Of a stretch of 38,808 nucleotides of DNA, positions 1-38,808 are shown piece by piece. Origin of the DNA: a virus; IMG/VR virus record IMGVR_UViG_3300045051_000613, positions 1 to 38,808 of that record. One strand, given 5' to 3'. The notes beneath the pieces were generated by a model. That model saw nothing but the letters and a program-made list of their open reading frames with translations. It made no database searches and was not told the DNA's origin. The stretch's first letter is position 1. Every line of letters begins with the position of its first letter. The position numbers were made by a program, and so were the translations under genes.

Positions 1-165
1 AGGCCGCCGGGGTCGTGGGTTTGCCGTCTTGCGTGGGAGCCGGGCCGGCGTCGGGGTTTCCGACGCTTTGAGGGCCGCCATGCCGGACGACAGAGCTTGG
101 ACAATCTCGCCGTGTGTGGACAGGGAGGGAGGCGTGGACGAACCGGTCGAAACAGATTCTTCCAA
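1..165 (-). CDS. Partial gene running off the left edge, possible N-terminus of the scaffold
   Basis: A minus-strand frame stays open from a TTG start at 165 to the window edge (55 codons). The start is preceded by an AAGGGAG stretch about 4 bases upstream, a good ribosome site. The product begins MEESVSTGSS and is rich in Ser, Thr, Pro and Ala, with a short helix-like part (GEIVQALSSGMAAL). I recognise no family. On a circular map this gene would lead into the scaffold fragment at the right edge, which has the same strand and the position expected between portal and capsid. The frames do not join directly: a gap of 3n+2 bases would be needed. A plus-strand frame ending at 244 competes for this DNA, so the call is tentative. 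Confidence 0.4.
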   Translation of the reverse strand, partial: MEESVSTGSSTPPSLSTHGEIVQALSSGMAALKASETPTPARLPRKTANPRPRRP

Positions 166-258
166 GCCACTCCCTTGTCGGCGGTGTCGCGCGCCGACGC
201 GCGAAAACAGGGGGTGTGACCCACCCTGTCAGGCGGGAGTGTGAATCAAAACGTGGAT

Positions 259-278
259 GGTGTCAAATATTTGACACC
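259..278. promoter_or_regulatory. Perfect 20-bp palindrome, probable operator
   Basis: The sequence GGTGTCAAATATTTGACACC is its own reverse complement. Its core TGTCAA-N4-TTGACA also occurs at 6284-6299 and, with one mismatch, at 7956-7971, with the same spacing. It lies between the end of the zinc-ribbon gene (288) and the minus-strand start at 165, so it could control the head genes beyond the left edge. The binding protein is unknown. Confidence 0.6.
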
Positions 279-287
279 TCGAGCCTC

Positions 288-1055
288 TCAGGTTTGAGCA
301 AAACGCAGTCTGCACGCGCAGACGTACACCACCTGATCGTCGGTCACCGATTCCAGAATAGCGGTGTCGTGGCCGATGCGCCCACCATAACAGAGCCGGC
401 AGAAGAGGCTGCGCGAGAATTGATACCGGCGTAACACACCCTGGTAGGCGCGAATGATGTCGGCGTGTTCCCGGCTGATGAGCACGGTCGGCATCGAGGT
501 CGGCCGCCCGGTCGCATCAAAGAGCATCCCGCTGGTCGTGTCGTGCATGGGGCTGAAGGTCTGGGTCTGGTCGGTCGTGCCCCTCGGTGCGCGGTACTCC
601 CGTGTCCCGCAGCGGCATTCGATGCGTACACCTTTATTGTTCACGCGCGTTTTGCAGCCGGACGGCCGGTTGGCCTGCCAGCAGACGTCGCACCCGAGCG
701 TCTCGATGAGCCCGTACGAAAGGAGCACGGCCTCGTGCGCCTGGATGATGCGCGCCGAGTGCGCGTTGAAGGGCGGCGGCGGGACGATCGGGTTTCGGCG
801 TGCGACCTCAGCCGCCTCCTGTGCCGCGAGCGCCTCCAAGTCGACCTCGGGGCCGGTGGTCGATTCTTGCTGGTTGCACATCCGCAGGCCGCGTTTGTTC
901 AGTTCGGCAAAGTACTCCTGCTTCGTCATGTCACGCGCGTCAATCGGCGTGACATCGACATTCGTGAGACAGCCGTCAGGCAGTTTCTCGCGATCCCAGA
1001 GAGCATCCGTATGGATCGCCGGTGCGGCCGGCGGCTTCGGGTCGTCACTCATCAT
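288..1055 (-). CDS. Two-module zinc-ribbon-like protein of the head operon
   Basis: This 255-residue protein has a Pro/Ala-rich start and then two related modules. Each begins with a His-rich helix (HSARIIQAHEAVLLSYG and HADIIRAYQGVLRRYQ) and continues into cysteine pairs (CDVC with CRC in the first, CRLC with CAC in the second). The modules look like an internal duplication of a zinc-binding unit of about 55 residues. No catalytic motif is visible and I do not recognise the family. The start is a run GTG-ATG-ATG (1058, 1055, 1052); the ATG at 1055 overlaps the upstream stop, indicating translational coupling. It lies downstream of the portal, so a structural or assembly role is an inference only. 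Confidence 0.75.
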   Translation of the reverse strand: MMSDDPKPPAAPAIHTDALWDREKLPDGCLTNVDVTPIDARDMTKQEYFAELNKRGLRMCNQQESTTGPEVDLEALAAQEAAEVARRNPIVPPPPFNAHSARIIQAHEAVLLSYGLIETLGCDVCWQANRPSGCKTRVNNKGVRIECRCGTREYRAPRGTTDQTQTFSPMHDTTSGMLFDATGRPTSMPTVLISREHADIIRAYQGVLRRYQFSRSLFCRLCYGGRIGHDTAILESVTDDQVVYVCACRLRFAQT

Positions 1056-1321
1056 CACTCCACGAGCGCGTCGAGCAGATCCGCCTTGACGTCCTCGGTC
1101 GCGGTCACGATGAACGCCTGGCCGCTGCGAAGCAGAATGCGGTAGGACGAGACCGGGTCGCCCAGACCATGGAAGGCGTCGATGGCGGACAACCGAATCC
1201 AGACGGGCCGGGTGCCGTCCATCGCGGTGAGGAAGCGCGAGCGCGGTTCGGCGGCTCCCACCTTGTCGGGCTCGGTCATCCGCACATCGTCGTCATAGCC
1301 GGTCGAGGGTTTCTTGGACAT
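1055..1321 (-). CDS. Small protein downstream of the portal gene, unknown function
   Basis: 88 residues, beginning MSKKPSTGYDDD. The ATG at 1321 is preceded by a strong AAGGAG site seven bases upstream, so it is preferred over a TTG six bases earlier. The C-terminal half has alternating hydrophobic residues (VSSYRILLRSGQAFIVTA) typical of a small beta-rich fold. No motif identifies it. It lies 22 bases after the portal stop and its stop overlaps the next start, so it belongs to the head operon. A connector or decoration role is possible but unsupported. Confidence 0.7.
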   Translation of the reverse strand: MSKKPSTGYDDDVRMTEPDKVGAAEPRSRFLTAMDGTRPVWIRLSAIDAFHGLGDPVSSYRILLRSGQAFIVTATEDVKADLLDALVE

Positions 1322-1342
1322 CGTCAAACTCCTTCTGGCCGG

Positions 1343-3349
1343 TTACCGGCCTCCACCAATGGAATGGTCAAGGGCGTGCTGGGAAAGCGGGGCTTGCTGT
1401 TGCGCGGCCCCGGGATGTTCGGTCCCGGGCGGCACCATGGACGGGATGGGCGGCTGCATCGGCTGCGGCGGGGCATTCGCGGCCCCCGCGAGCAGCTCGG
1501 GATGGCCGATCTGCAGCGCGAGCGTCTGCTGAAGGGCCGTCGGGTCGATCTGGAAGCCCGATTGCTGCAGGAGTGAGACGACCATCGGGTTGGTCAGATC
1601 CTCGGCCTTGAAACTGAGCGAAATGCGCGGCTTTTCGGGCGGCGGGGCCGGCGGCTGCTGCAAGTGCCGTGTGGGATCTTCGCCAAAGGCCGCATAGACG
1701 TCTTTCAGGCCCTCCATGCGGTTATTGAACGGGTCATTGGCCGTGAGCTGATAGCGATCGAGCGCCATTTTGCGCTCCGTCGTCTGATCGAGCCGTTTGG
1801 CGCTGTCGGGTTTGACGCCGTAGACGAATTTCCCCGGCACCGTGAGTCGGTTCCACGCCTGCATCTTTTTGGCCCCGTCCTGACCGGCCAGTTCCACGTA
1901 ACTGGTGTCGTCTTCGTAGAGTTGGATGAGGCCGCCCAGCGCCGAGACGATACTCACGAACCAGCGGAGCACTTTGTCGCGTTCCTTGTCCAAGCGCACG
2001 TCGGTGGCCTGGTTCATGTAGGTGAGTTCGGTCGCTGTTTTGCTCCCTTGCTCGGTGATGCCACTTTGGTTCTGTCCAAGCGCCCAGGCGCGATCGATGT
2101 CGCGCATGGAGATGTCGCTCGCGACGGACGTGTCGCGCGGGAGTGTGGGCAACGCGATCATCTCGATGATTTCGTGCGGCACGCCGTCGGTGAGAATGAT
2201 CGACTGCACTTCGCCCTGTTCGAGTTTGGCAATCGTCGCCGGATCGATGCGGCCTCGGTCGACACCGCGCATCGGGAGCGCGCGCCGTTTCTGCTGCATC
2301 TGAATCGTGCGCGTTTGGCTCAGTTCATCAACCGCCGGCCTCGACATCTGGCAATCGGACTTCGGGAAATGACTGTCGGGCGTGTACCTGAGCGTCAGTA
2401 CCTTGATGGGGAAGCCCTCGACGCCGATGAGACCGCCGGTCGCCGGATCGATCCGCTGATAGGGCGAATCTTCGTGGACGCGCGGCTGGTCTTCCTCTTC
2501 CACGAGCACGAGGTGACGCACGAGGCGGCGATCGGTCACGGCCGGGTCGATGCGGTAGGCCCAGTACCAAATTTCCGTGACGGCTTTGCCTGGGCGGCCG
2601 ACGTGATGGGCTTTGGTGTCGACGAGCAGATCCTCGTCGTACCGGCTGCCCTGATCGGTCGCGGGCGGGTGCACATCGGAGAGGCTGTTCAGTTCCTCGT
2701 CGCCCACGAACGACCGGAACCCGAGCCAGTCGGCCTGCTGGTAGTTGCTCCTGATGAACCCGGACGGGATAAGGAGTTTGGCGGGGCTCCCGCGCTCGAT
2801 GTAGTAGCAACTGTGGCTGACGACGGGCGGCTGGCCAGGCGCAGCGGGCGGCTGAACGCTCGCCGTGTAGCCGACTTTCACCCACGCGATGCCGGCGGGG
2901 CAGATGACGTCCGACAAACACTCATCGACGGCTGAGAGGGCGTCGGTTTCCTCGGGCCCGAGTTTCTGGTTGAGCACGGCATTGAACACGGGCACGGCGG
3001 CGGCCGACTCCGGGTTGCGCGCCGTGAGCACGACTTCGGGGACTTTGTAGAAGAGTTGCGCCTTCTTCTGTTCGGTCTTTTCGTAGTCGATATTGACTTG
3101 CGTCGTCTCGCGCTGTTCGAACCCGTACGCCTGATGGTAGCCGCCCATGTAGCGTTTGAGGTTCTCGCGCCAGTTCCCGAGTTCTTTTTTGACTTCGTCG
3201 CGAGCCGCGCTGATTTCCCCGCGCCAGAACGTGAGCGAGCCGACGCCCTCGGCCGGCAGCGGCAGGATCGTCGTCTGCGGCAGGACGGGTTCGGCCGGCA
3301 CCTCTGGCATCCCCATCATCGCGGGGTCATCAAGTGTAAGCGGCGTCAT
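1343..3349 (-). CDS. Portal protein
   Basis: This 668-residue protein would form the dodecameric portal ring at one capsid vertex, through which DNA is packaged and ejected. Support: its size, its place just downstream of the large terminase, and a portal-like N-terminal half with a helical start (ENLKRYMGGYHQAYGFE), the segment QLFYKVPEVVLTARNP, and CPAGIAWVKVGY followed by a clip/stem-like region. The C-terminal 80 residues are Pro/Gln-rich (PPAPPPEKPR and later) as in podovirus portals with an extended barrel. The chosen ATG at 3349 overlaps the stop of the upstream gene as ATGA; an in-frame extension upstream lies inside that gene and is rejected. The family is inferred from pattern and context, not a search. 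Confidence 0.88.
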   Translation of the reverse strand: MTPLTLDDPAMMGMPEVPAEPVLPQTTILPLPAEGVGSLTFWRGEISAARDEVKKELGNWRENLKRYMGGYHQAYGFEQRETTQVNIDYEKTEQKKAQLFYKVPEVVLTARNPESAAAVPVFNAVLNQKLGPEETDALSAVDECLSDVICPAGIAWVKVGYTASVQPPAAPGQPPVVSHSCYYIERGSPAKLLIPSGFIRSNYQQADWLGFRSFVGDEELNSLSDVHPPATDQGSRYDEDLLVDTKAHHVGRPGKAVTEIWYWAYRIDPAVTDRRLVRHLVLVEEEDQPRVHEDSPYQRIDPATGGLIGVEGFPIKVLTLRYTPDSHFPKSDCQMSRPAVDELSQTRTIQMQQKRRALPMRGVDRGRIDPATIAKLEQGEVQSIILTDGVPHEIIEMIALPTLPRDTSVASDISMRDIDRAWALGQNQSGITEQGSKTATELTYMNQATDVRLDKERDKVLRWFVSIVSALGGLIQLYEDDTSYVELAGQDGAKKMQAWNRLTVPGKFVYGVKPDSAKRLDQTTERKMALDRYQLTANDPFNNRMEGLKDVYAAFGEDPTRHLQQPPAPPPEKPRISLSFKAEDLTNPMVVSLLQQSGFQIDPTALQQTLALQIGHPELLAGAANAPPQPMQPPIPSMVPPGTEHPGAAQQQAPLSQHALDHSIGGGR

Positions 3350-3624
3350 GGCTGTGGCCTTTCGCCTGCGACCCACTGTTGTCGCTCGTGGCGGGTCCAT
3401 TCCTTTTCACGGACGGCCTGTTCCTCGGCCACAGAGAGCATGGGCACCCGATCGTGATTGAGTTTAGGGACGAGCACCTCATGGATCTCGACGGCCCCGG
3501 TCAAAATGTCGACTCTCACAGAGAGGAGTTGACCATGGGGTAGCTCGTGCATGCTTTCGAGTGCGCGGCAGCCACTTTCGAGCGCCTTGGCGAAGGGATG
3601 ATCGGCGGGCAGATCGAGCGTCAT
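3346..3624 (-). CDS. Small acidic protein between terminase and portal, unknown
   Basis: 92 residues, beginning MTLDLPADHPFAKALES. A central strand-rich part (GQLLSVRVDILTGAVEIHEV) is followed by a charged helical C-terminus (SVAEEQAVREKEWTRHERQQW). The stop overlaps the portal start by four bases, so the two are translationally coupled. No known domain is recognisable. Its position suggests a packaging or portal-assembly accessory, which is an inference from context only. Confidence 0.7.
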   Translation of the reverse strand: MTLDLPADHPFAKALESGCRALESMHELPHGQLLSVRVDILTGAVEIHEVLVPKLNHDRVPMLSVAEEQAVREKEWTRHERQQWVAGERPQP

Positions 3625-3627
3625 GAC

Positions 3628-3762
3628 TTATTTCTTGCTCGTCGACTTGCCGGCCTTACTGAGGGCAATCGCGACGGCTTGACGCTGTGGACGGCCTGCA
3701 GCAATCTCACGTTTGATGTTGGCGCTCACGACCTGCGGACTCGATCCTTTACGAAGCGGCAT
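3628..3762 (-). CDS. Small basic phage protein (DUF6496-like)
   Basis: A 44-residue product beginning [16 protein letters not shown] and continuing with a basic helix ([21 protein letters not shown]) and a Lys/Ser tail. The pattern M-P-(K/R)-x-G-x-S, followed by I-(K/R)-x-x-x-x-x-G-(R/K)-P-x-x-Q-A-V-A-I-A-L, is that of a widespread small phage protein often annotated DUF6496 and often found near terminase and portal genes. Its basic nature fits nucleic-acid binding, but its function is not established. It overlaps the end of the terminase gene by 14 bases and stops four bases before the next start. Confidence 0.75.
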
Positions 3763-6241
3763 AAGAAGCTCCTTTGTGGGCTTGTTCGCGCAAATACTGA
3801 ATGTCCCAGGCGACCGAGCCCTTGACGGGCGGCTTCAGGGCTTCCGATCGCGGCGGACCCGGGCGAGAATTCGCGCCGTACCGCCACGCGTCGGCGCAGT
3901 TGTGAACCAGGATGCCGTTGGCGACGAACTCAGGGCATCCGTCAACCGTGAGGTTGTAAATCGGGACGGGCTGCGCATGTTGCGCGACGTCGATGGCCCG
4001 CACATGACAGGGAACAACAGACCGTGGGGAAATAGCGATTACACCGGAAGACCGTCTGGCAGGACGCGCAGATGCGATCTTCGTCATCGAGTCGGCGAGC
4101 CCGTCGCCATGCAGACTTGCAATTGTTTGAGCAAAACTTCCCACGAAGGGTGAGCGTCTCGTACGCCCGGCTGCACTGAGCGCAGATATTTGGGCGAGGT
4201 CGCCGCTGGCCGAAGACGACCAGTCCATGAGCCCGATGCCAAGCCCGACCTTCGGGCGAGCGTTGCCACGCCACGGCGTCTCGAACAAACCGCGCGACAT
4301 TCGCCGGACTCGGGCGACGGCCTTTGCCATGCTCGCTGAGATGGTCGAAGGCTGGCACGCACGCGAGATTGTCGAGCGCGTTGTTTTTGGGATTGCCGTC
4401 GCGATGGTGGATGTGATGGCCTGGTGGAATCGGTCCCACCAGCCGCCGCCACTTGGCGCGCGCATCGCGGTGACACCAGGAGAGGTCTGGTCGCATAAGA
4501 GGTCATCTCCGACGCATAAGAAACTCAGCCATGTAAATCCGTTCGCCTGCGCCACAGGATGCCTGGCCGTACCGGTGAGGCACCGTCCGTCACTGGTGGT
4601 GAGCGTCCATGTTTCCTGCGTGACGCCGGTTTGCCCAGCCCAGATGACAGATTGCCAGCCATCGCGCGTCCACACTTCCGCGCCAGGTCGCACTTCATCG
4701 ATCCGTTGTTCACCGTTGCGCGTCGTGATCATCGTGTCGCCGACGAGACAGTGGTCCTCGCCGTCACTATTCACATCATCGGCATCGTGTAGTGACTGCT
4801 CTTGAATGGGAATGGTCCGCAGAAAGTAGCGGCACGACGGGTCGATCGTGAGCCACGGGCGACCATCTGGCGCGGTTCGCAGCAAATCGTGGCAATTCTG
4901 CCAGCCGTTCTTGCCGCGTTGATTATCGGCCCGCCGCATGGGCAATCCGACCTTGCGAAACGTCTCGACAATGGCTTTGCCGTGGTCCTGGCCGGTTTTG
5001 TTCCACATCGAGGGGTCGGCCGCGACGTACCGGAGCCGTCCCGTGTCGGTCAGAAGACTCCGCGTCACGTCCATCATCTTCACGGCCACGTCCACCGGGT
5101 CTTCGCGGCTGCCTTTCAACTCATACGCGATGTGCAAGTGCTGATCGGGGAGCACAGCCCACCAGAGCACGACGTACGGTTGGTTGAACCCCCAGTCCAT
5201 CGACGCAAACCACTCAGTCCCACGCGGCACCGCCACCTCTCTGACGTGCCACGGGCGGCCGTTGACAAACGACTTGAACGCGCCGAAGAATGCGCCCTCG
5301 AACACGCTCCAATCGCCTTCAAGGAGTTGCGATCGACGCGGCTCGGGCATCTGGTCGAGGTTGTCGCGGTAGGTCAGATCAATGTACGGGTTGTCATCGA
5401 CCTTGGCTTGGACGAAGGTGTGCCACTCGGGCTTGTACTTCGGGTAAATGTCGGGATTGGGCTGTTTGGTGATGAAGAAATCGCGCACCCAGAGCGCACC
5501 TCGGGGCCCTGGGTTACTCGCCGCCCACACTTTCGGCCCGCCGAGATGCTTCATGACCTCGGGGTTCGACGTGCGCGCGCGAGAAAACAGTTCGATCATG
5601 TCGCCCTCGTCGTAGGTGACGAGTTCGTCGGGCACGATCACGTCGTATTCGCGCGACAGGTACCCTTCCTTCGCGACTTTGTCGTCCATATGGCCGCCGA
5701 CAATCGTCGCCCCCGTCTGCGGGAAGTACATGCGCCGTTCGCCCCGGTTGTATTTCGCGCCAAAGAGGGCCGCATCGCGCTCCATGTTGAGCAAATGCGT
5801 CTCTTCGAGGTCTTTGTAGTTGGCGCGGATGATGATCGCGCGCAATCCCTTGACCGTCAGGCACACGCGATACAACCCCCAGCGCAAGACATGCGATTTC
5901 GCGCCTCCGGCCGCGCCACCATAGAGGGTCCGCACGAATTGCCGTTGCGCCTGGAAGAATTCGACCTGCCGGGGCGTGGGCAAAAACACCTGCCGCATGA
6001 CGCCGCCGTGATTGATGGCAATCCCCCACGCGTACTGGCGTTTGACACACGCGGGCGTCGGGCATTCCCACTGGCCGGTGGGCACGGACTGAAAATGCGC
6101 CCCGCACCAGCAGCAGGTCGCGTGCGGATGCGTGAACACGCCCGCCTTGGCCTCGACCGCCTTCGGGACTTGTGGCGTAGGGAGCGGCGGGGGCGGCGGG
6201 ACCGCCCCTTTTTTGCGCCGGCCGGAGCCTTTGCCGCCCAA
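3749..6241 (-). CDS. terL: Terminase large subunit with in-frame intein
   Basis: This 830-residue precursor is the ATP-driven DNA-packaging motor and headful nuclease. The N-extein (residues 1-497) has a Cys-pair region (CCWC and CPTPAC, residues 43-65), Walker [10 protein letters not shown] (108-116), Walker B VIVPDE (201-206) and coupling motif ASNPGP (241-246). The RNase-H-like nuclease has D349 (SMDWG) and D409 (AADPS). A 284-residue intein follows H497. The C-extein (49 residues) begins CADAWRYG, so splicing would rebuild D-H-C-A-D, the H-x-x-D nuclease motif. The mature enzyme would be 546 residues, normal for the family. The only usable start is TTG at 6241, since an in-frame TGA lies two codons upstream; the start MGGKGSG is common in phage terminases. 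Unspliced protein should lack nuclease activity. Confidence 0.93.
3899..4750 (-). other. Intein inserted in the terminase nuclease motif
   Basis: The intein runs from Cys1 (codon 4750-4748) to Asn284 (codon 3901-3899) and is followed by a Cys+1. Block A is [13 protein letters not shown], block B includes GTARHPV with the usual T-x-x-H, and blocks F/G are [11 protein letters not shown] and ANGILVHN, with the standard penultimate His and terminal Asn. These are all the residues needed for class 1 protein splicing. About 84 N-terminal and 25-30 C-terminal residues are recognisable, matching a mini-intein splicing domain. The roughly 160 residues between them, rich in Ser, Ala, Arg and Thr, resemble no domain, because this stretch is the off-frame reading of an HNH endonuclease gene. 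The insertion separates H497 from the catalytic Asp of the C-extein. Confidence 0.9.
3942..4496 (-). CDS. HNH homing endonuclease nested out of frame inside the intein
   Basis: 184 residues in the -1 frame relative to the terminase/intein. The motif [19 protein letters not shown], then [16 protein letters not shown], is a textbook HNH (H-H...N...H) of intron/intein-associated endonucleases. Two Cys-rich fingers follow: CAQC with FCSNNC, and CASC with CCSLSC, probably DNA-recognition modules. It has its own ATG at 4496, with GGAG about ten bases upstream, and stops at 3942, inside the codons for the intein's last splicing block. It would cut intein-less terminase alleles and spread the intein. 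The alternative is an ancestral in-frame endonuclease displaced by two compensating indels, or assembly errors at both junctions. Confidence 0.82.
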   Translation of the reverse strand: MRPDLSWCHRDARAKWRRLVGPIPPGHHIHHRDGNPKNNALDNLACVPAFDHLSEHGKGRRPSPANVARFVRDAVAWQRSPEGRAWHRAHGLVVFGQRRPRPNICAQCSRAYETLTLRGKFCSNNCKSAWRRARRLDDEDRICASCQTVFRCNRYFPTVCCSLSCAGHRRRATCAARPDLQPHG

Positions 6242-6282
6242 CCGTCAGGCCCCCGTATCCACAGGGCACAGTCTACGCCCAA

Positions 6283-6300
6283 CTGTCAAGACTTTGACAG
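6283..6300. promoter_or_regulatory. Inverted-repeat operator in the terminase divergent region
   Basis: CTGTCAA and TTGACAG flank a 4-base spacer (GACT). The core TGTCAA-N4-TTGACA (6284-6299) is identical in spacing to the sites at 261-276 and 7956-7971. It lies in the 94-base divergent gap between the terminase start (6241, minus) and a plus-strand gene at 6336, so one regulator could control both directions. The TTGACA half resembles a -35 box, but no correctly spaced -10 is convincing. Confidence 0.6.
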
Positions 6301-6335
6301 TGACACCGCGAGAGCCGCTTTGTTATCGTCGCGCC

Positions 6336-6578
6336 ATGAACATGCACGAAGGGTTTCTGAAGGCGATCGAAGGCTGCCGCATCACACACGACGCACTCGG
6401 AGACATCATCGACGGCCTACGGGCAGCCCAGGACGGCGGCCGCCGCCTCGAAGAGACTATCAGCACCTTGAACGCCTCCAACGAGGCCTTGAAAGAATCC
6501 GTCGACGAATTAAAGGCGATGATCCTCGATCAGGGCAAGGAGATGAAGGCCTTGAAAGACCGGCTCAATGGGCACTAA
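6336..6578 (+). CDS. Coiled-coil small protein, first gene of the 6.3-7.9 kb cassette
   Basis: 80 residues, beginning MNMHEGFLKAIEG. From about residue 30 to the end the sequence is almost all helix-forming, with heptad-like hydrophobic spacing (ETISTLNASNEALKESVDEL and on), so a coiled coil is likely. It is not part of a longer upstream frame: the ATG at 6336 is the first good start after the divergent control region. The last 11 bases overlap the next gene. No function is assigned; small coiled-coil proteins of this sort often act as adaptors or inhibitors. Confidence 0.6.
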   Translation: MNMHEGFLKAIEGCRITHDALGDIIDGLRAAQDGGRRLEETISTLNASNEALKESVDELKAMILDQGKEMKALKDRLNGH

Positions 6579-6987
6579 CCTTGACGTGCCGCGCACCATT
6601 TTTGCCGCGCTGCGGGCGCTCCTAGATCAGGCGGGGATCGCACACGGCGACTACGAGACCGTCTTGGATTTGGAGCCAATTCGGATACATTCGCGTGGCG
6701 GGCCGGTGCATGACAATGTGGTGGTGACGTCGCTCCTGTCGAGCCGAACGAAAGAGGGCCGCGTCGAACTCACGCTCAATGAGTCCGTCACGCAGATGTC
6801 GCTCGACAAGGCCCGCGAGGTCGTGGGGATGCTGCAGCAAGGGATCGAGGCCGCCATCACCGATCAGATGCTCTATGCGTTCCTCACCTCTCAGACAATC
6901 GGCCTCGACGATCAACAGGCGGCAGCCGCCCTCCAAGACTTCCGTGTGCTTCGGCAGGGCACGGCAGACATCGTCCGGCCGCACTAA
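6568..6987 (+). CDS. Unknown 139-residue cassette protein
   Basis: It begins MGTNLDVPRTIFAALRALLD. An N-terminal helix is followed by a beta-rich middle (DNVVVTSLLSSRTKEGRVELTLNE) and two C-terminal helices (LDKAREVVGMLQQGIEAAI and DDQQAAAALQDFR). No enzymatic motif or cysteine pair is present. It overlaps the preceding gene by 11 bases and is in the same operon. I do not recognise the family. Confidence 0.65.
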   Translation: MGTNLDVPRTIFAALRALLDQAGIAHGDYETVLDLEPIRIHSRGGPVHDNVVVTSLLSSRTKEGRVELTLNESVTQMSLDKAREVVGMLQQGIEAAITDQMLYAFLTSQTIGLDDQQAAAALQDFRVLRQGTADIVRPH

Positions 6988-6995
6988 TTTGGCAC

Positions 6996-7133
6996 ATGAT
7001 GACCCGAGCACAAGCGACCGCCCTACGCCATCCCTGTCGGCTCGCGATTGAGACAGCGCATCCACGCTTCGGGTCGATCTTGAATGGCGGCCGGTGTTCG
7101 CTCGTCCTGACGGTGAACTCCGGCTATGAGTGA
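6996..7133 (+). CDS. Very small protein, 45 residues, unknown
   Basis: The frame starts at ATGATG (6996), eight bases after the previous stop, and encodes MMTRAQATALRHPC and on to SGYE. It ends six bases before the next gene. The composition is ordinary (helix, then LNGGRCSLVLTVN strand). It is kept because it fills the gap between two coupled genes in frame and on strand; independent support is weak. Confidence 0.4.
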   Translation: MMTRAQATALRHPCRLAIETAHPRFGSILNGGRCSLVLTVNSGYE

Positions 7134-7139
7134 CTGGAG

Positions 7140-7439
7140 ATGCACTTGGGCGGGCCCGTGTGGCACGCGAGTGTGGCACCCCGAGGCGGGACGTACTCCA
7201 AGGAGGCGTTGAAGCGGTTCGCGGTGGCAGCTCTGACCGGCGTGGGCGATCCCTCGCTCGGGGAGTGGGACGAGTACGGCGGCTACGCCTTTCATGTTCG
7301 ACGCCGACTGTCGATTGAGGAAGCGGCGACCGTGGGACCGGTGGTGGATGTGCGCGGGACCGAGGACGGACGGCGGCGGTGTGCCGCGCTGCGACGGTAC
7401 GTGCTCCCCGCGATGTGGGCTGAGGAATGCCATGACTGA
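7140..7439 (+). CDS. Small conserved-looking phage protein, unknown function
   Basis: 99 residues. The N-terminus GGPVWHASVAPRGG is followed by a helix (SKEALKRFAVAALTGVGD), a Trp-rich turn (GEWDEYGGYAFHVRRRLS) and an alpha/beta end. The W-H-A-S-x-A opening and the F-H-x-R-R-R-L-S segment resemble small proteins found in many temperate phages, but I cannot name a domain. It overlaps the next gene by eight bases. Two in-frame start options lie close together; 7140 keeps the conserved-looking opening. Confidence 0.65.
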   Translation: MHLGGPVWHASVAPRGGTYSKEALKRFAVAALTGVGDPSLGEWDEYGGYAFHVRRRLSIEEAATVGPVVDVRGTEDGRRRCAALRRYVLPAMWAEECHD

Positions 7440-7713
7440 CGCCTGGACGCCCGAGGACCTGATCCAGCGAGCCACGATGCTGCGGACCCTGATGCTCGAC
7501 ACCGCCGCGCACCAGTTTCAGGAGCTTCAGGCGGTGCGGACCCACGAGGCCGAACTCATCGAGACACTCACCGTGGCCGTGCGTCTCGCGAAAGAGGCGA
7601 CGAACGGCTGGGCCTGTTACGCCAAGCGCAAGATCGAGCATGCCGAGATTGCGCGGTTACATCAGGCCATTGACGCGCTCGACGAACTCCTGAAAACGCG
7701 TGACGAGCCATGA
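7432..7713 (+). CDS. All-helical small protein, unknown
   Basis: 93 residues, beginning MTDAWTPEDLIQRATMLRTL. The product is almost entirely helical, with long stretches of alternating charged and hydrophobic residues. The ATG at 7432 overlaps the upstream gene by eight bases, and the stop overlaps the next start as ATGA, so it is translationally coupled on both sides. Longer upstream extensions in this frame run antisense-like through the previous gene and are rejected. No function can be assigned. Confidence 0.65.
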   Translation: MTDAWTPEDLIQRATMLRTLMLDTAAHQFQELQAVRTHEAELIETLTVAVRLAKEATNGWACYAKRKIEHAEIARLHQAIDALDELLKTRDEP

Positions 7714-7910
7714 CCGAGCCCCCCTGCCACGACTGCCAAGCCAAAGAGTGGCTCATCCAAGCGCTCGAAGATGACCTCGCGCGCCTCACCGTCACTCTCA
7801 ACGAAGCCAAACACACCGTCCGGCTCCTTTCCTCCATCATCGCGGAACACCACAACCCCGCCCTCGCCCAACTCGTCACCGACATCCTCAACGACCGAGC
7901 ACGGGACTGA
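7710..7910 (+). CDS. Small helical protein with Cys-x-x-Cys, last gene of cassette
   Basis: 66 residues, beginning MTEPPCHDCQAKEWLIQ. A CHDC pair sits at the N-terminus, followed by a long amphipathic helix (LEDDLARLTVTLNEAKHTV) and a second helix. The pair could bind metal across a dimer. The start overlaps the upstream stop by four bases. It is the last coding sequence before a long hairpin-rich non-coding stretch. Function unknown. Confidence 0.65.
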   Translation: MTEPPCHDCQAKEWLIQALEDDLARLTVTLNEAKHTVRLLSSIIAEHHNPALAQLVTDILNDRARD

Positions 7911-8568
7911 ACGTCCGGCGCGTTTTGAGCGCGACGAAAGACACGAAGAAACCTGTGTCAATTTTTTGACTGACAACCGCACAAAAACGTGCTAGCCTAG
8001 CGCCCAGCGCGATGTAAAGACCCTTCTCACTAGATCCAGATCTTAAGAGTACTAAGGCGAGGTGGGCGTATGGGCTCACCTCGACGCCTCCACCCCCCGG
8101 GCATTCGCGCAGAGCGCGAACACCAGCGCCCCTCGCGCTGGCGAACGCGTGAGTGAGCCTCGACGCGGGGCCGCGCGTATCCGTTCCGAACGCTCTACGC
8201 TCTTTCCGTTCCGTTCCGTGACCATTTCAAAAAAAAAGGCACCCCCTCCCCTCCATTTGGGATGCCAATGAAGCGTCCGCCCACAGGCGGCACGCGTGCA
8301 TCAGCATCCCAACGAGAGCGCGAACGCGTTCACGCGTGAGCACACAAGACGACGCGCTAAAGCGCGTTGTCTGTCACACACCCTCGCTAGCCCCAGCCAT
8401 GGCGGTGGGGGCCCTGGCCGGCGGCCGTCCGCCGGGTAGGGCGGGCAGGGTGCGCCGTGCCCGGAGAGTCCTACTCTGCGAAGAACTCAAAATTTTCCGT
8501 GGGTCTACCCTGCTCTACTCTCGCAAGGTCTGATAATGGCCGTTAGGTTCACACACGTGAACCCTCAA
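7911..8568. other. Hairpin-rich non-coding region, about 660 bp
   Basis: No convincing gene lies here on either strand, yet several inverted repeats do. AGGCGAGGTG at 8055 faces CACCTCG(A)CGCCT ending at 8089. TTCGCGC/GCGCGAA pair at 8104-8120, CCAGCGC/GCGCTGG at 8123-8141, CCGCC/GGCGG at 8277-8290, GACGACGCGC/GCGCGTTGTC at 8348-8371 (one G-T pair) and GGTTCAC/GTGAACC at 8546-8563. An operator-like site sits at the upstream edge. It could be a packaging site, since it adjoins the small terminase gene, a replication origin, or a structured RNA. The sequence alone does not decide. Confidence 0.5.
7956..7971 (+). promoter_or_regulatory. Operator-like site overlapping a -35-like box
   Basis: TGTCAA-TTTT-TTGACT matches the TGTCAA-N4-TTGACA sites at 261 and 6284 with one mismatch and equal spacing. 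Its right half resembles a -35 box, and a weak TGCTAG stretch follows about 20 bases on. It faces the hairpin-rich non-coding region, so any transcript from here would be non-coding at first. Confidence 0.45.
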
Positions 8569-8591
8569 GAACCCTTGCGCTACAAGGGTTC
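8569..8591 (-). terminator. Hairpin at the end of the small terminase gene
   Basis: GAACCCTTG and CAAGGGTTC form a perfect 9-bp stem with a 5-base loop. The stop codon of the small terminase gene lies in the loop. There is no clear T-tract on the minus strand, so termination may be partial; a role in RNA stability is equally possible. Confidence 0.5.
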
Positions 8592-9104
8592 GTCGTGGTT
8601 GGGCAGGCTGAGCGTAGCGTTATGGGTAGGTTGTGAGGCTACTTTCGCCTCGATACTCTGTGGACTTGGGCTGATACTCACGTCTCCCGAACCAACGACG
8701 ACAGTAATACCCTGTGCTTGCGGGTCTGGTGCAACTACGCCTACGGCTATGAGTGCATCTCGCATCGGACGATGCTCGCCACGTTTGACAGCGACTGCAA
8801 ACGACCTCACCCAATCCTCTGCAGCCTTGAAGGAGTTTGCTCTGAGCACGTCGAGCGCGTGAGCGGTCGTGGGTTTGTGCTGGGCGATGATGTTGCACAC
8901 GGATTGCTGGGTAATGCCGACGATGCGAGCGATTTCGCGTTGGGTGACGCCTTGGTGGTCGAGGTCAAGGATTCGAATCTTCTCGCTGATGCTGGTTTTC
9001 TTGCCAGCTGGCCGTTTGCGACCGTTTGGGATGTGGTCGGCAGCTGGGGCAGGTTCGGCGGTCTGACAAGGTTCATCAGCCATGTTCCGGCATTTTACGC
9101 TCAT
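8580..9104 (-). CDS. terS: Probable terminase small subunit (helix-turn-helix)
   Basis: 174 residues. After a Pro/Ala start and a basic patch (GRKRPAGKKTS), residues from about 36 give a helix-turn-helix: ISEKIRILDLDHQGVTQREI followed by ARIVGITQQSVCNII. The helical middle (AEDWVRSFAVAVKRGEHRPMRDAL) and the strand GITVVVG resemble HTH-type small terminase subunits, which recognise the packaging site and load the large subunit. A DNA-binding regulator is the main alternative. ATG 9104 and ATG 9083 are both possible starts; neither has a strong ribosome site. It is separated from the large subunit by an opposing six-gene cassette and hairpin-rich DNA that may hold the packaging site. Confidence 0.6.
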   Translation of the reverse strand: MSVKCRNMADEPCQTAEPAPAADHIPNGRKRPAGKKTSISEKIRILDLDHQGVTQREIARIVGITQQSVCNIIAQHKPTTAHALDVLRANSFKAAEDWVRSFAVAVKRGEHRPMRDALIAVGVVAPDPQAQGITVVVGSGDVSISPSPQSIEAKVASQPTHNATLSLPNHDEPL

Positions 9105-9137
9105 CGTGCGTTTTTTTGCATGTCGTGTTCAAACCCC

Positions 9138-9167
9138 TTGACATACTACACACGTTGTGTGTAAGAT
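9138..9167 (+). promoter_or_regulatory. Promoter with palindromic operator between -35 and -10
   Basis: TTGACA (9138-9143) and TAAGAT (9162-9167) are separated by 18 bases, close to the housekeeping sigma consensus. The spacer holds an inverted repeat, TACACAC-GTT-GTGTGTA (9147-9163), which ends at the -10, so a bound dimer would block polymerase. It reads into the plus-strand genes starting at 9233. The regulator is unknown; the repeat differs from the TGTCAA-type operators. Confidence 0.65.
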
Positions 9168-9232
9168 GTCTTGGTGATGTTCGGGAGTGGCTGGACATCA
9201 CACACGCCTCTGATGGGGCAGGAGTAAGAGCA

Positions 9233-9553
9233 ATGAGCACCAAGAAGGTAAACCCAGCACGGCAGGCCTTGACGAACGCGGTCAATCGAGCGATTGAGAA
9301 TGGCGCGCCTGTGTATGTCGAACAGGCAGCGACGAACCCTGACACAGTGATCCACGTTTTCAGGACGTTTGCCGGCATTGCGCCGGACACATCAGATCAA
9401 CCGGTCTGTGGTGCGACGTTGACGCGCGCGTATGACTGGCCAGCGGACAGAACGCCACGGCCGAAGTGTGCGGCATGCGCGCGCATTTTGCAGGCGCATC
9501 GTGATGCGATTCTCGCGCGCGCGGCTGCGCGTATTGCGGCCGAACGCCTCTAG
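9233..9553 (+). CDS. Small protein with Cys/CxxC motif, first gene of the 9.2-11.7 kb run
   Basis: 106 residues, beginning MSTKKVNPARQALTNAVNRA. An AGGAG ribosome site lies about eight bases before the ATG at 9233. The N-terminal helix is basic, the middle is beta-like (VYVEQAATNPDTVIHVFRTF), and the C-terminal part has VCGA and, 24 residues on, KCAACARIL before a long Ala/Arg helix. The cysteines may bind zinc. It lies downstream of the operator-containing promoter at 9138-9167, so it is likely expressed early or on derepression. No named family is recognised. Confidence 0.7.
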   Translation: MSTKKVNPARQALTNAVNRAIENGAPVYVEQAATNPDTVIHVFRTFAGIAPDTSDQPVCGATLTRAYDWPADRTPRPKCAACARILQAHRDAILARAAARIAAERL

Positions 9554-9565
9554 AACGGTGAGTCA

Positions 9566-9591
9566 CTCACGAGCCTCTGCGGGCTCGTGAG
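9566..9591 (+). terminator. Perfect 10-bp hairpin after the 9233-9553 gene
   Basis: CTCACGAGCC and GGCTCGTGAG form a 10-bp stem with a 6-base loop (TCTGCG), 12 bases after the stop codon. No U-tract follows. It could end or attenuate transcription, or stabilise the 3' end of the first transcript segment. Confidence 0.5.
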
Positions 9592-9681
9592 CGTAACCCG
9601 CACGGCCTGGTGACAAGCCCGGGCACATTTCGAGGGTTCCTACGCTCGGGGGTTTTCCGGGCAAAACACGGAGTTGAACAC

Positions 9682-9909
9682 ATGCCGAACACGAGAAGGA
9701 AAGACTTGGGTTTTGAGGCGTTCACCGGTCAGCCGCTCGCAGGCGGGCCACGGTGCTATCGGATCGTCCGGTTCTATCGGGACGGGCGGAAGGCGCGCAC
9801 GATGAAAACGGGACTGAGCCTCGGTGAGGCCCAGGCCCACTGCAAACGCGAGGACACGCACGGGGACGGCTGGTTCGACGGCTACGACACGATGCGAGGT
9901 GTTCGGTAA
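9682..9909 (+). CDS. Small phage protein with GEAQAHC/DGWFDGYD pattern
   Basis: 75 residues. The ATG at 9682 follows a GGAG site by eight bases. The pattern is YRIVRFYRDGRKARTMKTGL, then LGEAQAHCKREDT and GDGWFDGYD. Proteins of this compact shape (two strands, a short helix ending in H-C, then an acidic aromatic end) are frequent in phages of GC-rich hosts, but their function is not known to me. The stop overlaps the next start (TAATG). Confidence 0.75.
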   Translation: MPNTRRKDLGFEAFTGQPLAGGPRCYRIVRFYRDGRKARTMKTGLSLGEAQAHCKREDTHGDGWFDGYDTMRGVR

Positions 9910-10073
9910 TGGCGCGCACGGACATCGACAAGAGCGTGATGGACGACGCACGGCGCATGTTGGAGTCAGCCGCGCGTCATCTCAGAACGGCTGCAACCTT
10001 CCCAGACGATCGCGATCGTCGCCTCAATGAGGCGATCGCCAACATTCACGCTGCGCTCGCGCGGCTCGAATAG
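9909..10073 (+). CDS. Small helical protein, 54 residues
   Basis: The frame starts at the ATG overlapping the previous stop (TAATG) and encodes MARTDIDKSVMDDARRMLES, then more helix, ending IHAALARLE. Its length, coupling to the upstream gene and clear amphipathic helix pattern support a real gene. No function is visible. Confidence 0.6.
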   Translation: MARTDIDKSVMDDARRMLESAARHLRTAATFPDDRDRRLNEAIANIHAALARLE

Positions 10074-10086
10074 AAAGGGTGACGGG

Positions 10087-10108
10087 CAGCGGGCCATCGG
10101 GCCCGCTG
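10087..10108 (+). terminator. 9-bp GC-rich hairpin after the 9909-10073 gene
   Basis: CAGCGGGCC and GGCCCGCTG pair around a 4-base loop (ATCG), 14 bases after the stop codon and followed by TTAAC. It is a candidate intrinsic terminator or attenuator; the T-tract is only two bases. Confidence 0.5.
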
Positions 10109-10188
10109 TTAACCCCCGCGCTTGGGTCCGAACGCCTGAGCACAGTACGCCTCCCAGGGGTTTCAAGTGGGGCAGTGAAGGAACGTCA

Positions 10189-10560
10189 GTGCAGAACACG
10201 TACACGCCCGAGTGGGCACGCGAACACAATCCGACAACGGGCATGAGCGAAACGGCGCTCATTGCCTACTACAAAGCACACAGTCTCGCCGGCGATGCGC
10301 TCTTCGCGCTTCGGCCCGGGACCCAGACGCCGCAAGTCATTCTCAACGGCTGGATGTGGATCTTGAACGAACTGGCCACGCGCAAGAATGGCAAGGCCAC
10401 GCCTGCGCTCAAGGCCGAAGGGAAGCGCCTGCGGACGCTGACCCGCGAATGGCTGGCCAGCCAACCGCACGGCCCGTCAGAGGTGCGAGAGCAGTACTAC
10501 GGCCCGCGCACCAACTTCGCGCGTCCGACGCCGTTCGGTGACGAAAGTGAGGCCGCGTAA
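10189..10560 (+). CDS. Unknown 123-residue protein, GTG start
   Basis: The GTG at 10189 follows AAGGA by eight bases; the longer frame upstream runs through the hairpin leader and is rejected. The product begins with VQNTYTPEWAREHNPTTGMS. It has a helical middle (ALIAYYKAHSLAGDALFAL and LNGWMWILNELATRKNGK) and a basic C-terminal helix. No motif is diagnostic. The stop overlaps the next start (TAATG), so the two are coupled. Confidence 0.65.
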   Translation: MQNTYTPEWAREHNPTTGMSETALIAYYKAHSLAGDALFALRPGTQTPQVILNGWMWILNELATRKNGKATPALKAEGKRLRTLTREWLASQPHGPSEVREQYYGPRTNFARPTPFGDESEAA

Positions 10561-10811
10561 TGGCGAATACCTCGCTCTCGCGCGTGACTCTCTTTCGTGG
10601 GCCCGTCTCGTGGATGATCGACCTGCGCGACGATGCCACGGCGGCCGAAACCCTCGACTTGTTCGGCTCCACGATTCTGCCCTTGCCGTACACGCTCGCG
10701 GCCTCGCTCGATCGCGTGGTGCTGGGGCTCCGGCGTCAGCATCCGGCGATTGTGATTCGGTTCGCCGAACGCGCCGAACGTCACGTGCAGATGATGGGCG
10801 GTGCGCGATGA
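10560..10811 (+). CDS. Small alpha/beta protein, unknown
   Basis: 83 residues, beginning MANTSLSRVTLFRGPVSWMI. Strands (SRVTLFRG, SWMIDLRD, AIVIRFAERAERHVQMM) alternate with a helix rich in Ala and Leu (ETLDLFGSTILPLPYTLAA). It is coupled to genes on both sides by four-base or smaller overlaps. I do not recognise a family. Confidence 0.65.
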   Translation: MANTSLSRVTLFRGPVSWMIDLRDDATAAETLDLFGSTILPLPYTLAASLDRVVLGLRRQHPAIVIRFAERAERHVQMMGGAR

Positions 10812-11008
10812 GCCCCGCCACCAAGGAAGAAGCAACCGCCCTGATCGCTCGCCTCCATGAAGAGGAACGCCTCCGTAAACAAGCAAACGACATGGACATG
10901 GCCACTGACGCTGCGCTTGGACTCGTCAGTTTCGTTTTTTGGTCCTGCTGCCTCGTCGGCGCTCTCTACGGACTCGTGAAGTTCATCAAATGGGCCTGGG
11001 AGTCTTGA
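10808..11008 (+). CDS. Small single-span membrane protein
   Basis: 66 residues. The N-terminal 30 residues are charged and helical (KEEATALIARLHEEERLRKQ). Residues about 33-60 form one hydrophobic span (ALGLVSFVFWSCCLVGALYG) followed by a basic, aromatic end (KFIKWAWES). This suggests a cytoplasmic helix anchored by one transmembrane segment. The ATG at 10808 overlaps the upstream stop (ATGA). A role in superinfection exclusion or as a lysis accessory is possible but not shown. Confidence 0.65.
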   Translation: MSPATKEEATALIARLHEEERLRKQANDMDMATDAALGLVSFVFWSCCLVGALYGLVKFIKWAWES

Positions 11009-11044
11009 AGAGTCAGTTAACAGCCCGCTGTGAGTACGACCCGC

Positions 11045-11068
11045 GCCCCAGGGGTTCTGGGGCATTTT
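11045..11068 (+). terminator. Terminator-like hairpin with short T-tract
   Basis: GCCCCAG and CTGGGGC form a 7-bp stem with loop GGGTT, followed by ATTTT. It lies 36 bases after the membrane-protein gene and before the GTG start at 11086, the usual place for an attenuating terminator. Confidence 0.6.
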
Positions 11069-11085
11069 CCATTTGAGGAGACACT

Positions 11086-11379
11086 GTGACCAATCATCCA
11101 AACCGAGGGCCAAACCCCAATAGACCAGGCCGTACGCCACGGCCCGAGGAAGTCATCGCGCTTCGCGCCAAGCTCGGGTTGACACAAACGCAAGCCGGGA
11201 AAGTCATTCACGCATCCTTGCGCGCGTGGCAAGAGTGGGAGTCCGGCGGCCGAAGGATGCACCCGGCATTCTGGGAATTGTTCCGCAAGAAAACGCGCGC
11301 GTCATTGCTGGCGGCCGCGCCAGACGGGCCGCCTGTGGCACCGGTACCGCCTCCGGCCGAAGGAGGCGAACCCGAATGA
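11086..11379 (+). CDS. Helix-turn-helix regulator (XRE-like)
   Basis: 97 residues; GTG start at 11086 with GAGGAG seven bases upstream. After a Pro/Arg-rich N-terminus, residues about 22-60 form a helix-turn-helix: EEVIALRAKLGLTQTQAGKV followed by IHASLRAWQEWESGGRRMHP. The Trp-containing recognition region (L-R-A-W-Q-E-W-E-S-G) and short length match small phage and plasmid XRE-type regulators. The Pro-rich tail (PVAPVPPPAEGGEPE) is probably disordered. It may control this gene run. The stop overlaps the next start. Confidence 0.75.
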   Translation: MTNHPNRGPNPNRPGRTPRPEEVIALRAKLGLTQTQAGKVIHASLRAWQEWESGGRRMHPAFWELFRKKTRASLLAAAPDGPPVAPVPPPAEGGEPE

Positions 11380-11684
11380 GCCGCTATCCCAGAATCACGC
11401 GCGTGCACGACCATGAACGCGAGGAACGGCGGTATATGGTGGACGAGGGCGGGCCAGAACTGACCGGGCCCAGTTTTCTCACCCGGGCCGAATGCGCCGT
11501 CTATCTCGAAGAGGTCCGCGCCAGGATGCCGCCGAAGGCACCGAAAGCACCGAAGCCGGTACGCCGCTATTGCGACGTCTGCGGCGTGTGCCTGCGCCTC
11601 GAATGGGTGCCCGCCACCTGTCGCAAGTGCGGGGGCGTGGGGCCCGTGTGGAAGCGCCCAGTAAAGGCCACAGAGGCCGCGTAG
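11376..11684 (+). CDS. Zinc-ribbon-like protein
   Basis: 102 residues, beginning MSRYPRITRVHDHEREERRY. The N-terminal half is a charged alpha/beta stretch, then a Pro/Lys linker (PPKAPKAPKAPKPVRR), and the C-terminus carries YCDVCGVCLRLEWVPATCRK with a further Cys: two CxxC pairs typical of a zinc ribbon. The likely role is nucleic-acid or protein binding. It is coupled to the HTH gene by a four-base overlap and is the last gene of this plus-strand run. Confidence 0.65.
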   Translation: MSRYPRITRVHDHEREERRYMVDEGGPELTGPSFLTRAECAVYLEEVRARMPPKAPKAPKPVRRYCDVCGVCLRLEWVPATCRKCGGVGPVWKRPVKATEAA

Positions 11685-11711
11685 AGGCCTGCGTGAGGGC
11701 CCGTCAGAGGT

Positions 11712-11903
11712 TTACCCCTTTGGCGGGCCATCGTCGCGTACGAAGGCTTTATATTCCTTCCAGAGGTCGGGGAACGCCGCGCGCAAGCGGGCGTAGTTCT
11801 CTGCATCGGCCCGCATGGCGGCCTTGCCCAGGGCTTGGACGAAACTGCCGCCATATCGAAGCATCGCATCGAGGATGGGCCAGTCGTCCGTCTGCGTGCT
11901 CAC
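11712..11903 (-). CDS. Small helical protein, minus strand, unknown
   Basis: 63 residues from a GTG start at 11903 that overlaps the stop of the upstream gene (GTGA). The product (start VSTQTDDWPILDAMLRYGGS) is mostly helical and ends in a charged tail. Longer frames upstream are off-frame readings of the zinc-finger gene. Coupling to that gene is the main support. Confidence 0.6.
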   Translation of the reverse strand: MSTQTDDWPILDAMLRYGGSFVQALGKAAMRADAENYARLRAAFPDLWKEYKAFVRDDGPPKG

Positions 11904-12103
11904 GGCTCGGGCTCGGTCGCGATGGCCTCGAAGCACGCCTCGCACAACCCGCTGATGCGGTATTCCTTCCGCCCGAGGTCGGTCTTGAATTCCGGCGGCT
12001 GTTTGCACGCGAGACAGACGCCGGCCGCGTGGGCCTCGTCGATCGTCATCCCGTGCGCCTCGGTCGCGGTCAGATCCTGAAATTGGCGAAGACTCAATCC
12101 CAT
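11900..12103 (-). CDS. Small zinc-finger-like protein
   Basis: 67 residues from ATG 12103, which has GGGAGG four bases upstream; a TTG twelve bases earlier is less likely. The product begins MGLSLRQFQDLTATEAHGMT and contains VCLACKQPPEF and, 20 residues later, LCEACFE: two CxxC pairs in the spacing of a treble-clef or ribbon zinc site. It is divergent from the Uma2 gene at 12145, with about 40 bases between them, so they may share a control region. Function unknown. Confidence 0.65.
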   Translation of the reverse strand: MGLSLRQFQDLTATEAHGMTIDEAHAAGVCLACKQPPEFKTDLGRKEYRISGLCEACFEAIATEPEP

Positions 12104-12144
12104 ATGGCCTCCCAATGCGTAGCCGAATAAAGTTCGGCGCTACA

Positions 12145-12741
12145 ATGCCCGATATGCCAATCATGACACCACAGCACGCGCGACAGATCCAGACCATGAC
12201 GTACCCGGAGTACCTCGCCGCCGAGGAGACGGCCGAGGTGAAGCACGAGTACTGGCAGGGCGAGGTCTGGGCCATGTCCGGCGGCACGATTGAGCACGGC
12301 GGGCTGGCAGCGGCCATCGGCGGCGAACTGCGGCAGGCGCTGGCAGCTGCGGAGAAGCCCTGTCGCGTCTACTCGTCGGATGTGCGCGTGCGCGTGGTCA
12401 AGACGGACGTCTCGATGTACCCGGACGTGAGCGTGGTCTGCGGGCCGGTGGTACGGGCGGCGGATGACTCGGAGGCGATCACCAACCCGATCCTGGTGGT
12501 CGAGGTGCTGTCGCCGTCGAGCGAAGCGTACGACAGAGGCGTCAAGTTTGAGCAGTACTGGCGGCTGCCGTCTCTGCAGGCGTACGTGCTGGTCTCGCAG
12601 ATCAAGCCGCTCGTGGAGGTCTACCGCCGCACGGTGACCGGCTGGGCCGTGCAGGAAGCCCGAGCGGGGGAGCAGGTGACGATCCCCGGGCTCGACGTCA
12701 CGCTCGACGTCGATGACGTGTACGCCAACCCGCTGGGATGA
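12145..12741 (+). CDS. Uma2-family (DUF820) PD-(D/E)XK endonuclease-like protein
   Basis: 198 residues. The Uma2 pattern is clear: MTYPEYLAAEETAEVKHEYW, GEVWAMSGGT, the helix AAAIGGELRQAL, the strand YSSDVRVRV, and the active-site run YPDVSVVCG with ILVVEVLSPSSEAYDRGVKF and YWRLPSLQAYVLV. Conserved Asp (PDVSV) and Glu (VVEVLS) fit the PD-(D/E)XK fold. Such proteins are abundant in Cyanobacteria, Acidobacteria, Chloroflexi and relatives; their biological role is poorly known. It lies between the small-gene run and attP, the usual place for genes carried for the lysogen. Starts at 12145, 12154 and 12166 are all possible. The stop overlaps the start of a 42-residue membrane peptide. Confidence 0.88.
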   Translation: MPDMPIMTPQHARQIQTMTYPEYLAAEETAEVKHEYWQGEVWAMSGGTIEHGGLAAAIGGELRQALAAAEKPCRVYSSDVRVRVVKTDVSMYPDVSVVCGPVVRAADDSEAITNPILVVEVLSPSSEAYDRGVKFEQYWRLPSLQAYVLVSQIKPLVEVYRRTVTGWAVQEARAGEQVTIPGLDVTLDVDDVYANPLG

Positions 12742-12866
12742 TCATGGTCTGGCGTCACGGCCGGCTGTGGATCTGGTGGCGCACCCGCCGCGCGTACCTC
12801 GCGCTCAACGCGATCGTCCTGGCCATCCTGCTCATCGTCCTGTGGGGCCTGGGACTGCTGCCGTGA
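12738..12866 (+). CDS. 42-residue membrane peptide coupled to the Uma2 gene
   Basis: The start (ATG 12738) overlaps the Uma2 stop as ATGA. The product begins MIMVWRHGRLWIWWRTRRAY, a very basic, Trp-rich stretch, and ends in one hydrophobic span (ALNAIVLAILLIVLWGLGLL). Positive residues before the span predict the N-terminus in the cytoplasm. The gene ends 17 bases before the first attP arm repeat. It could be a toxin-like or exclusion peptide expressed from the prophage; that is inference. Confidence 0.5.
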   Translation: MIMVWRHGRLWIWWRTRRAYLALNAIVLAILLIVLWGLGLLP

Positions 12867-12882
12867 GGGCTGAAAACAGCCG

Positions 12883-13185
12883 AAAGTTGCTACTCGACGA
12901 TCAAAAGTTGCTACACATCAAATCACTGAGCAATTTGAACGATTTTTCGCCCTCCTAAGGCGAATGTCGTCGGTTCGACTCCGACCGGGCGCACCACTTC
13001 AAACACTCAGCAAAACTGCAAAAACACTCAGCAATTCTCCCAATGTCAGGCCACAGCACGCTGTTCGGGCAGCGTACCAAGATGAGCCAGATTGAACCCG
13101 TTTGGGGCCATAAAGTTGCTAAAGTCGTGTTTTGAGGCCAAAACAGACGAATGGCCCAATGAATACGGGGGTAAACGAGTTGCTA
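12883..13185. other. attP region: tRNA-Arg(CCT) 3' fragment flanked by arm-type repeats
   Basis: This non-coding stretch adjoins the integrase gene. The core is a tRNA 3' half (12947-12996). Around it are repeats: AAAGTTGCTA at 12883-12892, 12904-12913 and 13112-13121, with AGTTGCTA at 13178-13185; AAACACTCAGCAA at 13001-13013 and 13022-13034, with a variant CACTGAGCAA at 12924-12933. The close pairs on both sides are each 21 bases apart, two helical turns. This matches an integrase attP with a core and arm-binding sites on both sides. Confidence 0.85.
12947..12996 (+). tRNA. Partial tRNA-Arg(CCT), 3' half, attP core (not a functional gene)
   Basis: The anticodon arm is TCGCC-CTCCTAA-GGCGA (12947-12963), with anticodon CCT at 12954-12956. 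A 5-base variable loop follows, then the T arm GTCGG-TTCGACT-CCGAC (12969-12985), the acceptor strand CGGGCGC, discriminator A and encoded CCA. The expected 5' acceptor strand GCGCCCG and a D arm are absent upstream, so this is only the 3' half. On integration it would restore the host tRNA gene. Confidence 0.9.
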
Positions 13186-13234
13186 GGCCCGTCAACCACA
13201 GAGCACCGCCCACACGGGGCGGGGGTCTGTCGCT

Positions 13235-14341
13235 TTAGCCGGGCTTGACCAGTCGTGGGCGCGGTGGGAAGGTCGGCAAGGCGGCCGTCATGACGTCGAT
13301 TGTGGACTGCGCCCGCACACTGGCCGCGTGCCGCGTATAGCGCCACGTTTGCCTGGGATCGGTGTGGAGCATCAACTCGGACACGCCCCGCTCGTCGTTC
13401 GACAACTTGCTGGCCGTCGTGCCGAGCAAATGCCGCAACTTATACGGGTTGAACCGCACCACGCCCGTGCGATCACAGCCGCGATGGAGCGCCTTTCGCA
13501 GCGAGGAGTTGCTGAACCGCCCGAACGCTTGGCGCTCGACGAAGGCTTCCAGGGCGTCGATCGCTTGCGGTAAGAGGGGCACCGTGCGCGGCCGTGTCCC
13601 GCCACCTTTCAACCGCGCATGGACCGTCGCCGTCCTCGTCTCCCAGTGAATGTCACTGGGCCGCAAGAGTTTCAGAATTTCGTTCGGCCAACCGGTCCAG
13701 AGCAAGACGCGCAAACGGGCGCGGTTCACGCTGTCCTGCTGATCGGGGACCCCATCGGCTCGCGCGGCGGCATGGGCAATCGCTCGGCTCGCCGCGTCAA
13801 GGGTGGGAAGGGTCCAGACCTGTTCAATTTCTTTGGGCCGCTCGATCCGATGCACCGGGTTCTTCGCCACGTCGCCGTCGTCCATGATCTTGAAAAAGTC
13901 ATGAAGGGCAATGTAGTACTGCTTGGCCGTCCCTTTTGAACGGCCCGCCGTGAGCAGCCCTTCGAGATGCTGACGGACTTCCAACGTGGTGATGCTGTCG
14001 CGGGACCGCTTGAGGCCGAGCTGCTTGCACCACCACGCCATGCGCTGCGTGCGGTCGCGGATCGAGGGCATGGCGGCCTTGGCTTTCAGATAGGCGTCGA
14101 CATCAGCGGCGAGCGTGGTGGCACCCACCGGCCGAGCGGTGTCCAGTCCCAGTTGTGCGGTCGACCGCAAGTTTTTCAACTGCTCGCGCAACACCTCCAA
14201 CTTGGTGTCTGGCGGAAACCGCTTCGACACGAACTCGCCTTTGATGCGTGCATAAATCTGAAACCCAATGTGATCACGGCGAATACCTTTGGCTATTTTT
14301 TCGGCCATGCCTGGGCGTACTCCTGACGTTTTCTTATCCAT
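13235..14341 (-). CDS. int: Tyrosine-family integrase
   Basis: 368 residues; inserts phage DNA at the host tRNA-Arg gene and, with a directionality factor, excises it. The N-terminal part (to about residue 70) is an arm-binding-like basic domain (GIRRDHIGFQIYARIKGEFV). A core-binding helical domain follows (TTLAADVDAYLKAKAAMPSI to about 165), then the catalytic domain. Visible catalytic residues are R303 (PYKLRHLLGT), H326 (LMLHTD) and Y335 (RYTRH). The first arginine is not seen: the usual TGxRxxE motif reads TGWPNEILKL, one residue short. Whether another Arg substitutes is unknown. The gene ends about 50 bases from the last arm repeat, the classic att/int arrangement. Confidence 0.92.
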   Translation of the reverse strand: MDKKTSGVRPGMAEKIAKGIRRDHIGFQIYARIKGEFVSKRFPPDTKLEVLREQLKNLRSTAQLGLDTARPVGATTLAADVDAYLKAKAAMPSIRDRTQRMAWWCKQLGLKRSRDSITTLEVRQHLEGLLTAGRSKGTAKQYYIALHDFFKIMDDGDVAKNPVHRIERPKEIEQVWTLPTLDAASRAIAHAAARADGVPDQQDSVNRARLRVLLWTGWPNEILKLLRPSDIHWETRTATVHARLKGGGTRPRTVPLLPQAIDALEAFVERQAFGRFSNSSLRKALHRGCDRTGVVRFNPYKLRHLLGTTASKLSNDERGVSELMLHTDPRQTWRYTRHAASVRAQSTIDVMTAALPTFPPRPRLVKPG

Positions 14342-14381
14342 CGTGTCGTCCTGTCTCTTATTCGTGGTAGTAGGTGGGAAA

Positions 14382-14687
14382 CTATCCGGTCATCTTGGTG
14401 GCCTTCACTCGCCGCCACGTCATCTGGCTCGCCAGGGCGGCGGCCACGTCCACGTTATGCAGGTCGCCGACGTCTCTGGCGTGCACGATCTGAATCGAGT
14501 AATCGAAAAAGCTCGCGGCCTCGGGATTGACCTCGCGCAGCTCGGTCAAGCGTTGGAACGATTCGAGCGAACACTTGAGCGCGCGACGGCGTGTCGAGGT
14601 GTTTGGTGGCGAGGAGGGCGATTTCGATGAAGGCTTTTTGGAGCGTTTTTTGGGGAACACTACGAGCGCGATCCGCCGTTGAGTCAT
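14382..14687 (-). CDS. Second frame of the repressor locus, likely its true C-terminal half
   Basis: The frame can start at ATG 14687 and overlaps the end of the HTH frame by more than 200 bases. From about 14595 to the stop it has the GC-rich third positions of real genes and a sensible helical product (LESFQRLTELREVNPEAASF, then DYSIQIVHARDVGDLHNVD). Before that it is a Ser/Pro/Lys/Arg-rich off-frame reading. The simplest view is one gene whose frame changes by +1 near 14590. A separate overlapping gene, or +1 frameshifting at the CCCC run near 14655, are alternatives. Confidence 0.5.
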   Translation of the reverse strand: MTQRRIALVVFPKKRSKKPSSKSPSSPPNTSTRRRALKCSLESFQRLTELREVNPEAASFFDYSIQIVHARDVGDLHNVDVAAALASQMTWRRVKATKMTG

Positions 14688-14934
14688 GCCGCCTGCCTTT
14701 GGGGGTCAACGAGAGTGAGGCGTCCTGCCCAGGCGGCGTGAAGAACTCCGCAAGCGGCAGGCCGCGCACCGCGACAATCGCGTCGAGCTTGTCGAGGCTC
14801 GGAGAGTAGGTGCCAGCGATCCACGCGCTCACCGTCGAGGGGTCCACCCCCGCCGCGCGGGCCAATGCCGCCGACTGGCCGCGCATGGCCCGAATCTCCC
14901 CTAACCGCAGTCTCAACACGTCCAAGATTGTCAT
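14455..14934 (-). CDS. HTH repressor-like protein (CI-type position), frame probably interrupted
   Basis: Residues about 5-55 form an XRE-type helix-turn-helix: LRLRLGEIRAMRGQSAALAR followed by AAGVDPSTVSAWIAGTYSPS and LDKLDAIV. It lies divergent from a Cro-like gene and next to the integrase, the usual site of the lysogeny repressor. The ATG at 14934 has almost no leader; ATG 14958 is a second option. The frame is convincing to about codon 115 (KAFIEIALLATKHLDTPSRA), then becomes Arg-rich off-frame sequence, while the overlapping frame ending at 14382 becomes gene-like. The protein as written may therefore be a frameshifted version of a longer repressor of about 180 residues. No protease-type (LexA/CI) C-terminal domain is seen. 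Confidence 0.7.
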   Translation of the reverse strand: MTILDVLRLRLGEIRAMRGQSAALARAAGVDPSTVSAWIAGTYSPSLDKLDAIVAVRGLPLAEFFTPPGQDASLSLTPKGRRHDSTADRARSVPQKTLQKAFIEIALLATKHLDTPSRAQVFARIVPTLDRAARGQSRGRELFRLLDSDRARQRRRRPA

Positions 14935-14959
14935 TTGGGCTGTTCTATCACAAAACATT

Positions 14960-14976
14960 ATTTGGTGTAACCAAAT
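14960..14976. promoter_or_regulatory. Inverted-repeat operator in the lysogeny switch
   Basis: ATTTGGT and ACCAAAT flank a 3-base spacer (GTA). The site lies 26 bases upstream of the repressor ATG, within the divergent gap to the Cro-like gene at 15038. Repressor or Cro binding here would affect the leftward repressor promoter. Confidence 0.65.
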
Positions 14977-14994
14977 TCATCCAGCAGATAAAAA

Positions 14995-15030
14995 TTGACA
15001 TTGACAAGAGGGTGGTGTAGCGCCTAACGT
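14995..15030 (+). promoter_or_regulatory. Rightward promoter of the early operon
   Basis: TTGACA occurs twice in tandem (14995-15000 and 15001-15006). The second is 18 bases from TAACGT (15025-15030), a plausible -10. Transcription would start almost at the Cro-like ATG (15038), giving a very short or absent leader. The tandem TTGACA equals a repeated half-site of the TGTCAA-type operators seen elsewhere. Confidence 0.55.
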
Positions 15031-15037
15031 TGCGGCC

Positions 15038-15256
15038 ATGGCAAAACGGCGACGTCGCAGCGTGATGAAACAACGTGTGCAGGTATATCTGGCCGAGCAC
15101 GGCTCCAGCCAGCGCCATCTTGCAGCGCAGTTGGGGATTTCTGCCGGCCATTTATCGTGCATCCTCTCCCGCAAGGAACGCCCCTCGCTGCGCGTGGCCG
15201 TCGCGCTGGAAACCATCACCGGCGTTCCTGTCCGCGAGTTCGCGGGGTCGCGATGA
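15038..15256 (+). CDS. Cro-like helix-turn-helix protein
   Basis: 72 residues, beginning MAKRRRRSVMKQRVQVYLAE. The HTH is GSSQRHLAAQLGISAGHLSC followed by ILSRKERPSLRVAVALETIT. Its size, very basic N-terminus and position as the first rightward gene opposite the repressor fit a Cro-type regulator that commits to lytic growth. No ribosome site is obvious, consistent with the near-leaderless promoter. It overlaps the next gene by four bases, starting the long chain of coupled early genes. Confidence 0.8.
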   Translation: MAKRRRRSVMKQRVQVYLAEHGSSQRHLAAQLGISAGHLSCILSRKERPSLRVAVALETITGVPVREFAGSR

Positions 15257-15528
15257 GCATCCTCTCGCGGGCCGCTGAAACGTACCTGCCGCTGGCCGTG
15301 GCCTGTACGCAAGTGGGATATCCCACTGATCCGTCCGGTCAGCGTAATTTACGGCGGCAACTTCGCCGCAAGGGCTTCCAGGCGCTGCGCCTGGGAAACC
15401 ACTTTTCCATTCAGGTCGCGACGTGGCAGGCGTACCTGAAACGCTGCGCGGAGGACCAGGCCGCCCGCCGCGCCAAAATCCGCGCCATGAACAAGGCCCG
15501 CTGGGCGGCGTCACGCGCGAAGGCGTAA
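15253..15528 (+). CDS. Basic small protein next to Cro, possible DNA-binding factor
   Basis: 91 residues, beginning MSILSRAAETYLPLAVACTQ. The middle NLRRQLRRKGFQALRLGNHF with a following strand and helix (SIQVATWQAYLKRC) resembles winged-helix or excisionase-type small proteins, and the C-terminus is a long basic helix rich in Ala, Arg and Lys. An excisionase or second early regulator is possible; no diagnostic motif proves it. It overlaps the Cro-like gene (ATGA). Confidence 0.6.
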   Translation: MSILSRAAETYLPLAVACTQVGYPTDPSGQRNLRRQLRRKGFQALRLGNHFSIQVATWQAYLKRCAEDQAARRAKIRAMNKARWAASRAKA

Positions 15529-15615
15529 CGAGGTGTCCGCTCGGCTCATCGCTTGGAGGTCCGTGTGTTGGTGCCCATCACGGCGTCCACATGGGGGGAT
15601 GAGTCGGGCGGCACG

Positions 15616-15807
15616 ATGGCGATGACGTGGACGGACGAGGAACGCACCGCGCTCGACCTGATGCGGCAGCGGGGCGCGTATCTGTCGGACGACGACTTGA
15701 TACGCGGGGCCTTGTTCTGGTACGCGCGGTTTCTCGACCTCGATCTGCCGCAGGACGACGTGTTTGCCTTGGCGCGGCCCGCGCCCAAGCGACGGAGACC
15801 TCGGTGA
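15616..15807 (+). CDS. Small acidic/aromatic protein, unknown
   Basis: 63 residues from ATG 15616 (or 15622). It begins MAMTWTDEERTALDLMRQRG. A short helix-turn-helix-like part (RQRGAYLSDDDLIRGALFWY) is followed by an acidic stretch and a basic tail (KRRRPR). The stop overlaps the methyltransferase GTG start (GTGA), so the two are coupled. The longer frame from 15553 has no ribosome site. Confidence 0.6.
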   Translation: MAMTWTDEERTALDLMRQRGAYLSDDDLIRGALFWYARFLDLDLPQDDVFALARPAPKRRRPR

Positions 15808-16553
15808 CGGCCTATTACTCAGAGCACGACGCGGGCGCGGCCGCGTGGCTCAGGGAGTTGATCGCGGATGGACAGATACCTGCCGGACACGTCGATGACC
15901 GCGACATCCTCGATGTCTGCCCCAACGATCTGGCCGGGTACACGCACTGTCATTTCTTCGCGGGCATCGGCGGTTGGGCGCTCGCTCTTCGACTCGCTGG
16001 ATGGCCCGACAATCGTCCCGTCTGGACGGGCTCTTGCCCCTGCCAGTCATTCAGCGCGGCAGGCGCGGGACGCGGGTTTGTGGACGAGCGGCACCTTTGG
16101 CCGGCATGGTTCGACCTCATCGCGCGGTGCCGTCCTCCGGTCGTCTTTGGTGAGCAGGTTGAGGCAGCGATTGGGCACGGCTGGCTCGACCTTGTTCAAG
16201 ATGACTTGGAGGGAATCGGTTACGCCGTCGCGCCGGTTGGTTTACCTGCTGCGTGCATCGGTGCGCCCCATGCCAGGCAGCGGCTGTGGTTTGTGGCAGA
16301 CACGGGGTGGACCGACACCGACCGCTGTGAAGGCGACTGGCGGGATATCCGTGTGTCGATTCGGAGGCAGCGGGGTGAGAAAGACCATGAAGCGATACCT
16401 CACCCACCGCGAAGTCTATGGGCCGATCAACCCCGACCTCCTATCGTGGCTCATGGGATTTCCGCCAGCGTGGAACTTGTGTGCGGGTACGGTAATGCGA
16501 TTGTCCCGCAAGTCGCGGCGGAAGTGATTGCCGCCTACATGGAGATTGCTTGA
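15804..16553 (+). CDS. C5-cytosine DNA methyltransferase
   Basis: 249 residues from GTG 15804. It transfers a methyl group from S-adenosylmethionine to C5 of cytosine. Motif I is HCHFFAGIGGWALALRLAGW, motif IV is the catalytic TGSCPCQSFSAAG (PCQ cysteine), motif VI is FGEQVEAA (the E of the ENV motif), motif VIII is APHARQRLWFVA and motif X is GYGNAIVPQVA. The order is normal, but the region between VIII and X is short, so target recognition must be compact; this is common in phage enzymes. No cognate restriction enzyme is near, so it is a solitary methylase, probably protecting the phage from host restriction. The GTG overlaps the previous stop. Confidence 0.9.
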   Translation: MTAYYSEHDAGAAAWLRELIADGQIPAGHVDDRDILDVCPNDLAGYTHCHFFAGIGGWALALRLAGWPDNRPVWTGSCPCQSFSAAGAGRGFVDERHLWPAWFDLIARCRPPVVFGEQVEAAIGHGWLDLVQDDLEGIGYAVAPVGLPAACIGAPHARQRLWFVADTGWTDTDRCEGDWRDIRVSIRRQRGEKDHEAIPHPPRSLWADQPRPPIVAHGISASVELVCGYGNAIVPQVAAEVIAAYMEIA

Positions 16554-16554
16554 G

Positions 16555-18012
16555 ATGCGACTCACCCTCATCGACCTCTCCTCTCTCGCTTTTCCCATCT
16601 GGCACATGGGCCAGTCCGACCCCAACCCCAACGTGGTCAGCGACCAGCTGGTGGCCCGGGTCCGCGCGCTCGGGGACGAGCACACCGCGATCTGCTGTGA
16701 TGCCGGCCGGTCATTCAGAAACGACGTCAGCGCCGACTACAAGGCCAACCGCAAACCCGAGGAACGGGCGACGTTGTACCACCAGATTGACCTGGCGCTC
16801 GACCGGCTGCGCGGCGATGGGTTTCCCGTCTGGTTCGTCAAGGGCTTCGAGGCCGACGACATCATCGCCTCGGCCTGTAACCGTGCGGCTGAAGATGGCC
16901 ACGACATCGTCATCGTCACCGCTGATAAAGATCTGCTGCAGCTGGTGACCGACCGCGAAGAGGGCGCAGGCAGTGTGGCGGTCAAGTCCATCAAGACCGG
17001 CGACATCATCGATGAGGCGGCGGTGGAAGCGCGCTTCGGGGTGGTGCCGCGTCAGATGCGCGACTGGCTGACCATCGTCGGAGACGCGAGTGACAACGTG
17101 CGCGGGGTGGCCGGCATTGGCGAAGTCGGCGCAACCAGGCTGCTGCAGCAGTACGACTCGCTCGACGCCATCTACACCCGCCTCGACACGCTCATCGCTG
17201 AGAAGGACATCAAACCGTCACAAGGGATCGCGCTCAAAGCCTTCGAAGTGCGCCTCGCGGAAGTTCGCACACTCATCACCCTTCGCACGGATGCGCCCGT
17301 CGCGTTTGAAGAAATTCTCGAACCTCGTACCCCAAAGGATGTACCGCCCATGGTGGATGAACCTGTGCTCGAAGACGCTGCCCCAGACGACATCGACGAG
17401 GCGTTGCCCAGCGTGCCGCCGCCGCCTGCGCCCGCAACCATCACGCCCAAGCCGGCGACCGTGCCGCCGGTCACCGGCACGCTCACAGTCATTCCCAATG
17501 GTCATCCGGTCGTGGACTGGAAAACGCAACTGGAGCCAACGTCCATGAGCGAGGCCATCAAACTCGCAGACCTGGCGTTCCACAGCAAGCAGTTCGGGGC
17601 GTACGGCACGCCGCAGGCCGTCCTGATGTCGCTGCTCGCCGGCCGGGAGTTGGGCCTCTCCGCGATGGCTTCGCTCCGTGCCATCAACATAATTTCGGGT
17701 AAACCCACGATGGCCGCTGATCTGATGCGGGCGCTCGTGCTGAAGTCTGGCGCGGTGAACTACTTCCGCTGCGTCGAGCGCACCAATGAGTCCTGCACCT
17801 TCGAAGCGCAGCGCGGCGACGATCCGCCCATCTCGCTCACCGTCACCATCGAAGACGCGCGCCTGGCGGGCGTCATCAAGCCCGACAGTGGATGGGTGAA
17901 GTACCCAGCAGACATGTTGTCCGCTCGCGCGTCATCAAAACTCGCACGCCTGATCGCGCCCGACGTCTTGCACGGCATCTACACGCCGGAAGAACTGCGA
18001 GAAAACCCATGA
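16555..18012 (+). CDS. FEN-type 5'-3' exonuclease fused to a RecT-like annealing protein
   Basis: 485 residues in one frame. Residues 1 to about 255 are a 5'-3' exonuclease/flap-endonuclease domain: D7 (LTLIDLSS), D49 and the arch-side SADYKANRKPEE, metal ligands E99, D101, D102 (FEADDI), D124 and D126 (TADKDL), D177 and D180 (VGDASDN), with the DNA-binding GVAGIGEVGATRLL. Residues about 256-326 are a Pro/acidic linker (PSVPPPPAPATITPKP). Residues about 327-483 match RecT-type single-strand annealing proteins: SLLAGRELGLSAMASLRAIN, IISGKPTMAADLMRALV, WVKYPADMLSARASSKLARL and GIYTPEEL. Such exonuclease and annealase partners are normally separate genes. The fusion would resect ends and load the annealase on the exposed strand. 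It overlaps the next gene (ATGA). Confidence 0.85.
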   Translation: MRLTLIDLSSLAFPIWHMGQSDPNPNVVSDQLVARVRALGDEHTAICCDAGRSFRNDVSADYKANRKPEERATLYHQIDLALDRLRGDGFPVWFVKGFEADDIIASACNRAAEDGHDIVIVTADKDLLQLVTDREEGAGSVAVKSIKTGDIIDEAAVEARFGVVPRQMRDWLTIVGDASDNVRGVAGIGEVGATRLLQQYDSLDAIYTRLDTLIAEKDIKPSQGIALKAFEVRLAEVRTLITLRTDAPVAFEEILEPRTPKDVPPMVDEPVLEDAAPDDIDEALPSVPPPPAPATITPKPATVPPVTGTLTVIPNGHPVVDWKTQLEPTSMSEAIKLADLAFHSKQFGAYGTPQAVLMSLLAGRELGLSAMASLRAINIISGKPTMAADLMRALVLKSGAVNYFRCVERTNESCTFEAQRGDDPPISLTVTIEDARLAGVIKPDSGWVKYPADMLSARASSKLARLIAPDVLHGIYTPEELRENP

Positions 18013-18470
18013 GCACCGAATCGCTCCTCACCGAAATTCGAGACGCGTTGCAGCAACTGGTCGCGGCGTCAAAGTCCGCGCCGGCCAAACCCGTGAAGCC
18101 GCCGCCCATGGTCGCCTGGCCTGGCGAACGGACGGTGGCCCCTGATTCAGAACTCGATGGCAAATACGGCGACCCGGTCATCAAGACCGCGCCTCGTGAC
18201 TGGAACGGCCCCTTCCGGTCAGGACAGGCGATGAGCGAAAGCGAACCCGAACTGCTCGAACTCGTTGCGGAACGCTGCGACTACTTCGCACAGAAGAACG
18301 ATCGCGAACGCCAGGTCACCGACCAGGGCGTGCCGAAATCGAAATTCGACCGGTCAAAGGCCGCGAAGGCGCGAGGCTGGGCAGCGCGCATCAGGAAGGG
18401 CTACAAGCCCGCTGTGGCGTCGATGACTGATGACGTGCCGTCCTGGGTAAGCGGCGATGACCCATTCTAG
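18009..18470 (+). CDS. Recombination-associated protein with SSB-like acidic tail
   Basis: 153 residues, beginning MSTESLLTEIRDALQQLVAA. A short N-terminal helix and a Pro-rich linker lead to a conserved-looking core (DGKYGDPVIKTAPRDWNGPF, then LLELVAERCDYFAQKNDRER and SKAAKARGWAARIRKGY). It ends SWVSGDDPF, close to the acidic -DDIPF tip by which SSB proteins recruit partners. Proteins of this kind often sit beside RecT-type annealases in phages. It may bind single strands or the annealase, but no OB-fold is evident. It overlaps the fusion gene by four bases and the next gene by 14. Confidence 0.65.
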   Translation: MSTESLLTEIRDALQQLVAASKSAPAKPVKPPPMVAWPGERTVAPDSELDGKYGDPVIKTAPRDWNGPFRSGQAMSESEPELLELVAERCDYFAQKNDRERQVTDQGVPKSKFDRSKAAKARGWAARIRKGYKPAVASMTDDVPSWVSGDDPF

Positions 18471-18801
18471 CCACACGCACGTCTGCGCCACCTGCGGAGC
18501 CACCTACGACTGCGAGGGCGAGTGGGTGGAGGCCGAACAAGCCGACGGGTACCTGAAGGCCGTCTGCTACTTCTTCCATCTGCAGGGGATAGACAAGTGC
18601 GGCCCGTGCGAAAACAAGCGCGGCGAACTGTCCATGGATCTCCACTGCATGCTGGCCAACCCGCACTTCGGAGTCATTCGCCGGTTCAGCGAGGACGACT
18701 GGATGGTGGTGTTCGATGAGCCGGTGGCTGGGCGGCACTGGCGCGGCACGAGCCTCGCTGATGTCGTCCAGAAATGGCGCGACCAGTATGACGCCGCGTA
18801 A
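18457..18801 (+). CDS. Small zinc-binding protein, unknown
   Basis: 114 residues, beginning MTHSSHTHVCATCGATYDCE. CATC at the N-terminus and KCGPCENK about 40 residues later give two CxxC pairs, as in a zinc ribbon. The C-terminal half has a strand-rich part (FGVIRRFSEDDWMVVFDEPV) and a final helix (LADVVQKWRDQY). It overlaps the preceding gene by 14 bases. A role in DNA metabolism is suggested only by the operon. Confidence 0.65.
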   Translation: MTHSSHTHVCATCGATYDCEGEWVEAEQADGYLKAVCYFFHLQGIDKCGPCENKRGELSMDLHCMLANPHFGVIRRFSEDDWMVVFDEPVAGRHWRGTSLADVVQKWRDQYDAA

Positions 18802-18877
18802 TACGACGCGGCTCCTCGGGCTCATCGGTCTCGCCTTGTTTGCTCTGGGTGTGCGCGTCGTTCTGGAGGGCGTGTTC

Positions 18878-20020
18878 ATGAGCCTGATACGCGCCGACGC
18901 GCGGCAGTTGCCGATCGCCGATGGCGTCGTGCACTGCTGCGTCACAAGCCCGCCGTACTTCGGGCTGCGGGACTATGGCACGGCCACATGGGACGGCGGC
19001 GACCCAGCCTGCCCGCACGCCGTGCGGCGATGGGACGGGCCGAAGCAGACGCAAGGGGCAATGAGCGCGCACGCGGCCAAAGCGGATCGGCTCGACCGGC
19101 GCGAGTGCATGTGCGGAGCACGGCGCATCGACCAACAGATTGGGCTGGAGGCGACACCGGCCGCCTACATCGACACGCTCGTGGCGGTGTTCCGTGAAGT
19201 GTGGCGCGTGCTGGCTGATGACGGAACGTGCTGGGTGAATCTTGGCGACAGTTACGCGGGTAGCGGTCCATCGGGCGCGTCGTACCAGTCTGAAACGACA
19301 AAGCGACGGGCGGGACTGGCAGTTGATGGCGCGTTCCGAATTAGTAAGCGGCTCGGGCCGCGCGGGTTGAGTTATGCCGAGAAGAAACCGGTCGCGCCAG
19401 TGGGTTGGAAATCGAAAGACCTGCTGATGATGCCCGCACGTCTGGCGCTCGCGCTCCAAGCCGACGGCTGGTACCTGCGGAGTGACATCATCTGGGCGAA
19501 GCCCAACCCCATGCCAGAGTCGGTGACCGACAGGCCCACGAAGTCGCACGAGCATCTGTTTTTGCTCACCAAAGCCGAGCGGTACTACTACGACGCGACG
19601 GCGATTGCGGAACCGGCAAACCTGACCGGAAAAGGGAACGCGCGTTCATTCCGTGGCGGAGGCGCGTATATCCAGAATCGCAGCTTCGACAACGATGCGA
19701 CCGTCGCGAGAGAGACGCACGGGAACATCGTCCCGACGCTGCCCACGGAGCGCAACAAGCGCGACGTGTGGACCGTGCCGACGCAAGCCTATGCGGACGC
19801 GCACTTCGCCACGATGCCCGAGGCGCTCGTCGAGCCGTGCATCCTGGCGGGCTGTCCACTCGGCGGCCTCGTGCTCGACCCGTTCTGCGGCACCTTCACG
19901 GTGGGCGCAGTCGCCGCCCGTCTCAGCCGCCGCGCCGTCGGCGTCGATTTGTCCTACCAACACCTGGCCGCTGAACGTACCGCGCAGCGCGGCCTGATGT
20001 TCGCGGAGGCCGTCTCATGA
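18878..20020 (+). CDS. N4/N6 DNA methyltransferase (beta-type)
   Basis: 380 residues. The catalytic motif IV TSPPYFGLRDYG lies near the N-terminus (residues about 24-35) and the SAM-binding motif LDPFCGTFTVGAVAARLSRR near the C-terminus, the beta-type order of N6-adenine/N4-cytosine methylases. A Cys-rich insert (DPACPH and ECMCG) lies at about residues 45-85. The segment DIIWAKPNPMPESVTDRPTK is typical of the PF01555 group. ATG 18878 has GGAGG eight bases upstream. An in-frame extension to 18788 would add a hydrophobic N-terminus and overlap the previous gene, so it is less likely. With the C5 enzyme it could give two methylation patterns. The last four bases overlap the next gene. Confidence 0.9.
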   Translation: MSLIRADARQLPIADGVVHCCVTSPPYFGLRDYGTATWDGGDPACPHAVRRWDGPKQTQGAMSAHAAKADRLDRRECMCGARRIDQQIGLEATPAAYIDTLVAVFREVWRVLADDGTCWVNLGDSYAGSGPSGASYQSETTKRRAGLAVDGAFRISKRLGPRGLSYAEKKPVAPVGWKSKDLLMMPARLALALQADGWYLRSDIIWAKPNPMPESVTDRPTKSHEHLFLLTKAERYYYDATAIAEPANLTGKGNARSFRGGGAYIQNRSFDNDATVARETHGNIVPTLPTERNKRDVWTVPTQAYADAHFATMPEALVEPCILAGCPLGGLVLDPFCGTFTVGAVAARLSRRAVGVDLSYQHLAAERTAQRGLMFAEAVS

Positions 20021-20211
20021 TGCGCTGGTTATTGAATTTGCTCGGGGTCGACGACCTGCCCGACCCGGCCTGGAAGCCGACCGGCATCCGGCGCACGTCC
20101 ACCGGCCACGACGAGGCGCTCGCCGCCCAGACGGCCAAGCACCGCGATGAAGTGGCCGAGATGCGGCGAAAGATTGAGGCGCGGCGGGCACGGCCCACCC
20201 AGGTGCCCTGA
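20017..20211 (+). CDS. Small helical protein, unknown
   Basis: 64 residues, beginning MMRWLLNLLGVDDLPDPAWK. A short hydrophobic N-terminus is followed by a linker and a basic amphipathic helix (KHRDEVAEMRRKIEARRARP). It is coupled to the methyltransferase upstream and the replication gene downstream by overlaps of four bases and one base. No function is visible. Confidence 0.6.
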   Translation: MMRWLLNLLGVDDLPDPAWKPTGIRRTSTGHDEALAAQTAKHRDEVAEMRRKIEARRARPTQVP

Positions 20212-21089
20212 TGGCCTGGCTCCGCATCGAGAGTAACTTCCCCAACCACCGCAAGGTGCTGGCCGCCGGCCAGCAACTCGGGCGCAGCGCGATTGCCCGG
20301 GTCATGGGGCTGTGGACGGTGGGGGCGTGTTACGCCGTCGCGCACCTGACAGACGGCTTCGTGCCCGCAATAATTTTGCTCGATTCTCGTTACGATCGAC
20401 ATCCAAACGATGTGATTTCCGCGATGGTTTCACACGGCTTGCTGCATCGAGACGGCGACGGATTTCGCATTCACGATTTCCACGACTACAACCCGAATGC
20501 GGCAGAAGTCAAGGAGAGACGGCGATTTGACCTCGCTCGCAAGCGAGGCAGCATGACAAATTCCAGAGTTTTTCCGAACGGAAAGAATTCGCCGGATGCT
20601 GAAGTCCGCGCAAACTTTCCAGCCGTTCCGAATCCGAATCCGAATCCGATACCGATCTCCATACCGAAACCAAGAAGAAAGATCAAAACATGTACGCAGG
20701 CGCTGCCTGCTGAGTTCGTGGCGTTCTGGAGCATCTACCCTCGAAAGAGAAAGAAAGCGGAAGCCGCGCAAGCGTGGGCCGATATTCCGCCCACGCCCGA
20801 GATTGTCGCCGCGATCATGACGGCGTTGTCATGGCAAACCACGTCCGGGGAGTGGTTGGAAGAGCGCGGCCGGTACATCCCCTATCCCGACAAATACCTG
20901 CATACACGACGCTGGGAGGACGAACCCTTCCATGCGGCGGTGTTGCCACTCACGGCAGCCCAGCCACCACCACGAGCGGACTGGTGGGAAGAATGCAAAC
21001 GCCTGCACGGCGTCAATGCCGATGGCGAACCGATGTGCCAGCGAAGCGACTGGCATCATCTGAAAACTGCCAAGGAGGCGCAGTCATAA
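20211..21089 (+). CDS. Phage replication protein (initiator/helicase-loader type)
   Basis: 292 residues. The N-terminal part (MAWLRIESNFPNHRKVLAAG, LGRSAIARVMGLWTVGACYA, then a wing-like DGDGFRIHDFHDYN) resembles the winged-helix domain of phage replication proteins. A low-complexity linker follows (PNPNPNPIPISIPKPRR). The C-terminal part begins FVAFWSIYPRKRKKAEAAQA, continues with GRYIPYPDKYLHTRRWED, and ends in a Cys/His tail. This two-domain plan is common in temperate phages whose initiator recruits host helicase. No polymerase or helicase is in the window, so host machinery is presumably used. An AT-richer stretch at 20370-20700 inside the gene might hold the origin; no clear iterons were seen. 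Confidence 0.65.
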   Translation: MAWLRIESNFPNHRKVLAAGQQLGRSAIARVMGLWTVGACYAVAHLTDGFVPAIILLDSRYDRHPNDVISAMVSHGLLHRDGDGFRIHDFHDYNPNAAEVKERRRFDLARKRGSMTNSRVFPNGKNSPDAEVRANFPAVPNPNPNPIPISIPKPRRKIKTCTQALPAEFVAFWSIYPRKRKKAEAAQAWADIPPTPEIVAAIMTALSWQTTSGEWLEERGRYIPYPDKYLHTRRWEDEPFHAAVLPLTAAQPPPRADWWEECKRLHGVNADGEPMCQRSDWHHLKTAKEAQS

Positions 21090-21091
21090 TC

Positions 21092-21289
21092 ATGCCGTTC
21101 AGATCTGACGATCAACGACGCGCCTATCAGCGTGAGTACTACCGGCCTCGGCGGCGGGCCTTGTGGCGTCGGTACCGCCTCGCCGGAGGCTGTGGCGACT
21201 GCGGCGAACCCGTGGTGCGGTTCACCCGCTGTACGCGTCACCGCGCCCTCATGGCGACCACGGCACGACTGCGACGGGCGCGAGCATGA
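21092..21289 (+). CDS. Small basic zinc-finger-like protein
   Basis: 65 residues, beginning MPFRSDDQRRAYQREYYRPR. The sequence is strongly basic, with CGDCGEPVVRFTRCTRHRAL giving a C-x2-C...C-x2-H arrangement that could bind one zinc. A GGAGG-like site lies upstream at 21074. It probably binds nucleic acid. It overlaps the TGT-like gene by four bases. Confidence 0.65.
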   Translation: MPFRSDDQRRAYQREYYRPRRRALWRRYRLAGGCGDCGEPVVRFTRCTRHRALMATTARLRRARA

Positions 21290-22041
21290 TCCACTATCAC
21301 GGCCTCCCAATTACGCCGGCCACCTGCGCGGAAGTGGCGACACGGGCAGGCCATGCCTTTGTCTCGTTCGCCGCTCCAGGGCAAATGGGCGTGGCCGTCG
21401 CCGGGTGCCAATCCTTCGCGATTGACAATGGCGCGTTCTCGGCGTGGCGCACCGGCCACCCGATTACCGATTGGTCGGGGTATTACACGTTCGCGACGGC
21501 CGCCAAGCGGCAACCCTCCTGCGATTTCGCGGTCATTCCCGACGTCATCGACGGCACCGAAGGCGACAACGATGCCCTCGTGGCTGAATGGCCCTTACCG
21601 TCCTGGTTCGGCGCGCCGGTCTGGCATCTCCATGAAAGTTTCACCCGGTTGATGCGCCTCATCGAACGGTTCCCGCGCGTGTGCTTGGGCAGCTCCGGCG
21701 AGTACACGCAGATTGGCACCCCACGCTGGTGGCGGCGAATGAACGAGACGATGCGGACGATCTGCGACGATGCGGGCTCTCCACGCACACGGTTGCATGG
21801 GCTCCGAATGCTCGATCCTGTGGTCTTTTCGCGGTTCCCGTTTACCTCGGCTGACTCGACCAACATCGGCCGGAATATTGGGATTGACCAAGCGTGGAGT
21901 GGCCCCTATATGCCCCCCACGAAGGAGGCGCGCACGCAACTCATGCGGGCGCGGATTGAGTCGGTCAATGCCCCGAGCGCGTACGACTTCATGCCTCATC
22001 AAGAGACCACGATTTGGTCCGACCAGAAGGAGATCCGATGA
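21286..22041 (+). CDS. TGT-superfamily enzyme, candidate DNA 7-deazaguanine transglycosylase (DpdA-like)
   Basis: 251 residues. tRNA-guanine transglycosylases swap guanine for a 7-deazaguanine base; phage DpdA proteins do this in DNA. Residues aligning by pattern with TGT catalytic sites: IDNGAFSAW (46-54; cf. DSGGFQ, general base D47), IPDVIDG (84-90, D86), LGSSGEY (134-140; cf. the GG substrate loop) and SADSTNIGRN (188-197; nucleophile candidate D190), with HGLRML (171-176) between. The C-terminal zinc site of tRNA-type TGTs is absent, as expected for a short non-tRNA enzyme. No preQ0 synthesis genes are in the window, so the base would come from the host. It is translationally coupled on both sides. 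The substrate is inferred. Confidence 0.6.
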   Translation: MIHYHGLPITPATCAEVATRAGHAFVSFAAPGQMGVAVAGCQSFAIDNGAFSAWRTGHPITDWSGYYTFATAAKRQPSCDFAVIPDVIDGTEGDNDALVAEWPLPSWFGAPVWHLHESFTRLMRLIERFPRVCLGSSGEYTQIGTPRWWRRMNETMRTICDDAGSPRTRLHGLRMLDPVVFSRFPFTSADSTNIGRNIGIDQAWSGPYMPPTKEARTQLMRARIESVNAPSAYDFMPHQETTIWSDQKEIR

Positions 22042-22403
22042 CGATCGAAGAACAAGCCATCCAACAGTCCGCCAGCCGCAAGATGGCGCTCATCGAACTC
22101 ATGGTGGCCCATGGCGAGGCGATCTGCGACGGGTGCCTCAAGAACCTGTTCGACTTGACGATCGCCTCGCCAGGCATCGTCGTGTCGCTCTACGTGCACG
22201 CGCACGAACGCATCGAGATGTCGGACCTGGCCGAGGAGGTGAAGGCCACGATGCGGAAGGGCATTCAGTACCAGGTGCAGCAACTGCTGAAAATGGTCCT
22301 CGCCGTCGTGAGCAGCACCGACCCGCGTCAGACCTTGCTCACCCAGAACGCCACGATCATGCGGGCCGAGGCGATGGGCGAAACCGATGGGGAAATTCAC
22401 TAA
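22038..22403 (+). CDS. Helical protein downstream of the TGT-like gene, unknown
   Basis: 121 residues, beginning MTIEEQAIQQSASRKMALIE. Two Cys (ICDGCLKN) sit at about residues 30-33, and the rest is mostly helical (AEEVKATMRKGIQYQVQQLL). No family is recognised. It overlaps both neighbours (ATGA and TAATG). A function linked to base modification is possible only from position. Confidence 0.65.
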   Translation: MTIEEQAIQQSASRKMALIELMVAHGEAICDGCLKNLFDLTIASPGIVVSLYVHAHERIEMSDLAEEVKATMRKGIQYQVQQLLKMVLAVVSSTDPRQTLLTQNATIMRAEAMGETDGEIH

Positions 22404-22597
22404 TGGCCCAGACGCGACGGCGTGAACCCCTGCCGCCCTGCGGGCACAAAACCGATCGCGGCTTTCTGTGCATCCGGCCGGCGCGCTGGACACTCACGAA
22501 AGACCAGGCCCAGACACGCGCGTGCACGATCCACACGAAAGCCTTGCTGCGTGCGGGCTGGGCACGGGGCCAGGACGCGCTCGACGCGTCATTCTGA
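22403..22597 (+). CDS. Small Cys/His protein, unknown
   Basis: 64 residues, beginning MAQTRRREPLPPCGHKTDRG. The pattern C-G-H, FLCIRPARW, RACTIHTKAL has three Cys and several His spaced as in a small zinc fold. The TAATG overlap with the upstream gene indicates coupling. No further function can be given. Confidence 0.6.
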   Translation: MAQTRRREPLPPCGHKTDRGFLCIRPARWTLTKDQAQTRACTIHTKALLRAGWARGQDALDASF

Positions 22598-22607
22598 AGG
22601 ACTGTCC

Positions 22608-23252
22608 ATGAGTGCTGATAACCATGATCGCGTGGTGGCGAGCTTGGCGTTTGTGAAGACCTTGGCGCGCCGGCTCGCGTCGTCGAGCCCCGCGCTGGAG
22701 ATGGACGACCTCGTGCAGGATGGCCTTCTCGGGCTCATGGATGCCGCCAGGCGCTTCGATGAGGCGCAGGGCATCCCCTTTGAGGCCTTTGCCACGTCGC
22801 GCGTCCGGGGGGCGATGGTGGACGGTCTACGCCGTGCCGCTTGGCCGCGTGGGCTGCGACGGGTGCGCCGGGAACGCACACGCCTCAGTCAGACGCTCGG
22901 GGCCGAGCCGACGGCTCAGGCGCTCGCGCAGCACCTCCACATGCCCGTCGCCACGCTGCAGCGGCACCTCTCACGCATTGCCGCCATCGAAGCGACCATC
23001 TGGGCCCCCGTGCGGCCGTCCCCGTCCACGCCGCATATGTTGTACGTGGAACATGAGGCGCGCGCCAAGGTGCGCCGGGGCATCGCTGGCCTGCCGCCAC
23101 GTGAGCGGGCGCTTATCGCCCGGTACTATTTCCACGACGCCACCATGACGGAAATTGGCGCGGCCTTGGGCGTGACCGAAGGCCGTGTCTCGCAACTGCA
23201 TCAACGGGCGCTCGGACGACTCCGAGGCCTGCTCGCCACCCTGTCATCCTGA
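22608..23252 (+). CDS. Phage-encoded RNA polymerase sigma factor (FliA/sigma-28-like)
   Basis: 214 residues. Region 2 is clear: VKTLARRLASSSPALEMDDL, VQDGLLGLMDAARRFDEAQG, IPFEAFATSRVRGAMVDGLR. A region-3-like stretch follows (WPRGLRRVRRERTRLSQTLG, then EPTAQALAQHLHMPVATLQR). Region 4 is LPPRERALIARYYFHDATMT with EIGAALGVTEGRVSQLHQRA, the helix-turn-helix that reads the -35 element. The compact layout (regions 2, 3, 4, no region 1.1) is that of sigma-28/FliA or sporulation sigmas. It would redirect host polymerase to phage promoters. Placed near the end of the early operon, it is a good candidate to switch on the leftward late genes. Confidence 0.9.
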   Translation: MSADNHDRVVASLAFVKTLARRLASSSPALEMDDLVQDGLLGLMDAARRFDEAQGIPFEAFATSRVRGAMVDGLRRAAWPRGLRRVRRERTRLSQTLGAEPTAQALAQHLHMPVATLQRHLSRIAAIEATIWAPVRPSPSTPHMLYVEHEARAKVRRGIAGLPPRERALIARYYFHDATMTEIGAALGVTEGRVSQLHQRALGRLRGLLATLSS

Positions 23253-23264
23253 ACTGGAGTGCTT

Positions 23265-23687
23265 ATGCTGACTCGTCTTCGCTTGCTGCTCTGCGCGCTC
23301 GCTCTGGCCGGCGCCAGTGCGTGCGGCGATACCATCGTCAACGTCCCCACTAATCCATCGAACGCCACGTCCACGACGACGCCGCCCAAGACCAGCCAGA
23401 TCCAGTTCCGCGTCACCGGGAACGCCAGTTCCGTCCGCGTCCGGTACAGCACGCCGACCGATGGGCTCGTGCAAACGGTCACGACGCTGCCGTTTTTCAC
23501 CTCCTTCAACACGTCGGCCGACAACCTCTTCCTCTCGTTGGAAGTGACGCCGATTACCTACTCGGCGCTCGTCAACTATCCGTTTCTCTCGGCCCAGATT
23601 CTCGTGAACAACGACTTGTTTCGGGAAGCGACGTCCACCGATTTCTTCCTCTATACCATCAGCGTGAATGGCGTCTGGAGAAAATGA
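23265..23687 (+). CDS. Secreted lipoprotein
   Basis: 140 residues. A signal peptide, MLTRLRLLLCALALAGASAC, ends in a lipobox (A-S-A-C) with Cys20 as lipidation site, followed by G-D and a Thr/Ser/Pro linker. The mature part is beta-rich (IQFRVTGNASSVRVRYSTPT and on), like a small fibronectin/Ig-type domain. ATG 23265 is preferred over a GTG two codons upstream. A GGAG site lies eight to nine bases before it. Phage lipoproteins of this kind often block superinfection or modify the lysogen surface; that is inference. Confidence 0.8.
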   Translation: MLTRLRLLLCALALAGASACGDTIVNVPTNPSNATSTTTPPKTSQIQFRVTGNASSVRVRYSTPTDGLVQTVTTLPFFTSFNTSADNLFLSLEVTPITYSALVNYPFLSAQILVNNDLFREATSTDFFLYTISVNGVWRK

Positions 23688-23959
23688 CCGTGGCTGACGA
23701 CAGAATCGCACAAGCATTGACAGACACACTGATTAGTCCAAATGAGTGTGATCGCAACTTAGAGAACGCGAACGTCGTGGATGGCTTGTACGAAGTATCA
23801 CGGGCGATTCGCGGGATGGGGGACGCGGTCACACCGCATGATGCGATAGGCGTAAACGATGGGATGGGTGGGTACGTGACATCACTCACCGAAGCCGTGA
23901 TGTCCGTGGCAAACGCCTTAAAGTTGATCGCGGATGCAATCAGTGAACGCCACGATTAA
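23684..23959 (+). CDS. Last gene of the early operon, unknown
   Basis: 91 residues, beginning MTVADDRIAQALTDTLISPN. It is acidic and mostly helical, with a Gly-rich middle (AIGVNDGMGGYV) and a final helix (AVMSVANALKLIADAI). The bases are less GC-rich than the neighbours, which may indicate recent acquisition. The start overlaps the lipoprotein stop (ATGA). It converges on the late operon, whose last gene ends seven bases away. Confidence 0.6.
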   Translation: MTVADDRIAQALTDTLISPNECDRNLENANVVDGLYEVSRAIRGMGDAVTPHDAIGVNDGMGGYVTSLTEAVMSVANALKLIADAISERHD

Positions 23960-23965
23960 ACATGG

Positions 23966-24247
23966 TCACAGCCGCTCAATGAGCGGGGCGTGACAGCGAT
24001 CAGGAAATCGCCAAACCTCGCGTGAGGCGTTCGATGGAATGGGCATCAGTTGCAGGGCTTCGCGCTCTATGGCGCTTGCGTACGTCGAGCCCGACTTCAC
24101 GCTGATAAACCGAATCGAGACGGCGTCCCAGGCGACCAGATCAGCAGGCCCTTTCGACCCCGCCGCGCGGCAGACGGCGAAACCAGCGGCTTCCAGAATT
24201 GCTCGCGCCCGATGTTCCGCGCGTCGGCCTTTGTGCGCGCAATTCAT
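23966..24247 (-). CDS. Holliday-junction-resolvase-like PD-(D/E)XK nuclease
   Basis: 93 residues, beginning MNCAHKGRRAEHRARAILEA. Features of the Hjc-type fold: R-R-A-E-H-R-A (helix with E), AGFAVCRAAGSKGPADLVAW (the S-K-G-x-x-D-L turn with catalytic Asp) and IRFISVKSGST (the E/D-x-K strand, here S-V-K-S). The protein is shorter than archaeal Hjc (about 120-130 residues), and the usual E before V-K is replaced, so activity is uncertain. It ends the late operon. In phages such nucleases trim branched DNA before packaging. ATG 24247 overlaps the stop of the holin-like gene. Confidence 0.6.
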   Translation of the reverse strand: MNCAHKGRRAEHRARAILEAAGFAVCRAAGSKGPADLVAWDAVSIRFISVKSGSTYASAIEREALQLMPIPSNASREVWRFPDRCHAPLIERL

Positions 24248-24447
24248 CAGATGAGCGCAAAGGAACGCAGGAGCCAGAGCACAATCAGCAGCACGACGAC
24301 GACCGTGAGCAGCGTCTTGATGGGCGCGGCCATGGGGACGTACGTTTGAATGAGCCACAGGCACACGCCGAGAATCACGATGACGACGAGGAGCCGGATG
24401 ATGTCCGGCGTCACGGGCGATTGAAGCGCGAGCGCAAGCATGTCCAT
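24247..24447 (-). CDS. Small two-span membrane protein, holin candidate
   Basis: 66 residues, beginning MDMLALALQSPVTPDIIRLL. Two hydrophobic spans are clear: DIIRLLVVIVILGVCLWLI and IKTLLTVVVVLLIVLWLL, joined by a short loop (QTYVPMAAP). This topology fits class II-type holins, though other small membrane roles are possible. A GGAGAGGGAG site precedes ATG 24447. It is the next-to-last gene of the late operon, where lysis genes may lie; no endolysin is recognisable nearby. Confidence 0.6.
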   Translation of the reverse strand: MDMLALALQSPVTPDIIRLLVVIVILGVCLWLIQTYVPMAAPIKTLLTVVVVLLIVLWLLRSFALI

Positions 24448-24461
24448 CTCCCTCTCCTTGT

Positions 24462-25727
24462 CTACTGTTCCTGCTGTTGAGTGAGAAGCGCGAGAATCGC
24501 CGCACGAATGGCGTCAGCCGACATCCCGCCGCGTGACATCATGCGGCTCGCGTCAAACATCCGCTGTGCGCCGAACGAACCCACCGTTGGATGATTGACG
24601 ACCGCGCCGATGATAGGCAGCGGCTTGCCCGATGCCCCAGCAATCAGTTGCGAGAATCCAATCGGATCGCGTTTGCTCACGCGGAAACTCGCATCCTCCA
24701 AGGCGGCCTGGGCGGGAATGTGCCGACTGAATTCGGCATTGATCGGTTCCACCGCAGGAACAGCGTTGGCGATTTCGGCTCGGTAGGCGCGGCCGAGCGT
24801 TTTGTCGGCGTTGGCGCTCGCCGCATCGGCGGCGGTGCTCGCATAATTGCGCGCCTGATAAATCGCCTGTTTCGCCCGTTGCGCGGTTTGGACGGGAATG
24901 TCGTTTCCAAACCGTTGAAGTTCCTCCCACGCGCGTGTCAGCCCACCACGCAGTCCGGCCTGTGCCGTGGACCCCGTCCCAACCCGCAGCCATTCATCGC
25001 GCAACGCTTGTTCGAGCGCGGCTCTCGGAATCGTGGCGGTGCTCGTGGAAATGGCTTGATTAAGCTGGTCATCCAAGGCATCGAGTCCGGCCTGGCCGCG
25101 CGCCACATTGCCGCTTCGGATCGTCCCTGTTCCGCGCTCAAGGTTTGTTCGCGCGACGGCTTCCAGCCCAGCCGGCTTGGACCCGGTGGCTTTGTACTCG
25201 ATCGTGCTCTGAATGGTTTTCTCTTTCGGTTTGAGAAGACGCCCTTCCCAATTCACCGCCGCGCGTTCGCCCATACGGCCGACCGTGCCCGCAGTCGCCG
25301 TGGCCATCTCTGGCAAGGCGAGTCCCGTCATATCACCAGCCGCGCCAGCATAATTGCCCGTGCGTATCTTGTCGGCTGTCCGCGCCAATCCTGGCCCCAC
25401 AACTGGCAGCCAATTCAGGGCAGACTTCCCAGTGTTTCCTTTGGTCGCAAGGTTGTAGAGTCGGCCACCCTCATCGCCGCCAGCCTGTGCGGCTTCGGCC
25501 ATCACGGCCTGCGGCTCATACAACATGCGCGTGGCCGTTTTCGCTGCACCGATTAGCGGGACAATGCCCGTCTCGTAGAGACCTGTGCCGAAACGTGAGA
25601 GGGCGCTTGGTTCCGCCTTCTTGCTGGCAGCCTCCCGGCGCATTCGCTCCAGGTCATCAGCGAACGAATTGGCCTCGCGAACCTTGGCGAGGTCGTCAGC
25701 GAATGACGAAACCTTCTGCGGTGGCAC
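24462..25727 (-). CDS. Large late protein, probable internal virion/ejection protein
   Basis: 421 residues from GTG 25727. It begins with a short duplicated motif (SSFADDLAKVREANSFADDL). Hydrophobic and Gly/Ala-rich stretches (LYETGIVPLIGAAKTATRML and later) alternate with long helices (NLERGTGTIRSGNVARGQAG, QRAKQAIYQARNYASTAADA). Large helical proteins at this place in podovirus operons are ejected with the DNA to build a conduit through the envelope. No enzymatic motif is visible. The start overlaps the upstream gene by 32 bases. Confidence 0.65.
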   Translation of the reverse strand: MPPQKVSSFADDLAKVREANSFADDLERMRREAASKKAEPSALSRFGTGLYETGIVPLIGAAKTATRMLYEPQAVMAEAAQAGGDEGGRLYNLATKGNTGKSALNWLPVVGPGLARTADKIRTGNYAGAAGDMTGLALPEMATATAGTVGRMGERAAVNWEGRLLKPKEKTIQSTIEYKATGSKPAGLEAVARTNLERGTGTIRSGNVARGQAGLDALDDQLNQAISTSTATIPRAALEQALRDEWLRVGTGSTAQAGLRGGLTRAWEELQRFGNDIPVQTAQRAKQAIYQARNYASTAADAASANADKTLGRAYRAEIANAVPAVEPINAEFSRHIPAQAALEDASFRVSKRDPIGFSQLIAGASGKPLPIIGAVVNHPTVGSFGAQRMFDASRMMSRGGMSADAIRAAILALLTQQQEQ

Positions 25728-27003
25728 GGGCGCGCTCCTGTTCTACCGTCGTTCCATGGGCCTTGGCGAGTTGGGCGAGTTCGGCCGCCGTCACCGATTT
25801 CGCATCGTTCCCGCCGCCTGTAGCCGTATCCCCGAGGCTAATCGCGTCGTACTTCTGCTGCGTCTCTTGCAGAATCCGGCGATGTTCGTCCACGCTGTCG
25901 GCTTGGTTGATTTGGCTCAACCCGTCACTGATCACCTTCAACTGTTCCCGCACACGACCGGCAATGGTACCCATCAAGGAGCCGATTTGTCCGCGTTGCG
26001 CCGGCGTGATACTCAACCCTTTGCTCGGGTCGACTTGCCACTTGTTCAAGGCCGCCTTGACGGCCTCCAGATTGGTCCGGCCACCCAGCACACGCAGGAT
26101 TTCTGCCTCGTTGATGCGGAGGCCCGACCCCATGCCGCCAGCCATGACCGTCATCAATTCCGGGGCCACGAGCGCATCGGCCTGCGGCGTCATCTCGTTG
26201 ATGGTCGCGCCAAGGCGTCCGAGGCGTTCGGCGCGGTCCTGAATCGGCTTCCGCATTTCGCGCAGTTCAGTGACGTTGTACTGGTAGGAGCGATCCAGTC
26301 GAGCATCATCACGGGCGCTGGCCGCGCCAGGGTCGCGTTGCGGTGGGGCCCGACGGACTTGGGACAACGGAATTTCATCCGGGCCGGCATAAATGTGCCC
26401 CTGCTCATCTTGCTGGAGCGGCTCGCCATTGGGCCCCACGAATCCGCTCAATGCGGTGCGGTTTGGCGGCTTCGCATTGGCGAGACGAATGGCCTCATCC
26501 GTCTTGCGTTTCTCGTCAGCCGCTTGCCCCAAATCGATGTCTTCCGCCGACTGCGGACGAATCCGCATCCCGTTGACGACCATCGGCATCGACTTGGTGT
26601 TCTGGCCGATGAGATAGCTGGGCGCATTGCCAGGAATCGCCGGGTTCGGGGCGGTTCGGACGGTCTGACCCGTGCTCAAATCTTCACCCAGGCTAGCCTT
26701 GATATCCGCTGCCGGTTTGCCGGTCAGGAGATTGTACTGACCGATTTCGTTCTGCTGCTGACGTGTCTCTTTGGCGAGCGCATCCAGTTCACCCTGACGC
26801 GTCCGCGTGTATAGATCCTGCTCCTTCTGGCGCGCCTCCTCTCGTCCGGCTCGTTCGTCCAGTCGATTCGCCCGCAGCCGCTGGAACTGGTTTTCCTCCT
26901 CGCGCTGCGCGAGTTCCTGTTCGAGCATCCGCTGCTTGACGATGTCGAGGAGCGCGTCCCGGACGCCGCCGGCCGCGTACCCGCCTGCGAGGTTGATGGG
27001 CAT
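25696..27003 (-). CDS. Coiled-coil late protein, probable internal virion protein
   Basis: 435 residues, beginning MPINLAGGYAAGGVRDALLD. From about residue 20 to 90 it is a highly charged Gln/Glu/Arg coiled coil (QREEENQFQRLRANRLDERA and on). The middle is Pro-rich, and the second half is helical (INEMTPQADALVAPELMTVM, then a domain with NKWQVDPSKGLSITPAQRGQ). Size, helicity and neighbours suggest a second ejection protein. It follows the Gly-rich gene by six bases. Confidence 0.65.
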   Translation of the reverse strand: MPINLAGGYAAGGVRDALLDIVKQRMLEQELAQREEENQFQRLRANRLDERAGREEARQKEQDLYTRTRQGELDALAKETRQQQNEIGQYNLLTGKPAADIKASLGEDLSTGQTVRTAPNPAIPGNAPSYLIGQNTKSMPMVVNGMRIRPQSAEDIDLGQAADEKRKTDEAIRLANAKPPNRTALSGFVGPNGEPLQQDEQGHIYAGPDEIPLSQVRRAPPQRDPGAASARDDARLDRSYQYNVTELREMRKPIQDRAERLGRLGATINEMTPQADALVAPELMTVMAGGMGSGLRINEAEILRVLGGRTNLEAVKAALNKWQVDPSKGLSITPAQRGQIGSLMGTIAGRVREQLKVISDGLSQINQADSVDEHRRILQETQQKYDAISLGDTATGGGNDAKSVTAAELAQLAKAHGTTVEQERARATAEGFVIR

Positions 27004-27009
27004 CGGTGG

Positions 27010-28089
27010 TTACCTCGTGGGCGGCTTATAGCCACCATAGGCACCGAGCACGCCACTGACGAGGCCCGAGTACCGCATCAATTTGTCCGTGAGGCTCTCG
27101 TTCGGCTGCGGCGTGATCGGCGGCGATGGAATCGTCGGCGTGGGCGTGAATTTCTTGTCGCTGCCTGAGACCAATCGCTGCTGTGCGTCCCGCAGCGCGT
27201 CCTTGCCAATCTGCGAAAAGTCTGGACCCGGAGCCGTGAACTGGGCTGGTATTCGCGAAGCGACACTCGCCGGGGCATTGTATTGGATGGGGCCTTGGGC
27301 GAGCCAAGTCCCCCAGGCCGCTTGCCGACGCGCTTGGGTTTCCAAGTCCTGGCCCGTCGTTCGTTGATCGAGTTCCAACTTCGCGCGGTTCTGGGCATCG
27401 ATGCGATCGGCTTCGACTTGCCGCTGCCGCAACTGATCCATACTGAGGTTGAGATTGGCCTCGTGCTCACGGCCTTGCGCGGCTCCCTGCGAATAGCCCG
27501 AGAGCACCTGGCCCGCCTGGCCGAGTTTCGAGAGCGTGCTGCCGCCTTTGAACGCTCCCAACCATCCGCCGCCGCCGGCTGGTGCCGAACCCAGTGGAAC
27601 GCTGGACACGCCTGCCGCTGAATTCAACGCCCCAAGTGAACCGGCACCACCAATAGGTACACCAAGTGACGGGGCCGCTGCACCACCAACGCCCGCACCG
27701 ACACCAACTCCCGCTCCCGCTCCGGCACCGGTCGCGCCACCACCCGCGCCCGCCGCGCCTCCCGCACCGGCTGCGGCACCACCCGCGCCAGCCGCACCGC
27801 CCCCGCCGAACGCCCCTGGTGCTGCGAGAGCCCCGAGGCCCGTCACCGCCGCCGAACCCAACCCTGTGGCGACAAACGCTTTCATCCACCACGGCATCCC
27901 GCCACCATAGGCGGCCGGGACCCATGAGCCCTGGCCGCTGTCGATGTCGGCCTGCATCGCCTCTTCGAGCGATGAGAACCCGCTGCTCGGCCCGAGATAG
28001 TTGAATTGCTCAAGGTTGCGCGTGTCCGGTTGCCACATCCGCAACTTGCCGTCTGGGCCGGTGATCGTTTCTCCTGGTCGTGTCGCCAT
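27010..28089 (-). CDS. Gly/Ala-rich late protein, probable internal virion protein
   Basis: 359 residues, beginning MATRPGETITGPDGKLRMWQ. Residues about 70-150 are a long low-complexity stretch of Gly and Ala with few other residues (AGAGGAAAGAGGAAGAGGGA), predicted to be flexible or membrane-active. A helical part follows (NLSMDQLRQRQVEADRIDAQ) and a Pro-rich C-terminus. Such Gly/Ala tracts occur in phage DNA-ejection proteins. The DNA is correspondingly repetitive at about 27,640-27,850, which may cause slippage or assembly error. Confidence 0.6.
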   Translation of the reverse strand: MATRPGETITGPDGKLRMWQPDTRNLEQFNYLGPSSGFSSLEEAMQADIDSGQGSWVPAAYGGGMPWWMKAFVATGLGSAAVTGLGALAAPGAFGGGGAAGAGGAAAGAGGAAGAGGGATGAGAGAGVGVGAGVGGAAAPSLGVPIGGAGSLGALNSAAGVSSVPLGSAPAGGGGWLGAFKGGSTLSKLGQAGQVLSGYSQGAAQGREHEANLNLSMDQLRQRQVEADRIDAQNRAKLELDQRTTGQDLETQARRQAAWGTWLAQGPIQYNAPASVASRIPAQFTAPGPDFSQIGKDALRDAQQRLVSGSDKKFTPTPTIPSPPITPQPNESLTDKLMRYSGLVSGVLGAYGGYKPPTR

Positions 28090-28092
28090 GGG

Positions 28093-29259
28093 TTACACCT
28101 TACCTGGTCCGTCCAGGGCTTCTTGACGGTCCTTCCGTTTCTCGCCAGCGAGGAAGATCGCCCAATCGAGAACTAACCTCTCGGAGGCCGAGTTCGCGGC
28201 GGAACCGCTGGCCGACATGCTGGCCTCGAATTGCTTGTCCGCGATGTACTTCCTCAGTTCCTGGTCGCTCATCCCGAGCAGTTTGTCCACTTCAATCTTG
28301 AATCGCTGATTGGCGTTGGCTTCGCGCTGGACTTCAGCATTGAGTTCCGCTCCGTACTTGGTGACGTCCGTCCGGTACATCTCCTCGTTGTGCTGGAGGC
28401 GCGCAATCTCGGCTTGCAGCGACTGCTGATCCTCGAAGTTCCCCTGTTTCTGCGCCATTTCCACCCCGCGCTGCAGCTCGGCCCGCCGGTCACTCATGGC
28501 CTTATCGACATACTCGCCGGTAAACTTCGCCGTACTCTCACCGGCCGCCTGCTTGAGTCCTTGGACATTACCGAGGAACCCGCCAGAGGCATCCGTCCCA
28601 GTGATACCGGCTTCCTCGGCCGCACGCGCGCGTTTGACCTCCAGGTCTCTCAGCATCGAGTTACGGTAGGCGTTCACTGGCAGCGACGTCGCGGCCTGCT
28701 TGCCAATTTCTTCAGGTGTTGGGCCACCCAGCAGTTTCAGGATTTGGTCATGCACGAGCTTGTCGAACTCGCTCTTGGCCGGGACATTGAACGTATCCGA
28801 GCCGGTTGCCCGCACAGGGGCCGTGAGGGATGAACCGCCGCCCCCGCCTCCAGATGGACCCGTGGTGTTGAGCAACTGTTGGATGATGTTCTGATAGACA
28901 CTGGACACCGAGGTGTTGGTCGTGGCCCCACCACCCCCACCACCTCCACCGCTGCTCGTATTCGTGGTCGTTTGCGTCGTGGTCGTTGGCGGGGCCGCAG
29001 GCGTGTCGACCGTCTCGACCACCGGGTCGACGACCCATTTTTCATTTTCATAGTGACCAGGCACGCCTGGAGGCGCGCCAGGCGGCGGCATATTGATCGA
29101 GTCGGGAATCCACTGGTTCCCGAGCCAGCGACCAGGAGGCGCGCCGGGTGGACGATTCCGGCGTTCCGGCGGAAGATTGGACTCGTCGACGATGTTATTG
29201 GCGGCGGTTTGTTCGTACCGCGTCGGATCATCGAGCGCCGGATCATCCGTTCTCGCCAT
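28093..29259 (-). CDS. Late structural protein with Gly linkers and PPGAPPG repeats
   Basis: 388 residues, beginning MARTDDPALDDPTRYEQTAA. A short repeat occurs twice near residues 35-75 (RPPGAPPGRWLGNQWIPDS and PPPGAPPGVPGHYENEKWV), each a Pro/Gly turn followed by Trp or Tyr. Two poly-Gly linkers (runs of eight and six) follow, then a long helical domain (AMSDRRAELQRGVEMAQKQG and on) to the C-terminus. The repeat could bind a partner repeatedly. It is three bases upstream of the Gly/Ala-rich gene in the virion operon; the function is otherwise unknown. Confidence 0.6.
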   Translation of the reverse strand: MARTDDPALDDPTRYEQTAANNIVDESNLPPERRNRPPGAPPGRWLGNQWIPDSINMPPPGAPPGVPGHYENEKWVVDPVVETVDTPAAPPTTTTQTTTNTSSGGGGGGGGATTNTSVSSVYQNIIQQLLNTTGPSGGGGGGSSLTAPVRATGSDTFNVPAKSEFDKLVHDQILKLLGGPTPEEIGKQAATSLPVNAYRNSMLRDLEVKRARAAEEAGITGTDASGGFLGNVQGLKQAAGESTAKFTGEYVDKAMSDRRAELQRGVEMAQKQGNFEDQQSLQAEIARLQHNEEMYRTDVTKYGAELNAEVQREANANQRFKIEVDKLLGMSDQELRKYIADKQFEASMSASGSAANSASERLVLDWAIFLAGEKRKDRQEALDGPGKV

Positions 29260-29540
29260 TACCGTTTCCCAAGCAGCATCTGCAATTGCAATTCGCGTCC
29301 GCGCGGCGAGGGCACTCCGGTTCTCTGGGCTTCGAGTTCGGCCTGCATGAGCGCCTGCAGATCCTGGTCAGTCAGACCGGGTTGCCCGCCCTGGAGACCA
29401 CCCATCGGCGCGCCACCCATGGGAGGGCCGCCCATCGGCGGCGGCGTGACCGGGGGCGCAGGGGCCGGAGCCATACTCGGCTGCGCGCGCGGATCTTGCG
29501 GGTTCTTGATGGGCGGCGGCAGAAAGGGTGAGTACGCCAT
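29259..29540 (-). CDS. Pro/Gly/Met-rich small late protein
   Basis: 93 residues, beginning MAYSPFLPPPIKNPQDPRAQ. The N-terminal half is disordered Pro/Gly/Met sequence with repeated P-M-G-G units (PPMGGPPMGGAPMGG). The C-terminal half is a helix (LTDQDLQALMQAELEAQRTG) and a basic end. It overlaps both neighbours by single bases, so it is tightly coupled in the virion operon. It may be a small connector or chaperone. Confidence 0.6.
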   Translation of the reverse strand: MAYSPFLPPPIKNPQDPRAQPSMAPAPAPPVTPPPMGGPPMGGAPMGGLQGGQPGLTDQDLQALMQAELEAQRTGVPSPRGRELQLQMLLGKR

Positions 29541-30562
29541 TAGCCGGTAACCTCGCAGGTGATGTCGAGAAAGATGGTCGTATTATCCGCCGCCGTGGCG
29601 GTCCAGGGCGCGCCGTTCATCGTGATCACATGCAGCGAGGTGTCGGTGGCCGGGGCATACACGATGCCCGGCGTATTCCCGCCCCCGGCTTGATTCACGA
29701 GACACACGGCGGCGAAATACGCCCCCACGCTCAAACTGGCGGGCAACTTGATGAGCAACTCGGTGGGTGTCCCCGTCACGTCCGTGTTCGTCAGCACGAC
29801 GATGTAATGGAGCGTTTGGCCAATCAGGCTATACCGTTGGGTGAGGACATCCCCCGCGTCCACGCCCCAACTGGTGCCCCCGCCAACGGTAGAGAAATTG
29901 GTCGCCGCATAGGGGATCTGGGTCCAGTCGCCCATCGGCACCGCGCGGGTATGCTCGAAGACCCCGCGCCTCACATGCGCTTCTTCAAAAGGTTCGGGCG
30001 CTGATCCGAGCCACACGTCGGCCAATGCCACATTCGGCCGCCACTCGTAATGGCCGGCGGTGAAGACAAGCACAAGCGGCCGACCGCCGGTCGATCCGTC
30101 TCCAATAATGAGCGCGGGGCCAGCACTGACGCTGCCGTCCTGAATGTCCCAGATGTGGCGGCCGAGCCCACCCGGCTCCGTTGGGCCGAGCCGGATGCCG
30201 GAAGCCAAGCCATAGGCCCCCGCGCCGATGCGCCCAATCTGCACGAGGGTCGTCATTGCCTCGGTCCCTGACTTGTACCGGATGGACAGAAAGGGATTGG
30301 TCTCGTCGACGCGACCTTTGATGTCGAATTTCGTGCCGAGGTCACGCGTGCGCGAAAGCGTGGTCGGCACCCCGTCCTGGTCCCTCAAGGTGAGCGCCCC
30401 GCCATTGTTCAAGGTCAGGCTGTTGGCCGTCACGGCCGTATGCGCGCCCGTGGCGTCGTGTTGGCTCAAGAGAAACGCGTTCAATTTGGCGACCAGGCCG
30501 TCCAGTTCCATGACGGTCATCTCGTCGAGCGTGCCGGGATTATCGAGATAGGGGAGCGCCAT
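29540..30562 (-). CDS. Tail protein, possible fibre or tailspike
   Basis: 340 residues; ATG 30562 overlaps the stop of the hub gene (ATGA). The first 50 residues are helical (GTLDEMTVMELDGLVAKLNA), like an attachment or trimerisation stem. The rest is beta-rich with many Gly and Thr (GALTLRDQDGVPTTLSRTRD, later TLHYIVVLTNTDVTGTPTEL), typical of fibre domains. No hydrolase motif is visible. Location after the tail hub supports a distal tail role, perhaps host recognition. Confidence 0.55.
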   Translation of the reverse strand: MALPYLDNPGTLDEMTVMELDGLVAKLNAFLLSQHDATGAHTAVTANSLTLNNGGALTLRDQDGVPTTLSRTRDLGTKFDIKGRVDETNPFLSIRYKSGTEAMTTLVQIGRIGAGAYGLASGIRLGPTEPGGLGRHIWDIQDGSVSAGPALIIGDGSTGGRPLVLVFTAGHYEWRPNVALADVWLGSAPEPFEEAHVRRGVFEHTRAVPMGDWTQIPYAATNFSTVGGGTSWGVDAGDVLTQRYSLIGQTLHYIVVLTNTDVTGTPTELLIKLPASLSVGAYFAAVCLVNQAGGGNTPGIVYAPATDTSLHVITMNGAPWTATAADNTTIFLDITCEVTG

Positions 30563-32532
30563 CAGCGGGCTCCCGTTTCGAGTTCGTCGGCCCCGACCCA
30601 CCAGTCGAGTTCGAAGGTTTGGTCGAGCGCACTCGCGTCCCCAAGCGAGACTTGCAGCGCGATGAGGTCGGCCACATCGGTCGCATCGTAAAACTTCCGC
30701 ACCCGCGTCTCTGTCCCGGTCGCCGTGAGGGGTTGGGTGCTCTGCGCCAAGGCTTGGTTGAAGTCTTTGATGATGGCCTGGTTGATCACCGCTGATCCCG
30801 CCTTGCCGACCAGATACGCCTCCATGATGCGCTTGCGCCGACGCAGTGTCCCGCCCGTAAACACCTTGGACAAGATATAGGCCTGATAGGCCGTGCCCGC
30901 ATCCGTATTCCCTGTCCCGTCCTGGCGCAAGAGTTTGAAATCGGACGACCCGACATGGCCGACATAGGGCACTTTCGTGAGACTGCGCTCGGCATTCAGC
31001 GTCTTCGAAAACATGATGGCGGATTGCGCCACCGTGAGCAGCCCCGTCCAGACCGACCAGCCATACCGCAGGATCGAGGCGGTCTCCACCCGGCCGCGCG
31101 CCACATCAAACGTAATCATGAGGTTGGGACGCACTGAGGCTATGCCAGTGGCCACCCACCAGAGCACGAGTTTGCGCGGGGCATCGTAGACGCCAAAGGC
31201 CACATGGGCGGCATTGAGATTGACGGTTTGCCAGACGTCGAACACATCCTTGCCGAGCCACTCGATCGTGCGGCCGACGCTGATCCGGCGCGGGCCGTCA
31301 TTCGGGTCGAGAAAATAGAGCGACGGCTGGCCGTCCTGGTCCTCCCCCATGACTTGCGACCAGTGATTGACCGAGCCGTAGGCGGTCGTGAGCACGACGC
31401 GCGCGAAGGGCGCGACCGGGTCGCCGGTCGGCACAATCATGTAGATGCCCCGGCTCTGGAAGGCGTACATGCGATTGTTCATCGGGCCAGAGAGCCCTCG
31501 GTCGACACCGCCGCCATTCGGGGAACAATCAATCCATCCTTGCGCCGTGAGCGTGTTCGACACGCGCTCATCGTCCCCGGCGTCTCTTGTGCCGAGCGCA
31601 GGCGTGAAGTAGACGCGGCCATTGACCGGCAGCATCGAGTCTCCGGCGACCGTTTCCCAGACGCCAAACCCAAACAGATGCCGCCCGTCACTGCCGAGGA
31701 ACTTCACAGACGGAAACGGCGTGCTCGCGCCTTCGAGTTCCGCGAACGTGCCGAGCGCGTAGTCGGCCGGGGCCACCGTATCGTCAAAGAACGTCGTCGC
31801 GACGGGAATCGGCGGGTCGGTGAGGATGTAGTAGGCCAAATCATCGGCCGAGCCGCTCAGTACCCAATGCGTCTCGCCTTCCCCGATGAGCGCGGGGCGG
31901 GTGACGCGCGCGGCCAGCCCAGTGCCCGAGGGGGTGAAACTCACTTGCGGCCCAAAGAGCGAACTCCGCTGCGTGGTTCCGGCAACCACGACCAGATACT
32001 GCACCCGGTAGTACCGCAACACGGCCGGATACGTCCCCGCACCGGTATTGGCCACGGTGGGCGCGCCTGGAGTCGCCAGACCCGACCTCCGCACGGCCGT
32101 TGTCGATTCGCTCGGGTCGTAGACATGCAGACGATTGAGCGCCGAGTTGTAGGCGATGAAGAGCTTGCCGTGATGCTGGACGAAGGTCGTCAAATACGAG
32201 CGGGCCGGGTCCTCGTACGCGTCCATGAGGGTGAGCGGCAGCGCGGTCGCGACGGGCACTCGAAAGATCGTCCCGTGTGAGTCGACGTAGAAGAGTTCTT
32301 CGAGCGTCGGGTCCTGGCCTGGTAGAAAGGTCGCCATGGCGTACTGGCCGAAGCCGGCATCGCCCGTGAGCGTGACCTGGGCGGACCCTGCGCGTTTCTT
32401 GCCGAGCGCGCCCGTGAAGCGCCAGTTCTGCACTTCAGCCGCCATGTCTTCTGGCAGCATGAGCGGGCTATCGAAACCATTGCGCCCGAGACAGACCGTC
32501 CATTCGAAGGGGCGCGCCTGTTGGGTCGCCAT
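30562..32532 (-). CDS. Tail hub/stabilisation-type protein (podovirus gp10-like size and place)
   Basis: 656 residues, beginning MATQQARPFEWTVCLGRNGF. The sequence is beta-rich throughout, with repeated blade-like units (DSHGTIFRVPVA, HHGKLFIAYNS, DGRHLFGFGVWE, NNRMYAFQSRGIYMI, DGQPSLYFLD) that suggest a beta-propeller-like fold, as in tail hub or nozzle proteins of short-tailed phages. It immediately follows the adaptor gene (the stop of that gene adjoins its start). This role rests on order and fold impression, not on a detected family. Confidence 0.6.
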   Translation of the reverse strand: MATQQARPFEWTVCLGRNGFDSPLMLPEDMAAEVQNWRFTGALGKKRAGSAQVTLTGDAGFGQYAMATFLPGQDPTLEELFYVDSHGTIFRVPVATALPLTLMDAYEDPARSYLTTFVQHHGKLFIAYNSALNRLHVYDPSESTTAVRRSGLATPGAPTVANTGAGTYPAVLRYYRVQYLVVVAGTTQRSSLFGPQVSFTPSGTGLAARVTRPALIGEGETHWVLSGSADDLAYYILTDPPIPVATTFFDDTVAPADYALGTFAELEGASTPFPSVKFLGSDGRHLFGFGVWETVAGDSMLPVNGRVYFTPALGTRDAGDDERVSNTLTAQGWIDCSPNGGGVDRGLSGPMNNRMYAFQSRGIYMIVPTGDPVAPFARVVLTTAYGSVNHWSQVMGEDQDGQPSLYFLDPNDGPRRISVGRTIEWLGKDVFDVWQTVNLNAAHVAFGVYDAPRKLVLWWVATGIASVRPNLMITFDVARGRVETASILRYGWSVWTGLLTVAQSAIMFSKTLNAERSLTKVPYVGHVGSSDFKLLRQDGTGNTDAGTAYQAYILSKVFTGGTLRRRKRIMEAYLVGKAGSAVINQAIIKDFNQALAQSTQPLTATGTETRVRKFYDATDVADLIALQVSLGDASALDQTFELDWWVGADELETGAR

Positions 32533-33513
32533 CTACCACCGTCCAGACGGGAAGTTCACACCATCATGGTCGAGATTGTTGCTGCGGTCGCGCAGCCGGC
32601 CGACGCGCGGCCGATAGTCCGCCGGGTTCATCACCCGGTTCCGCAAGTAGTTCAACTTCTGTTCGTACTGCACCCGCGCGAATGGGAGCCGCGAGTCATC
32701 CCGATACTCGTATTCCCGCATGCGCGCGTAGTCGGTCAGGATGTACTGAAAGTCTGACGGGATGACAGGAATCGGCACGTCTGTGGACAAGTCGGTGAGG
32801 ATGATCGGCCCATCAGCGTGGTAGTCGTCGGTGCCGGCTGGCGTCGGCCAGAGGCGGATGAGTTCGTAACGGCTGGTCGTCTGGCCTTGCGGGATTTGGG
32901 CGATGATATTGCCGCCGACCGCCGCATCGTAGACCGTGATGAGGCTGCCGAGTTGGGCGGGTTGGTCGAGTTGGACATCCTGCAACAGCCGGTAGTCATC
33001 GAAGACGCCAATTTTCACGCGCGTCGTGCCGGTCACGAGCGCCGACTGCGGCGGGAACGGAAAGTACTCTTCGCGACCGACGCCGCGCACGGTGATCGTC
33101 ACGGGCGTGGTGAGGACAATCCGGTCCTCGGCCCAGAGCCCCGTGGCGTTGAGCATGCGGAGCGCGGGGCCGGTCCCATACCGCACGTAATGGGTGGGCG
33201 TCCCCGACGAGACTTCCTGCGGGTCGATCGCCCGAAACTCATCGGCCGTCATCAGACGCAAGCGCGTGGGGTTGGTCTCGTTGACGAGCTGTTCGATCTG
33301 CACGAGGACTTGCGGCACGCCGTAGACTTTCTGGCCAGGCAAGGACGTGAACGTGACCGTGCCAATCCGCAACGGCGAGAGTTCCGGCAACGAGAGCAAG
33401 TGCCGGTACGCCTCATTAACGTACCGAGTCAACCGTGTCGTCACCGTCGCAGACGGAATGGCTTCGTAACCCAAATCGCTATTGAGTGCCGCGAGCAAGT
33501 CAGTCAAGGTCAT
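32533..33513 (-). CDS. Head-tail adaptor (tail tubular A-like)
   Basis: 326 residues, beginning MTLTDLLAALNSDLGYEAIP. The N-terminal helical part ending YVNEAYRHLLSLPELSPLRI is characteristic of podovirus adaptor proteins that join the portal to the tail, followed by a beta-rich body (VTFTSLPGQKVYGVPQVLVQ, VLTTPVTITVRGVGREEYFP) and a helical C-terminus (LTDYARMREYEYRDDSRLPF). Size and position just before the hub gene support this. The name of the exact family is not certain. Confidence 0.7.
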   Translation of the reverse strand: MTLTDLLAALNSDLGYEAIPSATVTTRLTRYVNEAYRHLLSLPELSPLRIGTVTFTSLPGQKVYGVPQVLVQIEQLVNETNPTRLRLMTADEFRAIDPQEVSSGTPTHYVRYGTGPALRMLNATGLWAEDRIVLTTPVTITVRGVGREEYFPFPPQSALVTGTTRVKIGVFDDYRLLQDVQLDQPAQLGSLITVYDAAVGGNIIAQIPQGQTTSRYELIRLWPTPAGTDDYHADGPIILTDLSTDVPIPVIPSDFQYILTDYARMREYEYRDDSRLPFARVQYEQKLNYLRNRVMNPADYRPRVGRLRDRSNNLDHDGVNFPSGRW

Positions 33514-33518
33514 CGAAC

Positions 33519-34772
33519 TTAATACCCCGCCAGGTGATAGTGATTGGTGACCTGGGTCGCCGTCAGCACGATCGGATAGAGCGCGAGGTTGTCAATCGTG
33601 AGCGTCGCGAAGCCGCCGAAGTTATCCCAGCCAATCACCCCGGGTTGCGCGGCCGACGCGGTGGTGACGGCCGGTTGGGTTTTGAAGAACACGCCATCGA
33701 TATAGATCGACAGCTCGGTACCAGACGAGGTCGCGACCACGTGGTGCCACAGCCCATCATCGATGCGAAAGACGGGGGGCGCCACGGTGATCCCATTCAT
33801 GGCGAATTGGGGTTGGCCGTTTTCCAACAGGAAGGTCGGGTTGGTGGACACCGTCGCGTTGCGATTCGTCCAGATAACGTGAAACCCGCTACTGAGCGGG
33901 GTTTTGACCCATGCCTCGACGCTACAGATGGCCGGCAGCGTCATCACGGGCAAGTCAATCCGCCCCGCGCCCGCCACACTGATCGCGAAGTCGGTCGGGG
34001 CAGACAGGATCGCGCCAGCCACGCCTCGGGTCACCGTGCCGTTAATCGTGCCATTGAGCGAGTCGGCTGAATCGAGGACGGGCCCGGTCGTCTCGACGAA
34101 CCGCCAATAGGCAAAGGCACCATCAGCGAGCACGCGCGACGAATAAGTTTCCGCGACCAGCCCACTCATCAAGAGCGCGCCATTCTCATCCGTCCGCACA
34201 CGCAAGTTGGCCAGCGGCGTCAGCGGGCCGATGAGACTGCCAGCCGCCGACGGTGCCACTTTCAATGCGCCGTTTTCATCGGTACGCAGCCGCAGGTTGC
34301 CGAGCGCGGTGGGCGGGCCTTGGACCGCGCCCGCTGAAGCGGCGGCGACCATGAGCGCGCCCGCATCATTTGTCCGGCCGCGTAGATTGGGAAACACCAT
34401 CGGTTGGGTGGACAGCGCGCCAGCCGTGCCAGACGCGACGACAAGCGCGCCGGTCGCATCGGTGCGGAGCCGCAAATTGCCGAAGTTCGTGAGCGGACCG
34501 GTAATGGTCCCGGTGGTGTCCACGACGGCGCGAAGCGCCCCATTCTCGTCGGTCGTCAGGCCGAGATTGAGGGGCGATGTCATGGGCATGGATGTTCCCC
34601 CAGCTGGACCCTGAGAGGCCGCCGACGTCAGCAGTTCAATCACCGCTTGGGTGAGTTGCACCGGCTTCGGCGCGCCAGACAGGAGTTCGATGACCTGTTG
34701 CGTCACGCGCACGACCGGCGTCGGCTGCGTGAGCGTTTCGAGCGCCGTCTGCGTGACGCGAAAATCGGTCAT
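33519..34772 (-). CDS. LamG-domain tail protein with tandem repeats
   Basis: 417 residues from ATG 34772, which overlaps the upstream stop. Residues 2 to about 50 hold three 17-residue repeats with the pattern V-T-Q-x-x-(I/L)-E-x-L (RVTQTALETL, RVTQQVIELL, QLTQAVIELL). Next come four 30-residue repeats plus a partial fifth, each beginning N-L-(R/G)-x-(R/T)-T and containing G-A-L. The C-terminal 200 residues match a concanavalin/LamG fold: FAYWRFVETTGPVLDSADSL, SVEAWVKTPLSSGFHVIWTN, GLWHHVVATSSGTELSIYID and TLTIDNLALYPIVLTATQVT. LamG domains on phage tails usually bind surface sugars. Repeat number may vary between relatives. Confidence 0.8.
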   Translation of the reverse strand: MTDFRVTQTALETLTQPTPVVRVTQQVIELLSGAPKPVQLTQAVIELLTSAASQGPAGGTSMPMTSPLNLGLTTDENGALRAVVDTTGTITGPLTNFGNLRLRTDATGALVVASGTAGALSTQPMVFPNLRGRTNDAGALMVAAASAGAVQGPPTALGNLRLRTDENGALKVAPSAAGSLIGPLTPLANLRVRTDENGALLMSGLVAETYSSRVLADGAFAYWRFVETTGPVLDSADSLNGTINGTVTRGVAGAILSAPTDFAISVAGAGRIDLPVMTLPAICSVEAWVKTPLSSGFHVIWTNRNATVSTNPTFLLENGQPQFAMNGITVAPPVFRIDDGLWHHVVATSSGTELSIYIDGVFFKTQPAVTTASAAQPGVIGWDNFGGFATLTIDNLALYPIVLTATQVTNHYHLAGY

Positions 34773-35860
34773 CCCGTCTTCCGATAGCCAAACTCCGCAG
34801 CGTTGAACCCGGCTTCCGTCCATTGCGCCCCAGTGCCTGGATTGACGGCCGCGACTTGCAGCCCATAGGCGTACGTCGTGCCTGGAGCGATGTCGGCCCC
34901 TACAAAGTCCACGCCGCCGTGCCGAATGACGGGCGCTATCAAGGCCGCGCCAGCATCCATTTTCTTCACGCTCAGATTGTGCTGGACGCCGTAGATCACC
35001 GAACCAGCTACTGGGATGTCTTGCACGACAAACGTATCCGTCAGCCCAATCGTCGTGGCCGAGGTGAAATCCGTATCCCCGTTGGGCACCGGCTCATCGA
35101 CACATTGCCAGTTCGCACCAGCTGATGGCGTCCATCCGGTTGTCGCCCCCGCCGCCGTTGGCAAAATGGCATCGACCCGGCAGTCGCCGAGGAAGTCGTT
35201 CCACGGCGCTGCGCCGTTGCTATCCAACACGTAGAGGTCGTCATAGTCGATGGTGCCGCCGGTGGTCACGCTGTTCCACGCTGCGTTGGCCTCGACGTTG
35301 TTCAAGGTGACACTCGTCCAACTCGTGTTCGCGGTGTTGCGGGTATTTTGGCCGGTCAGCGACAGGACCGACACGCCGTTGATCCGCAGATCCACCGTCC
35401 CCGCCGTCGGATGAATGGCGACCTTCCACTCCACGAACGCGAACACCCCGGCCGACAGGGCGCTACTGGACGTGCCGAGCACCGTGCCACCAATCGGCCC
35501 CCGCAGGACCGAGAGGGTGAGATCGGCATTTAGCCGCAGCGTCACCTGGGCCGTCGCGCCGTCGCGCACCGACACCAACGGGTTGCCGCCCGTGACATGG
35601 GCGAGGGTCGAGGACGACACGGCGATGGCACACCCGACGACCGCCGTCGCGGTGCCGGGGGCGAGGACTTTCTGGGCAAACGCGAGAGTCGTGCTAGTAG
35701 GGGAGCCCGCCACCGTCAGACGCAAACTCCCCGATCCGCGCCGGCCCCCCGCCGCGATGCTGGTCGTGACGTTGCCGGGCGCCGACCCACTACTCGTCCA
35801 CTTCGTGGTGAGGTCCGCCGTCGCGTAGTGATTGAACGAGTCCATGAACAGGAGCGCCAT
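34769..35860 (-). CDS. Beta-rich structural protein, LamG-like
   Basis: 363 residues, beginning MALLFMDSFNHYATADLTTK. The opening F-M-D-S-F-x-H-Y and the repeats of beta-strand segments (GSLRLTVAGSPTSTTLAFAQ, AFVEWKVAIHPTAGTVDLRI, VTTGGTIDYDDLYVLDSNGA) resemble a concanavalin-like sandwich found in minor tail or capsid-fibre proteins. The C-terminal part (VIYGVQHNLSVKKMDAGAAL) forms a second beta domain. The ATG at 35860 lies four bases after the upstream gene. It is probably a virion surface protein. Confidence 0.7.
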   Translation of the reverse strand: MALLFMDSFNHYATADLTTKWTSSGSAPGNVTTSIAAGGRRGSGSLRLTVAGSPTSTTLAFAQKVLAPGTATAVVGCAIAVSSSTLAHVTGGNPLVSVRDGATAQVTLRLNADLTLSVLRGPIGGTVLGTSSSALSAGVFAFVEWKVAIHPTAGTVDLRINGVSVLSLTGQNTRNTANTSWTSVTLNNVEANAAWNSVTTGGTIDYDDLYVLDSNGAAPWNDFLGDCRVDAILPTAAGATTGWTPSAGANWQCVDEPVPNGDTDFTSATTIGLTDTFVVQDIPVAGSVIYGVQHNLSVKKMDAGAALIAPVIRHGGVDFVGADIAPGTTYAYGLQVAAVNPGTGAQWTEAGFNAAEFGYRKTG

Positions 35861-35863
35861 GGG

Positions 35864-36478
35864 CTAGAACTCTGACGTGCCGGCCGCCACATCCGCGAGC
35901 GGCACCTCCGCGCTGAGATTGACCTTCGTCGCAAGCTCCGTGACCTGCTTTTCGAGCAACCGGATCTTCTCTTCCATCTTGATTGGATCGATCGCGTCCT
36001 CGCCGTCAATGAGTTCGCGGATCACGAGCGGAATGCTCGGCGGCATCCCCATGCGCTCGTCCATCGAGACGTGCGGAATGTTGATGATGCGGCGGGTGGG
36101 CGTGACCTGCGATCCATAGCGCGGGTCGCCGCGCCAAATCTTGTTGGTCGTGACCTTGTTGAACGCGTCAATTTCCGCCGGGGTCGCCTGCGTGTGCTCC
36201 ACGCGCGTTCCGAGCCACCAGGTTTCCCGATCGAGGTGGCCTTTGGGATGGGCCTCTTCGCCCTCGGGATGGCTGAAGGGGCTGATGCCTGGCGTGTACG
36301 AATTGCTGTGACGCACGGTGCGCTGGGTCGCGGCGACCATGTCGTTTTGCGCCTTGACCAGATCCATCATGGCTTCAGTCTGGGAGGCCCCGCCCTTGGC
36401 AAAAAACGCCAGCAACTCCTGAAATTGCTCGGGCGTAAATGTCGGGGCCACGGGCGGGACGGGATTCTTCGTATCCAT
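35864..36478 (-). CDS. Structural-region protein with C-terminal coiled coil
   Basis: 204 residues from ATG 36478, with GGAGAGTCTCC-like purines just upstream. It begins MDTKNPVPPVAPTFTPEQFQ. A first helix (ELLAFFAKGGASQTEAMMDL) is followed by a His/Gly-rich segment with DRETWWLGTRVEHTQATPAE, and the C-terminal helix EEKIRLLEKQVTELATKVNL is a coiled coil. It may be a head-completion or capsid-associated protein. A strong hairpin precedes it. The family is not recognised. Confidence 0.65.
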   Translation of the reverse strand: MDTKNPVPPVAPTFTPEQFQELLAFFAKGGASQTEAMMDLVKAQNDMVAATQRTVRHSNSYTPGISPFSHPEGEEAHPKGHLDRETWWLGTRVEHTQATPAEIDAFNKVTTNKIWRGDPRYGSQVTPTRRIINIPHVSMDERMGMPPSIPLVIRELIDGEDAIDPIKMEEKIRLLEKQVTELATKVNLSAEVPLADVAAGTSEF

Positions 36479-36499
36479 CGGAGACTCTCCTTGCACGCG

Positions 36500-36534
36500 G
36501 GGGAGCGGTCTCCAACCACAAGAGACCGCTCCCC
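36500..36534 (-). terminator. Perfect 13-bp hairpin inside the head operon
   Basis: GGGGAGCGGTCTC and GAGACCGCTCCCC pair around a 9-base loop (36513-36521). It lies in the 80-base gap after the decoration-type gene and before the next head gene. There is no T-tract on either strand. It may be a partial terminator or an RNA-stability element that keeps capsid and decoration mRNA abundant. Confidence 0.6.
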
Positions 36535-36558
36535 GGTTCATTCGCTTCGAGGGGGAAA

Positions 36559-37326
36559 CTACTCCAAGCGAATCATCACGGCCTGGATGCGACCGTCGAC
36601 GCCCGTCACGAGCATCGCGCCCACGACCTGAGTCGCGGCGGCCGCGCCGTCGATAACGGCCGCGCCAGCGGCGGTGCCCGGTACCACAATCGCGAGGCCC
36701 ACGCCTGGAGTGCCTGCAATGAGTGCCGCGCCCACGCCGCTGGTTTGAATCCAGTCGTACGCACCAGCCGGCGTTGCGCCGGTCGCGACTCCCACGCACG
36801 CGCCCGTGAGCGTCGTGATGGGGTTCTGAATGACGCCGTTGTAGGGGTTGGCGACCAGATCGATCTTGCTCGTCGCGACGACAATCTGCGTGTCGATCGG
36901 CTGACTGAGGGTGAGCGTGAGCGAGGCACTCGCAAGCGCGGCCGGATGCGAAGCAATCTGCAGCCGCTGGCCCGCGCCAGGACCACTCGACACGATCACC
37001 CACCCCTGCGCGTACTGATTGGCCGAGGCCGCCGTCGCGCCCAGCACGACCGTCAGTGAGGTCGCACCCACGTCAAACGTGGTCCCGCCAATCGGGGCCA
37101 TGTTTTGGTGCAAGGGCACTTGCGCGGGAGCCTGCAGCCAGTTGCCCTGAACGAGCGGGGCCACGCCCGCGCACGCATAGCGATAGACGTTGCCGAACTG
37201 GTCGACGCCTTTGGTGCCGAGCGCGTGTTTGCCGCCGGGGGTAATGCCGCCCGAGGCGACAGGGAGATAGGGACTGCCGAGTCCCTGTGCGGTCGACTGT
37301 GGATCGCCGGAAAGTGAAAGGGACAT
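36559..37326 (-). CDS. Head decoration-type protein
   Basis: 255 residues; ATG 37326 follows GGAG by eight bases. It begins MSLSLSGDPQSTAQGLGSPY. An N-terminal extension (VDQFGNVYRYACAGVAPLVQ) is followed by a small, hydrophobic, beta-rich body (TTFDVGATSLTVVLGATAAS, QNPITTLTGACVGVATGATP, GIAIV-like strands). This sits directly downstream of the capsid gene, the usual place for cement or decoration proteins that stabilise the capsid lattice. Assigned by place and composition. Confidence 0.65.
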   Translation of the reverse strand: MSLSLSGDPQSTAQGLGSPYLPVASGGITPGGKHALGTKGVDQFGNVYRYACAGVAPLVQGNWLQAPAQVPLHQNMAPIGGTTFDVGATSLTVVLGATAASANQYAQGWVIVSSGPGAGQRLQIASHPAALASASLTLTLSQPIDTQIVVATSKIDLVANPYNGVIQNPITTLTGACVGVATGATPAGAYDWIQTSGVGAALIAGTPGVGLAIVVPGTAAGAAVIDGAAAATQVVGAMLVTGVDGRIQAVMIRLE

Positions 37327-37367
37327 GATGTCTACTCCTTCAAAGAAAATTGGGATGGGCGCGGGGG

Positions 37368-38372
37368 TTAGCCAGCGCAGTTGTAGACCACGCCGAGGTA
37401 GCGGGGCCCGTTGAATCCCAAGTTGCCGAAGGTGTACACCCTCGTCACTTCAGTGAGCTGATTGGCCGGGTCAACCGGCGGCATCATCTTCATCCACGCG
37501 CCCGAGAGCACTGTGAACTTGATGGCCTTCGGATTGAAGAACCGCACCTCATTGGCCGGCGCGTCCTCGTCGTACATCAGGTCGCACTTGCCTTTGAACT
37601 GGATGGCGTCATTCAGAAACCCGATGTCGCCGCCCGTGGCCTTGGCGCTCCGTTCAATCTTCTCGACCGCGACCAAGAGGCCCTCGTAGGCCCCGAAGGT
37701 CGTGATGTCGGTAATCGCGGCGGTCGGCACCATGTCGACGCCGCCGAGCGAGCACTGATTGAAGGTCGTCGTCATCGACGCGCGCAGGTTGTCGTAGATG
37801 ACGGCCGTTTTCGCCCCCGAGTTGGCGCGGTTACGGGCAAAGGTAAAGAGCGCGCGGTTGACGCCGCCGACCGTGCCGGTCGTGGGCGTGTTCGAGATGA
37901 GTCGGGTGACGCCATCGAAGTTGTTGCCGCTGCCGTCTCCGGTCCAGGCCTGGCGGTTCATGACGGCAGTCGCGGTGTCCTTGGCGTTTTCGAGCTTGGC
38001 CGCGATGACGTCGAACTTCTGGTCGCCCTTGTTGCGCGCGGCTTCCAAGGTCGAGATGACGACCGTGCCGGCGCAGATGCGTTGATTGAATTGGAACGCA
38101 TCGAACGTGTCGACTCGGGTCGTCGGGATCACGTCCATCTCGCCCATCATCACGAAGTTGGTGTTCTCGGCGTATTCGATCGGGTACTCGAAAATGCGCC
38201 CGCCGGTCGAGTCTTCCTTGAAGCCCGTGTACCGGGCCTTGCCGTTCGCATCCGGGTCCGCGAGCATGCGAATCAGCGCACGGCTGTTGAAGACGTTGTT
38301 GGTCGGTCGGCCGCTGCCGACGATGTCTTCAAACGTCGATGCGTACAACTGGCCTATGTTCGGGTCCGCCAC
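37368..38372 (-). CDS. Major capsid protein (HK97 fold type)
   Basis: 334 residues from GTG 38372. The sequence (MADPNIGQLYASTFEDIVGS) is a standard podovirus/siphovirus capsid length. An N-arm leads to an E-loop-like segment (GRIFEYPIEYAENTNFVMMG), a helix spine (AKLENAKDTATAVMNRQAWT), and a P/A-domain pattern with strands (GLLVAVEKIERSAKATGGDI, EVRFFNPKAIKFTVLSGAWM). Position after the scaffold fragment and before the decoration gene supports the call. The gene has no stop-start overlap with its neighbours, which fits a high-output gene. Confidence 0.85.
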   Translation of the reverse strand: MADPNIGQLYASTFEDIVGSGRPTNNVFNSRALIRMLADPDANGKARYTGFKEDSTGGRIFEYPIEYAENTNFVMMGEMDVIPTTRVDTFDAFQFNQRICAGTVVISTLEAARNKGDQKFDVIAAKLENAKDTATAVMNRQAWTGDGSGNNFDGVTRLISNTPTTGTVGGVNRALFTFARNRANSGAKTAVIYDNLRASMTTTFNQCSLGGVDMVPTAAITDITTFGAYEGLLVAVEKIERSAKATGGDIGFLNDAIQFKGKCDLMYDEDAPANEVRFFNPKAIKFTVLSGAWMKMMPPVDPANQLTEVTRVYTFGNLGFNGPRYLGVVYNCAG

Positions 38373-38408
38373 CGTTCTACCCTGCTCTCTGAAACGAAAA
38401 CCGACGGG

Positions 38409-38808
38409 TTACTGAATCCCGAGCCGTGCCGCGTTCTCTTTCACGAGATCGAGCGTGGTGCGGGAGCCAGTCGGCCCGCTTTCGGCGGTCGTCCGTCGGG
38501 TGGGCGTGAGCGAACTGCTCGCCGCACGCGCCTTTTGGTTTTGTTCGTCCAGGACCCGTTGGTGGATTTTGGCGTCACGCGTCGGATAGAAGTGCTCTCG
38601 ATAGGCGCGGTTGTAGGCCTTGTCGAGGGTGTACCGCTTATCGGAACGCATGATCGCGGCGATGTGCGGCCGCAGTTCGTCAAACGCTTCATTCTTGGCG
38701 ACGTCCTCGAAGTCGGACTGGGCCCGCTGTTCGATCGTGCCCATGAAGGCTTGATATTCCTGCTGCTGCTGATAGTCGCGGAAGGGCTGTAGCTCTTTAC
38801 TCAGATCC
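38409..38808 (-). CDS. Scaffolding protein, C-terminal part (gene cut by the right edge)
   Basis: The frame is open to the window edge and yields 132 residues, beginning DLSKELQPFRDYQQQQEYQA and ending KENAARLGIQ. It is Gln/Glu/Arg-rich and helical (QSDFEDVAKNEAFDELRPHI and YTLDKAYNRAYREHFYPTRD), with a basic Ser/Thr-rich C-terminus (SSSLTPTRRTTAESGPTGS), typical of internal scaffolds whose C-terminal helix binds the capsid protein. An internal ATG at 38744 is unlikely to be the start, since the coding pattern continues upstream. The N-terminus may be the fragment at the left edge. Confidence 0.7.
   Translation of the reverse strand, partial: DLSKELQPFRDYQQQQEYQAFMGTIEQRAQSDFEDVAKNEAFDELRPHIAAIMRSDKRYTLDKAYNRAYREHFYPTRDAKIHQRVLDEQNQKARAASSSLTPTRRTTAESGPTGSRTTLDLVKENAARLGIQ

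What the first reader, a model, noticed from the sequence alone, without database searches (positions are those of the whole stretch)
3899..4750. Terminase intein whose HNH homing endonuclease is encoded in a different frame
The intein's splicing blocks and the terminase exteins are in one frame, but the HNH/zinc-finger endonuclease (3942-4496) is in the -1 frame, with its own ATG and ribosome-like site, and stops inside the codons for the intein's last block. Normally an intein's endonuclease is in frame with the splicing domain. Here the splicing precursor must translate about 160 codons of off-frame sequence with no stop while the same DNA encodes a nuclease. This decouples endonuclease level from terminase level and may be a distinct mobile-element design. 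The insertion also separates His and Asp of the nuclease H-x-x-D motif, so splicing gates DNA cutting.
Basis: partly seen in the sequence, partly recalled or inferred. Interest (0 to 1): 0.88.

Follow-up and report, generated by a model that had tools for sequence, protein, structure and literature searches.

The report
Out-of-frame nuclease gene inside an intein
A phage DNA-packaging gene carries a self-splicing protein insert (an intein) whose DNA also spells, in a shifted reading frame, a separate DNA-cutting enzyme; about a hundred related phage and prophage sequences keep exactly this double use of the same DNA, so it is a real and apparently undescribed way to build a mobile element.

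Summary
Confirmed and extended. Window 3899-4750 (-) is a complete 284-codon intein in the C-terminal nuclease motif of a phage large terminase (DH^CxDAxRY). A 184-codon HNH/zinc-ribbon endonuclease gene (3942-4496) lies inside it in another frame, with its own ATG and its stop within the intein. It is not an indel artefact. In 105 viral, phage and prophage loci the two intein halves flank a homologous HNH, always in the same non-intein frame; none has it in frame. In 89 distinct cases the intein frame holds 0 stops where 275 are expected. Homologues without an intein show 124 (125 expected), and those lying between the halves of a split intein show 72 (62 expected). Splicing residues are intact. 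AlphaFold gives a Hint fold (pLDDT about 97) broken by 151 disordered residues where the HNH is encoded, while the HNH frame folds at pLDDT 92. A near relative (L081) has lost 138 HNH codons and keeps a 146-aa mini-intein. Best reading: terminase and intein are made as one spliced precursor, and the HNH is translated separately by internal initiation and drives homing. Expression, splicing and cleavage are inferred. Closest published idea: the out-of-frame HNH of the 'ShiLan domain' (2025), which lacks splicing domains.

The parts
3749..6241 (-). terL ORF: large terminase (ATPase + nuclease) precursor interrupted by the intein, 830 codons; N-extein 4751-6241, C-extein 3749-3898
   Evidence: (phrog_979 2.4e-31, phrog_2 4.1e-28)
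3899..4750 (-). complete intein, 284 codons, inserted in DH^CADAWRY (Cys1 ... His-Asn, +1 Cys)
   Evidence: gp41-1 intein TMt 0.88, 1.9 A
4481..4750 (-). N-terminal splicing half (Hint), residues 1-90, pLDDT about 97
4028..4480 (-). intein-frame residues 91-241: disordered translation of HNH-coding DNA (pLDDT about 39), kept stop-free
3899..4027 (-). C-terminal splicing half (blocks F/G), residues 242-284, pLDDT about 97
3942..4496 (-). HNH homing-type endonuclease gene (184 aa, HNH_3 plus two zinc ribbons) in a different frame from the intein; stop at intein residue 269
4507..4510 (-). GGAG, Shine-Dalgarno-like, 10 nt before the HNH ATG; a TGA in the HNH frame (4503-4505) lies between it and the ATG

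Best explanation
This is a mobile intein in which the homing endonuclease is a separate gene written out of frame inside the splicing domain's linker. Ribosomes that start at terL read through the whole intein. The Hint halves fold, the 151-residue off-frame stretch hangs out as a disordered loop at the usual endonuclease insertion place, and the intein splices itself out to give intact terminase. Ribosomes that start at the internal ATG (4496) on the same message make the free HNH/zinc-ribbon endonuclease. The endonuclease cuts intein-less terL alleles near DHxxDA, and repair from the intein-bearing allele copies intein and endonuclease in together (homing). Selection acts on protein sequence in the intein frame at the two ends, on protein sequence in the HNH frame in the middle, and on the intein frame in the middle only for absence of stop codons. 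Shown here: anatomy, frame conservation, the switch of the selected frame, stop avoidance, intact catalytic residues, empty sites and an HNH-deleted form. Inferred: splicing, internal initiation, DNA cleavage, homing.
For: 105 of 118 HNH loci flanked by both intein halves are contiguous, open and in the same offset; 0 are in frame. 0 stops against 274.9 expected in 89 distinct nested loci (177 of these in 44 loci below 45% GC); 6.7 loci expected stop-free by chance; controls without an intein 124 vs 124.7, split-intein loci 72 vs 62.0. HNH codons NTA before a purine: 0 of 186 nested, 90 of 148 free-standing. Substitutions follow the intein frame in the N-intein and the HNH frame in the middle. 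Cys1 105/105, terminal Asn 104/105 (the other is cut by a contig end), +1 Cys/Ser 104/104, TxxH 101/105. AF2: Hint 97 / loop 39 / Hint 97; HNH frame 92; Foldseek to gp41-1, DnaB and RecA inteins; HNH best match I-HmuI, weak. L081 lost 138 codons of HNH in frame and keeps a 146-aa mini-intein. terL genes 79-80% identical to the window's N-extein (L083, L087) are intein-less, while L082 at 77% has an intein three codons away. Named phages with the nested form: Tetrasphaera TJE1, Acinetobacter Highwayman, Rhodobacteraceae LS06-2018-MD07. ATG with SD>=5 in the HNH frame 17/90 vs 2/90 and 0/90 in the other frames.
Against: No expression, splicing or cleavage data. SD sequences are weak or absent at many HNH starts, 4 nt in the window. 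The window HNH has a shorter N-terminus (27 residues before HIHH) than most relatives (about 45-65). HNH phylogeny is poorly resolved. Close pairs for the frame-switch test are few (six).
Confidence: 0.85

Rival explanations
1. Sequencing or assembly indels make an ordinary in-frame HNH intein look out of frame.
For: The window is a metagenomic virus record; two single-base indels would be enough locally.
Against: The same offset in 105 loci from many samples, from named phage records and at 30-64% GC; 0 in-frame cases; stop avoidance that errors cannot create.
Confidence: 0.01
2. The HNH is made as an N-intein-HNH fusion by -1 ribosomal frameshifting, not by internal initiation.
For: The frame offset is the one -1 slippage would give; SD signals are weak in many loci.
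Against: In the window the HNH frame is closed by TGA three codons before the ATG, so slippage would have to fall in the last codons or later. No slippery heptamer seen by eye at 4480-4510. ATG with SD enriched in the HNH frame. In split-intein relatives the N-intein ends by its own stop and IntC lies on its own ORF.
Confidence: 0.08
3. The HNH reading frame is a dead remnant of a former endonuclease; only the intein matters.
For: Mobile inteins lose their endonucleases; L081 has lost it.
Against: All HNH and zinc-ribbon residues are kept in the window. Third-position excess in the HNH frame in relatives. Fold at pLDDT 92. L081 shows what loss looks like: a deletion.
Confidence: 0.04
4. The HNH is a packaging accessory of the terminase rather than a homing enzyme; terL is simply where it lives.
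For: Free-standing homologues sit next to terL or terS in PAE1, EauM-23 and BP10; HNH packaging proteins are known (Kala et al., cited in PMC10448857).
Against: Close relatives (L083-L088) package without an intein and without a good HNH match in the flank held. Patchy presence and three adjacent insertion sites in one motif point to mobility. Best fold match is I-HmuI (weak).
Confidence: 0.1

Closest known systems
ShiLan domain / Pacc40 insertion: out-of-frame HNH in phage DNA methylases (Arsenault, Gosselin and Gogarten 2025, PMC11855218)
   Same: [quoted passage not shown] patchy distribution; translation of the hidden HNH unexplained.
   Different: ShiLan has no splicing domain and is thought to stay in the methylase, which is non-essential. 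Here the HNH is nested in a genuine intein in the terminase, with about 90 distinct sequences and quantified stop avoidance. A search of phage records with the window HNH found no mycobacteriophage.
Classical full-length inteins with an endonuclease domain (for example PI-SceI; HEN insertion site as in PMC6801210)
   Same: Hint fold interrupted by an endonuclease-coding stretch just before the C-terminal ~40 residues; Cys1/TxxH/HN+1 chemistry.
   Different: There the endonuclease is in frame and part of the same polypeptide. Here 0 of 118 are in frame and the linker is nonsense protein.
Fractured genes: split inteins with an endonuclease gene between the halves (Dassa et al. 2009, cited in PMC10448857; paper not held)
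   Same: Separate endonuclease gene between IntN and IntC; nearest solved inteins are gp41-1 and NrdJ-1. 13 loci of our family, Lactobacillus phage CL2 among them, have just this layout.
   Different: In the window and 104 others the intein is contiguous (cis) and the same DNA must be read in two frames.
Mycobacteriophage TerL inteins (PMC5050341)
   Same: Inteins in large terminases of phages; some encode active endonucleases.
   Different: Those lie in the N-terminal ATPase domain; these lie in the C-terminal DHxxDAxRY motif and hide the HNH out of frame.

Membership tests
intein (Hint splicing domain) | N- and C-terminal splicing blocks in frame with the host protein | tested here: met
intein (Hint splicing domain) | Cys/Ser 1, TxxH, terminal Asn, +1 Cys/Ser/Thr | tested here: met
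   C1, TARH, HN, +1 C in the window; 101-105 of 105 in relatives
intein (Hint splicing domain) | Hint fold | tested here: met
   (gp41-1 TMt 0.88)
intein (Hint splicing domain) | protein splicing activity | not testable with these tools
   needs expression of the precursor
full-length intein with fused endonuclease | endonuclease in frame, one polypeptide with the splicing domain | tested here: not met
   HNH in another frame in the window and all nested relatives
HNH homing endonuclease | HNH motif with zinc ribbons, conserved residues intact | tested here: met
HNH homing endonuclease | cuts the empty allele and promotes homing | not testable with these tools
   only indirect: patchy distribution, empty sites
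split intein / fractured gene | IntN and IntC on separate ORFs | tested here: not met
   window ORF contiguous; met in 13 relatives
ShiLan-type insertion | out-of-frame HNH without splicing domain | tested here: not met
   splicing domain present
group I/II intron | catalytic intron RNA | tested here: not met
   no Rfam family in the window at gathering score; host ORF open across the insert

The most novel reading that the evidence does not exclude
Out-of-frame nested endonucleases form a widespread class of mobile intein in phages and prophages of bacteria and archaea, and this state is a waypoint between free-standing HNH genes, mini-inteins and split inteins. Once a stop is tolerated in the off-frame linker, the intein must splice in trans, which would be a direct route to the origin of split inteins. 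The family shows all forms: HNH beside intein-less terL, HNH downstream of a mini-intein terL (L025, L049), nested (105), split with HNH between (13) and HNH-deleted (L081).
Probability: 0.45. Interest if true: 0.92.

Novelty: new variant of a known kind. Interest (0 to 1): 0.86.

Why it matters
Inteins are normally described as carrying the endonuclease as a fused in-frame domain. Here about 90 distinct sequences carry it as a separate overlapping gene, so endonuclease output can in principle be set apart from terminase output and from splicing. The layout explains why the phage records looked at here name such genes either 'terminase' or 'HNH', not both. It supplies a possible pre-fusion stage of intein invasion and a testable route to split inteins. 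It is also an unusually clean case of overlapping coding in which one frame is selected only to lack stops, with built-in natural controls (free-standing and split homologues) that show no such constraint. Practically, it offers Hint domains related to the gp41-1 split intein that appear to tolerate a 150-residue arbitrary linker.

Tried and rejected
Artefact by indels: rejected by 105 relatives. Chance open frame: cannot be rejected for the window alone (P about 0.21) but rejected for the family. Intron instead of intein: no Rfam match. Another hidden HNH in the window's N6/N4 methylase, which has a long stretch between profile segments: no HNH-like ORF seen there on reading the translations. 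PDB sequence search with the HNH profile and with an intein-less terminase: nothing. HNH tree: nested, split and free-standing are interleaved (16 changes for 'nested', starred branches force at least 2), but support is too low to root or count origins. The original fractured-genes paper is not in the library.

Full report
Observation. Splicing blocks are recognised in that frame by TIGR01443 and Hint_2. In another frame of the same strand, 3942-4496 encodes a 184-residue HNH_3 / phrog_15471 endonuclease. Its frame is closed by a TGA three codons before the ATG, a GGAG lies 10 nt before the ATG, and its TGA stop falls at intein residue 269. So the anatomy is as described.

Is it an artefact or chance? 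The window's own open frame proves little: with synonymous codons redrawn, 1.3 stops are expected and none occur in about 21% of draws. Relatives decide it. Scans of IMG/VR with the HNH and with an HNH alignment, of GTDB genomes, and of phage records gave 155 classified HNH loci. Intein halves were detected with profiles run over translations in which stops read as X, so detection does not depend on openness. 105 loci have both halves in one open frame around the HNH, always with the intein codon starting at HNH codon position 2. None has the HNH in the intein frame. Thirteen have both halves but with stops or different frames between them; two have a complete mini-intein in terL and the HNH gene after it (L025, L049); 30 have no intein detected; five are partial (mostly contig ends).

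Stop avoidance. For 89 distinct nested HNH genes (<80% identity) the intein frame has 0 stops where 274.9 are expected; only 6.7 of them would be stop-free by chance. Free-standing homologues have 124 (124.7 expected) and split-intein ones 72 (62.0 expected). The same shows in single codon contexts: NTA before a purine 0 of 186 in nested genes, 90 of 148 in free-standing ones. The effect is strongest in AT-rich loci (44 loci, 177 expected, 0 seen). The constraint thus exists only where the intein is contiguous. Caveat: 'nested' is by definition stop-free between the halves, so the fair comparison is 89 of about 101 distinct intein-flanked loci stop-free against about 7 expected.

Frame of selection. 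In close pairs, N-intein differences fall at intein codon positions 97/67/210, whereas in the HNH region they fall at HNH codon positions 132/115/227; HNH residues change less (188 of 975) than intein-frame residues (291 of 962) in the same stretch. AlphaFold on the intein-frame alignment gives pLDDT about 97 for residues 1-90 and 242-284 and about 39 for 91-241; Foldseek matches gp41-1 intein at 1.9 A, TMt 0.88. The HNH frame folds at pLDDT 92, with I-HmuI as best but weak structural match. The other off-frame usually holds several to some thirty stops, which may explain why one offset is universal: it is the frame that can be kept open most cheaply. In-frame placement would require loss of the HNH stop. 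This explanation is inference; common descent of the nested form is the alternative.

Function of the parts. Cys1 is kept in 105/105 nested inteins, the last Asn in 104 (one contig ends early), +1 Cys/Ser in all 104 readable, TxxH in 101. All sit in the terminase motif DHxxDAxRY at three neighbouring points: DH^xxDA (window), DHx^xDA, and xxDA^xRY (L082). The HNH stop always lies inside the intein, median 55 nt before its end. HNH and zinc-ribbon residues are intact in the window.

Natural experiments. L081 (terL N-extein 92% identical) has the same intein with 414 nt removed from the HNH region, leaving a 146-residue mini-intein whose splicing frame is intact. L083 and L087 (79-80%) are empty. 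L082 (77%) has an out-of-frame HNH intein three codons downstream. Such patchiness is what homing leaves behind. Acinetobacter phage Highwayman has the nested form, while phage BP10 has an uninterrupted terminase and a free-standing homologue beside terS. In Lactobacillus phage CL2 the record annotates a terminase and an HNH; reading the frames shows a fractured gene, TerL-IntN, HNH, then an unannotated IntC-TerL. In the 13 fractured loci IntN stops 94-133 codons after Cys1, mostly 94-104, which is where the disordered stretch begins in the window's model. In 11 of the 13, IntC keeps the frame relation to the HNH that nested inteins have.

How it works. Best reading: one message, two products. 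Terminase precursor splices in cis with a disordered loop; the HNH starts at its own ATG. ATG with SD>=5 occurs in the HNH frame of 17 of 90 distinct loci, against 2 and 0 in the other frames, which supports but does not prove internal initiation. Splicing is inferred from intact residues, from the deleted form that keeps them, and from the need for a working terminase in phages that were isolated. Cutting and homing are inferred from family, fold and distribution.

Known or new. The only published relative in concept that I found is the ShiLan domain (PMC11855218): an out-of-frame HNH in methylases, also in the third frame, but without splicing domains. Ten literature searches found no intein with an out-of-frame endonuclease. 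The library lacks most subscription and non-commercial-licence papers, so this is not proof of novelty. Dassa et al. 2009 (not held; known to me from memory and from citation in PMC10448857) described fractured genes with split inteins, which our 13 split loci resemble. I therefore file the window as a new variant of mobile intein, not as a classical fused-endonuclease intein (defining feature tested and not met) and not as a split intein (not met).

Noticed in passing
L094 (Lactobacillus phage CL2, NC_028835) 506-2774: Record annotates TerL and HNH as separate genes; frames show a fractured terminase: TerL-IntN (ends 1954), HNH, then an unannotated IntC-TerL C-terminus (ORF to 2774).
   Followed up: partly
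L018, L062, L063, L066, L107, L135, L154, L155, L159, L160, L162, L163: Further terminases with IntN, HNH gene and IntC on separate or interrupted ORFs; IntC keeps the same frame relation to the HNH as in nested inteins in 11 of 13, while IntN varies.
   Followed up: partly
L025 and L049, about 3308-4462: terL carries a complete mini-intein and the homologous HNH is a free-standing gene just after terL: endonuclease and intein adjacent but not nested.
   Followed up: partly
L157 (CP070724, Thermoplasmatales archaeon MAG chromosome), L152 (Methanomethylophilaceae), L156, L158: Nested out-of-frame HNH inteins also occur in contigs binned as archaea and Bacteroidales, presumably proviruses.
   Followed up: no
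window 16528-18012 (+): 494-aa ORF joins a 5'-3' exonuclease (PF02739, PF01367) to a RecT-like annealing domain (phrog_561): an exonuclease-annealase fusion.
   Followed up: no
window 18716-20020 (+): N6/N4 DNA methylase whose profile match spans 345 residues for 215 profile positions; no hidden HNH seen in its other frames.
   Followed up: partly
L101 (Salmonella phage Shemara) 2845-3435: Free-standing homologue of the HNH lies on the strand opposite to terL and the portal gene, between them.
   Followed up: no

Follow-up and report, generated by a model that had tools for sequence, protein, structure and literature searches.

The closest described counterparts of the locus reported here are the λ Red (Exo and Redβ) and RecE/RecT (EATR/SynExo) systems, in which a 5'-3' exonuclease works with an annealer of the RecT/Redβ fold. 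A 2019 paper, listed among the references of PMC9512822, states in its title that the C-terminal domain of Redβ binds both λ Exo and SSB; PMC9512822 itself poses as an open question how trimeric λ Exo and oligomeric Redβ work jointly at a ratio of 1:1. For the phage RecTs of Firmicutes, PMC8093625 describes YqaJ or DUF3799 exonucleases as separate proteins; the words "fusion" and "fused" are absent from its accessible part. Viral recombination does offer precedents for a nuclease of the FEN type, among them T7 gp6 and a poxvirus FEN1-like recombination nuclease, the latter found among the references of PMC7824862. No fusion of an exonuclease to a single-strand annealing protein (SSAP) was found in the open-licence papers searched, including the available portions of PMC8093625, PMC7824862, PMC9512822 and PMC3695502.

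The window, i.e., the whole stretch of DNA analyzed here, corresponds to an IMG/VR virus record in its full length (38,808 bases) and harbors a gene (16555..18012, + strand) in which predicted FEN and RecT-like domains are joined in a single chain, as judged from the reading frame, Pfam and PHROG profiles and recurrence in IMG/VR. The frame runs from the ATG at 16555 to the TGA at 18010-18012 and encodes 485 aa plus stop. That both domains share one unbroken frame had been proposed by a first-pass annotation of this DNA, and it is the case: internal stops number zero, and neither a stop nor a frameshift lies within 17350-17550. A frameshift or chimeric-contig artefact is ruled out, as the same frame is seen in many independent metagenome contigs; because this single frame recurs in 67 records, the fusion is no product of chance or assembly. 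The chain starts with a FEN/PolI-type 5'-3' exonuclease domain (aa 1-256; 16555..17322, +), delimited by Pfam, Foldseek and metal residues, in which an N-terminal resolvase-like domain is followed by a C-terminal SAM fold (H3TH). A Pro/acidic linker (aa 257-325; 17323..17529, +) with 26% Pro and 14% Asp/Glu leads to the putative annealing part (aa 326-485; 17530..18009, +), with the annealing domain proper at aa 326-476. Profiles and fold place it in the RecT/Redβ superfamily; it ends with the annealing core and lacks a C-terminal docking domain. Structure prediction of the whole chain, an idea of the first-pass annotation, gives an AlphaFold2 model (from an alignment of 26 fusions) with two confident domains and a disordered linker (pLDDT <50 at aa 263-319, 17341-17511); the orientation of one domain relative to the other is undefined (pTM 0.55). 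Across 26 fusion sequences, the linker measures 57 to 129 aa and is Pro- or Ala-rich and acidic throughout.

Within the nuclease half, two Pfam families score above their cut-offs in the window: 5_3_exonuc_N at aa 3-162 (90.1 bits, 1.7e-25, cut-off 34.3) and 5_3_exonuc at aa 164-252 (67.1 bits, 2.1e-18, cut-off 40). The NCBIfam models for DNA polymerase I and Xni/ExoIX align with aa 3-251 and aa 44-244, respectively, far below their full-length cut-offs. Foldseek returns Escherichia coli ExoIX (3zdb) as the top match of this half (2.5e-18, TM 0.85 by target length), followed by plastid exonuclease 1, a mycobacterial FEN and T5 FEN. Nine acidic positions (D7, D49, E99, D101, D102, D124, D126, D177 and D180), which we take to be the metal ligands, are conserved in 62 of 62 fused sequences save one row gapped at D7; R55, Y62, K63 and R66 of the same domain are present in all 62. 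The earlier proposals of a FEN-type N-terminal part and of a full set of 5'-3' exonuclease metal-binding residues are thereby borne out, the former by the Pfam profiles and the ExoIX fold match and the latter by the conserved acidic positions. Sequence and model place the N-terminal half in the PolI/ExoIX-type FEN family, and 5'-3' nuclease activity would be expected of it.

At the other end of the chain, aa 356-483 match the RecT-like families phrog_561 (2.3e-25) and phrog_4171 (9.9e-21). In the window, the Pfam RecT model scores 13-15 bits, below its cut-off of 24; in relatives, it exceeds the cut-off in L124 (33.3 bits) and remains below it in L131 and L133. When a profile of the annealing domain is compared with PDB sequences, Redβ is the sole match (2.2e-4); a PDB search with the single sequence of the RecT half gives chance matches only. 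Taken alone, the annealing domain has a pLDDT of 90, and VIA-align against 998 chains ranks Redβ (7ujl) first with a Z of 8.6 over 135 residues and LiRecT (7ub2) second with a Z of 6.9, followed by dsRBD and Rad52 at Z 6.7 and below; the margin of LiRecT over dsRBD is small, and the sequence profile evidence therefore matters. Redβ (9.6e-5) and LiRecT are also ranks 1 and 2 in Foldseek with the annealing domain alone, and both appear in the search with the whole chain at a probability of 1.00. W143 of Redβ is one of two almost universally conserved residues according to the accessible text of PMC9512822; W447 of the fusion aligns with it and is Trp in 60 of the 62 fusions, the other two having a Tyr and a gap. 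The first-pass annotation had described the C-terminal part as RecT-like, a view that a profile search pointing elsewhere would have refuted; the PHROG 561 and 4171 profiles and the Redβ/LiRecT fold uphold it. This half is thus assigned, on profile and model, to the RecT/Redβ superfamily, and would presumably both anneal and oligomerise.

The single-chain form is found again in dozens of uncultured phages of diverse kinds. Successively wider IMG/VR scans, in which each locus was frame-checked, yielded 92 loci in which a single frame encodes both domains, corresponding to 62 distinct sequences and to 67 records by contig name, window included; L037, L041 and L042, where the contig ends inside the FEN or the linker, were left out of the count. 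Identity of these FEN-RecT fusions to the window goes down to 28%. A scan with the RecT domain alone contributed 65 new locus ids, 42 of them fused and 23 unfused; five of the latter (L208, L216, L218, L232 and L251) are truncated by the start of the contig, so that neither state can be assigned to them, and four of these five carry the downstream tip gene described below and look like cut fusions. The first-pass annotation had also suggested a survey for a split form: among the IMG/VR loci examined, FEN and RecT were never found as separate frames, and 67 of 67 records are single-frame. In a tblastn search of 50,697 cultured-phage records, the chains P0001, L134, L131 and L141 matched 1507, 195, 441 and 1293 records, respectively, none with at least 80% coverage of the chain. 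The fusion was found in 0 of 282 plasmids and not in a first scan of bacterial genome contigs; in a second such scan, the best 80 of 588 (L043-L122) contain no RecT domain, and prophages may therefore still carry it.

Both domains are under purifying selection, with dN/dS of about 0.14-0.20: compared with L001, L005 or L006, the window gives 0.16-0.20 for FEN, 0.14-0.17 for RecT and 0.12-0.45 for the linker, at a dS near saturation. L005 and L006 (6001-7473 in each) are near-identical over FEN and linker, with zero synonymous differences in the compared linkers, and diverge more in their RecT halves, as if recombination near the junction had exchanged the latter.

Fused and unfused relatives differ in what surrounds the annealing core. 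The tail after the RecT core measures 0-13 aa in the 89 fused loci with closed ends, versus 59-298 aa in 21 unfused ones. Exonuclease content was compared between two sets of records, picked mainly by length and possibly fragments: 31 fused ones, out of 67, and 15 whose RecT is unfused. YqaJ is above cut-off in 0/31 fused records, window included, versus 7/15 unfused, and PDDEXK_1 in 0/31, window included, versus 3/15; one or the other is thus present in 0/31 versus 10/15, and five of the 15 unfused records show neither of these two Pfam families, by which alone the presence of another exonuclease was judged. In one fused record, G007, PDDEXK_1 reaches 15.1 bits, below cut-off. The FEN domain is present in 31/31 fused records (by selection, one each) versus 0/15 unfused, and an SSB domain in 1/31 versus 3/15. 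Because the RecT tail is short, no YqaJ or PDDEXK exonuclease passes its cut-off in the fused records searched and no FEN is found in the unfused ones, these comparisons suggest that the fusion stands in for the usual exonuclease/annealase pair. The record of L252 (G038), which has a stand-alone RecT and a YqaJ, carries at 7267-7572 an SSB domain within a 719-aa open frame.

The partner of the FEN domain is not always RecT. In a FEN tree, the 62 fused FENs and three others (L134, L141 and L142) form one branch with a support of 100, and in a RecT tree the fused rows lie on one side of a branch with a weak support of 57; both trees were made by a "quick" method and include long branches. L134 is a single chain composed of FEN, linker and a Sak4-like domain (phrog_124, 2.3e-19; AAA_24, 2.6e-19); it lies at 4932-7130 of an 83.6 kb virus contig and is directly followed by an SSB gene (7130-7627). 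A scan with L134 as query recovers L134 itself, so that the FEN-Sak4 type counts one record. In L141 and L142, the linker leads to a domain of phrog_3290, "single strand annealing protein" (2.8e-49 and 2e-49, respectively), and L264, added by a further scan, brings this type to three records; the C-terminal domain of L141 gives chance matches only against PDB sequences. Outside the respective loci, the records of L134, L141, L142, L136 and L137 show no RecT domain. Judged by these profiles, three types of annealase are joined to FENs of a single clade: RecT/Redβ, the phrog_3290 SSAP and Sak4. Because annealing is their annotated common ground, it is annealing, rather than other DNA binding, that would be the function coupled to FEN.

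The fusion is followed by a gene of 153 aa (18009..18470, +) that overlaps its stop codon by ATGA and whose product ends in SGDDPF. An SSB-like acidic tip had been pointed out here by the first-pass annotation, and the pattern is conserved in homologues: among the 38 C-termini that could be read, F is the last residue in 17 and W in another 17, the last 14 residues contain a mean of 3.5 acidic ones, and some ends read DDIPF, which resembles the E. coli SSB tip. A homologue of this tip gene lies downstream of 39 of the 62 fusions; it was not found beside 21, mostly of a divergent group, despite at least 1 kb of room, and the remaining two have too little sequence to tell. In L001, L005, L006 and L007, it remains nearby with intervening genes. 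The product of 18009-18470 has no Pfam or PHROG match, neither an OB fold nor any family is recognised in it, PF00436 is unmatched in the whole window, and no homologue was found in the cultured-phage collection. Of the suggestion that this product is a partner of the fusion, the synteny is favorable, whereas an OB-fold SSB is not recognisable in it; the tip protein is a candidate partner, nothing more.

Other features were noted around these genes. Genes for a C5-cytosine methylase and an N6/N4 DNA methylase (15804-16550 and 18872-20017, +) bracket the fusion together with the two genes behind it; in L001, a frame that by eye resembles the first of them (10735-11538) lies on the opposite side of the fusion. 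In the terminase large subunit (3752-6241, -), residues from about 498 to 571 make up a Hint/Vint (intein-like) region, with Hint_2 at 4e-06, just below cut-off. L007 includes a 522-aa frame (5462-7030) with a long run of degenerate "ATxAATxDAT"-like repeats.

The fusion is probably a natural single-chain exonuclease-annealase recombinase, in which FEN would resect and the tethered annealer would load at once, 1:1; its activities, their polarity in vivo and their coupling are what we infer. The FEN domain would act on double-stranded ends of phage DNA, degrading the 5' strand so that a 3' single strand is left; the RecT domain, on a flexible linker of ~60-130 residues, would be delivered 1:1 to the strand being exposed, oligomerise on it and anneal it to its complement. 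The covalent tie would do the work of the C-terminal domain with which Redβ docks λ Exo, and the tip protein would probably link the complex to SSB-binding partners or substitute for an SSB tail.

Direct coupling of resection and loading is a well-motivated hypothesis; its serious competitor is the trimming of flaps once strands have annealed. FEN enzymes are familiar chiefly as flap-cleaving and primer-removing nucleases rather than as enzymes of processive resection. RecT might anneal first, at lagging-strand gaps or host-resected ends, and the tethered FEN might then cut 5' flaps and RNA primers for ligation; the coupling would be real and the order of steps reversed. The PolI/ExoIX-like flap type of the nuclease, with its acidic residues and R55/Y62/K63/R66 complete, fits such an order, as does a long disordered linker permitting action at a distance; however, the count of YqaJ/PDDEXK (0/31 fused versus 10/15 unfused) looks as if FEN had taken over resection, and unfused RecT relatives do without a detected FEN (0/15). 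The reversed order is rather unlikely. It is quite improbable that FEN removes RNA primers as a replication enzyme and that fusion to an annealer merely equalises two early proteins, with no mechanistic coupling: primer removal has been proposed for the FENs of jumbo phages (PMC7824862), but the joining of FEN to RecT, phrog_3290 SSAP and Sak4 makes annealing the common partner function, and the C-terminal extension is absent in the fused forms only. Still more improbable is a gene with two products, in which RecT would be freed by an internal start or by proteolysis of the disordered linker and an ordinary pair would be the working form. An ATG with an upstream GGAG is present at codon 331 of the window gene, and similarly in L005, L006 and L010; yet this codon is Met in only 30/62 fusions, and ATG plus GGAG occur at that place in 4/26. 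A loose scan for internal starts finds some weak site in most linkers and hence carries little weight either way.

A broader reading can be put forward tentatively: FEN may be a general resection module that has been given at least three annealase types, the growing annealase oligomer acting as the processivity factor of a distributive flap nuclease and one polypeptide making up a complete double-strand-end recombinase. FENs are monomeric in known cases. The natural fusion fixes ratio and tether and swaps a trimeric exonuclease for a FEN; the coupling is therefore directly testable through changes of linker, nuclease or annealer. That one FEN clade occurs with three annealase types is evolutionary evidence of selection for physically linking a nuclease to annealing. 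In bacteria where two-protein pairs travel poorly, one-gene recombinases of uncultured phages could also serve recombineering.

In comparison with the fusion, λ Red and RecE/RecT have the same expected job and differ in using two chains and a PD-(D/E)XK exonuclease, where the fusion uses one chain, a FEN and an annealer without the C-terminal docking domain. The PolI 5'-nuclease domain, E. coli ExoIX (Xni) and T5 FEN (D15) have Pfam domains, fold and acidic residues in common with it; they are stand-alone or polymerase-fused, and we know of none joined to an annealase. T7 gp6 and gp2.5 likewise combine a FEN-family exonuclease with a phage annealing protein, but as separate proteins, and gp2.5 has an OB fold and is not a RecT. 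The same annealing domain is found at 35-41% identity, among the rows listed, in RecT-like proteins of phrog_561 and phrog_4171 from Gordonia, Komagataeibacter, Thermobifida and other phages. Unlike the fusion, the RecT-like proteins of L003 and L004 are stand-alone and extend 114 and 59 aa beyond the core, and that of P1312 adjoins a gene annotated as exodeoxyribonuclease VIII. The parts are thus of known kinds; relative to the cultured-phage collection at 80% coverage and to the open-licence literature, what is new is the single chain, the pairing of FEN with RecT at such breadth and the swap of annealases.
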